From Crocinitomix sp. (GTDB taxonomy: Bacteria; Bacteroidota; Bacteroidia; Flavobacteriales_D; Crocinitomicaceae): a DNA stretch of 37,106 nucleotides. Below are positions 1-37,106 of the stretch, piece by piece. Under the pieces are notes generated by a model. It was given only the letters and a program-made list of their open reading frames with translations. It made no database searches and was not told the DNA's origin. The stretch lies in NCBI GenBank assembly GCA_013138735.1, contig WTCE01000104.1, positions 1-37,106 on the forward strand. Reading direction: 5' to 3'. Position 1 is the first letter of the stretch. Every line of letters starts with the position of its first letter. The position numbers were made by a program, and so were the translations under genes.

Positions 1-510
1 AAGTACGAGTTCAAGGCTTGCGCAGTCCAGAAATTGTGCGTTTACATTTGTAAAAGATCAATAGCATATGGTTATTATCTCAATTTATGGGACACGCATA
101 ACGCAGAGTCGGCTTTTATAGACAAACCCTAGTTAGAATCTTCGATAGAGTTATTTGTTTGAGCTAGAAAGGACGAGTTCAAGGCTTGCGCAGTCCAGAA
201 ATTGTGCGTTTTTTTTTGTAAAAGATCAATAACATATGGTTATTATCTCAATTTATGGGACACGCATAACGCAGAATCGTCTTTTATAGACAAACCCTAG
301 TTAGAATCTTCGATAGAGTTATTTGTTTGAGTTAGAAATCGGTCTTTATAAACGAGCACCATTTCAAATCAATCCATGGAGTCAAGTGTTTGAACTAGAA
401 AGGACGAGTTCAAGGCTTGCGCAGTCCAGAAATTGTGCGTTTACATTTGTAAACAATCAATTTATGGGACAAGCATAACGCAGAAATCGATCTTTATAGA
501 CAAACAAAAT
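1..510. repeat. Tandem ~168-bp repeat, three copies
   Basis: Direct reading shows copy 1 at 1-168, copy 2 at 169-339 and a shortened copy 3 at 400-510. Each begins with AAGGACGAGTTCAAGGCTTG or a one-base variant. Copies 1 and 2 differ at only a handful of bases. Copy 3 lacks an internal piece around the CATATGGTTATTATC segment. Positions 340-399 are a diverged extra copy of the unit's second half (CTTTATA...GAACTAGAAA). Each unit holds the small palindrome TTTACA-TT-TGTAAA or a decayed form of it. No open reading frame of note is present. The array ends where the stop codon of the DUF4783 gene begins and continues off the left edge. Its function is unknown. Confidence 0.9.
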
Positions 511-966
511 TTAGTTGGCTTCGATTGTCAGAGAAGTAATGCTATTCTTACCACCTTCTAATTTGCTATTAATCGTTACACGATATTTTTTATCCGCAAT
601 TGAAATTAATTCACCAATAAAATATTTGCTTGATTTGGCAGTGCCTTTATGCATGATTGAAAAAGCCTTAGGCTTATGATCTGTATAAAAGTGCTGTAAT
701 ACTTGTTCGGCTTGTGATTTAGAATAGAGGTTCGCTTTACCTAATATCGACAAGTCAACATTATCACCAAAATAGGTGGCTATAGCTGTCGCATCTCCAG
801 TTTTAAAAGCGCTAATAATAACCGCTTCCAATGAAGGTACGGGGGCTGCAAAAGCCATTAACGTGTCTGCCGAATCTAATTCAACCATTATTATATCACC
901 TGATGTAGGTTGAGCAAAAGCTCCCGAACCAACCAGTAATAATAGTATAGCAACAATTTTTTTCAT
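511..966 (-). CDS. Secreted DUF4783 (NTF2-like) protein
   Basis: A 151-residue protein with a clear signal peptide (residues 1-18, MKK then a run of I/L/V and a small-residue AFAQ cleavage site), so it is expected in the periplasm or outside the cell. The rest (about 45-150) matches what I know of the DUF4783 family, a small NTF2/SnoaL-like fold common in Bacteroidota: an EAVIISAFKTGDATAIATYF helix, a DNVDLSI strand, and a C-terminal KYRVTINSK strand. No catalytic residues are evident and the function is unknown. It is divergent from rlmH, a neighbourhood common in flavobacteria. A good TAnnTTTG promoter lies just upstream (983-1013). The 3' end abuts the 168-bp tandem repeats. Confidence 0.85.
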   Translation of the reverse strand: MKKIVAILLLLVGSGAFAQPTSGDIIMVELDSADTLMAFAAPVPSLEAVIISAFKTGDATAIATYFGDNVDLSILGKANLYSKSQAEQVLQHFYTDHKPKAFSIMHKGTAKSSKYFIGELISIADKKYRVTINSKLEGGKNSITSLTIEAN

Positions 967-982
967 CTTAATATATATTTAT

Positions 983-1013
983 CAAATGTAAATCAAATCT
1001 TATTAGAAAACAA
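983..1013 (-). promoter_or_regulatory. Promoter of the DUF4783 gene
   Basis: On the minus strand a TTTG ending in TTG (plus-strand CAA at 1011-1013), a 20-base spacer, and TACATTTG (plus-strand CAAATGTA, 983-990) fit the Bacteroidota consensus TTG-N19-21-TAnnTTTG exactly. The start codon lies 16 bases beyond the -7 element, giving a short leader. The match is direct; use in vivo is inferred. Confidence 0.65.
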
Positions 1014-1099
1014 AGTATACAAAAACTAAGCCAATATTTTTGAATCGGTTTAACTATCTTTCGAAACGTAAAAAATATAATTAATTGCATACCTTATTC

Positions 1100-1573
1100 A
1101 TGAAGATCAATCTAATAGTTGTAGGGAAAACAAATGAAAAATTTTTAATTAGCGGTGAAGCCGAGTATGCTAAGCGCATCAATCGTTATGTGAAATTTGC
1201 TAAAATTGAAATTCCAGACTTGAAAAATGCCAAAAAAATGAGCAGGGATGAAATTAAACGAGAAGAAGGAAAGTTGATTTTATCCAAATTAAGCCCAAAT
1301 GGGCTCATTGTATTGCTAGATGATAAAGGAACAGCTAAAACCTCTCTACAGTTCGCTAAATGGATTCAAAACACCATGAATCGGGGTCATAAACACATTA
1401 CGTTTATTGTTGGTGGAGCTTATGGCTTTTCAGATGATGTTTACAAAACAGCCAATGAGCAATTATCGCTTTCAAAAATGACTTTTAGTCACCAAATGAT
1501 TCGACTTTTCTTTACAGAGCAAATTTACCGTGGCTTTGCTATTTTGAATAATGAGCCTTATCATCATGAGTGA
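1100..1573 (+). CDS. rlmH: 23S rRNA (pseudouridine-1915 N3)-methyltransferase RlmH
   Basis: RlmH is a SPOUT-class methyltransferase that uses SAM to methylate N3 of pseudouridine 1915 in helix 69 of 23S rRNA on the assembled ribosome. The 157-residue length equals the family norm (155-159). The family C-terminal block is intact: FIVGGAYGF (102-110, SAM-binding knot), LSLSKMTFSHQMIR (122-135), and the RGFAILNNEPYHHE tail. The reading frame opens further upstream at a TTG (1085), but the ATG at 1100 gives the canonical MKINLIVVGK start, so I use it. It is monocistronic as far as can be seen, with a repeat-rich spacer downstream. Confidence 0.95.
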   Translation: MKINLIVVGKTNEKFLISGEAEYAKRINRYVKFAKIEIPDLKNAKKMSRDEIKREEGKLILSKLSPNGLIVLLDDKGTAKTSLQFAKWIQNTMNRGHKHITFIVGGAYGFSDDVYKTANEQLSLSKMTFSHQMIRLFFTEQIYRGFAILNNEPYHHE

Positions 1574-1577
1574 TTTT

Positions 1578-1639
1578 TTAGTACTTAGATCGCTTCGCTG
1601 TTAGTACTTGGATCGCTCTCCGACTGAGTCGGGTCGCTG
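1578..1639. repeat. Dispersed ATCGCT-type repeat, copy A
   Basis: Two adjacent copies of TTAGTACTTAGATCGCTTCG or near variants (1578-1600 and 1601-1639) follow rlmH. The second copy is interrupted by a 6-bp hairpin, CCGACT-G-AGTCGG. The same unit recurs at 18661-18698 downstream of the alpha/beta hydrolase gene. The remaining spacer to 1770 shows no gene; a weak 5-bp hairpin (1752-1769) lies just past the formyltransferase stop but lacks a T-run. Confidence 0.7.
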
Positions 1640-1770
1640 TTAGATTGCGTTTTGACTTGCTTGTGGGTTTTGGTTTTGTTACAGTTCGCTGCCGCGAGAT
1701 TGCATCATGCGTGCAAGTCAACCACATACACACAGACAACAGTCACGATCTGACTCCACTTAACGAGTCT

Positions 1771-2523
1771 CTAACTCCCAGTCCAAAACTCCCACAAAGT
1801 TGGATGATAATGCAATTGACTCTCATCCGTAATCGGCCGTACCGTTTTTAATTCACCGCTCAATAAACCTTCAAAATTTTCGCTGATCAAGTCCAACCCA
1901 TTGCAATATTGTAGCACAGGATAGGTTTTGAAATTATCCTCCTTTTCTGGGCTAATTACTTTTTGCGCAATTACTTGCCCTGTGTCAATTCCTGCATCTA
2001 CTAAGTGCAGTGTTACACCAAAATGTGCTAAATCTTTGTTATGAACCGCCCAATAACCGCCATGCACACCTCTGTATTTAGGCGTAATTCCTACATGAAT
2101 ATTCACAATTGGACAGTTTATTTTATCCAATAAAGTCTTTTTCAAAATCCGAGTTCCGTTGATAAATATGAGAGTCGGATTTTCTTTTTCTATTGCTTGC
2201 ACAAGTTCAGCATCATGCACTGTATTTATTCGCTGAATAAGTTCCGAATCAATTGTTTTTCCGCTTAAACTATATTGCTGAATGATTTGTGAAATCCGGT
2301 TTTTACGGCTTTTGACAAAGGGTAAGGCCAAGGTCATAAAAAGTACTTGACCAGCGGTTTTTAAAAATCCAAGGCGTTTCCTTCTCCGCTTTAAAATCAT
2401 TGTTTTTGATTCGGCTGTCTCTATAAAAACCTTCGTCACATTCATATGCGCGGAAAGTCGCTCAGCTAAAAGGTTTGTTGTTAAACCTTCGCTTGCAATT
2501 ACAACAATATTAGCTTTTTGCAT
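1771..2523 (-). CDS. Formyltransferase family protein (sugar N-formyltransferase candidate)
   Basis: A 250-residue cytoplasmic protein of the formyl_trans_N fold, which moves a formyl group from N10-formyl-tetrahydrofolate to an amine. The family signature is visible: ING (121-123), NIHVGITPKYRG (141-152) holding the catalytic Asn141 and His143, and DAGIDTG (176-182) holding the catalytic Asp180. It lacks the C-terminal domain of Met-tRNA formyltransferase. Its overlap (14 bases) with a polysaccharide deacetylase and the nearby glycan operon suggest it formylates an amino sugar, probably a nucleotide-linked one, rather than tRNA or purine precursors. The frame can be extended three codons to a TTG, but ATG at 2521-2523 is preferred. 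Confidence 0.8.
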   Translation of the reverse strand: MQKANIVVIASEGLTTNLLAERLSAHMNVTKVFIETAESKTMILKRRRKRLGFLKTAGQVLFMTLALPFVKSRKNRISQIIQQYSLSGKTIDSELIQRINTVHDAELVQAIEKENPTLIFINGTRILKKTLLDKINCPIVNIHVGITPKYRGVHGGYWAVHNKDLAHFGVTLHLVDAGIDTGQVIAQKVISPEKEDNFKTYPVLQYCNGLDLISENFEGLLSGELKTVRPITDESQLHYHPTLWEFWTGS

Positions 2524-3631
2524 ATGCAGCAATTTCTGACATATTTAAAGACTCGAAACCATACTTTTCCTTCAAAAGAAGCTGGTAAGCCAGCAATTCT
2601 TCAATCTGCTCTATACTTTCATGTAAATGTGTATTAAAATTGTGCGGATGCCACCATAAATGATAGACGGTTTCGTTTTGTGCGGCGTGCAACATTTCAC
2701 GTTTAACACGTTTAATCTTTCTTATTTCCATCCATCTTTTTCCAGAATGGGGTCGAAAAAAACGGTTCGCTGGAATATTTAATAAACCTTCAAGTTTTGC
2801 TAAATCTGCAATTTTATAGGTTTTCGTTTTTGAAATTTTGAAATATGCATCTAGCACGCGCATCATTTTTTTATAAAACGACTCGTTTTCAAAACGGCTA
2901 TTTTTCCAATGCTTATTTTCTTGATTTCCACGATAGGCCGTGTATTTTTCCTGATTTAATGTGTCTAAAGCAGTTTCACTCACCTGGTTTCTTGGAAAAA
3001 CAATGCTTGTAAATGCATGATTTAATTCTTGCCCAAGATCCGTCATCCTTTTACAATCCAATTCAAAATCCACGGCCGAAATACCGTCCTCGCAGCAATA
3101 TAAATGACTGTAAGTATGTGAAGCCAATTCTTGATTCGTTTGATTCAAAATGGACATTATTTCAGTTCGCCCTAACAATAAATTAGGATCAATTGAACCA
3201 TGTTTTTCAGATGTTATCGGAAATGGAGAATAGCGTTTAATTGTATATGGAATTGGCAAGCTATTTTTTTCTGACTTCAAGTCGGTAAGCCCGACATTTC
3301 CCAATAAACCAACTGTTGCCCATGTAGCGTGAATATCATAACGTGAAAAAAGCGCCAAAATTCCATCTACGGCAGCTTCTGTTTTAGTCATTTCAGCGAC
3401 TTCATGAACCAAACGTACATCATGTACACCCCAGTATTTCTCAAAATCTAACGATATGCAAAAAACTCCTTTAATTGAATTGGTTTTAATTGAAATGTGA
3501 AGATAATATAAAAAAGCAAAATTTTTAGTTTCAAGAAATGTGATAGACGAATTGTAAAGCCTTAAAGATTGTAGGATAATCGGTGGATGGAGATAAAACC
3601 TTATCCCATTTTTATCGTATATAAAATGCAA
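2510..3631 (-). CDS. NodB-type polysaccharide deacetylase family protein; start uncertain
   Basis: This is a carbohydrate esterase 4-like protein, expected to remove acyl groups from an amino sugar using a divalent metal. Numbered from the upstream ATG (3631), the motifs are CISLDFEKYWG (58-68, DFE with catalytic/metal Asp62), SHTYSHLY (171-178, metal His172 and His176), VFPRNQ, and the C-terminal WWHPHNF block. There is no signal peptide, which suggests a cytoplasmic or lipid-intermediate substrate. Residues 1-52 look non-coding and overlap the divergent gene; homologues begin a few residues before the DFE motif. The only start-like codon there is ATT at 3473-3475, since the next ATG (3389-3391) would delete the motif. 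The true gene is therefore probably 2510-3475. Its 3' end overlaps the formyltransferase start. Confidence 0.8.
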   Translation of the reverse strand: MHFIYDKNGIRFYLHPPIILQSLRLYNSSITFLETKNFAFLYYLHISIKTNSIKGVFCISLDFEKYWGVHDVRLVHEVAEMTKTEAAVDGILALFSRYDIHATWATVGLLGNVGLTDLKSEKNSLPIPYTIKRYSPFPITSEKHGSIDPNLLLGRTEIMSILNQTNQELASHTYSHLYCCEDGISAVDFELDCKRMTDLGQELNHAFTSIVFPRNQVSETALDTLNQEKYTAYRGNQENKHWKNSRFENESFYKKMMRVLDAYFKISKTKTYKIADLAKLEGLLNIPANRFFRPHSGKRWMEIRKIKRVKREMLHAAQNETVYHLWWHPHNFNTHLHESIEQIEELLAYQLLLKEKYGFESLNMSEIAAYAKS

Positions 3632-4981
3632 AACAAAGAAATGGGTGGAATCTCAGTAGCAGAGTTAGGAATTTGGCTGGTTTATATCAGCCTCCTCGTT
3701 GTGCTGCTCGTGGTTTTTAGGGTTTCAAAACAAGAATCACATTATCGTTTTTTTCTTCCAGCATTTATATTGAAAGTGTTTGGCGGTTTGGGTTTTGCAA
3801 TCATCTACATTTATTATTACAAGTTTGGCGACACGTTTCTCTATCATAGGGGAGCATCAATATTGGCAGATACATTAGTTGATTCGCCCGGAGATTATTT
3901 TAGATTACTGGCGTCTAGCAATGCGAATTTACCAGTCGATTTAAGCAGTTTTTCAACTTCAATTTCATATTCACGGGGAGCAGAGGAGTGGTTTATGGTT
4001 AAGTTATTATCACCAATCTCTCTCTTTTCGTTTGGCTCATATTTAGTCACCACTTTATTCATGTCGACCATTTCTTTTTTTGGAGGATGGAAGTTGTTTT
4101 TAGTTTTTCGCGATTTATTACCCAAGCGCGAATGGTTGGCATTTGCTGCTGCATTTCTAATTCCTTCGGCGCTATTTTGGGGTGGTGGAATTATGAAAGA
4201 TACTTTTACGTTAACCGGAATTAATTTGGTAATCTATGGCTTGTATTTTACTGTTTTCAAAGGCAAGGTTCATATGGGTAAATACGCTTTAGTAGCCGTG
4301 TCTGCATTTATCGTGTTTTATTTAAAAGGCTATGTTATCATTGCTTTTATTCCTGGTCTTTTATTCGGGATTAATGCTTTAGTCAAAAACGCAGCGCGAA
4401 ATCAATTGTTGCGTCAATTTTTAGGCGCAGTTTTTCTAGCAATTACAGTAGCTATTATTTATTTGGGGCCACAATATTTGGGTAGTACTTCGTCAAAATA
4501 TACGGCTTCGGCATTAGAGGGAAGAGTAAAAGGTTTTCACACATGGCATACGGATGTGGGTGGAGCAACCTATAATTTGGGCGAAGTTGAATACACGGCT
4601 TTTGGTGTGATTCAGAAAATTCCAAGTGCCTTAAATGTTACTTTTTTCAGACCTTATCTGTGGGAATCGGCAAATCCTGTTGTGCTACTAGCCGCCGTGG
4701 AAAGTACATTACTCTTGTTACTATTCCTGTATATTTTGGTTAAATTAAGGTGGCGAATATTTAGCCATATCCGCGAAAAACCTATTCTAATAACACTCAT
4801 AATTTATTGTTTGATCTTTGGCTTTGTCGTTGGCTTTACCTCCTATAATTTTGGAGCATTAGGACGTTATAAAATTCCGATCTATTCCGTTTTCGTTTTT
4901 CTTCTCTTATACCTTTTAGCAAAAGTAAATGAGGATAAACCAGAAATAGATCATGGAGAGGTGTTGGATCAAGATTTTTGA
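3626..4981 (+). CDS. Polytopic membrane protein, possible glycan (Wzy/EpsG-like) polymerase
   Basis: A 451-residue inner-membrane protein with about ten hydrophobic segments. The first is at residues 10-27 and the last near 415-435, followed by an acidic cytoplasmic tail ending DQDF. The block NFGALGRYKIPIYSVF before the last segment recalls uncharacterised polymerase-like membrane proteins beside Bacteroidota capsule loci. No glycosyltransferase motif is seen. Since the adjacent glycan operon has a flippase but no evident polymerase, a Wzy-like role is a reasonable inference, not a demonstration. I chose ATG 3626 over 3587, whose 13 extra residues overlap the divergent deacetylase region. 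The 3' end overlaps the GT4 gene tail-to-tail by 13 bases. Confidence 0.75.
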   Translation: MQNKEMGGISVAELGIWLVYISLLVVLLVVFRVSKQESHYRFFLPAFILKVFGGLGFAIIYIYYYKFGDTFLYHRGASILADTLVDSPGDYFRLLASSNANLPVDLSSFSTSISYSRGAEEWFMVKLLSPISLFSFGSYLVTTLFMSTISFFGGWKLFLVFRDLLPKREWLAFAAAFLIPSALFWGGGIMKDTFTLTGINLVIYGLYFTVFKGKVHMGKYALVAVSAFIVFYLKGYVIIAFIPGLLFGINALVKNAARNQLLRQFLGAVFLAITVAIIYLGPQYLGSTSSKYTASALEGRVKGFHTWHTDVGGATYNLGEVEYTAFGVIQKIPSALNVTFFRPYLWESANPVVLLAAVESTLLLLLFLYILVKLRWRIFSHIREKPILITLIIYCLIFGFVVGFTSYNFGALGRYKIPIYSVFVFLLLYLLAKVNEDKPEIDHGEVLDQDF

Positions 4982-6081
4982 TTGTCAGCAATCGCTTCTA
5001 AATAAACCTTTCGAATTGCTTGCGCATTGCTTTTCCAACTGAATTTTTGTGTATGATTTTTCCGCGCTTCTGCCTTGTCATCTGGCAGAATAGATTGAAC
5101 TATTGCGTCGGTAATTTCAGTGACCGATTCCGGATTAACCAAAATAGCATGTTCACCAGCTACTTCTGCAGTGGCTCCATAATTCGTGGTTATCACAGGT
5201 TTTCCGTAAGACATGGCTTCTAATATTGGAAATCCAAATCCTTCAAAAAGGGAAGGGAATAAAAAGGCAGTACAAGCGGAATAAAGTGCTTTCAAAGATT
5301 TATTGCTGACCTTATCAATATGCTGAATATTCTTTTCATTCAAGGCCAAGTTTAAATAATTATGCCCCACAATAATGAGCTGATATTCGGCGTTGGTTTC
5401 ACTAAAGCGCTTAAAGGCTTCAACGACACGATAAATGTTTTTGTGCTCTCGAATTTGTCCAACAAATAAAATGTATGGACGACTCAAATCAATGGCGGCT
5501 AAACTTTCTGCTTTGTCTTCAGCGCTGATCTGGTTGAAGTCTTCCTCAAATCCATTATAAATCCGTGAATATTTTGGGCCGTCAGCTAGTTTAAAACGAG
5601 TTAATATTTCATTTTTAATACTGTCAGATACAAATACGACACGCTTCGCTTTTTTCAAAGTCGTTTTTAAAGCCTGTTTAAAATAGATCGATTTTAACCC
5701 AAACTTATCATCAAATTTTTTAATATTGGCATTTGAATTTGAATCGTGAACTGTTGCAACCACAGGTACATTACCAGTAAAAACAGGGGCGTCTAAATGT
5801 GGGTAATGATAAACGTCTGGATTCAAACGTTTAATAATTCGGCCCATTTTTGTGTAGTTTTTCGGTCCCATATGCCCCGCATCAATAGTTTTAAAGACAA
5901 GGTTTGAAAAGCTGTTTAACGTCTTGTAAATATTGTTGTCTTTTTGGATGGCTGGGTTAAGCAAAACCGTTATTTCATCTGCTGGAAATTCGGTCGCATA
6001 AGCTTCTAACAAACAAATAATATAACGACTTATGCCGCTAAAATAATTTAAGTGAACCCGTGCATCAAAAACTATTTTCAT
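4969..6081 (-). CDS. GT4-family glycosyltransferase
   Basis: A retaining GT-B glycosyltransferase of 370 residues, cytoplasmic or membrane-associated, transferring a sugar from a nucleotide donor to a growing lipid-linked glycan. The N-terminal domain begins MKIVFDARVHLNYFSGISRY, with the glycine-rich acceptor loop. The C-terminal donor domain has LFVGQIREHKN (205-215) and the EX7E motif FEGFGFPILEAMSYGKPV with Glu280 and Glu288. It most resembles mannosyltransferase-like members (WbaZ/MtfB type), but the donor sugar cannot be read from sequence. It is the last gene of the nine-gene operon; its start overlaps the preceding stop as ATGA (6078-6081). Confidence 0.9.
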   Translation of the reverse strand: MKIVFDARVHLNYFSGISRYIICLLEAYATEFPADEITVLLNPAIQKDNNIYKTLNSFSNLVFKTIDAGHMGPKNYTKMGRIIKRLNPDVYHYPHLDAPVFTGNVPVVATVHDSNSNANIKKFDDKFGLKSIYFKQALKTTLKKAKRVVFVSDSIKNEILTRFKLADGPKYSRIYNGFEEDFNQISAEDKAESLAAIDLSRPYILFVGQIREHKNIYRVVEAFKRFSETNAEYQLIIVGHNYLNLALNEKNIQHIDKVSNKSLKALYSACTAFLFPSLFEGFGFPILEAMSYGKPVITTNYGATAEVAGEHAILVNPESVTEITDAIVQSILPDDKAEARKNHTQKFSWKSNAQAIRKVYLEAIADNQKS

Positions 6082-6866
6082 GATACAAATAAGTTTTTAA
6101 AACTAGCCAATCCTTCAGTCGGAATTAAAAAATAATACCCGTCAGGTGGTGTTTCATTTCCCACTAATTCCAATGATTTATTGGCTACTTGCGTAAAAGA
6201 ATAAGAGAGTTCATTTTTAATAAATGCAGCAAATTCTGAAGGTTTACTATTAGCGCGATTTAGACAGGGGTGCGAAAACTCGATCAATATTATAGGACGA
6301 TCCTTTAAGAGTAAATTTTTCATCCCGCTAAAAGCTTGCGGCTCATGTCCTTCAATATCGATTTTAATAAAATCAACCTTGCTACTGAAGGGTAATTCGT
6401 CTATGGCAATGGTTTTTACTTTTACTGATTTTCCTGCCGCTTCGGTTTGTTCACCGACATACGCAACACCAGTATTGGGTGCGCCAAAGTCTAAAAGCGG
6501 AACGGTCATTTCAATTGTTCCTAATTTATCGCTAACTGCGGCATGGTTCAAGGTAATATTTGTGCTGCCAAAATGCGCCACAATTTTTTCTAAAACTTTG
6601 TAAGTAAACGGAACGGGTTCAAAGGCAAAAACATGTCCACTTTTACAAATGCGAGACATATCAATGGCATAATGACCATAGTTCGCACCAATATCTAAAA
6701 CCGTAGAATTATCCTGAATAAAATGGGCTAAAAATGCCGCTTCTTTTTCGTCCAAAACACCATTATTAATATCGCGTACTTTCCCTTTTGCGTAGGCTTT
6801 TGCATATACGCCTTCACCAAAGGTTTTGTAAATGAATTTTTTTATCCGTGTTCTCGTTTTATTCAT
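6078..6866 (-). CDS. FkbM-family SAM methyltransferase (third FkbM of the operon)
   Basis: A 262-residue methyltransferase of the FkbM family, which usually O-methylates sugars or polyketides. SAM motif I is VLDIGANYGHYAI (56-68), the acidic ribose-binding motif is FAFEPVPFTYK (80-90), and the family-specific FIKIDIEGHEPQAFSG block is at 167-181. The gene overlaps its neighbours by 1 base upstream (6866) and 4 bases downstream (6078-6081). Within the operon it is followed directly by a GT4, without the GT2 that follows the other two FkbM genes, so the third module looks incomplete. Methylation of a glycan residue is inferred from context. Confidence 0.88.
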   Translation of the reverse strand: MNKTRTRIKKFIYKTFGEGVYAKAYAKGKVRDINNGVLDEKEAAFLAHFIQDNSTVLDIGANYGHYAIDMSRICKSGHVFAFEPVPFTYKVLEKIVAHFGSTNITLNHAAVSDKLGTIEMTVPLLDFGAPNTGVAYVGEQTEAAGKSVKVKTIAIDELPFSSKVDFIKIDIEGHEPQAFSGMKNLLLKDRPIILIEFSHPCLNRANSKPSEFAAFIKNELSYSFTQVANKSLELVGNETPPDGYYFLIPTEGLASFKNLFVS

Positions 6867-7945
6867 TATTGAATTAATTCAGTGTATTTCTGAGCATTCG
6901 TCTTAATAGAATAGCGTTCAATTACTGCCGCTCTCGCTTTTTCTCCAATTTTATTTGCAACTGTCAAATCTGACAGCATTTCATTCAGTTGATCCGCTAA
7001 ATCTAATGAATTCTTGTCTTTATAAAGCCATCCTGTTTCATTAGGTTGGATAAGAAGTTTATTATTCGGAATGTCAGATGTAAGCACGGGCAAACCACAT
7101 GACATAGCTTGTAAAATTGCTGTGCTAAGCGTTTCGGCATGGGTGGCTAGAACATAGGTGTGTATTTTTGAATAAAATGCAAGCATCTCAACTTCATTCA
7201 GTAATCCTAAAAATTGCACATTGTTTTGTAGTTCGAGTGATATCGAAAGTGCTTTTACTTTCTCAAAAGTTTCGCCTTCCCCTGCCAAGTGTAATTCTGT
7301 ATTAGGGTGGTTTTTAAGAATGCTTTTAAAGGCTTTCAAAAGGTTTATATGATCTTTTCCAGGAATCATTCTAGAAGCCATTCCAATCACAATTGGAGTA
7401 GCCTTTTTGTCTTTAGTCGGTTTGAATTTGTCGGTATCAACTCCATTATGAATAACATGGATTGGAACTTTACATTTATATTTTTTTTGTAATTCCGCTT
7501 TATAATTATCGTTCAGACAAACTACAGCATCTGCCTTTCGCAAAGCATATTTGCTGAACATTCTTAACGATCTTCCCTTTGATTGATTGTTTTCATGTTC
7601 TGCATAGAATACCTTAACGCCTGGCTTCTTTTCGCTATAGATCTTTGCAGGCATTATTAGTTCACTGCTGTGTACAATAATACGATCTGGACTTTCAAGT
7701 TCAAGAATTTCCTTAAAGCGGGAAAAAGCCTTTAAATATTTCCTGGGCTTTTTTTGAATTGAGTAAGTTTTTATCCCTAACTCCTCACTTTTCACTAAAT
7801 AATCAGGTAAAGTTTCCTCCACACCAAAAAATACAAGCACATGAGTATGTTTTTCGCCAAATTCGGACTCCAATAAGGGGAACACAACATTTGCATGTCC
7901 GCCCAACCCTGAATATATCACGTGAATAACCTTATGCTTTTGCAT
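6866..7945 (-). CDS. GT4-family glycosyltransferase with altered EX7E motif
   Basis: A 359-residue GT-B glycosyltransferase with an N-terminal VIHVIYSGLGGHANVVFPL domain and a C-terminal donor domain containing IGMASRMIPGKDH (187-199) and GEGETFEKVK. The usual EX7E pair is EX7Q here: Glu271 is present in HAETLSTAILQAMSCGLP, but residue 279 is Gln. Some GT4 members tolerate changes at the second glutamate, so activity is not excluded. It sits between a GT2 (14-base overlap) and an FkbM gene (stop and start share one base). The acceptor and donor are unknown. Confidence 0.87.
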   Translation of the reverse strand: MQKHKVIHVIYSGLGGHANVVFPLLESEFGEKHTHVLVFFGVEETLPDYLVKSEELGIKTYSIQKKPRKYLKAFSRFKEILELESPDRIIVHSSELIMPAKIYSEKKPGVKVFYAEHENNQSKGRSLRMFSKYALRKADAVVCLNDNYKAELQKKYKCKVPIHVIHNGVDTDKFKPTKDKKATPIVIGMASRMIPGKDHINLLKAFKSILKNHPNTELHLAGEGETFEKVKALSISLELQNNVQFLGLLNEVEMLAFYSKIHTYVLATHAETLSTAILQAMSCGLPVLTSDIPNNKLLIQPNETGWLYKDKNSLDLADQLNEMLSDLTVANKIGEKARAAVIERYSIKTNAQKYTELIQ

Positions 7946-8807
7946 TAAAAATGATTTTCTTAAAAATAGCTAAAGTTCGCCTTTTGAAAAGGTGACCTGA
8001 TTTTGATTTAATTCCTTGCCATAAATATTTCAAGGCTGTTCGTTTGTCATTATTTATTGCTGCGGATAAAGCTGCAAGTGTTGTTAGTTCGCTCCATACA
8101 TGGCCCAGTATTGGAGCATTAACCTCAGAATCCTGTCTCAAATTGTCTATTAAAATATTGCGTGACGCTATTATGGTTTCGGGACTTGCCAATTGCATAG
8201 TGCGCTCACCGTGTTGTACAATGGCGGCTGTTACTTCGTTTGTGAAATGGAGTTTGTAACGCATGGCAACTTTTATAATCACCTCCCAATCTTCCCCAAT
8301 TTTTAAGTCTCTGTTTTCTGAAAAAGGAATTTCGAGTGCAACTGCTCTTTTTAAGTAAAACTGACAGGCGAATTTATTTTGCCGAATAACATTAGCGCGC
8401 AACGTATTAGCGAATAAAGGCGGAACTTGTTTTTTTATATCTCCATGTATTTCCTCATACCTGCTGTGAAAAAATGCAGGATCTTCTAGTTTGCTAATGG
8501 CATCAAACGCAACTTGCAAATGATTGGGATAAATTAAATCATCAGAGTCTAAAAAGAAAACGTAATCACCCAAAGCATTCTGAACCCCATTGTTCCTCGC
8601 TTTGCCACGTTCGCCATTTTCTTGATAAATGATTCTTATCCGATCGTCTTTGTACTTGTTTAATACAGCTTTTGTATCATCAGTACTTCCGTCGTCTACT
8701 ATTAATACTTCAAAATTGGTATAGGTTTGCGCAAGCACTGAATTAATGCTTGCCTCAATTAAATGGGCACGATTATAGGTTGGTATGATGATGCTAAAAA
8801 AAGGCAT
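7932..8807 (-). CDS. GT2-family glycosyltransferase
   Basis: A 291-residue inverting GT-A glycosyltransferase. The N-terminal block FSIIIPTYNRAHLIEASINS is followed by VLIVDDGSTDDT (nucleotide binding) and FFLDSDDL, the DXD-type metal site. A later GEDWEV supplies the ED catalytic-base motif. There are no transmembrane segments; the C-terminus is basic and may associate with the membrane. It follows an FkbM gene with a one-base stop/start overlap at 8807 and overlaps the following GT4 by 14 bases, forming the middle gene of the second FkbM-GT2-GT4 module. Confidence 0.9.
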   Translation of the reverse strand: MPFFSIIIPTYNRAHLIEASINSVLAQTYTNFEVLIVDDGSTDDTKAVLNKYKDDRIRIIYQENGERGKARNNGVQNALGDYVFFLDSDDLIYPNHLQVAFDAISKLEDPAFFHSRYEEIHGDIKKQVPPLFANTLRANVIRQNKFACQFYLKRAVALEIPFSENRDLKIGEDWEVIIKVAMRYKLHFTNEVTAAIVQHGERTMQLASPETIIASRNILIDNLRQDSEVNAPILGHVWSELTTLAALSAAINNDKRTALKYLWQGIKSKSGHLFKRRTLAIFKKIIFNAKA

Positions 8808-9613
8808 TAGTTAAACTTACGCATTATTATCTCGGCTTTATCATTCGGTATAAATACATAATCAGATAGGGCTAAATCTCCGTGAACACCAAATTCGCTG
8901 ATTTTTTCTAGTTTGATATTAGCTTGCTTACTAATCCTATAAATACTATAGTTGTGTTCCGCTAAAAGTTTCCAAATAGCATTTTGTCTTTCTAATCGTT
9001 CTTTATTATCGGCGGTATAAACAGGCAATATCTCACAGGTAATGATTGGATTACCATCCACTTCAAAAATTGATTGGAGCACTTCTAATTCTGCACCTTC
9101 CACATCAATTTTTATTAAATCAAATGGAACTGGCTCTTTCAGTTTTAAAGGGGTAGTCAATATATCAATAGCAGTACGGCTTTCATTCGCTCTAAAATTT
9201 TCAATAGTTGTGGCAGATGAATCACCCAAATCTTTCCCCAATAAATAGAGTTTACTTTTAGATTCAGAAGTGGATAAACCATAAGGATGAAGATGGCAAG
9301 CAACTATTTTATTTTTTTCAATCAAATCCAAAACATAATGAACACAGGCTGTATTGGGTTCAAATCCTACATAGACTGAATCTGGAAAAAGTGATTTCCA
9401 TTTTAATAACGTTTGCCCTACGTTAACACCAACATCTAAAAAACGAAAATCAGGACCTCCCAATTTTTCCAATACTTGATCCATCCAAGGTTCTGAATCT
9501 ACAAAATGTGTAAAACCTAAACCTTTATGCACAGGAACTTTATACATGGTGTCCCTAACCTTTAGAGGATAGGTTTTGTAGACTCCTAACTTATTAATGA
9601 TGCGTTTAATCAT
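8807..9613 (-). CDS. FkbM-family SAM methyltransferase (second FkbM of the operon)
   Basis: 268 residues. SAM motif I is FLDVGVNVGQTLL (58-70), the acidic motif is YVGFEPNTACV (81-91), and the FkbM signature FDLIKIDVEGAELEVLQ spans 164-180. It heads the second FkbM-GT2-GT4 module. It overlaps the upstream glycosyltransferase by 8 bases (9606-9613) and the downstream GT2 by one base. The N-terminal 50 residues differ from the other two FkbM proteins here, so the three are likely to act on different sugars or positions rather than being recent identical duplicates. Confidence 0.88.
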   Translation of the reverse strand: MIKRIINKLGVYKTYPLKVRDTMYKVPVHKGLGFTHFVDSEPWMDQVLEKLGGPDFRFLDVGVNVGQTLLKWKSLFPDSVYVGFEPNTACVHYVLDLIEKNKIVACHLHPYGLSTSESKSKLYLLGKDLGDSSATTIENFRANESRTAIDILTTPLKLKEPVPFDLIKIDVEGAELEVLQSIFEVDGNPIITCEILPVYTADNKERLERQNAIWKLLAEHNYSIYRISKQANIKLEKISEFGVHGDLALSDYVFIPNDKAEIIMRKFN

Positions 9614-10727
9614 GGTGTTGTATAATTAAAGCGTTGATAGCTGCTATCTTATTCGGATAGCTGTTTTCTAAAGCAAATTCCTTCCGCTTTTTGGCTAAGT
9701 CGACATGGTTATAAGCTACTAAATTATTTTTTATGGTCTTAAATTTAGTGAGAGTATCAACACTGTTTTTCGCCATTATAATAATGTCTTCAGAAGTGTT
9801 TTTGTGGGCGTCAATATAATTAGAGAGAGTAACGTTGCCCGAATAAAAATAGCCCATTAATTTATGCGGGCTACAGTGAATTTTTTCGTTTTCCTTTTTA
9901 AATAATACCAAGTTAATATGGCATTTAGAAAGATAACTTTGTAGTTCTTCGGGCGCTACCGTTCCAATGAAGTGAAGATTTGAAATTTGTTTTAATTCAG
10001 ACAATTCATTCAATTCTATTGTGTTCTTAGAAGCTAAATTGGATCCTGTTGTCGGGCCAATCATCATAAAATCAACATCCGGGTTTGCTGTTGCTAAATC
10101 GCGGAGCAAGTCATAATCAATATGGCGGTGAAAGTTTCCAGTATAAATAGCCCGAATTGAATTTGTACCGGGCAATTTTACTTCAGTTGTTTTTGCAAAT
10201 CCTTCAACATCTGCTGCATGATTAATTTCTATGCCTTTGCGGTAAGTTTCATGATCCTTTAAAACTAATTCAGTTACACCAATAAATAAATCTGATGTAA
10301 GCACAATATCTTTTTCAAAGCCACTATTCGGATGAAAATCTACCGTGTGATAAATTGTTTTTTCTGCAATCCAAACCGTTTGGTCAAAATAGCGATTGGG
10401 ATCGAAACTCCAAACAAGATCAAACTTTTCAACGCCACAAGCCTTCTGAATTTGCTTCGCTTGCTTTTTATAAGTTGCTTTTTGAATGGCTTTGGGTAAA
10501 TTATTAAGCCGTGGAAGTAGATTTACATAATCTACTTGAATTAAATTTGCTTTAATTTTTGTTGTTACACATTGAACAGTTCCAAATGGATTTTTAGAAA
10601 AACTGGATGCAGGATTTAAAAAGTAAACCGTATTATTTTTAGCCAAATAATTGGCGTAATGATGTTTTGAAACAAAGTTTTTTCCCCACGGTTCAGGCGA
10701 TATGAGCAGAATTACTTTATTGATCAT
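9606..10727 (-). CDS. GT4/TuaH-like glycosyltransferase
   Basis: A 373-residue GT-B-type protein opening INKVILLISPEPWGKNFVSKHH. The blocks LVWSFDPNRYFDQ, TIYHTVDFHPN and the donor-domain CSPHKLMGYFYSGNVTLSNY replace the classical EX7E region, a pattern like TuaH-type and related family 1/4 glycosyltransferases of cell-surface polymers. It carries no signal peptide or membrane segments. It occupies the GT4 position of the first FkbM-GT2-GT4 module, overlapping the GT2 gene by 11 bases and the next FkbM gene by 8. Family membership is less sure than for the other glycosyltransferases. Confidence 0.78.
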   Translation of the reverse strand: MINKVILLISPEPWGKNFVSKHHYANYLAKNNTVYFLNPASSFSKNPFGTVQCVTTKIKANLIQVDYVNLLPRLNNLPKAIQKATYKKQAKQIQKACGVEKFDLVWSFDPNRYFDQTVWIAEKTIYHTVDFHPNSGFEKDIVLTSDLFIGVTELVLKDHETYRKGIEINHAADVEGFAKTTEVKLPGTNSIRAIYTGNFHRHIDYDLLRDLATANPDVDFMMIGPTTGSNLASKNTIELNELSELKQISNLHFIGTVAPEELQSYLSKCHINLVLFKKENEKIHCSPHKLMGYFYSGNVTLSNYIDAHKNTSEDIIIMAKNSVDTLTKFKTIKNNLVAYNHVDLAKKRKEFALENSYPNKIAAINALIIQHHD

Positions 10728-11703
10728 CTTTCAAAAATAAGGCATAGTTCATTCGCTCTATTCGGTATGCTAAGCGATAAATAATTTTATTGCTAATCCA
10801 AATAAAGCGTTTTTTTGAAGCGACTGCCAAGGTGATTTTTTGCCAAAATGTGCCAAAACCCCAAGGATCTATTTGTTTTAGTTTTTTAAATTGTTCCGGA
10901 ATTTCAGCAGACCTACCGTCGGCATGTAAATGATTGAATAATTCGCGATAATGATAGCGGTATTCACGCTTGCGCATTAATCGAGAAATTTGCACATCCC
11001 GATCATATTTTTCGTAAATATTGAGTTTACCAATTAACATGCGTGTGTGTTGCAAGTGTATTCCATCTGCATGAATTCTATAATAAACATTCCGTGTTGG
11101 CGATCCATAAATGGTGTCGGCCTTTTTGGCGATTCGCATCCATAAATCCCAATCTTCTGTCCCTCTTAAAAGTTCGCTTTCATCAAAATAACCAACAGAT
11201 TGAAAGAAACTTTTTTTAACCAGAACGGTATTGGTGTTTACCGCGCATGAATGATAGAGTGCTTTGAAAAAAGCGTTTCCCGTCATTTTTCCAGAAAGCC
11301 AATCATAGCTTTCTAATTGCGGATCCTTTTCAGGATAGTAATAATAGCCCAAACCATATAAAAAATCTGGATTATAAGTTTCCAGTTCTTTAATTTGTTC
11401 GGTTAATTTGTGCTTTAACCAAAGGTCGTCAGCATCTAAAAATGCAATATAAGTCCCCTTGCTTTCATGGATTCCGTAGTTCCTAGCAGAAGCTTGTCCG
11501 CCGTTTTCTTTATAGTGATAATGGATGCGATCATCATTTTTTTGAAATTCAGCAATTATTTCCGCCGAATTATCTGTTGAACCATCATCTACCAAATGGA
11601 GATTCCAATTAGTATAGGATTGTTTTAGAACTGACGTTATGGTTTCAGCTAAAAATTCACCTGCATTATAAACAGGAACCACTATGGAAACGAGGGGATT
11701 CAT
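10717..11703 (-). CDS. GT2-family glycosyltransferase
   Basis: A 328-residue inverting GT-A enzyme. VSIVVPVYNAGEFLAETITS opens the Rossmann-like domain, LHLVDDGSTDNS binds the nucleotide, YIAFLDADDLWL holds the DXD metal site and GTEDWDLWMRIA the ED catalytic motif. The C-terminal 100 residues are basic and rich in tyrosine and arginine, without clear membrane helices. Its start overlaps the FkbM stop by 4 bases (11700-11703). It is the middle gene of the first FkbM-GT2-GT4 module and is clearly related in domain order to the GT2 at 7932-8807. Confidence 0.9.
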   Translation of the reverse strand: MNPLVSIVVPVYNAGEFLAETITSVLKQSYTNWNLHLVDDGSTDNSAEIIAEFQKNDDRIHYHYKENGGQASARNYGIHESKGTYIAFLDADDLWLKHKLTEQIKELETYNPDFLYGLGYYYYPEKDPQLESYDWLSGKMTGNAFFKALYHSCAVNTNTVLVKKSFFQSVGYFDESELLRGTEDWDLWMRIAKKADTIYGSPTRNVYYRIHADGIHLQHTRMLIGKLNIYEKYDRDVQISRLMRKREYRYHYRELFNHLHADGRSAEIPEQFKKLKQIDPWGFGTFWQKITLAVASKKRFIWISNKIIYRLAYRIERMNYALFLKDDQ

Positions 11704-12497
11704 GATTGAATCGCAATAATGTTTTGAAACATGAAAATTTCATGAATGGGTTGCCATTCCCCCAACTCAATTAATCGATTTGTATCTAAGCGATAAAAGG
11801 TAAAACCTTCCAGTAATTCATAAAAGTCTTTGAGAAAACGACGCTTTACAATATTCACTTCGTTAAACTCAAATTGGATAATTTTAATGGCTTTGTTTTT
11901 AAGTAATTCGCTGGCGCCTTGTAGGGCTTCAAGCTCAAATCCTTCCGTATCAATTTTTAAAAAATCTATTTTTGAAATAGCGTTATTGCTACAATATTCA
12001 TCCAATGTAATGACCTTTATTTTTTCAGAAACAAGATTAGTGGTTTTGGCAATCGTCTTTAAAATTTCGGGGTCAGAAGTCGCTTGCTCACTTGTCGTAT
12101 TCTGGGCATCAAAAAATAATTCTAACTCACCGCTTGCAGCAGCAATGCCACAATTATTCAATACCACAGAATTCCCTAAATTATTTGCAAGTACTTTAAA
12201 TGTATTTGGATTGGGCTCAAAAACATGGATTGTACCATTGGGAAAACTTTTGCCAAGCAAAGTTGAATAAGCTCCTTTATTTCCACCAACATCAAACAGT
12301 ATGGGAGAATCACCCAATTTGCTGGGTAAGTATTTTTGCGTAAAATATTCCTCTCCAGAAGCTTTTAAAGAATAAGATTTGGTGATGCCGTTTTCGCTAT
12401 AACCAATTCGAATCAAATCTAACTTTGCTTTGCGCGCCGTAAACCGAATGAACCGCGCACCCATATTACCAATACCTAACTTCAGTTTTTTAATCAC
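11700..12497 (-). CDS. FkbM-family SAM methyltransferase (first FkbM of the operon)
   Basis: 265 residues. SAM motif I is FDVGGNKGAYSTLLG (68-82), the acidic motif is HVFEPNPNTFKVL, and IDFLKIDTEGFELEALQGAS (177-196) is the FkbM signature. It follows the flippase with a 4-base overlap (12494-12497) and starts the first FkbM-GT2-GT4 module. Its substrate is unknown; O-methylation of a glycan residue, possibly a capping one, is the contextual inference. Confidence 0.88.
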   Translation of the reverse strand: MIKKLKLGIGNMGARFIRFTARKAKLDLIRIGYSENGITKSYSLKASGEEYFTQKYLPSKLGDSPILFDVGGNKGAYSTLLGKSFPNGTIHVFEPNPNTFKVLANNLGNSVVLNNCGIAAASGELELFFDAQNTTSEQATSDPEILKTIAKTTNLVSEKIKVITLDEYCSNNAISKIDFLKIDTEGFELEALQGASELLKNKAIKIIQFEFNEVNIVKRRFLKDFYELLEGFTFYRLDTNRLIELGEWQPIHEIFMFQNIIAIQS

Positions 12498-13942
12498 TTC
12501 TTTTTTCGAATTAAACGGTCCTTAATTTGATCAAAGCTAATAAAATTCACGCGGACTAAAAACCAAGCGTAGAAAAGAATAATGCCGCTTTTAATGGCAA
12601 ACTGATAAATGTAATCCAATTCAATAAACGAAGTAAAATAACTTCCAACTACATAGACAATCCCAAAGACAAAAAGTACGGAGGACATTTTGGCTTTTGT
12701 AAATGGAATTGGATAGAGTTTTTGCGCGATTACGAATAAGGCCAAATTATTGATTAAGGTACTAATGAAGGTGGCAATTGCTGCGCCCATTAATGAATAA
12801 ATCGGAATCAACCAGAAATTTAAACCCACGTTAATTACAGCAGTAATAATGACAATTATAGGAATATATTTCGTTTTGTTTTTAAGATGCAATCCTGGAG
12901 AAAACATGCCCAAACCTGTGATCAAAACAGAGAGATAAAATATGGGCATTAATACACTCGCTTCATAATATTCGGGTTGTGTAAAAACGAATAAGGTTTC
13001 ATAAGAGAAAAATGCGAGGCATAAACCACCGAGTGTTCCTACACCTACAAATAGCCTCAAAATACGTCCTAAATTAACTTGGGTTCCTTCATCCTGATGC
13101 TTTTCGTAAATAAGGGGTGCCAATGCGGACTGGAAAGACACAATAATTAAGGAAATAATTGCCGAAAACTTAAAGGCCATGTCATAAATCCCTACTTCTG
13201 CCAGTGAACCCGACATTTCTTTAATGAAAATTCTATCCGTAAAACCAAGTGCTAAATATGCAATAGCTGCAGGTATTAATGGAACGCTAAAGCGGAGTAA
13301 TTTTTTAACTTCTAGTTTACCAATATAAAAGATGAGGTATTTTCTTAAATAATAAACTTGAAATAGGATTAGCGCTGGGGTGACTACTATTGTGGCCATA
13401 TAAACACTGTCAATGCGATAATTAAATCCCAATGCAAATAATAGAATGAAGCCAATATTTAAAATGGCATGCAAAAATGAGGTAAGGGTAAAGGCTTTTG
13501 TTTTACGTAAAAATTTAAGTTGAACACTTAAAGCATTGAATACGCCATTTAATGCCACCGCAAATAGACACCAGTAGTAAGTTGTGTCTTGGATTTTTTC
13601 ATCCTCAGAAAGTAGATTAATCACTTGGTCTTTAAAGACAAAAGCCAAAAGAATAAAAACCATGTAACTGAGAAAGTTGAACCAAAAACCACTTGAACCA
13701 ATTTCTTGTTGCTGTCGGCGTGTCAATCCTTTTTCAGTAATAAAGCGCCCAACTCCTTGGTAAATTTGGAAAGAAAAAAAGGCGGCACTAAAAGCGCCCG
13801 CAATTCCCAACATGGCCAAAATCCCATACTCGGCCTGAGTAAAATAATCCGAATAAAAAGGAATCAAAAGCAAGCTAACTCCCTTTGTGAGTAAGTTCGC
13901 AATCGTATACAATCCTCCTTCTTTAATTAAGTCACGTAGCAT
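12494..13942 (-). CDS. Oligosaccharide flippase (MOP/MATE superfamily, Wzx-like)
   Basis: A 482-residue inner-membrane protein with about 12-14 hydrophobic helices and the family N-terminal block GGLYTIANLLTKGVSLLLIPFYSDY, typical of polysaccharide_synt transporters that move undecaprenyl-linked repeat units to the periplasmic face. A polar amphipathic region around LKNKTKYIPI separates the two halves. It is the first gene of the nine-gene minus-strand operon, with a strong promoter match 24 bases upstream. A Wzx/Wzy-type pathway is therefore likely, although no initiating phosphoglycosyltransferase, chain-length regulator or outer-membrane exporter lies in the window. The gene symbol wzx is not assigned because members are too divergent. 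Confidence 0.9.
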   Translation of the reverse strand: MLRDLIKEGGLYTIANLLTKGVSLLLIPFYSDYFTQAEYGILAMLGIAGAFSAAFFSFQIYQGVGRFITEKGLTRRQQQEIGSSGFWFNFLSYMVFILLAFVFKDQVINLLSEDEKIQDTTYYWCLFAVALNGVFNALSVQLKFLRKTKAFTLTSFLHAILNIGFILLFALGFNYRIDSVYMATIVVTPALILFQVYYLRKYLIFYIGKLEVKKLLRFSVPLIPAAIAYLALGFTDRIFIKEMSGSLAEVGIYDMAFKFSAIISLIIVSFQSALAPLIYEKHQDEGTQVNLGRILRLFVGVGTLGGLCLAFFSYETLFVFTQPEYYEASVLMPIFYLSVLITGLGMFSPGLHLKNKTKYIPIIVIITAVINVGLNFWLIPIYSLMGAAIATFISTLINNLALFVIAQKLYPIPFTKAKMSSVLFVFGIVYVVGSYFTSFIELDYIYQFAIKSGIILFYAWFLVRVNFISFDQIKDRLIRKKK

Positions 13943-13966
13943 TCAAATAAAACGGATATTTTTGTA

Positions 13967-13996
13967 CAAATATAGGTCAACCGAGTAAACGTCAAA
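13967..13996 (-). promoter_or_regulatory. Promoter of the nine-gene glycan operon
   Basis: On the minus strand TTTG (plus-strand CAAA, 13993-13996), an 18-base spacer and TATATTTG (plus-strand CAAATATA, 13967-13974) form a strong Bacteroidota-type promoter. The -7 element ends 24 bases before the flippase ATG. No other comparable site is possible inside the operon between genes, because all of them overlap. Confidence 0.72.
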
Positions 13997-14032
13997 CGGC
14001 GTTTCATATTGGGTTATAAAGAAAGTATTGTT

Positions 14033-14620
14033 ATGGAGTTAATATTTGCGACACAAAATCAACATAAAGCCAGTGAAATTCAGAAATTGCTGCCCGCTTC
14101 AATTCAGGTAAAAACCTTAACTGAAATTGGGTGTGTGGACGATATTTCCGAAACAGCTCAGACGCTAGAAGGTAACGCTACTTTGAAATCTCAATATGTG
14201 GTAAAAAATTATCCGTCAGCAGACGGAGTGAATTGTTTTGCAGATGATACGGGACTGGAAATTTCAGCATTGAATGGTGAGCCAGGTGTTTATTCCGCCC
14301 GTTATGCTGGTGAGCAAAAACAATCAGAAGACAATATGGATTTAGTTTTGGAGAAACTCAAAGGTGTTTCGGATCGCTCGGCACAGTTTCGAACTGTAAT
14401 TTCTTTAATTATAAATGGCGAAGAAAAGCAATTTGAAGGCATTGCCACAGGAGAAATCACCTTAGAAAAGTCTGGAAAATCAGGTTTTGGATATGATCCA
14501 ATTTTTAAGCCTACAGGTTATGATCGCACGTTTTCTGAAATGAGCTTGGATGAGAAAAATAAAATTTCGCACCGTGGTATTGCCGTAAGAAAACTGGTGG
14601 AATATTTACATAGCCTTTAA
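14033..14620 (+). CDS. rdgB: XTP/dITP diphosphatase (Ham1/RdgB family)
   Basis: A nucleotide-pool sanitising enzyme that hydrolyses XTP, dITP and ITP to the monophosphate plus pyrophosphate. The 195-residue length matches E. coli RdgB (197). Visible family blocks are LIFATQNQHKASEIQ (3-17), FADDTGLEISAL (69-80), GEPGVYSARYAG (82-93), GFGYDPIF and the C-terminal SHRG. The reading frame opens at a TTG at 14009, but ATG 14033 gives the canonical start directly before LIFATQN. It is divergent from the glycan operon and followed by DUF4293 after 63 bases. Confidence 0.95.
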   Translation: MELIFATQNQHKASEIQKLLPASIQVKTLTEIGCVDDISETAQTLEGNATLKSQYVVKNYPSADGVNCFADDTGLEISALNGEPGVYSARYAGEQKQSEDNMDLVLEKLKGVSDRSAQFRTVISLIINGEEKQFEGIATGEITLEKSGKSGFGYDPIFKPTGYDRTFSEMSLDEKNKISHRGIAVRKLVEYLHSL

Positions 14621-14658
14621 AAAACCGTTTGAGCAGATGCAAAGAGCAATGAACATTG

Positions 14659-14666
14659 TATATTTG
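14659..14666 (+). promoter_or_regulatory. -7 element upstream of the DUF4293 gene
   Basis: TATATTTG is a full match to TAnnTTTG, 17 bases before the ATG at 14684. The nearest upstream TTTG (14628-14631) is 27 bases away, longer than the usual 17-23, so the -33 element is weak or absent. Confidence 0.45.
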
Positions 14667-14683
14667 TCAAAAATTTAATAGTT

Positions 14684-15184
14684 ATGATTCAAAGAGCACA
14701 AACAATATATTTGGCCTTCGCATTTGGCTGCATGGTTGTATTGTTGTTTTTTCCTATTTTTTCAATAGAAGCAAATAGCTTAGATGGAGACGTATTCTTA
14801 ACAGCATTTTTTGGGAAAGATGGACTTGTAGGTGACGGTTTACCAGCTGGTAGTTTCCCAATGTCCTATATCTTTATTGGGCTCGCTGTACTAACTTTTG
14901 CTTGTATCTTATTATTTAAGAAAAGACCACGACAGCTCTTATTGACACGTTTGAATTTTATTTTACACTTACTCTTAGTTATTGGAGTTTATAGCTTCTA
15001 TTATTTTGGAGCATCTTTAGTTGAAACAGGCGTGGCGAACGCGCATGGTGTTGAAGTTGATGTTGTATTTATCATGGAGTTAGGATTCTATTTCTTAATT
15101 CCAACCTTAGCCTTTTTATTCTTAGCCATTCGTGGCATTAAGCGGGATGAAAACTTAGTAAACTCTTTGGATCGTATCCGTTAA
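14684..15184 (+). CDS. DUF4293 family membrane protein
   Basis: A 166-residue inner-membrane protein with four hydrophobic segments (about 7-27, 58-80, 88-110 and 130-153) and the family-typical opening MIQRAQTIYLAFAFGCM. DUF4293 is a Bacteroidota family of unknown function. The stop is followed after one base by the ABC-F gene, so the two are very probably co-transcribed. No catalytic motif is visible. Confidence 0.88.
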   Translation: MIQRAQTIYLAFAFGCMVVLLFFPIFSIEANSLDGDVFLTAFFGKDGLVGDGLPAGSFPMSYIFIGLAVLTFACILLFKKRPRQLLLTRLNFILHLLLVIGVYSFYYFGASLVETGVANAHGVEVDVVFIMELGFYFLIPTLAFLFLAIRGIKRDENLVNSLDRIR

Positions 15185-15185
15185 T

Positions 15186-17075
15186 ATGAATTATTTATCA
15201 GTAGAAAATTTAACCAAATCATTTGGTGATCGCATCCTATTTGAAGACCTAACATTTGGAATTGACAAGGGAGAGAAAGTGGCCATTGTCGCCAAAAACG
15301 GGAATGGGAAATCGACCCTCTTAAAAATAATTTGTGGCGACGGAACCGAAGATAGTGGGCGTATTATCTTTCGAAAAGATGTGCGTGTAGACTATTTGGA
15401 ACAAGCTGAGAATTTTGATCCAGAAAAACTCATCTTTGACGAAGTATTGGCGACAGAAACCGTTGAAAATTTGGCGATTCGTGCTTATGAAGCGGCGATC
15501 AAAAATCCAGAAGATGCGGATGCCTATGAAAAGGCCTTTGAGCAAATGAACGCTACCAATGCCTGGGATTATGACGTAAAAGTAAATACCATTCTTTCTC
15601 AATTAAAAATTGAGAATAAAATGGCAGCAATTGGGACGCTTTCGGGTGGACAAAAGAAACGAGTGGCGTTGGCCAAAATCCTGATCAATGAACCTGATTT
15701 AATGATTTTGGATGAGCCTACCAATCATCTTGATTTGGATATGATTGAATGGTTAGAAACTTACCTAGCCAAATCAAAATCAGCCATTATGATGGTAACG
15801 CACGACCGCTATTTTTTAGAAGTGGTTTGTACGGCTATTATTGAATTAGAAGATCAAAAAATCTATAAATACAATGGAAATTTCTCTTATTATTTAGAGA
15901 AAAAAGCGGAACGCCAAGAAATGTTGGCAGCCACAATCGGTAAAGCAAAAAACTTGATGCGGACCGAATTGGATTGGATTAGAAGACAACCCAAAGCAAG
16001 AGGGACGAAGCAAAAAGCGCGAACAGATGCTTTTGTTGGTTTAAAAGAAACGGCCACGCAACATGTGCAAAAAGATGCCTTAGAGATTAGGGTTCAAATG
16101 AGTCGTCTAGGATCTAAAATTGTTGAGTTGCATAAATTAGGGAAATGGTTTGGCGATAAAAAAATCATTAACCAGCTGGATTATGGATTTAAGAGGGGAG
16201 AGAAACTAGGGATTGTTGGAGCGAACGGTACGGGGAAATCTACTTTTTTAAACATGTTAGTTGGAACGGAAGAACCTTCTAAAGGCAAAATTAGTGTAGG
16301 CGAAACAGTTGTGATGGGATATTACCATCAAAGTGGCGCCAACTTTAAAGCGGGTAAAAAAATGCTCGAAGTAATTACGGATATTGCAGAATTTATCCCT
16401 TTGGATAAAGGGAAAAGAATGTCGGCGGCGCAGTTTTTAGAAAAATTCTTGTTTCCGCGATCCATGCATTATATTGATGTGGATAAATTAAGTGGGGGCG
16501 AAAAAAAACGCTTGTATTTAATGACCATCTTAATGAAAAATCCAAATTTTCTAATTTTGGATGAGCCTACCAATGACTTGGATATTTTTATTTTGGGGGT
16601 ATTGGAAGATTATTTATTGCGATTTGAAGGTTGTTTAATCATTGTGTCGCATGATCGTTATTTCCTAGATAAGTTGGTTGATCATACGCTATATTTCAGA
16701 GGAGAAGGCGAAGTAAAAGACATTATTGGAAATTATACGGCCTATCGCAAATTCTTAAAGGATGAAGTAAGCGAAACGCGAAAGCTTGAAAAAGCAGCAA
16801 AGGAAAAAGCCAAAGAGAAAGCCAAAGAAATTCCTGCGGCAGCTAATCCTGATAAAAAGAAACTTAAATTATCTTATAAAGAACAGGTTGAATTTGACGG
16901 CCTAGAAGAGTTAATTGAAAAGTTAGGGATTGAGCGAGATGAATTAACGACCGCCCTAAATAGCGGAACGTTAGCTGGAGACGAAGCATCAACAAAAGCT
17001 ATTCGACTTGGCGCAGTTGGGCGAGAAATTGAAGAAAAAGAGTCGCGTTGGCTAGAATTGGCTGAGTACGCTTAA
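15186..17075 (+). CDS. ABC-F ATPase, Uup-like
   Basis: A soluble tandem-ATPase of 629 residues acting on the ribosome or related RNPs rather than in transport. Domain 1 has Walker A AKNGNGKS (36-43, with Ala in place of the usual first Gly), signature LSGGQ (152-156) and Walker B LMILDEP. The P-site tRNA-interaction motif linker includes RRQPKARGTKQKARTDAF (266-283). Domain 2 has Walker A GANGTGKS (345-352), signature LSGGE (435-439) and LILDEPTNDLD. A KEKAKEKAK-type basic segment and a C-terminal coiled coil (about 570-629) are features of the Uup branch. It follows DUF4293 with a one-base gap. The exact subfamily is inferred from the C-terminal extension. Confidence 0.92.
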   Translation: MNYLSVENLTKSFGDRILFEDLTFGIDKGEKVAIVAKNGNGKSTLLKIICGDGTEDSGRIIFRKDVRVDYLEQAENFDPEKLIFDEVLATETVENLAIRAYEAAIKNPEDADAYEKAFEQMNATNAWDYDVKVNTILSQLKIENKMAAIGTLSGGQKKRVALAKILINEPDLMILDEPTNHLDLDMIEWLETYLAKSKSAIMMVTHDRYFLEVVCTAIIELEDQKIYKYNGNFSYYLEKKAERQEMLAATIGKAKNLMRTELDWIRRQPKARGTKQKARTDAFVGLKETATQHVQKDALEIRVQMSRLGSKIVELHKLGKWFGDKKIINQLDYGFKRGEKLGIVGANGTGKSTFLNMLVGTEEPSKGKISVGETVVMGYYHQSGANFKAGKKMLEVITDIAEFIPLDKGKRMSAAQFLEKFLFPRSMHYIDVDKLSGGEKKRLYLMTILMKNPNFLILDEPTNDLDIFILGVLEDYLLRFEGCLIIVSHDRYFLDKLVDHTLYFRGEGEVKDIIGNYTAYRKFLKDEVSETRKLEKAAKEKAKEKAKEIPAAANPDKKKLKLSYKEQVEFDGLEELIEKLGIERDELTTALNSGTLAGDEASTKAIRLGAVGREIEEKESRWLELAEYA

Positions 17076-17093
17076 GAAATCCAATTTAAAAAT

Positions 17094-17107
17094 ATACCAA
17101 TCGGTAT
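17094..17107. promoter_or_regulatory. TetR operator O1 upstream of the regulator gene
   Basis: ATACCAATCGGTAT has five-base inverted arms ATACC/GGTAT around AATC. It is the exact reverse complement of the site at 17744-17757. It sits immediately upstream of the TACATTTG -7 element, overlapping the spacer and -33 region, where a bound repressor would block RNA polymerase. Regulation by the adjacent TetR protein is inferred from position and symmetry. Confidence 0.75.
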
Positions 17108-17115
17108 TTTATCAC

Positions 17116-17123
17116 TACATTTG
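17116..17123 (+). promoter_or_regulatory. -7 element of the TetR gene, near-leaderless start
   Basis: TACATTTG matches TAnnTTTG fully. Only five bases separate it from the ATG at 17129, so transcription starting at the usual distance would begin at or within a base or two of the start codon. No TTG is found at the expected -33 position, where the operator lies. Confidence 0.6.
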
Positions 17124-17128
17124 CGGAT

Positions 17129-17725
17129 ATGAAAGGTAAGGCCGAACTAACGACCGCGTTTATTATTAGTACCGTTGCGCCCATCTTTAACAAGAGCGGT
17201 TACAATGGCACAAGTATGTCGGACATTACCAAAGCAACCGGTTTAACGAAGGGCGCTATTTACGGAAATTTCAAGAATAAAGAAGATTTGGCTTTTGCCG
17301 CTTTCAAATTCAATGTTGATAAAGTGGTTGATCAAATTAAATCTGAATTGATTCAAATTGATTCTCCTGTAGCCCAATTGCGCGCCTTGCTAAATTACTA
17401 TCGCAGGTACAGATCTCATACTGTTGAAATAGGTGGATGTCCAATTTTGAATATTGGGGTAGATGCTAATCATCAAAATTCTGAGTTATTAGGGAAGGTC
17501 CAAGATGTCGTAAAAAAATTACAGTTCTACATTCGCAAAATGATTGAATTGGGGCAAGCTGCCAAAGAGATTAAAGCGGAGATTAATGCGGAGCAATATG
17601 CTAAACGGATTTTTGCCTTAATTGAAGGAGCAATTTTTATGACTGTTACTATGAATGACGACAGTTATGTGGACGATATGATGGATCATGCAGATAGGAT
17701 TGTTGACAAAGAATTGATTGAATAA
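17129..17725 (+). CDS. TetR/AcrR-family transcriptional regulator
   Basis: A 198-residue regulator with an N-terminal helix-turn-helix at about residues 28-50 (GTSMSDITKATGLTKGAIYGNF, classical TetR_N spacing) and an all-helical ligand-binding C-terminal domain containing GGCPILNIGVDANH. It probably represses its own gene and the downstream alpha/beta hydrolase, because matching 14-bp operators lie before each gene. The inducing ligand is unknown; lipid-like or ester compounds would suit the hydrolase, but that is speculation. Confidence 0.92.
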   Translation: MKGKAELTTAFIISTVAPIFNKSGYNGTSMSDITKATGLTKGAIYGNFKNKEDLAFAAFKFNVDKVVDQIKSELIQIDSPVAQLRALLNYYRRYRSHTVEIGGCPILNIGVDANHQNSELLGKVQDVVKKLQFYIRKMIELGQAAKEIKAEINAEQYAKRIFALIEGAIFMTVTMNDDSYVDDMMDHADRIVDKELIE

Positions 17726-17743
17726 AATTTTTTAACTAAAAAT

Positions 17744-17757
17744 ATACCGATTGGTAT
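17744..17757. promoter_or_regulatory. TetR operator O2 upstream of the hydrolase gene
   Basis: ATACCGATTGGTAT is the exact reverse complement of O1 (17094-17107), within a shared AAATATACC context, and lies 13 bases before the hydrolase ATG. A second operator at this point implies separate control of the hydrolase, not only read-through from the tetR promoter. No clear TAnnTTTG element is seen beside it. Confidence 0.75.
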
Positions 17758-17770
17758 AAAATATAAAATT

Positions 17771-18631
17771 ATGGCCGCACAACAAACAGTGTTAAAAATA
17801 TATTTTGGTGTTCTGTCGTTCGTAGCGCCTTCACGAGCGGCAAAAAAGAGCTTTGATCTTTTTCAAAAAGTGCGTAAAAAAGACATTCGGCCAAGGGAGG
17901 CATCTTTTTTTAAGAGCGCTCGGCATTTTCAAGTAGAAGCGATATTGGACCAAAACAAGGTTGATCAAATTGACTGTTATGAATTGGGAGATCCCAAGCA
18001 AGATCTTGTTGTATTAGTGCACGGTTGGGATTCGAATGCTGGCAGCATGTCACAAATTGCGAATAAATTGGTTGAAGAGGGGAAACGGGTAGTGCTTTTT
18101 AATTTACCTGGGCATGCTTTTTCGGTTCATCATTCAACAAATTTACTCGAGTGTAAAAATGCAGTTACGGCGGTTTTAAACCATTTAAAACCAATGTCAG
18201 GTTTTTCAGTTGTAAGTCATTCTTTTGGATCTGCGGTGGTAGCCTATGCGCTTTCTAAAAACAACTATGAATTGGATAAATTAATATTTCTAACCAATCC
18301 CAATCGCGTAGAGCACATTTTTAAAGACTTTAAAAACTTTATTGGCTTGAACAATCGTGCCTATTTAGCCTTGCTGAAATTGACGCAAGACAAATTAGGG
18401 GAACCCATTCATGCTGTTAGTGTAGCCGCCAATTTAACAGGGGTGAACTATCAAAAATTATTACTCATTCATGATAAAAACGATAAAGTTTTAGATTATT
18501 CTAACTCCTTAGAGGTAAAGGATGGGAACCCAAAGGCTGAGCTATTGACGTTTGAGAATATTGGGCACTATAAAATGCTTTGGAATAAGGAAGTAATTAA
18601 CAATTGCGCGATTTTCTTGAATAATGATTAG
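17771..18631 (+). CDS. Alpha/beta hydrolase
   Basis: A 286-residue serine hydrolase with no signal peptide. The oxyanion-side motif is VLVHGWDSNAGS (81-92). The nucleophile elbow is SHSFG (149-153, Ser151), where the first Gly of GxSxG is replaced by Ser. The acid is probably Asp238 in HDKNDKVLDY and the base is His266 in NIGHYKML. An esterase or lipase-like activity is probable; the substrate is unknown. The upstream TetR gene and operator suggest inducible expression. Repeats fill the downstream spacer. Confidence 0.87.
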   Translation: MAAQQTVLKIYFGVLSFVAPSRAAKKSFDLFQKVRKKDIRPREASFFKSARHFQVEAILDQNKVDQIDCYELGDPKQDLVVLVHGWDSNAGSMSQIANKLVEEGKRVVLFNLPGHAFSVHHSTNLLECKNAVTAVLNHLKPMSGFSVVSHSFGSAVVAYALSKNNYELDKLIFLTNPNRVEHIFKDFKNFIGLNNRAYLALLKLTQDKLGEPIHAVSVAANLTGVNYQKLLLIHDKNDKVLDYSNSLEVKDGNPKAELLTFENIGHYKMLWNKEVINNCAIFLNND

Positions 18632-18660
18632 TTGCTGAGGCAAGAGGTATAAAAAGATAG

Positions 18661-18698
18661 TAGATCGCTGCGCTGTTAGTACTTAGATCGCTTTGCTA
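18661..18698. repeat. Dispersed ATCGCT-type repeat, copy B
   Basis: TAGATCGCTGCGCTG (18661-18675) and TTAGTACTTAGATCGCTTTG plus CTA (18676-18698) match the units after rlmH at 1578-1639, about 17 kb away. Both copies sit at the 3' side of a gene. Confidence 0.7.
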
Positions 18699-18720
18699 TT
18701 AGATTCCAACTAAATCATTG

Positions 18721-18901
18721 AAACCGCGTCAAATCGCATTGATAATTGCGCATTGTTCATTGCCCATTTAAACCGCGTCAAACCGCATTAATAATTGCAC
18801 ACTTCGACGAGCTCAGCGCGGCGCATTGAACATTGCACATTGATACCCACGTCAAACCGCATTGATAATTGCCCATTGAAACCACGTCAAATCGCATTCA
18901 C
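18721..18901. repeat. Interrupted four-copy repeat AACCGCGTCAAATCGCATT
   Basis: Near-identical units start at about 18721, 18769, 18846 and 18879, each an ACCRCGTCAAAYCGCATT core, the first three followed by GATAATTGC or AATAATTGC. Between them lie CATTG-rich stretches (for example GCATTGAACATTGCACATTG). One insert, CTTCGACGAGCTCAGCGCG (from about 18802), resembles a widespread Bacteroidota intergenic element. There is no ORF. The spacer from 18632 to 19061 holds these repeats, copy B and the FIST upstream region, and nothing else that I can support. Confidence 0.8.
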
Positions 18902-18957
18902 CCCATTAAATTATTAAAAACAAGTCATCCGTCTTTGAAATTCTACCCGATAAAGAG

Positions 18958-18985
18958 TTGTAGCATACTTATTAATTTAATTTTA
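18958..18985 (+). promoter_or_regulatory. Possible promoter of the FIST/kinase cluster
   Basis: TTG (18958-18960), a 17-base spacer and TAATTTTA (7 of 8 positions of TAnnTTTG) precede the FIST gene by about 75 bases. The match is imperfect and in very AT-rich sequence. A purine-rich GGTAAGGAAAA directly before the ATG at 19062 could serve as a ribosome binding site. Confidence 0.33.
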
Positions 18986-19061
18986 CTAATTTAACACCTA
19001 AGTATATAAACCTATTATAATGGCTCATGGTCATTCTGATTTATAAAGCCGGTAAGGAAAA

Positions 19062-20171
19062 ATGAAAATTGATAATTTTGTTTGGAACGACTTGAAGGAA
19101 AAGCCTTCAAAGACCAATAGGGTACTTGTTTTATGCGCTTTTGGTCGCTCAGGTGATCAGCAACCAACCCATGCGGCTTTAAAAGAGAAATATCCGAATG
19201 GTGAAATTATACTTTTTAGCACATCTGGACATTTTATTTCATCAGTAATTCATGATGATCAGCCGATTGTATCCGTTATAGAATTCAATAAATCAACATT
19301 TGAAGTTCGGAGCTATTCCAATGAGAATTATGGAGAATGCTTGGCTATGGGAACAGCAATTGGTGCTGATGTAGGTAAGACTGCAAAAGGAGTGTGCATT
19401 ATCTCAGATGGTGGAGTCGTAAACGGAACGCAGCTAATAGAAGGGATTAATTCTCAAATCATTGCTGATATTCCAATTTTTGGAGGAATGGCTGGCGACG
19501 GAACACGCTTTCAAAAAACCTTGGTTGGTGTTAATGCCGAACCAGAATCGGGCAGAGTAGGTGCAATTTCATTCTATGGAGATGCTCTTCAAATAAAATC
19601 AAATTGCGATTCCGGTTGGATAAGTTTAGGATTGGAATTCAAAATCACATCATCTGTCGCGAATAAATTAATTGAATTGAATGATAAAAACGCTTACGAC
19701 GTTTTGTACGATTTCCTTGCGCCAGAAAATCAAGAAGATTTTGCTAAAACAACCCTTTATTACCCTTTTAGTTTGGTAGAAGATGGAGTTGCAAATGTCA
19801 TTCGCACGCCAATTTTGGTCGATCATGTTAATAAAACATTGACCTATGCTGGTGACATGCCGGAAGGTGCGACTGTTAAATTGATGAAATCCGGAACCAT
19901 GCAATTATTAGATTCTACTGTGGATGTGGCAAAATATTGCGCTACGGAAGATCAAAAACCAAGTTTTATCTTTGCTACATCATGTGTCGGAAGAAGAGTG
20001 GTGTTGGATGATATGGCAAATGAAGAATATACGGAGTTGCAAAGCGTGTTTGGTAGTGAAAGCAGTTATTTTGGATTTTATTCATATGGCGAGTTTTCAC
20101 GATCGGGAATCGAGGAGAATTGTAAATTGCATAATCAAACCCTTGCCTTGGCTGTCTTAACAGAAAATTAA
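19062..20171 (+). CDS. FIST-domain signal transduction protein
   Basis: A 369-residue soluble protein made of FIST_N (about 18-220) and FIST_C (about 225-350) domains, a family proposed to sense small ligands, possibly amino acids, in the cytoplasm. Recognisable blocks are VLVLCAFGRSGDQQ, CIISDGGVVNGTQLIEGI, IFGGMAGDG (the conserved GG-AGD turn), FATSCVGRR and FGFYSYGE plus LHNQTLALAVL at the C-terminus. Its TAA is followed without a gap by the ATG of a soluble histidine kinase, so the pair is almost certainly co-translated and probably functions as sensor plus kinase. It leads the signalling cluster 19062-28242. Confidence 0.92.
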   Translation: MKIDNFVWNDLKEKPSKTNRVLVLCAFGRSGDQQPTHAALKEKYPNGEIILFSTSGHFISSVIHDDQPIVSVIEFNKSTFEVRSYSNENYGECLAMGTAIGADVGKTAKGVCIISDGGVVNGTQLIEGINSQIIADIPIFGGMAGDGTRFQKTLVGVNAEPESGRVGAISFYGDALQIKSNCDSGWISLGLEFKITSSVANKLIELNDKNAYDVLYDFLAPENQEDFAKTTLYYPFSLVEDGVANVIRTPILVDHVNKTLTYAGDMPEGATVKLMKSGTMQLLDSTVDVAKYCATEDQKPSFIFATSCVGRRVVLDDMANEEYTELQSVFGSESSYFGFYSYGEFSRSGIEENCKLHNQTLALAVLTEN

Positions 20172-21041
20172 ATGGAAGAGATTCACAGATTACTGCGCAG
20201 ACAAATTGAGCGTAGCGGCGTTAATTTGAAGGCGACCGAAGATGGCAGGGCTTTGTTAGATACACTGGATAAAACGTATAAACATTTTGAAGATGAGCGC
20301 AAAATTCTGGAGGAGAGCGCAAAACGAATGTTGGAGCGGATTAGCAGTTCGAATGAAAACTTACTGACTATTATCAGCACATTAGATGGGTTTAATTATC
20401 ATGTCTCCCATGATCTTAAAACAAGCATGATCCATACGGTTTCATTGAGTAAAATGATTCAAAAATATCAGGAAGCTGAGAATCCTGAAAAAGTCAAAGA
20501 AATCTTAAATAAATTAGTAAATAACTCAGAAAATGGGCTTAATTTGGTTGAGAAATTTTTACGGATTTCTCAATTCAATACACAATTGGTAGAGCAAGAT
20601 TTAACCACTATTAACATCCCGGATTTAATCAATTCAATTGCCAAAGAATTAGATTTTAAGTCACCGTATGAAATAAACTTTGCACAAACAGAGTTTACCG
20701 AGCTAAATGCCAAAGAAGTGGGTATACAAAGCCTTTTCCATAATTTATTGACAAATGCCATTAAATATCGCGAATCCAAGCGAACCCTTAAGATAGATAT
20801 TCGTCTTGTACAAAACGGACGCGACAAACTCATTTACTTTAAGGACAATGGAATTGGAATTGACCTCGAATCTAATCGTGATAAAATGTTTAAGCCATTT
20901 GTCAGAATTGAAAATGGATTAAACAAAGAAGGGACAGGTGTAGGTCTATTTCTTGTGAAAAAAATTGTGGGCGAGCATAATGGAACTATAAAGGTGAATA
21001 GTGTATTGGATGAGGGGACAGAATTTATTATAACTTTTTAA
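20172..21041 (+). CDS. Soluble sensor histidine kinase paired with FIST (HK1)
   Basis: 289 residues, no membrane segment. An N-terminal helical region (1-70, RLLRRQIERSG... and EDERKILEESAKRML) is probably a coiled coil that couples to the FIST protein. The dimerisation/phospho-acceptor helix carries FNYHVSHDLKTSM with phospho-acceptor His80. The catalytic domain has the N box (LFHNLLTNAIKY), DNGIGID and GTGVGLFLVKKI, all intact. The proline after HDLKT in ordinary HisKA boxes is absent. It starts immediately after the FIST stop and is followed by a lone receiver 34 bases on. Autophosphorylation and transfer to that receiver are inferred. Confidence 0.92.
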   Translation: MEEIHRLLRRQIERSGVNLKATEDGRALLDTLDKTYKHFEDERKILEESAKRMLERISSSNENLLTIISTLDGFNYHVSHDLKTSMIHTVSLSKMIQKYQEAENPEKVKEILNKLVNNSENGLNLVEKFLRISQFNTQLVEQDLTTINIPDLINSIAKELDFKSPYEINFAQTEFTELNAKEVGIQSLFHNLLTNAIKYRESKRTLKIDIRLVQNGRDKLIYFKDNGIGIDLESNRDKMFKPFVRIENGLNKEGTGVGLFLVKKIVGEHNGTIKVNSVLDEGTEFIITF

Positions 21042-21075
21042 AAGCACAAAATCAGAATAGAATAATCAAAAAACT

Positions 21076-21480
21076 ATGAGTGAAAAATTAGATTTTTTTA
21101 TAATTGATGATTCAGACGTAAATAACTATTACACGGAGGATTTATTAAACGAATTTGAGTTTACAAATTCGATAACCACATTTCTTAAAGCAACAGAAGG
21201 ATTAGCAGAATTAACAAAACGTATTCAAGAAAAAACAAAATTGCCTGACGTTGTCTTTTTAGATATTCGTATGCCAGAAATGGACGGATTCGAATTTATA
21301 GAAGAATTAGATGAGGTCTTAGATGATCAAGAATTGACGTCTAAAATTTTCATTTTAACTTCTAGCAAACACAGAAGAGATGTGGAATCTTTTGAAAAAC
21401 AAAAAATTGCTTGTGAATTTTTAAATAAACCACTTGAAAAGAATGAAATTATTTCAATGGTTGATAAGCATTTCAGCTGA
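21076..21480 (+). CDS. Stand-alone response-regulator receiver domain
   Basis: 134 residues consisting of a single CheY-like receiver with no output domain. The acidic pair is Asp11/Asp12 (IIDDSD), the phospho-acceptor is Asp63 (VVFLDIRMPEMDG), the switch Thr95/Ser96 is in ILTSS, and the conserved Lys118 is in NKPL. It is the only receiver among five histidine kinases, so it may be a common phosphoryl acceptor or a relay to an unlinked protein. Its stop overlaps a possible CTG start of the next kinase (CTGA, 21477-21480). Confidence 0.93.
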   Translation: MSEKLDFFIIDDSDVNNYYTEDLLNEFEFTNSITTFLKATEGLAELTKRIQEKTKLPDVVFLDIRMPEMDGFEFIEELDEVLDDQELTSKIFILTSSKHRRDVESFEKQKIACEFLNKPLEKNEIISMVDKHFS

Positions 21481-21509
21481 AACTTAAGAAAAACATATCA
21501 TTTCAGTAT

Positions 21510-22436
21510 TTGATAACTGGTGTTGCTTTTGGATTATTGTTTCCAATCATTGCTATTGTTGCGGATTGCTTTTTCTTTAATGATTTAGAAGTAACTTTTG
21601 CTGCTATAATCAAACGGATCAATAATAACCCCATTCATTTTATCATTTTAACCGCGCCTATTATTTTAGGAGGAGCCTTCTATTATATCGGTCGGTATGC
21701 GGTGAGGCAAAGAAAATCAAATTACGAATTGGTTCAGGCGAACATGGTGATGAAGGAAACAAATGAACTTTTGGATACCTTCAATTATCACGTCAGTCAT
21801 GATTTGAAAAATGTGCTCAACAATCAAATTGTATTGTCTCGTATGATGAGCAAATATGTTGCTAAAAATGATCATCAAAAATTGACCGAAATATCTGATA
21901 AATTAATTGACGTTAGTGAAAAAGGCCTTGCAACAGTGATGCAGTTTTTGGTCATGAGTAAGGAAGGGTATTTAATTAACGCAGAAACCAGCGAAATTAA
22001 TATCCAAGCCGAAATGGCCAAAATTTTGGTTGAAAATGGCTGCGAAGACCGTATTAAAGTAAAGTTTACTCGAACTGATTTTTATTCAATCGAATTACAA
22101 CGCAAAGTGTTTGAAACTATTTTTGTCAACCTTTTAACCAATACAATTAAATACAATAAAAGCAGTCCAAGTGTTGATATTCAGTTGATTAAACATGTGG
22201 ATGGAAAGCAAATCTTATTTAAAGACAACGGGATTGGAATTGATCTTGAAAAAAACAACGACAAAATTTTCACCCCTTTTCAACGATTTAGTGAATCTTC
22301 TGATGTAGAAGGGACAGGTGTTGGCTTATTTATAATTAAAAAGTTGATTCAAGCACATAGCGGAACGATATCGGTTAAGAGTAAGTTAGGCGAAGGAACC
22401 GAATTCACTATACTTTTCCCTAATACTCAAAATTAA
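21510..22436 (+). CDS. Two-TM sensor histidine kinase (HK2); start uncertain
   Basis: 308 residues from the TTG at 21510. Two transmembrane segments (about 2-23 and 43-62) flank a short periplasmic loop of about 20 residues. A coiled-coil linker leads to FNYHVSHDLKNVLNN with phospho-acceptor His97, then an intact HATPase_c (VNLLTNTIKYN, DNGIGID, GTGVGLFIIKKL). TTG 21510 would start inside what reads as the first helix. The frame remains open upstream for 15 codons, and translation from CTG 21477, inside the preceding stop as CTGA, would give M-KLKKNISFQYLITG, a natural positively charged membrane-protein start. I keep the conventional start and flag the alternative. The H-box has Asn instead of Thr in HDLKN. 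Confidence 0.85.
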   Translation: MITGVAFGLLFPIIAIVADCFFFNDLEVTFAAIIKRINNNPIHFIILTAPIILGGAFYYIGRYAVRQRKSNYELVQANMVMKETNELLDTFNYHVSHDLKNVLNNQIVLSRMMSKYVAKNDHQKLTEISDKLIDVSEKGLATVMQFLVMSKEGYLINAETSEINIQAEMAKILVENGCEDRIKVKFTRTDFYSIELQRKVFETIFVNLLTNTIKYNKSSPSVDIQLIKHVDGKQILFKDNGIGIDLEKNNDKIFTPFQRFSESSDVEGTGVGLFIIKKLIQAHSGTISVKSKLGEGTEFTILFPNTQN

Positions 22437-22479
22437 AGCCAAAAATGACCATATACATGAACCATATAATAGTACAATA

Positions 22480-24399
22480 ATGTATAAGGCACTTCTGACA
22501 TTCTTTACCGTTTTAATGGTGGCTACGGCTTATTCAGTCAAGGTCATTCAGGTGACCAATTCGAGTACAAAAATTATTGGTAAGGATGTCTTGTATTTTG
22601 AAGATGAAACAAATGCTGTTTCCTTAAATCAGGCCGTTCAGTTTGCAAATTCTGGCGAATTTGAAACATGCAGTATGGATGTTTTTGCAAGGCCATCTTC
22701 GCCTTCTTTACATTGGTTTTCATTTAGGGTTGAATCATTTATACAGGATGAATTATGGATCAATGTTGTTAACCAAGGGTTTAATAATATTAATTTTTAT
22801 CTCTTAGATGAGCAAATGAACCTGCTGGACTCTGTGAAAACAGGAGCTGAATTACCAGCCGAAACACGCAAACGAAAATCTAAAACATTTTGGTTTAATT
22901 TATTTCAAGATGAAGAAGTTGGAGTGCGCACGGTATTTTTACAAATAAAATTTTCGGGAATTTTAGAAGTGCCAATTCTATTGGGAGGCTATGAAGAATT
23001 GGTTGAGGTTGAAGATGAAAGTGAACTCTATGGACTTATGTTTATTGGAGCGTTATTAGTGATGCTCTTGTATAACGGTTTTTTGGCTTTTTTTACAAAG
23101 GATGTGGTTTATGTTTACTATACGGGATACATTCTTTTTATGCTGGTTATTACAACACACGTTAATAATTATCCAATAATGCCCACCTTTTTTGGGAGTT
23201 ACTTTACCTATGAATTTTTATTCGTTTGGATTTCGCCCGTATCCATTTTTATGGCCATGTTCATTATTCGATATCTCGAATTGGATAAATTTGCGAAAAA
23301 ATCGGCCAATGTTATTCGCGTTTTTGCGGGACTTTCATTTTTAGTAGGTTTATGTAACCTGTTTATTCCTGCGGCTTACCTGACTAATGTTTATCAAATA
23401 TGTACAGTTTTGTTACTGGTTATTTGCATGGTTATTGGTTATAAACAATGGATTAACGGACATAGAAGAGCAAAGTTTTATTCGATAGGCTGGACAATCA
23501 ACATCATATCTGTTTTAGTTTTTATTGCTGTTTCAAATGGATTATTACCCTACAATTCATTGTCTCGAAACAGTATGTATTTTGGTGTGGTTTGTGAACT
23601 AGTTATTTTTTCCATAGCCTTGGCAGAGCGCCTCAACGAATTGAAAACCGAACAAATGCTGTTGAATAAGAAGTTAGTAGCAGTCAATGAAAATTTGGTG
23701 GTCAGTAATGAATCACTCGATTCGTTTAATTATCATGTAAGCCATGATTTAAAAACGGTGCTAAATAATAGCAATGCTTTAACCCGGATGATCAAAAAGT
23801 ATAATCTTAAAAAAGATCATAAAAAGGTAGAAGAGATTTCAGAAAAATTAATCGCTGTGACTCAAAATGGGGTCGAAACAGTTCAAAGCTTTCTGTCTTT
23901 AAGTACAATTAATGCATTGAATCAAACCAACGAATTGGAAGAAATTAAATTGACAGATGAAATAAAAGCAATTGTTACATTGAACGGCTTAGATGAATTC
24001 ATTGACGTAGAAATAACCAAAAATGAACTGGGTACGATTTTGATGCACAAAAAGGCTTTTCAAAGTGTTTTTATGAATTTTTTCACCAATACAATTAAAT
24101 TCAATAAGAATAATCCGCAGGCAAAGATTGAGTTTTTAAAAATGGGTGAATTCATGCAAATTATATACGAAGATAACGGAATTGGAATTGACATGATAAA
24201 AAATATAAAGCTTGTTTTTGCTCCATTTGAGCGTATAAAAGGAGGCGTAGAAACCGAAGGAAGTGGCGTTGGTCTGTATTTAGTAAAAAGAATTATTGAA
24301 AATTATGGCGGTTCAATTGAAATTCAAAGTAAATTAAACGCCGGCGTAAAATTTATTATAACAATGCCCGAACTGCAAGATATAAGCAAGACAACTTAA
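22480..24399 (+). CDS. 7TMR-DISM sensor histidine kinase (HK3)
   Basis: 639 residues with an N-terminal signal peptide (1-19) and a periplasmic 7TMR-DISMED2 beta-sandwich (about 30-172, with WFSFRV, ELWINVVNQGF and FWFNLF strands), a fold thought to bind carbohydrate-like ligands. Seven transmembrane helices follow (about 184-382), then a coiled coil (383-412). The H-box is SFNYHVSHDLKTVLNN with His422, and the catalytic domain has NFFTNTIKFN, DNGIGID and GSGVGLYL. It is followed after one base by a close paralogue. There is no receiver or output domain, so phosphotransfer to the lone receiver or to unlinked regulators is inferred. Confidence 0.92.
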   Translation: MYKALLTFFTVLMVATAYSVKVIQVTNSSTKIIGKDVLYFEDETNAVSLNQAVQFANSGEFETCSMDVFARPSSPSLHWFSFRVESFIQDELWINVVNQGFNNINFYLLDEQMNLLDSVKTGAELPAETRKRKSKTFWFNLFQDEEVGVRTVFLQIKFSGILEVPILLGGYEELVEVEDESELYGLMFIGALLVMLLYNGFLAFFTKDVVYVYYTGYILFMLVITTHVNNYPIMPTFFGSYFTYEFLFVWISPVSIFMAMFIIRYLELDKFAKKSANVIRVFAGLSFLVGLCNLFIPAAYLTNVYQICTVLLLVICMVIGYKQWINGHRRAKFYSIGWTINIISVLVFIAVSNGLLPYNSLSRNSMYFGVVCELVIFSIALAERLNELKTEQMLLNKKLVAVNENLVVSNESLDSFNYHVSHDLKTVLNNSNALTRMIKKYNLKKDHKKVEEISEKLIAVTQNGVETVQSFLSLSTINALNQTNELEEIKLTDEIKAIVTLNGLDEFIDVEITKNELGTILMHKKAFQSVFMNFFTNTIKFNKNNPQAKIEFLKMGEFMQIIYEDNGIGIDMIKNIKLVFAPFERIKGGVETEGSGVGLYLVKRIIENYGGSIEIQSKLNAGVKFIITMPELQDISKTT

Positions 24400-24400
24400 C

Positions 24401-26308
24401 ATGAGACCAATTTTTAACATACTACTCTTATTTATTGGCCTAATGTCAGTTAATACAAACGCCGCACATTTATCATTATCAAAGGATTATGAAGGCTTTG
24501 TTGGCACATCATTGTCCTTCTATGTTGATCAACAAAACAAACTAAGTTTATCAAAATTTATTCAAAAAAAGAATGCGGATAAGTTGTCCAAATCAGAGGG
24601 AGAAATTTTTCTTCGCACCTCACCAATCCCATCTTATTGGTTTACGTTTTCGGCAAATTCAACACTATCAGAAGAGGTTTGGCTTAATCTTAAAAACAGC
24701 AATTTAAGTCAGGTTGATTTTTATAAATTGAACTATGCAGATGAAGTTTTAGAAGAGTATCACACCGGTAGTCTTGCAGATCGTTCAACCCGTGCTTATG
24801 ATTGTAATACATTTTGGTTTCCAATTATTGAGGCGAATGATACCGCCTCCTATCAATTTATATTCAAAATAAAAGCGGCATTGACCATTGAAGTTCCAGT
24901 AGAAATTGGAACCTTTCCTAAATTAATCGAATCCAAAGAGCAGTCCGACTTTTTAGCCTATTTCTTTATTGGAGCTATGTTAATTATGTTTGGCTATAAT
25001 ATTTTCCTTTTCATTTTCACGAAAGACAGAATTTATGGGGTTTATTCCTTTTATATTCTTTCCATAATTGTGGGCACTACCTTTTTAAATAATCATCCAA
25101 TATTGGAAAACTTTGTTGGAAAAGAGTTTACGTATAATTACACTGCATGCTGGTTATGGTCTGGCCTTATTGGTATTGGCGTCTTTGCAATGGAATATTT
25201 GCAGATTAAAAAAAGACTGCCAAAGATGTATAAATTACTTTGGATCGAAATGGGGATTATAATGCTCTACGCCATTCTAAATATTTTTATTCCTGTTGAT
25301 TTATTGTCCGTGACTTATCAAATTGTTGTGGTCTTATTTTACGGTACTTGCTTAGTTATAGCCTATTACTTCATGTGGTTTCTCAAGGATAGCCGTGCGA
25401 TATTATACGCTATTGGCTGGACCATTATGATGCTTGGTGGGATCATTTATTTATTAGTCATAAACGGTTTAATTACCTATACCGCAGTTTTTCGAAACAT
25501 GATGTATTTTGGTGTAATGAGCGAAGTGTTGATTTTCTCAATTGCACTTGCCCGTAGGTTGAATAGATTGAAGGCGGAACAAGAAAATCTAAACCAAGTT
25601 TTGGAGAAAACCAATGAAAGTTTATATAAAAATAATGAGGCATTAGATTCCTTCAATTATCATGTAAGTCATGATTTGAAAACGGTAATGAACAATAGTA
25701 ATGCTTTAGCCCAAATGGTTCAAAAGTATAATGACTTAGGGAGGACAGAAAAAGTGCAAGAAATCACTAAAAAGTTAATTCGTGTCACGGAAAATGGAGC
25801 AGAAACAGTTCAAAGTTTTTTGTCTTTGGGTTCGGTAGATAATATTTTAAAAAACGAAAGCGAAATTTCAATTGAGCCTTCGAAAGAATTGAGACTAATA
25901 ATTGAAAGAAACGATTTAGTAACGGCTATTGATATTACAATAGAAACAGATGAAATCGGGTCCTTATCCATGCATACCAAAGCATTTGAAAGCATCTTCC
26001 TGAATTTGCTAACCAATGCTATTAAATACAATACAGGAACTGCAAGGGCTAAAGTTCAGTTTAGAGTGAAGGGGAATGATTACGTATTTATTTTTTCCGA
26101 TAATGGAATCGGCATAGACACTGAAAAATATGGACGTCAAATTTTTGAGCCGTTTCAACGCGGAATGTTTATTGAAGGAGCAGAAGGAACCGGAGTGGGA
26201 CTATATTTAGTGAAAAGGATTGTGAATGCCTATAACGGTGAAATTAGTGTAGAAAGTGAGTTGGGTCATGGGGCAACATTTATAATTAAAATCCCAATGG
26301 ATCGGTGA
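24401..26308 (+). CDS. 7TMR-DISM sensor histidine kinase (HK4)
   Basis: 635 residues with the same architecture as its neighbours: signal peptide (1-22), DISMED2 periplasmic domain (about 28-175, WFTFSA, EVWLNLKNSNL, FWFPII), seven helices (about 184-384), coiled coil, H-box SFNYHVSHDLKTVMNN (His424) and HATPase_c with NLLTNAIKYN, DNGIGID and GTGVGLYLVKRI. The block from GWT through RNMMYFGVMSEVLIFSIA is nearly the same as in HK3, so the paralogues arose by tandem duplication. It begins one base after HK3, and its TGA overlaps the GTG start of HK5. Confidence 0.92.
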   Translation: MRPIFNILLLFIGLMSVNTNAAHLSLSKDYEGFVGTSLSFYVDQQNKLSLSKFIQKKNADKLSKSEGEIFLRTSPIPSYWFTFSANSTLSEEVWLNLKNSNLSQVDFYKLNYADEVLEEYHTGSLADRSTRAYDCNTFWFPIIEANDTASYQFIFKIKAALTIEVPVEIGTFPKLIESKEQSDFLAYFFIGAMLIMFGYNIFLFIFTKDRIYGVYSFYILSIIVGTTFLNNHPILENFVGKEFTYNYTACWLWSGLIGIGVFAMEYLQIKKRLPKMYKLLWIEMGIIMLYAILNIFIPVDLLSVTYQIVVVLFYGTCLVIAYYFMWFLKDSRAILYAIGWTIMMLGGIIYLLVINGLITYTAVFRNMMYFGVMSEVLIFSIALARRLNRLKAEQENLNQVLEKTNESLYKNNEALDSFNYHVSHDLKTVMNNSNALAQMVQKYNDLGRTEKVQEITKKLIRVTENGAETVQSFLSLGSVDNILKNESEISIEPSKELRLIIERNDLVTAIDITIETDEIGSLSMHTKAFESIFLNLLTNAIKYNTGTARAKVQFRVKGNDYVFIFSDNGIGIDTEKYGRQIFEPFQRGMFIEGAEGTGVGLYLVKRIVNAYNGEISVESELGHGATFIIKIPMDR

Positions 26309-28242
26309 TTAAATTTGCACATACATATAAACGGTTTCGTTTGCACTTATCATTACTTCTACTTCTTTTAAATGGTGCGGCTTTTGGACAGATAGTTGAA
26401 TTAGGCGATTCAAATCAGGCGATATTGATAGGCGATCAAGTTGCTTATTTCATTGATGATTCAAGCGCTTTAACCTATGATCAGGTTTTAAGTCGAACGG
26501 TTGAATTTACCAAGGGAAAAGGTAAAGTATTTGGAACCCCAGCAACAGAAGGTACCGTTTGGGTTTATTTTGAATTTAATAATTCTTCTGATCAAGATAT
26601 TTGGATGGATGTTCACAATTCAAACTTGTTGAATTGTCATTTATTTAAAATTAATAGCGCTAATGAATTAGTAGAAACCTATTTCGCAAGCGCATTGCAG
26701 GATTATTCGCAACGTTCACATGATGTTCACACCTTTTGGTTCCCTTTAGCTGAGGCAGGCGACAAAGAGACCTATCGCTATTTAATAAGTGTTAAAACAA
26801 CCTTGGCAATTGAGCTACCCCTTTATGTAGGGCCAGAAAGATCTCTTTATAAAAATACAAATAGAGACAACTGGATGGCTATCGCCTTTATTGGTGCACT
26901 TTTGGGGCTGTCGATTTATAATCTCTTTTTCTTCTTTAGTTTAAAACGCAAAATTTACTTATTCTATTCACTCAATGTGATTAGTTTCTTATTCGTAATT
27001 CCTTTCTTTAATAATTTCCCAATTACGAACTATATTTTCGGACATAATTTCACCCATATACATACATCAACCTGGATTTGGATTCCCTTTCTGACAAGCG
27101 CATTATTTGCCTCCTCATATTTAGGATTAAGACGTTTAGCACCACGTTTAAGGTATTTGTTGATGGGGTTCGTTAAATTTTTCATTCTCTTAATACCATT
27201 TACAATCTACTATCCAAGTGCTGGTCTTGCTAAATTATATGTTTTGAGCACATTAGTGTTTTACCTCGTTTGTTTACTTATCGGCTATTATATGCTGGTG
27301 GTGAAAAAACAAAAAAGGGCCTTATTATTTTGCCTTGGTTGGACCGCCATGTTCATTACTATAATTATTGTCGTGTTGGTGAGGAACGGAATTATGCCGT
27401 ACAGCCTATTTTTGCGAAATGCAACTTATGCTGGGATTTTTGTTGAAATGTTTGTCTTTGCAATTGCTATTGGGCAATACATGAACGCCTTACGTGCAGA
27501 CCAAATTAAGTTGAATAAAGCATTAAAAGAATCAAATGAGGAATTGATTGAACTTAATGAGTCGCTTGACTCTTTTAATTATCATGTCAGTCATGATTTG
27601 AAAACAGTTCTCAACAATACGAAGGCCTTAAGTAAAATGGCTGAAAAATATAATGAAAAGGGTGATCAAGGAAAATTAAGAGAGATTGTTCAAAAAATGC
27701 AGCAAGTCGCTGACAATGGCGTTGAAACTGTGCAAAGCTTTTTGTCATTAGGTAAAATCGACAACCTCTTTAATGTTGAAGGAACGGAGGAGTTGAATTT
27801 AGAAGCTGAAATTGCCACCATCATTAAGACGCATCAACTAACCAATAAAATTAAAGTAGCAATAACTCAGAACGAAATGAACGCGGTTAATATGCATGCT
27901 AAGGCATTCGAAAGTATCTTCCTGAACCTTTTTACAAACACTATTAAATATTCGATTGAAAACCCAACTGCTGAAATTCGTTTTTATCGTAATAAGAATA
28001 AATGTTGCATGGAATATCGGGATTTTGGTATTGGAATAGACATGGATAAATTTGGTGATGTTGTTTTTAATGCCTTCAATCGTGCAGGCAATGCAAGCCA
28101 TTCCGAAGGAACCGGAGTTGGACTTTATGTGCTTAATCGTATTGTCTCAAACTATCAAGGGACATGTGAAATGGAAAGTGAATTAGGTGAAGGCATTAAG
28201 TTGACCATGAGTTTCCCAGCTAAAAACGTCGCAATAGGTTAG
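26305..28242 (+). CDS. 7TMR-DISM sensor histidine kinase (HK5)
   Basis: 645 residues starting at GTG in a four-base GTGA overlap with HK4. It has a signal peptide (about 1-29, preceded by a basic region), DISMED2 (35-180, WVYFEF, DIWMDVHNSNL, FWFPLA), seven helices (about 190-390), and the H-box SFNYHVSHDLKTVLNN with His430. The HATPase_c has NLFTNTIKYS, DFGIGID (Phe replaces the usual Asn between D and G, but DxGxG is kept) and GTGVGLYVLNRI. It is the last kinase of the cluster; 136 bases separate it from the ABC transporter genes. Confidence 0.92.
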   Translation: MIKFAHTYKRFRLHLSLLLLLLNGAAFGQIVELGDSNQAILIGDQVAYFIDDSSALTYDQVLSRTVEFTKGKGKVFGTPATEGTVWVYFEFNNSSDQDIWMDVHNSNLLNCHLFKINSANELVETYFASALQDYSQRSHDVHTFWFPLAEAGDKETYRYLISVKTTLAIELPLYVGPERSLYKNTNRDNWMAIAFIGALLGLSIYNLFFFFSLKRKIYLFYSLNVISFLFVIPFFNNFPITNYIFGHNFTHIHTSTWIWIPFLTSALFASSYLGLRRLAPRLRYLLMGFVKFFILLIPFTIYYPSAGLAKLYVLSTLVFYLVCLLIGYYMLVVKKQKRALLFCLGWTAMFITIIIVVLVRNGIMPYSLFLRNATYAGIFVEMFVFAIAIGQYMNALRADQIKLNKALKESNEELIELNESLDSFNYHVSHDLKTVLNNTKALSKMAEKYNEKGDQGKLREIVQKMQQVADNGVETVQSFLSLGKIDNLFNVEGTEELNLEAEIATIIKTHQLTNKIKVAITQNEMNAVNMHAKAFESIFLNLFTNTIKYSIENPTAEIRFYRNKNKCCMEYRDFGIGIDMDKFGDVVFNAFNRAGNASHSEGTGVGLYVLNRIVSNYQGTCEMESELGEGIKLTMSFPAKNVAIG

Positions 28243-28378
28243 GGTAGCTATTCATTTTACAAATAGTCTTACAATAATTAGCGTAATCAAAGTTTTATTG
28301 TGAACAATTCGAAATAAGGCATCTGAATAACAGTAACTATTAAACTAACTTTACTTATTTGATTAAAGTCACCACACA

Positions 28379-29314
28379 ATGGAAGTTTTAAGGGTAGAAA
28401 ATATCGTCAAGCAATACGCAGGTCATACTGCATTGGACGATATTTCGATTGGGACTAAAAAAGGGGAGATTTTTGGCTTATTAGGGCCAAATGGTGCTGG
28501 GAAAACTACTTTAATTCGGGTCATTAATCAAATTATTGGCCCCGATTCTGGTAAAGTTTTTTTGGACGGTAAACCAATCCATCCCGAAGATGTAGCAAAA
28601 ATCGGTTATTTGCCTGAAGAGCGGGGGCTCTACAAAAAAATGAAGGTTTACGACCAAGTGATGTATTTTGCGCGCTTGAAGGGAATGGGCAAAGTTGAAG
28701 CCAAAAGAAAAATTGATCATTGGTTTGAGAAATTTGAAATTACCTCTTGGTATAACCGAAAAGTCGAAGAGCTTTCCAAAGGAATGGCACAAAAAATCCA
28801 GTTTATAATTACCGTTCTACATGAACCGAAATTACTGATCTTGGATGAACCCTTTAGCGGATTTGATCCCATTAACGCACAATTAATTCGGAACGAAATA
28901 TTAGAATTGAAGAAAAACGGCGCATCTATTTTGCTGTCAACTCATAATATGAATAGCGTTGAAGAAATTTGTGATTCAATTGCGCTAATCGATCAATCTA
29001 AACTTATTTTAAATGGAAAATTAGCGGAGGTTAAAAAGGAATTTAAATCCAATACCTACGCCGTCCAGTTTAAAGGAATGACATTTGGCTTTGCCAACGC
29101 TTTATTTGCTGATTTTTCATTAGAAAAGTCGGAACAAATTGACGAAGATAGAGCTGTAGCTTATGTCAAATTACTCAAGGGGAATACACTCAATCATTTA
29201 TTGAAAACCGTTATGCCTGTGGTAGAAATTGAATCAATTAATGAAGTGATTCCATCAATGAAGGACGTGTTTATACAAGCCGTTCAAGGAAAGAAAGGAG
29301 GGAATGATGAGTAA
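28379..29314 (+). CDS. ABC transporter ATP-binding protein (NatA-like)
   Basis: A 311-residue cytoplasmic ATPase of an ABC-2 exporter. It shows Walker A GPNGAGKTT (36-44), a Q-loop region, signature LSKGM (132-136) and Walker B LLILDEPFSGFDP (152-164), the H-loop STHNM, and a C-terminal DUF4162-type extension (about 225-305). The 3' end overlaps the permease gene by 11 bases, where a strong AAAGGAGGG serves the downstream start. The pair resembles NatAB-type sodium or drug exporters; the substrate is not determinable. Confidence 0.92.
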   Translation: MEVLRVENIVKQYAGHTALDDISIGTKKGEIFGLLGPNGAGKTTLIRVINQIIGPDSGKVFLDGKPIHPEDVAKIGYLPEERGLYKKMKVYDQVMYFARLKGMGKVEAKRKIDHWFEKFEITSWYNRKVEELSKGMAQKIQFIITVLHEPKLLILDEPFSGFDPINAQLIRNEILELKKNGASILLSTHNMNSVEEICDSIALIDQSKLILNGKLAEVKKEFKSNTYAVQFKGMTFGFANALFADFSLEKSEQIDEDRAVAYVKLLKGNTLNHLLKTVMPVVEIESINEVIPSMKDVFIQAVQGKKGGNDE

Positions 29315-30644
29315 AGTAGGATTAATCATCAAACGTGAATATGGCGCCCGAGTTAAAAAACGGTCGTTTTTATTAATAACCGCCTTTGTGCCGCTCTTAG
29401 TAGCTGGTTTGGTTTTTTTAGCCATGTGGTTTAGCATTCAAGAAATTAAACAAATTAATGTATTGGTTGTTGATCCTGGAAACCTTTGTCATGGCAAGGT
29501 TTTTACTGGTGATGAAACCAATGCGCCAGCCATTTTTTCATTCGTCCAAGAGGATGTTTCTTTGGATGATTTTCAACATCATGAAACCTATAATGGCTTC
29601 GATTTAATGTTGGGCATTCAAGCGCAAGTAATTACTAATAAAGGTATAAAAGGAGTTTATCGAGAACCCATTACACCAAAAGCAGAGTATTATATCAAAG
29701 ATAAAATTGAGTTAAGGTTAGAAGAATATTTTGCACTTGATCGGGGGATTAGTATCAACGAATACCGGCAAATTAGGCAAGAGTTCAATTTCAATTTATC
29801 TAGTATTGATCCAGATGCACAAGACATGACTTATGCCCGTTGGGTTGGCATTGTGTTTTCTACATTGATATTCCTCTTTATTTACATCTACGCTTCGCAA
29901 GTTACGCATGGTGTGTTGGAAGAGAAAACGAGCAGAATTGTCGAGATTTTGGTCTCATCAGTCAAGCCATTTCAATTAATGATTGGAAAAATAATAGGAA
30001 TAGGTTTGGTTGGACTGACCCAGTTTGCTATTTGGATTGTTCTCATTGGTCTGTCCTTGTTTTTAATGCGCGAATTTATCTTTCAAGACATTTTAAATCC
30101 AGAAGTTTTAGCAGATGCAATGACAAATGCTGGAAATTTAACGGGAGATGCAATGAGTGGTCAATCCTCCCAAATAATGAAGGACAGTGCCTTGATTGAT
30201 GTCATTTATAATGGCGTACCATGGAGTACATTATTGTTTCTATTCCTAATTTATTTTATTGGCGGATATTTGTTATTCGGTGCAATATTTGCCATTGTTG
30301 GTGCAGCTGTAGACTCTGAAACAGATTCACATCAAGCCATGTTGCCGGTGCAATTAATAGTCATCTTTATTTATGTAATTGGTTGTTTTGTGGTCTTTAA
30401 TCCAAGTGGTGCAACAGCCATGTGGTTGTCACAAATTCCATTTACTTCACCGTTTATTATGCTGCAACGAATTTCAGCTGGTGCGGTGCATTATACAGAA
30501 TTATTGCTTTCATTGCTATTGTTAGCTGTCACTATTTTTGTAACTTTAAAAGGAGCAGCCAAAGTGTATAGAACAGGTATTTTAATGTATGGAAAGAAAG
30601 CTTCTTGGAAAGAAATTTTTAAGTGGTTGCGTTATTCCAAGTAG
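29304..30644 (+). CDS. ABC-2 type permease (NatB-like)
   Basis: A 446-residue inner-membrane protein. Helix 1 is at about residues 22-45, a large extracytoplasmic domain spans about 45-180, and five more helices lie between about 182 and 425. The motif GVLEEKTSRIVEILVSS after helix 2 is characteristic of ABC-2 permeases of the NatB/YhaP group. Two ATGs (29304 and 29307) are possible; the AAAGGAGGG upstream (about 29294-29302) is better spaced for 29307. It forms an exporter with the preceding ATPase. Confidence 0.9.
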   Translation: MMSKVGLIIKREYGARVKKRSFLLITAFVPLLVAGLVFLAMWFSIQEIKQINVLVVDPGNLCHGKVFTGDETNAPAIFSFVQEDVSLDDFQHHETYNGFDLMLGIQAQVITNKGIKGVYREPITPKAEYYIKDKIELRLEEYFALDRGISINEYRQIRQEFNFNLSSIDPDAQDMTYARWVGIVFSTLIFLFIYIYASQVTHGVLEEKTSRIVEILVSSVKPFQLMIGKIIGIGLVGLTQFAIWIVLIGLSLFLMREFIFQDILNPEVLADAMTNAGNLTGDAMSGQSSQIMKDSALIDVIYNGVPWSTLLFLFLIYFIGGYLLFGAIFAIVGAAVDSETDSHQAMLPVQLIVIFIYVIGCFVVFNPSGATAMWLSQIPFTSPFIMLQRISAGAVHYTELLLSLLLLAVTIFVTLKGAAKVYRTGILMYGKKASWKEIFKWLRYSK

Positions 30645-30661
30645 CTTGCAATAAATAAATT

Positions 30662-31558
30662 GTGAAGCGTGTAGCAATAATTGATTTAGGAACAAATACT
30701 TTTAATCTATTGGTGATTGATAAATTCGCCAATGGTTTTAAAGAAGTGTTTAGCACTAAAGTGGGTGTTGGACTAGGTTTGGGAGGGATCAATGAAAACA
30801 GAATTCATGCGGATGCTGAAAAGCGTGCCTTGGAAACGTTAAGTGCTTACAAGCAAAAAGCAATTGAATTAAATGTGGATGAAATTGTTGCTTTCGGAAC
30901 CTCTGCTATTCGCAATGCTTCCAATAAAACTGATTTTATGCAATTGGTGAAAAGCCAACTTGGAATTGATATTGAGGTGATTTCAGGTGAAAGAGAGGCG
31001 GAGTTGATTTATAAAGGAGTTACAATGGATCTGGAAACAAATGCACCGTTTATTGTAATGGACATTGGTGGCGGCAGTACCGAGTTTATTTATGGAACTT
31101 CAACTGAGTTATTGATCTCAGGTAGTTTCGAAATTGGTGCATCACGCATTTATCAGGCCTTTGATTTTGCTGATCCGTATACCGTTGAAAACTGTGAAGT
31201 CATTGAGCAGTATTTGGACAAAGGCGTTGGCAATTTTTTTGACAGCATACAAACGGATCAGTTGATTGGCGCTAGTGGATCATTTGAAACCTTTTATGAA
31301 TTGCTGAGTGATAAGACTTATCCGGCAAATGAATACGTTGCTTTACCAAAAGCAGAATTAATGGCACAGTTAGAACGGATTATCTATTCAACTAAGGCCG
31401 AGCGAGAAAAAGACGATCGAATTATTCCTATCCGAAAAAAAATGGCACCTATTGCTGCTGTTAAAATTCGCTGGATAATTCGTAAATTGAACATTCAAAA
31501 GATTACCATTTCTCCCTACTCCTTAAAAGAAGGAGTGATTGATGAGGTAAAAGTATAA
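30662..31558 (+). CDS. Ppx/GppA family phosphatase (exopolyphosphatase-like)
   Basis: A 298-residue actin-fold enzyme expected to act on polyphosphate or pppGpp. Phosphate loop 1 is AIIDLGTNTFNL (5-16), SGEREAELIYKG (108-119) holds the likely catalytic Glu, and phosphate loop 2 is IVMDIGGGSTEF (131-142). It lacks the C-terminal HD domain of long Ppx/GppA proteins, as is common in short forms. It starts at GTG (30662), which places MKRVAIIDLG at the correct N-terminus. Whether polyphosphate or pppGpp is the substrate cannot be decided from sequence. Confidence 0.9.
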   Translation: MKRVAIIDLGTNTFNLLVIDKFANGFKEVFSTKVGVGLGLGGINENRIHADAEKRALETLSAYKQKAIELNVDEIVAFGTSAIRNASNKTDFMQLVKSQLGIDIEVISGEREAELIYKGVTMDLETNAPFIVMDIGGGSTEFIYGTSTELLISGSFEIGASRIYQAFDFADPYTVENCEVIEQYLDKGVGNFFDSIQTDQLIGASGSFETFYELLSDKTYPANEYVALPKAELMAQLERIIYSTKAEREKDDRIIPIRKKMAPIAAVKIRWIIRKLNIQKITISPYSLKEGVIDEVKV

Positions 31559-31579
31559 AGACCAAATAAATAAGTAGAT

Positions 31580-32074
31580 ATGAACCAGCCTTTAGCCCAC
31601 CTTGCAGACCATGCCAGAATATGGATTTTTCAATCCGATAGATTTTTAACTGCACATGAATGTGAGGAGATTAATAAAGCCATGCATGAATTTATTCCTA
31701 ATTGGGCTTCCCATGGAAATGATTTATACGGTGGTTTTGCGCTTGAAAAAGCATTGTTTTTAATAGTTGGAGTAGATGAAACCAAGAGTCCGGCTAGCGG
31801 ATGTTCAATTGACAGTTTAACACGGGTAGTCAAAGATTTGGGTGCAAAACTAAATATCAACTTTTTTAACCGTTTGGCGATTGCTTATGAAGATGGGCAA
31901 GGCAAAATTGAGATCGTAAGCATGGCTGATTTTAAGCGGATGTTGACGGAGAACAAAGTGGATTCTAATACAATTGTCTTTAATAATTTGGTGAATACAC
32001 GTGCCGATTTTGATTCTAAATGGCGCACTTCTGTTCAAAGTAGCTGGCATTCAAACCTTCTTCAATTAGTATGA
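31580..32074 (+). CDS. Conserved Bacteroidota protein (often labelled 'ABC transporter ATPase')
   Basis: 164 residues, soluble, with no signal peptide. It matches from memory a conserved Bacteroidota family whose members read RVWIYQSNR..., W.AHG..L..GF, ASGCSID and NTIVFNNLVN; here ARIWIFQSDRFLT, NWASHGNDLYGGF, PASGCSIDSLTRVV and NTIVFNNLVNT are visible. Database names often call it an ABC transporter ATPase, but no Walker A, Walker B or ABC signature exists here. The conserved Cys in SGCS may be functional. It overlaps the CAP-domain gene by four bases. Function unknown. Confidence 0.85.
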   Translation: MNQPLAHLADHARIWIFQSDRFLTAHECEEINKAMHEFIPNWASHGNDLYGGFALEKALFLIVGVDETKSPASGCSIDSLTRVVKDLGAKLNINFFNRLAIAYEDGQGKIEIVSMADFKRMLTENKVDSNTIVFNNLVNTRADFDSKWRTSVQSSWHSNLLQLV

Positions 32075-34449
32075 TAAGAATTTTCGTATTGTTTTTATTT
32101 CTTGTTCCGGCATTTGTTTGGTCGCAAGGCGCAAAGGTTGATGTCAAAAATTTTGATAGCGCTCAACTCAATAAATATATCTTGAAAGAAGTCAACTCAC
32201 TGCGGAAACGTAAGCGATTAGACACCTTAATCAACGATCCTATTTTAGAGAAGGCAGCAATTGATCAGGCGCAATACATGGCCGCCGAGGATGTCATTGG
32301 ACACGGTCAAAAAAGTAAACAAAAAGGATCTCCCTATAAAAGAGTTTTGCTGTATGACGGTGCACATAATTTAATTGGCGAAAATGTCCAAGCCTATGAT
32401 TTAGCAAAAGCCTTAAAAAAATCAAAAAACAGGTTAACCTATGACCGTCTTGCGAGAAATATGGTCAAAATTTGGGCTAAATCTAAACCAGATAATGTCA
32501 ATTTATTAGAAGCCGCCTATGCAAATGTAGGGCATGCTTATGTGTTGAAAAATGGCTTGCTTTTTACCTGTCAGGTATTTGGTTCGAAACCTTTTGTGGA
32601 AAAATATAAATTCACTAAAGCGGCTGCTGTTGCTTCAAAAGATGGCTTAGAATGTCGCAACTGCAGACGTGTGCGCGATAAAATTTACAATGACGAAGTG
32701 TCCTTGGGTTGGTATACCGTTTCGAACGATTCGGTTTATTATTGGAATTTGAACAGTTATGTCAAGGGAAGATTTTATCGCAAGAAATCTGGGAAGTATT
32801 TAATGAACACAAAGCGGAACAATTTAAATCAAGTTTTTAAAGCAAATGGTGTTTTAACAATTGATGTTATCCATAACGAACAGTTCGATTGTAATGGTAA
32901 ACCAAGTTTTCATAATTCGCCTTATCACAATGGCTATTATATTGGTTCATTAAATAAAGCAACTGTTATTTCACAAGATATACATCCGTCACCAGAATTA
33001 GTTCAGGTTTTTGTGGGAATGAAACCCGCTTTTCTTGACACCTTTTATCAAGTTGATTTTCACCTCTTAAAAAAGCAACGGAATTGTATCCAAACAAGTA
33101 CTATTTATGTCACTCCTGATTATTTTAAACCCAGTGAATACTTTAGAATGCCAAATCCTAAAATAACGCTGGATAAAAATTTGATCGTTGAAGATTCCGT
33201 GATCATTAAAATTCCTTTCGAACGCAATCAAACCAGTGAAGACACTTCAATTTTCCGTCCTCTAATTACAACTATGGACAGTTTGATTAAAGACGAACAT
33301 CAAATTGAAACCATTTATTTTACAGGCGTTGCATCCATTGAAGGGACTTTAAAAGCGAATCGGAAATTATTCTTGCGCCGCGGAGCCATAATCGAAGATT
33401 ATTTAAAACGCTATTATCCTGACGTGCCTTTTCAAAGCGAGTTTTACGAAAATTTTGACGATTTCAGATCAGGTCTCGTTGCTGCAGGGTATGTAGATGC
33501 CACCGAAATTTCAAACGATACTTTACGTATGTTTGCCAATGATAATAGAGACGATAAAGAAATTGCTGCGGCATTAGATCAGTCCCGATTTTCGACCATA
33601 AAAGTGATTTACCGCGACTATTTCCCAATTGAAGAAGGATCATACGGCCTGTCTGTTCAACGCATAAAAGACCTTATTGCAGAAGATAAAGTGAGTGAAG
33701 TGGTTCCTTTGTATTTAGTCATGGCCAATAAAGTCATTTCAGGAGAATCAATTCAAAGAGAAGAACTGTTGAACTTTAAATTTCCTAAATCACCTGAATT
33801 TGCGAAACTACATTGGTATAGTTTTTTATTAGAACTAGCCGCAACAGATTTGGTGGTAGACAGCAAACGCCTCAACGAGTTAAAAGAATTAGGTGCCATT
33901 AAAAGTGATGCCGAATACTTAGAGTTCAGATTACTCTTTAACCTCTTTAACCGCAACGAGGCGATTGATGTCAGCGATATGGGCGAAGTATTAACTACCG
34001 TTCGCGCTAAAAAGCAAAAAGCGTGGATTGAAAGTTTAGCACTCATCTTAGCTGTTGAAAATGGAAGAACTGCCCCAGACATTGCCACTGCCACTTTATT
34101 AGACAATGTCTTAAAGCGCAAGTTCGAACTCAATCAAACCTATTTTATCTGTCAATATTTAATTCAGTGGGGCTATTCTGCCGAACCTTACGTGCTGCTT
34201 TCCAAGTTTGCACGGCGGTCTAATGAAATTCCAAAACTCTACCTACAATATTTAAAACTAGGTTATTTCCTGCAGCAATTTGAAAAAGCTGGTGAATGGA
34301 AAAAAATTAAAGTCGTAATTAAAAACTTAGCCGAAAACCACCCCGAAGATTTCTGTAATCTTTTTAAATGGGATGAAATGGGCGTGCGTAGTTTAGAGAA
34401 AAAGGAAATTGCTGAGCTGTTTTGTGAGAAGTGTGGGGAAGTGGAGTAG
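32071..34449 (+). CDS. Secreted CAP-domain protein with OmpA-like C-terminal region
   Basis: 792 residues with a signal peptide (1-19, ending VWSQG). A CAP/SCP domain (about 28-175) shows LNKYILKEVNSLRKRKRLDTL, VIGHGQ and LIGENVQAY, the places of the CAP cavity residues. A middle beta-rich segment contains a CxxC (CRNC). A later region (about 405-530) with TGVASIEGTLKANRKLFLRRGA resembles an OmpA-like peptidoglycan-binding domain of the Bacteroidota ASxEG...N..LS..RA type. The last 250 residues are helical and unassigned. It is probably periplasmic or outer-membrane associated. The gene begins in a four-base overlap with the preceding one. Confidence 0.82.
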   Translation: MIRIFVLFLFLVPAFVWSQGAKVDVKNFDSAQLNKYILKEVNSLRKRKRLDTLINDPILEKAAIDQAQYMAAEDVIGHGQKSKQKGSPYKRVLLYDGAHNLIGENVQAYDLAKALKKSKNRLTYDRLARNMVKIWAKSKPDNVNLLEAAYANVGHAYVLKNGLLFTCQVFGSKPFVEKYKFTKAAAVASKDGLECRNCRRVRDKIYNDEVSLGWYTVSNDSVYYWNLNSYVKGRFYRKKSGKYLMNTKRNNLNQVFKANGVLTIDVIHNEQFDCNGKPSFHNSPYHNGYYIGSLNKATVISQDIHPSPELVQVFVGMKPAFLDTFYQVDFHLLKKQRNCIQTSTIYVTPDYFKPSEYFRMPNPKITLDKNLIVEDSVIIKIPFERNQTSEDTSIFRPLITTMDSLIKDEHQIETIYFTGVASIEGTLKANRKLFLRRGAIIEDYLKRYYPDVPFQSEFYENFDDFRSGLVAAGYVDATEISNDTLRMFANDNRDDKEIAAALDQSRFSTIKVIYRDYFPIEEGSYGLSVQRIKDLIAEDKVSEVVPLYLVMANKVISGESIQREELLNFKFPKSPEFAKLHWYSFLLELAATDLVVDSKRLNELKELGAIKSDAEYLEFRLLFNLFNRNEAIDVSDMGEVLTTVRAKKQKAWIESLALILAVENGRTAPDIATATLLDNVLKRKFELNQTYFICQYLIQWGYSAEPYVLLSKFARRSNEIPKLYLQYLKLGYFLQQFEKAGEWKKIKVVIKNLAENHPEDFCNLFKWDEMGVRSLEKKEIAELFCEKCGEVE

Positions 34450-34661
34450 GGCTTGATGGATGCTTTTTAAGTAATAGACTTGGCGTTAAACGTATAAATC
34501 CAGGGTTAATGTTGGCTAGTTCGCTTCGATTCTTTATTTTGTAGTATACGAGGTGTTAATTGGTTCTTTTTTAGCTATAATGCGGTTTTGTTGCTGTTAG
34601 GGCAGTTTTTTATTAATTCATTCTTTTCAGTATCTTAGGTGCACAATAACTATAAAAGGAA

Positions 34662-34681
34662 TATAGACCATATGGTCTATA
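34662..34681. repeat. Perfect 20-bp palindrome
   Basis: TATAGACCATATGGTCTATA is perfectly self-complementary around CATATG. It lies 60 bases upstream of the secreted-protein gene and 7 bases before GTTAGCTGTA. It could be an operator or part of a recombination site. The rest of 34450-34741 is AT-rich and shows no gene. Confidence 0.85.
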
Positions 34682-34688
34682 GCCGGAT

Positions 34689-35284
34689 GTTAGCTGTAAT
34701 TCGTAACGCTTTTAATCAAGCTGGTTATTACATTAGAACTCATGCCAAAATTCACTGTACTCATATCAATTCTGCTAGTACTTAATCATCAGGTTCTTGC
34801 CTGCAGCTGCGGTACAAAAGATAAAGTCAAAGAAGCAATAGAACAAGCCGAATACGTTTTTTATGGCAAAGTAATCGACACCTCTTTCGTTAGGGGAAAT
34901 CATTGGTTTGAGACCATCTCAAGTGACTCGAGCGAATTTCCACAAGATGAAATGGCATTTGAGTCGGAATTTCTCAAAACAACTTTTGTGATCATTCATT
35001 CATTTAAAGGTAAATCAACTCTCGACACAATAAGTATTTATACTGATGAAAGTGAGCGATCATGCGGTGTTGCATTCCAGCCGGGTGAAATATATGTTGT
35101 TTATGGCGAGAGCAGGGAATATATTGAAGAACGTAATAATCATTCTTGGCACCCTCTAAAAGAACCTGAAGAAATGGGATCTATATGGACGCATCTGTGC
35201 ACAAGAACTACAAAAGCAGTAAAAACGGAATTAGCGCAGATTGAAGAATCCATCACTCCAGCGAAATGAAAAACTACAGCTAAC
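34689..35284. repeat. Cassette-like unit bounded by a 10-bp inverted repeat
   Basis: GTTAGCTGTA (34689-34698) and its exact reverse complement TACAGCTAAC (35275-35284) bracket a single gene, 44 bases before its start and 5 bases after its stop. The outer ends read GCCGGAT before the left copy and, some 19 bases on, GTCCGAC after the right copy. The layout resembles integron-type gene cassettes (GTT/AAC core with a structured 3' site), but no integrase is present and the 7-bp cores do not fit the strict attC consensus. Confidence 0.5.
34742..35269 (+). CDS. Small secreted protein with N-terminal CSC motif (TIMP/NTR-like candidate)
   Basis: 175 residues. The signal peptide (1-20, ending HQVLA) is followed directly by Cys-Ser-Cys, so after cleavage the mature protein begins with CSC. 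It continues KVKEAIEQAEYVFYGKVID, then SCGVAFQPGEIYVVYGE and LCTRTTKAVKT. Mature proteins that begin CxC, carry a V-F-x-G-K-V strand and have two later cysteines resemble the N-terminal (NTR/TIMP-like) domain of metalloproteinase inhibitors, where these cysteines pair. Bacterial members are uncharacterised, and the CSC could instead be a lipoprotein-like or redox site. It stands alone inside the 10-bp inverted repeat unit. Confidence 0.75.
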   Translation: MPKFTVLISILLVLNHQVLACSCGTKDKVKEAIEQAEYVFYGKVIDTSFVRGNHWFETISSDSSEFPQDEMAFESEFLKTTFVIIHSFKGKSTLDTISIYTDESERSCGVAFQPGEIYVVYGESREYIEERNNHSWHPLKEPEEMGSIWTHLCTRTTKAVKTELAQIEESITPAK

Positions 35285-35488
35285 ACAGTAAGCAAAGCTC
35301 ACGTCCGACACTTGTCCATCACTTTTTCTCGCCCAATACGTGTCCACTATCCTGGGGTGCCATCACGGTCGGACAGCCAGTATCCGGGATTTGGCCATCA
35401 CGCTCGCGCCGGCATTAAAAATGCCTATCTTTGCTCAAACGTTCTACGCAATTCCTCCCTTTTCTCGAAAAAAAATAATTACTTTAAG
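35285..35488. other. GC-rich structured non-coding stretch after the cassette-like gene
   Basis: Positions 35290-35420 are clearly richer in G and C than the surroundings. GTCCGAC (35303-35309) and its complement GTCGGAC (35368-35374) are 58 bases apart. CCATCAC occurs three times. GGCATT-AAA-AATGCC (35411-35425) is a perfect 6-bp hairpin. No credible gene is present; a 75-residue reading frame at 35312-35539 has no protein-like features. It may be the remnant of a recombination site or an intergenic repeat. Confidence 0.55.
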
Positions 35489-35579
35489 GTAACGTTTTGT
35501 ATCTTGTTTTTGCTCATTGCAAGACCGATTTTTAATTGATGCCTTATAAGCTCGTGCGCAATTCTGGTTGGAATGTAAA

Positions 35580-35610
35580 AAGCCTTTGATATATCGAGTA
35601 TCAAAGGCTT
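35580..35610 (+). ncRNA. 12-bp hairpin, candidate part of an IS110 bridge RNA
   Basis: AAGCCTTTGATA (35580-35591) and TATCAAAGGCTT (35599-35610) form a perfect 12-bp stem with loop TATCGAG, 107 bases upstream of the transposase. IS110 elements encode a structured guide (bridge) RNA in the non-coding end beside the transposase, often opening with a stem-loop. The hairpin is seen directly; assignment to a bridge RNA is inference, and the full RNA limits are unknown. Confidence 0.45.
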
Positions 35611-35717
35611 GAGGTAATTACACTGATGAATCCTTTATGGATATCTCGTTCAGAATATTTTCTTGATTACAATATACATTCTCTTTGAGCATTTTTATTC
35701 ATTTAAACCAATAAAAA

Positions 35718-37064
35718 ATGGTGAAAAGAAAATTAGCAATGGATATCATCAACCCTAATGCAGCTGGAATTGATATCGGAAGTCGCTCACATTTTGTAGC
35801 TGTTAATCAAGAACACTCAGATGTAAGAGAATTTGGTGTTTATGCTGAAGATATGAGAGGGTTAGTAGACTGGTTACTCGACAATAATGTAAAAACAGTA
35901 GCCATGGAATCTACAGGTTCATATTGGCAAAATTTGTATACTGAATTACAAAATTCAAGTATTGATGTGATTCTAACCAATGGAAAATTCACTAAAAACA
36001 TCAAGGGTAAAAAAACAGATGTATTGGATTGTATGTGGATTCAAAAGTTGCACACTTTAGGACTTTTAAGTGGGAGTTTTTTACCTGATTTACAAACAGA
36101 GCATTTAAGAACTTTAGTTCGTCACAGAGGCAATTTGATTGATACCACCTCAAAAGCGTCTAAAAGAATGGCTCAAAACATGAGACTAATGAATCTTAGA
36201 TTAGACGTAGTAGTCAAAGATATTGTGGGATTAACGGGTCTACGCATTATAACTGAAATTTGTAATGGAGAAACATGCGGAGAGCAACTTGCTAAACTAA
36301 GACATGGAAATTGTAGAAAATCAGAAGAAGAAATTGCCAAAGCATTGCAAAGTAATAATAGGCAAGACTATTTATTTGTTTTAAGACAAGAATTACAAAA
36401 ATATCAAGATGCTCAAAAGTTGATTATCAAATGTGATGTTGAAATTAAAAAGCTTTTGGACGAATTCATTAATCAAGATCACGTGAAAAAGTCATTATTT
36501 ATTGACAAAAAAGTGCACAAAAGAATTAATAAAAACACACCGAAAAATATAGATTTAAACCTTATTGCGTATCAATATTTTGATGGAATTGATTTATATG
36601 CAATAGAAGGTTTTAGTCACGGAACGGTACTTACTTTAATGAGTGAACTTGGTGAAAAAGGAATATTAAAATTTCAAAATGCACAACATTTTACATCTTG
36701 GTTAAGGTTAGCTCCAAACAATAAAATATCAGGAGGACGTATTCTTAGTAGTAGAACTCCAAAAGGCAGCAATAGACTTAAAATTGCACTAAGGCAAGCA
36801 GCAAATGCAATTGGGAATTTAAAAGACAATCACCTTTCAAATTTCTTCAACAGAATTGCTTATAGAAAAGGTCGATCAGTTGCCGTATCTGCTACTGCAA
36901 GAAAAATAGCAACAATACTTTGGAATATGCTCTATAAAAATCAACAATACAATCCTCCAACAATCTACGAATACCTTGACCAGAAAAGAAAAAGAAAAGT
37001 TCTTGAACTCCAAAAACAAATCGCTAATTTAGATGCTAGAATGAGTAAAATACAACCTACTTGA
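35718..37064 (+). CDS. IS110-family transposase (recombinase)
   Basis: A 448-residue recombinase with an N-terminal RuvC-like DEDD_Tnp_IS110 domain: Asp19 (GIDIGS), Glu64 (AMESTGSYW), Asp101 and Asp104 (KKTDVLDCMW). A coiled-coil region rich in K and E (about 200-270) leads to the C-terminal Transposase_20 domain with IEGFSHGTVLTLMSELG (296-312) and LAPNNKISGGR (331-341), where Ser338 is the likely catalytic serine. It is longer than many IS110 transposases (320-400), with the extra length in the coiled-coil region. All catalytic residues are present, so the element may be active. It is AT-rich like its host. Confidence 0.93.
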   Translation: MVKRKLAMDIINPNAAGIDIGSRSHFVAVNQEHSDVREFGVYAEDMRGLVDWLLDNNVKTVAMESTGSYWQNLYTELQNSSIDVILTNGKFTKNIKGKKTDVLDCMWIQKLHTLGLLSGSFLPDLQTEHLRTLVRHRGNLIDTTSKASKRMAQNMRLMNLRLDVVVKDIVGLTGLRIITEICNGETCGEQLAKLRHGNCRKSEEEIAKALQSNNRQDYLFVLRQELQKYQDAQKLIIKCDVEIKKLLDEFINQDHVKKSLFIDKKVHKRINKNTPKNIDLNLIAYQYFDGIDLYAIEGFSHGTVLTLMSELGEKGILKFQNAQHFTSWLRLAPNNKISGGRILSSRTPKGSNRLKIALRQAANAIGNLKDNHLSNFFNRIAYRKGRSVAVSATARKIATILWNMLYKNQQYNPPTIYEYLDQKRKRKVLELQKQIANLDARMSKIQPT

Positions 37065-37106
37065 TAGTTAGTGAAAACAAGGCTTGTAGAAAACGTTACT
37101 CAGAAT

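Follow-up and report, generated by a model that had tools for sequence, protein, structure and literature searches.

In the window, which is the whole stretch of 37,106 nucleotides of Crocinitomix sp. DNA analyzed here, a FIST sensor protein, five histidine kinases of common ancestry and one receiver without output domain form a single array, which recurs in related genomes and in which three of the kinases are far more alike in their DHp domain than in their ATPase domain. As judged from the sequences, it is reasonably probable that all five kinases act by phosphotransfer on the one lone receiver; the case is weakest for HK1. The genes of the array and the edges of its syntenic slot are as follows.

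17129..18631, + strand: TetR regulator and alpha/beta hydrolase, conserved neighbors at the left edge of the slot
19062..20171, + strand: FIST sensor protein, 369 aa (Pfam FIST N, FIST_C), no hydrophobic segment in a hydropathy scan
20172..21041, + strand: HK1, soluble kinase, 289 aa, gap of 0 after FIST (HisKA, HATPase_c, without Pfam sensor domain)
21076..21480, + strand: RR, lone receiver, 134 aa, 34-base gap after HK1 (Response_reg alone)
21480..22436 (CTG start) or from 21510 (TTG start), + strand: HK2, two-TM kinase (HATPase_c)
22480..24399, + strand: HK3, 7TMR-DISM kinase, 639 aa, 43-base gap after HK2 (7TMR-DISMED2, 7TMR-DISM_7TM, HATPase_c)
24401..26308, + strand: HK4, 7TMR-DISM kinase, 635 aa, 1-base gap after HK3 (domains as in HK3)
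26305..28242, + strand: HK5, 7TMR-DISM kinase, 645 aa, GTG start, GTGA overlap (-4) with HK4 (domains as in HK3)
28379..31558, + strand: three conserved neighbors at the right edge of the slot, which by the look of their sequences we take to be an ABC transporter ATPase, a permease and a Ppx/GppA-like gene

The one-strand order and the gaps given in the preliminary description agree with the coordinates and with Pfam, which assigns the FIST protein 102.9 bits for FIST and 82.7 bits for FIST_C and finds no Response_reg in any of HK3-5. Hydropathy likewise bears out HK2 as a two-TM and HK1 as a soluble kinase, with two segments in the former and none in FIST, HK1 or the receiver. HK2 either follows the receiver after 29 bases (TTG) or overlaps it by 1 base (CTG at 21480). 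The CTGA junction and a similar frame ahead of the TTG are kept in two relatives (G003 and G005), which makes it plausible that HK2 starts at the CTG or at another non-ATG codon. The receiver, described as single, is so within the cluster, whereas the window's genome (G000) encodes further lone receivers. A Bacteroidota-type promoter pattern was not found upstream of FIST, an Rfam search gave no match, and there are no terminators between the cluster genes (6 in the region vs. 5.8 expected). Solved structures include one poor match to the FIST protein, and the 49 matches listed for HK3 cover its kinase part only.

The gene order recurs in Crocinitomix-like sister genomes, which shows that the arrangement is not due to chance. 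Among these genomes the receiver count is constant at 1, and the kinases number 1, 3+1 (split contigs), 4, at least 4, or 5. For instance, G003 has FIST-HK1-RR-HK2-HK3-HK4 in the same slot with HK5 missing, and in G005 the same six genes fill a whole contig with nothing else on it. In G001 the genes are split between two contigs, of which one has SpoIIE-FIST-HK1 at the left edge of the slot and the other has RR-HK2-DISM-DISM at the right edge. No close ortholog of HK5 is present among the relatives compared. In the named-genome scan, the one close locus among the matches listed (L092) is the G005 contig itself, and the next is 33% identical. In two of the scans, 7 first-look candidates were scored per genome. 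Since contig ends cut many FIST loci, the co-occurrence counts around FIST are lower bounds, from profiles built from few sequences.

In the kinase tree, the array kinases form a single clade (96/94) that takes in 0 of the 11 other kinases tested from the same genome; 3 of the 14 other own-genome kinase matches (L040-L042) were left out of this tree. The five kinases had been credited with a common H-box and second-helix pattern. The H-box part stands, as FNYHVSHDLK is identical in all five, but the second helices have diverged in HK1 and HK2, and TVQSFLSL is confined to HK3-5 among the array kinases. The phospho-accepting His and the ATP-binding motifs are present in 5/5 kinases, and the HK1 H-box reads HDLKT. 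In an alignment of five receivers, D11, D12, D63, T95 and K118 are invariant.

Within HK3-HK5, identity is 64-70% in the DHp domain and 39-41% in the ATPase domain, and 65-74% of sensor positions differ. The DHp/ATPase identities were compared with those of control pairs, which are not independent and whose kinases were taken from loci detected in part through DHp or ATPase-domain patterns: HK3-HK4 (70/39) was reached by 0/1148 pairs, HK4-HK5 (64/39) by 10/1266, HK3-HK5 (67/41) by 16/826 and HK2-HK3 (59/38) by 36/1468. The DHp of HK2-HK4 is ordinary (235/1646), and that of HK1 is not exceptional (333/643 with HK2, 224/2802 with HK3, 231/1723 with HK4 and 110/5428 with HK5). Recent gene conversion was considered as the cause of the DHp likeness and rejected, because silent sites are worn out: codon agreement at identical residues in HK3-5 pairs is 49-55% in the DHp, near the 43-46% of the sensors. 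An older conversion, before the G000-G003 split, is compatible with these data, as the orthologs of these two genomes have likewise lost the signal at their silent sites. Transmitter swapping between tandem copies was also set aside. The sensor of G001_DISMb groups with HK4 (99/97) and its transmitter with HK5 (90/88), but grouping of this transmitter with HK4 was not rejected (AU p 0.147), and recent conversion is unseen at silent sites.

The earlier proposal that many kinases converge on one receiver is favored by recurrence, common kinase ancestry, the one receiver kept in the genus while kinase number changes, and DHp conservation. It is less secure where HK1 is concerned, given its unexceptional DHp and the two receivers found in a locus of another family (G153). 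One of these adjoins HK2 and is of the window type; the other groups with the receiver of the FIST-HK-RR trio of G013 (92/86), and a receiver dedicated to HK1 may thus have existed earlier. The window-type receiver is the sole receiver beside HK1 in G183. In G033, a kinase of the clade has no adjoining receiver, and at a separate locus a longer receiver-bearing ORF groups, on a long branch, with the window-type receiver.

An unlikely alternative is that two modules lie abreast, the one consisting of FIST-HK1 and the receiver, and the other of HK2-HK5 acting on unlinked receivers, e.g., those of C168, a 5.7-kb contig with three tandem lone receivers and no kinase. The position of the receiver directly after HK1, the departure of the HK1 DHp from HK2-5 at H+5, H+7 and H+8, and the FIST-HK-RR trios standing alone in G013, G068 and G160 would fit such a division. 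The 99% complete genome G002 speaks against it, as in the same slot it has only a receiver of the window type, the sole one there, beside one DISM kinase, with neither FIST nor HK1; so does the window-type receiver adjoining HK2 in G153. In a receiver tree that took in 3 of the 13 other own-genome receiver matches, the one C168 receiver placed lies far from that of the window.

Such kinases dimerize through the DHp domain, and no other part is as well conserved among HK3-5. It could be that phosphotransfer is used by some of the five only, with the others heterodimerizing through the shared DHp and tuning the rest, as RetS does on GacS; kinase-kinase control of this kind is described for the GacS network in the part of PMC5812489 that was available. 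This is quite improbable, as all five kinases keep the His and ATP-binding motifs and hence none looks like a pure regulator. Tandem duplication could also have left the array behind as a by-product, with extra kinases drifting and little functional link. This would fit the varying kinase number and the absence of HK5 from G003 but is very improbable, since the motifs are present in 5/5 kinases and, despite worn-out silent sites, HK1-HK4 share 74-79% identity with the G003 proteins over the aligned length.

Under the reading of five kinases on one receiver, an ancestral transmitter (DHp plus ATPase domain) would have been copied in tandem, each copy being coupled to an input of its own: HK1 to a separate cytoplasmic FIST protein, HK2 to a two-TM segment, and HK3-5 to diverged periplasmic DISMED2/7TM sensors. 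The copies would have retained the receiver-docking DHp helices, and the five kinases would phosphorylate the same receiver at Asp63. The H-D-x-x-T/N motif is associated with phosphatase activity of kinases, and through it they probably also dephosphorylate the receiver. If all five act on it, its phosphorylation level would report the inputs as a weighted sum. Once phosphorylated, the receiver would act by protein contact, and the likeliest kind of downstream element may be a partner switch of the PP2C/SpoIIE or SiaC type whose genes lie at another place in the genome.

FIST modules of relatives are joined to PP2C/SpoIIE and Sia genes, which hints that the cluster receiver may feed such a switch. 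In G039, to which Pfam was applied, and in G050, a single protein combines FIST and SpoIIE, and SpoIIE directly adjoins FIST in G001, G153, G183 and G130. G064 and G089 have FIST-HK-RR-[REC-PAS-SpoIIE] (Pfam run on G064 only), and G160 has SiaC, SpoIIE and DUF6272 upstream of FIST-HK-RR. The window's genome has 31 SpoIIE and 11 SiaC matches, none of them on the window's contig (C64), and no full-length match to the G001 SpoIIE was found in it. SpoIIE density near FIST is no higher than at 19 control loci (11 in 1059 kb vs. 3 in 273 kb).

Once a kinase-receiver pair has been duplicated, selection is usually expected to drive the specificities of the copies apart. HK3-5 seem to show the opposite, with the docking domain held and the sensors diverged. 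From species to species, one receiver is accompanied by one, three plus one, four or five kinases, a natural series for the study of how signal integration evolves, with all parts of the multikinase module within 9 kb. Tentatively, the locus could be an expandable sensor cassette, in which tandem kinases are added, lost and exchanged while selection freezes one docking/dimer surface for one receiver, and the inputs, possibly as mixed dimers, plug into a single FIST-gated, output-free switch driving a PP2C partner switch.

Kinase genes of the Pseudomonas aeruginosa HptB network are scattered over loci, those of the Vibrio cholerae LuxU network are dispersed, and ErcS' (PA1976) is identical with NahK. 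By analogy, the locus may work like RetS/SagS/PA1611/ErcS'-HptB-HsbR and VpsV-VpsS-LuxU in these two species. The combination had been taken as unknown, which does not hold: in excerpts of PMC5812489, PMC11784011 and PMC7695008, the 7TMR-DISM kinase RetS and the FIST-linked NahK already converge with others on HptB, and HsbR, the output protein, has a PP2C domain. As proposed for the window, several kinases, including 7TMR-DISM and FIST-linked ones, share one phospho-acceptor; there, however, the kinases are hybrid, the acceptor is an Hpt protein and there is no tandem-paralog array. A 7TMR-DISM sensor of SagS is not stated in the available part of PMC8544897. RetS and LadS, termed hybrid kinases in PMC5812489 (excerpt), resemble HK3, HK4 and HK5 in combining DISMED2, 7TM and kinase, but the latter lack a receiver domain and are not hybrid. 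Similarly, CqsS, LuxPQ, VpsS (with the FIST protein VpsV) and CqsR converge on LuxU according to an excerpt of PMC4398556; in this network, too, one acceptor serves a cytoplasmic kinase linked to FIST together with kinases in the membrane, although with hybrid kinases and an Hpt protein.

Heme-bound NO sensing by FIST characterizes the NosP type. In the NosP-NosK/NahK systems of P. aeruginosa and B. pseudomallei, a FIST protein is encoded beside a kinase without recognized sensor domain, and a regulator with a c-di-GMP-type output domain is "often" present, NosR being receiver plus HD-GYP (PMC12570481, excerpt). The window FIST likewise adjoins HK1, without sensor domain or hydrophobic segment, but the cluster receiver is Response_reg only and four more kinases follow. 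An inline paralogous kinase array on a lone receiver was not found in the open-license literature and is, as far as searches show, the new element, similar wiring elsewhere having scattered genes. In genus g58 of family f9 (G226, G233, G274 and G309), one strand carries FIST, a separate lone receiver and three kinases whose H-boxes are related. This is apparently an independent case, set apart from the window by the type of H-box, by PAS domains (Pfam applied to G233) and by an added hybrid kinase, in G233 also by a receiver-guanylate cyclase.

HK5 may have been gained in the species of the window or lost in G003; its position differs, with weak support, between trees of the full-length proteins, the sensors and the transmitters. 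The first of these trees identifies G001_DISMb as the counterpart of HK4 (97/98) and pairs G001_DISMa with G002_DISM (100/99). As a separate observation, the sensor region of the G153 HK2 is HK2-like, but in the kinase tree the transmitter of this protein sides with the DISM kinases (99/97).

The window makes up the whole of contig C64, one of 188 contigs in a 6.84-Mb genome (G000), and its cluster (19062-28242) contains, in order:

FIST protein, + strand, with FIST and FIST_C domains
HK1, + strand, soluble kinase with HisKA and HATPase_c domains
RR, + strand, receiver without output domain
HK2, + strand, kinase with HATPase_c and two hydrophobic segments
HK3, HK4 and HK5, + strand, kinases each with 7TMR-DISMED2, 7TMR-DISM_7TM and HATPase_c

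The intergenic gaps were re-measured as 0, 34, 29, 43, 1 and -4 bases, matching the preliminary description. The motif sharing proposed there holds for FNYHVSHDLK (5/5 kinases), but TVQSFLSL is confined to HK3-HK5. From the phospho-accepting histidine on, the sequence is HDLKT or HDLKN in HK1-HK5, and the N, G1, F and G2 box patterns were detected in 5/5 kinases. The D/E-x-x-T/N motif is known in kinases also able to dephosphorylate their own receiver. HK2 has no in-frame ATG near its start (window 21476-21515; locus L014 near 10248; locus L092 near 1949), and a CTG overlapping the RR stop codon, conserved in three genomes, may be its start. A 41-nt direct repeat in four imperfect copies (18700-18898) occupies the gap upstream of FIST. 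The FIST ORF of the congeneric G001 (L016 4507-5532) ends ~28 residues sooner than that of the window (341 vs 369 aa).

The locus is a real, recurring and lineage-limited multikinase array. The gene order, on whose recurrence in relatives the preliminary description had staked its proposal, recurs in G003 and G005. Clade kinases were found at E<=1e-35 in five of the nine genomes of the genus, the window's counted (G000, G001, G002, G003 and G005). The syntenic slot, bounded by the genes for an alpha/beta hydrolase and an ABC transporter, is readable in G000, G001 (two contigs), G002, G003, G004 and G007; its hydrolase was sought in G005, G006 and G008 and not found. In G003, the slot holds FIST-HK1-RR-HK2-HK3-HK4 and the ABC gene directly follows, so HK5 is lacking. 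The same six genes lie on a 6.8-kb contig of G005 without flanks, one end of which cuts FIST; since the HK4 stop is 17 bases from the other end, HK5 may lie beyond it. The G001 genes are split between two contigs: one end of C43 carries those for a PAS-SpoIIE protein, FIST and HK1, and C41 carries RR-HK2-DISM-DISM-ABC. The slot of G002 contains RR and one DISM kinase, and FIST is absent from this 99% complete genome. A single PAS-SpoIIE protein fills the slot in G007, and two FG-GAP proteins with secretion tails fill it in G004.

At wider ranks, a five-kinase profile (E<=1e-35) matched in 12/100 family genomes and a 14-row profile (E<=1e-38) in 22/399 order and 11/395 phylum genomes, G000 counted. 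With seven candidates scored per genome in the order and phylum scans, only G033, G153 and G183 exceeded 230 bits outside the genus, and the top match of the phylum sample apart from G000 reached 140 bits. In G153, from another family, the order is SpoIIE-FIST-HK1-RRa-RRb-HK2, the contig beginning within SpoIIE; identity to the window receiver is 60% for RRb and 41% for RRa. G183, a 74% complete genome of the same genus as G153, has SpoIIE-FIST-HK1-RR, and its receiver shares 64% identity with that of the window. FIST-HK-RR trios occur in G013, G068 and G160. G033 carries a kinase of HK2 type that belongs to the array clade (L074 8884-9849) with no receiver nearby.

Across the order, FIST is present in 74/399 genomes at 83 places, whose neighbours were scored with home-made profiles. 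A same-strand kinase lies within 9 kb in 66 of them, and a separate kinase plus a lone receiver in 34. A co-occurrence search of the kind suggested in the preliminary description returned seven loci (7/83) in which a single lone receiver accompanies two or more separate kinases: the window (five kinases), G003 (four), four loci of genus g58 (three each plus a hybrid) and G140 (two). The g58 loci (L341, L343, L353 and L356) combine three kinases with related H-boxes, the lone receiver and a hybrid kinase; in the stretches examined, two of the four have one more receiver protein; that of L356 combines a receiver and a guanylate cyclase (Pfam). Their kinases are 45-73% identical to one another in the receiver-docking domain (DHp) and 33-53% in the ATPase domain. 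These loci apparently arose independently of the window array.

A tree of 46 transmitters placed all array kinases, a cut G153 kinase and the G033 kinase in one clade (96/94), adjoined by G013_HK1 (99/95); the 11 further kinases of G000 in the tree all fall outside it. HK1s form one branch (94/82, under the tool's star level), and HK2 and the DISM kinases a second (100/99). In the 20-row receiver tree, window-type receivers cluster (95/97) with poor internal resolution, and an ORF from a different locus of G033 joins them on a long branch. Because RRa of G153 and the receiver of G013 group together (92/86), HK1 may at first have worked with an RRa-type receiver that the window's genus no longer has; the sole receiver beside HK1 in G183 is of the window type. 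Within G000, the kinase most closely related to the array kinases is the ~604-aa kinase of a conserved unit (L043 3599-8511, L076, L077, L078 and L206) which also includes a ~900-aa protein and a lone receiver. Three tandem lone receivers (129, 129 and 133 aa; L396, 1267-2611) lie on C168 of G000, a 5.7-kb contig without a kinase, and might serve orphan kinases as alternative partners.

A single alignment supplied the DHp and ATPase-domain identities. Array-kinase pairs were compared with pairs among 185 control kinases (drawn from the named loci and the FIST loci) that differed from them by no more than 3 points in ATPase-domain identity. The control is strict, because some control kinases are surely orthologs. 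The DHp identity of HK3-HK4 was reached by 0/1148 matched control pairs, that of HK3-HK5 by 16/826 and of HK4-HK5 by 10/1266; for HK2 with HK3, HK5 and HK4 the counts were 36/1468, 68/1892 and 235/1646, and for HK1 with HK2, HK3, HK4 and HK5 333/643, 224/2802, 231/1723 and 110/5428, the pairs being non-independent and the figures moving slightly with other domain cuts. Judged by these counts, the case for DHp conservation is strong for HK3-HK5, fair for HK2 and weak for HK1.

Where residues are identical, the DHp codons of HK3-HK5 pairs agree in 49-55% of cases and their sensor codons in 43-46%; for the DHp of orthologs between G000 and G003 the range is 47-71%. The likeliest source of the DHp likeness is selection on the protein. 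Conversion older than the G000-G003 split may also lie behind it; recent conversion is ruled out, as the silent sites are worn out.

The best reading is that HK1-HK5 converge on one receiver, and we consider it rather probable. The combination had been described as not known. In the parts of the literature consulted, RetS, PA1611, SagS and ErcS' of the P. aeruginosa network work via HptB on HsbR, a receiver-PP2C-kinase protein (PMC5812489); NahK acts on HptB and is inhibited by the NO-sensing NosP (PMC11784011); the sensor of RetS and LadS is 7TMR-DISMED2 (PMC7695008); LuxU relays VpsS and three other kinases, the FIST protein VpsV being a possible sensor for VpsS (PMC4398556); and an operon NosR-NosP-NosK is described (PMC12570481). 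The RetS/NahK-HptB and VpsS-LuxU convergence thus makes the wiring idea a published one, but a search of open-licence papers turned up no description of the inline, paralogous arrangement with a lone receiver. That literature yielded no paper for 'FIST domain' together with '7TMR-DISM', or for '7TMR-DISM', 'histidine kinase' and 'Bacteroidetes'.

Output through a partner switch is a lead, and a tentative one. Around FIST, 1059 kb contain 11 SpoIIE ORFs, all running in the same direction as FIST; of the 10 loci that have them, two show a fusion to FIST, four a position adjoining it, two a position right after the receiver and two a looser arrangement. Overall, 19 control loci, the G007 slot among them, are just as dense in SpoIIE (3 in 273 kb). 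Of the genus rows, only G007 contains a full-length match to the SpoIIE protein of G001, so that in the window's species this gene has been lost or an unlinked one has taken its place. C64 has none of the 31 SpoIIE (two within one gene) and 11 SiaC matches of G000, which make up a large partner-switch repertoire. FIST and SpoIIE form a single protein in two genomes, at L015 (2593-4716; Pfam) and L017 (6168-8258; home-made profile), and such a fusion with a SpoIIE-type PP2C phosphatase is a direct FIST-to-phosphatase link. A SpoIIE domain is also found in L297 and L331 (Pfam). In L305 (4157-9129; Pfam) and L319 (38-5121; home-made profile), FIST-HK-lone receiver is directly followed by REC-PAS-SpoIIE. 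In G160 (L205 4085-10775), SiaC, GAF-PAS-SpoIIE and DUF6272 genes (Pfam: SiaC, SpoIIE, DUF6272) lie 5' of the FIST-HK-RR trio, across a 387-base gap.
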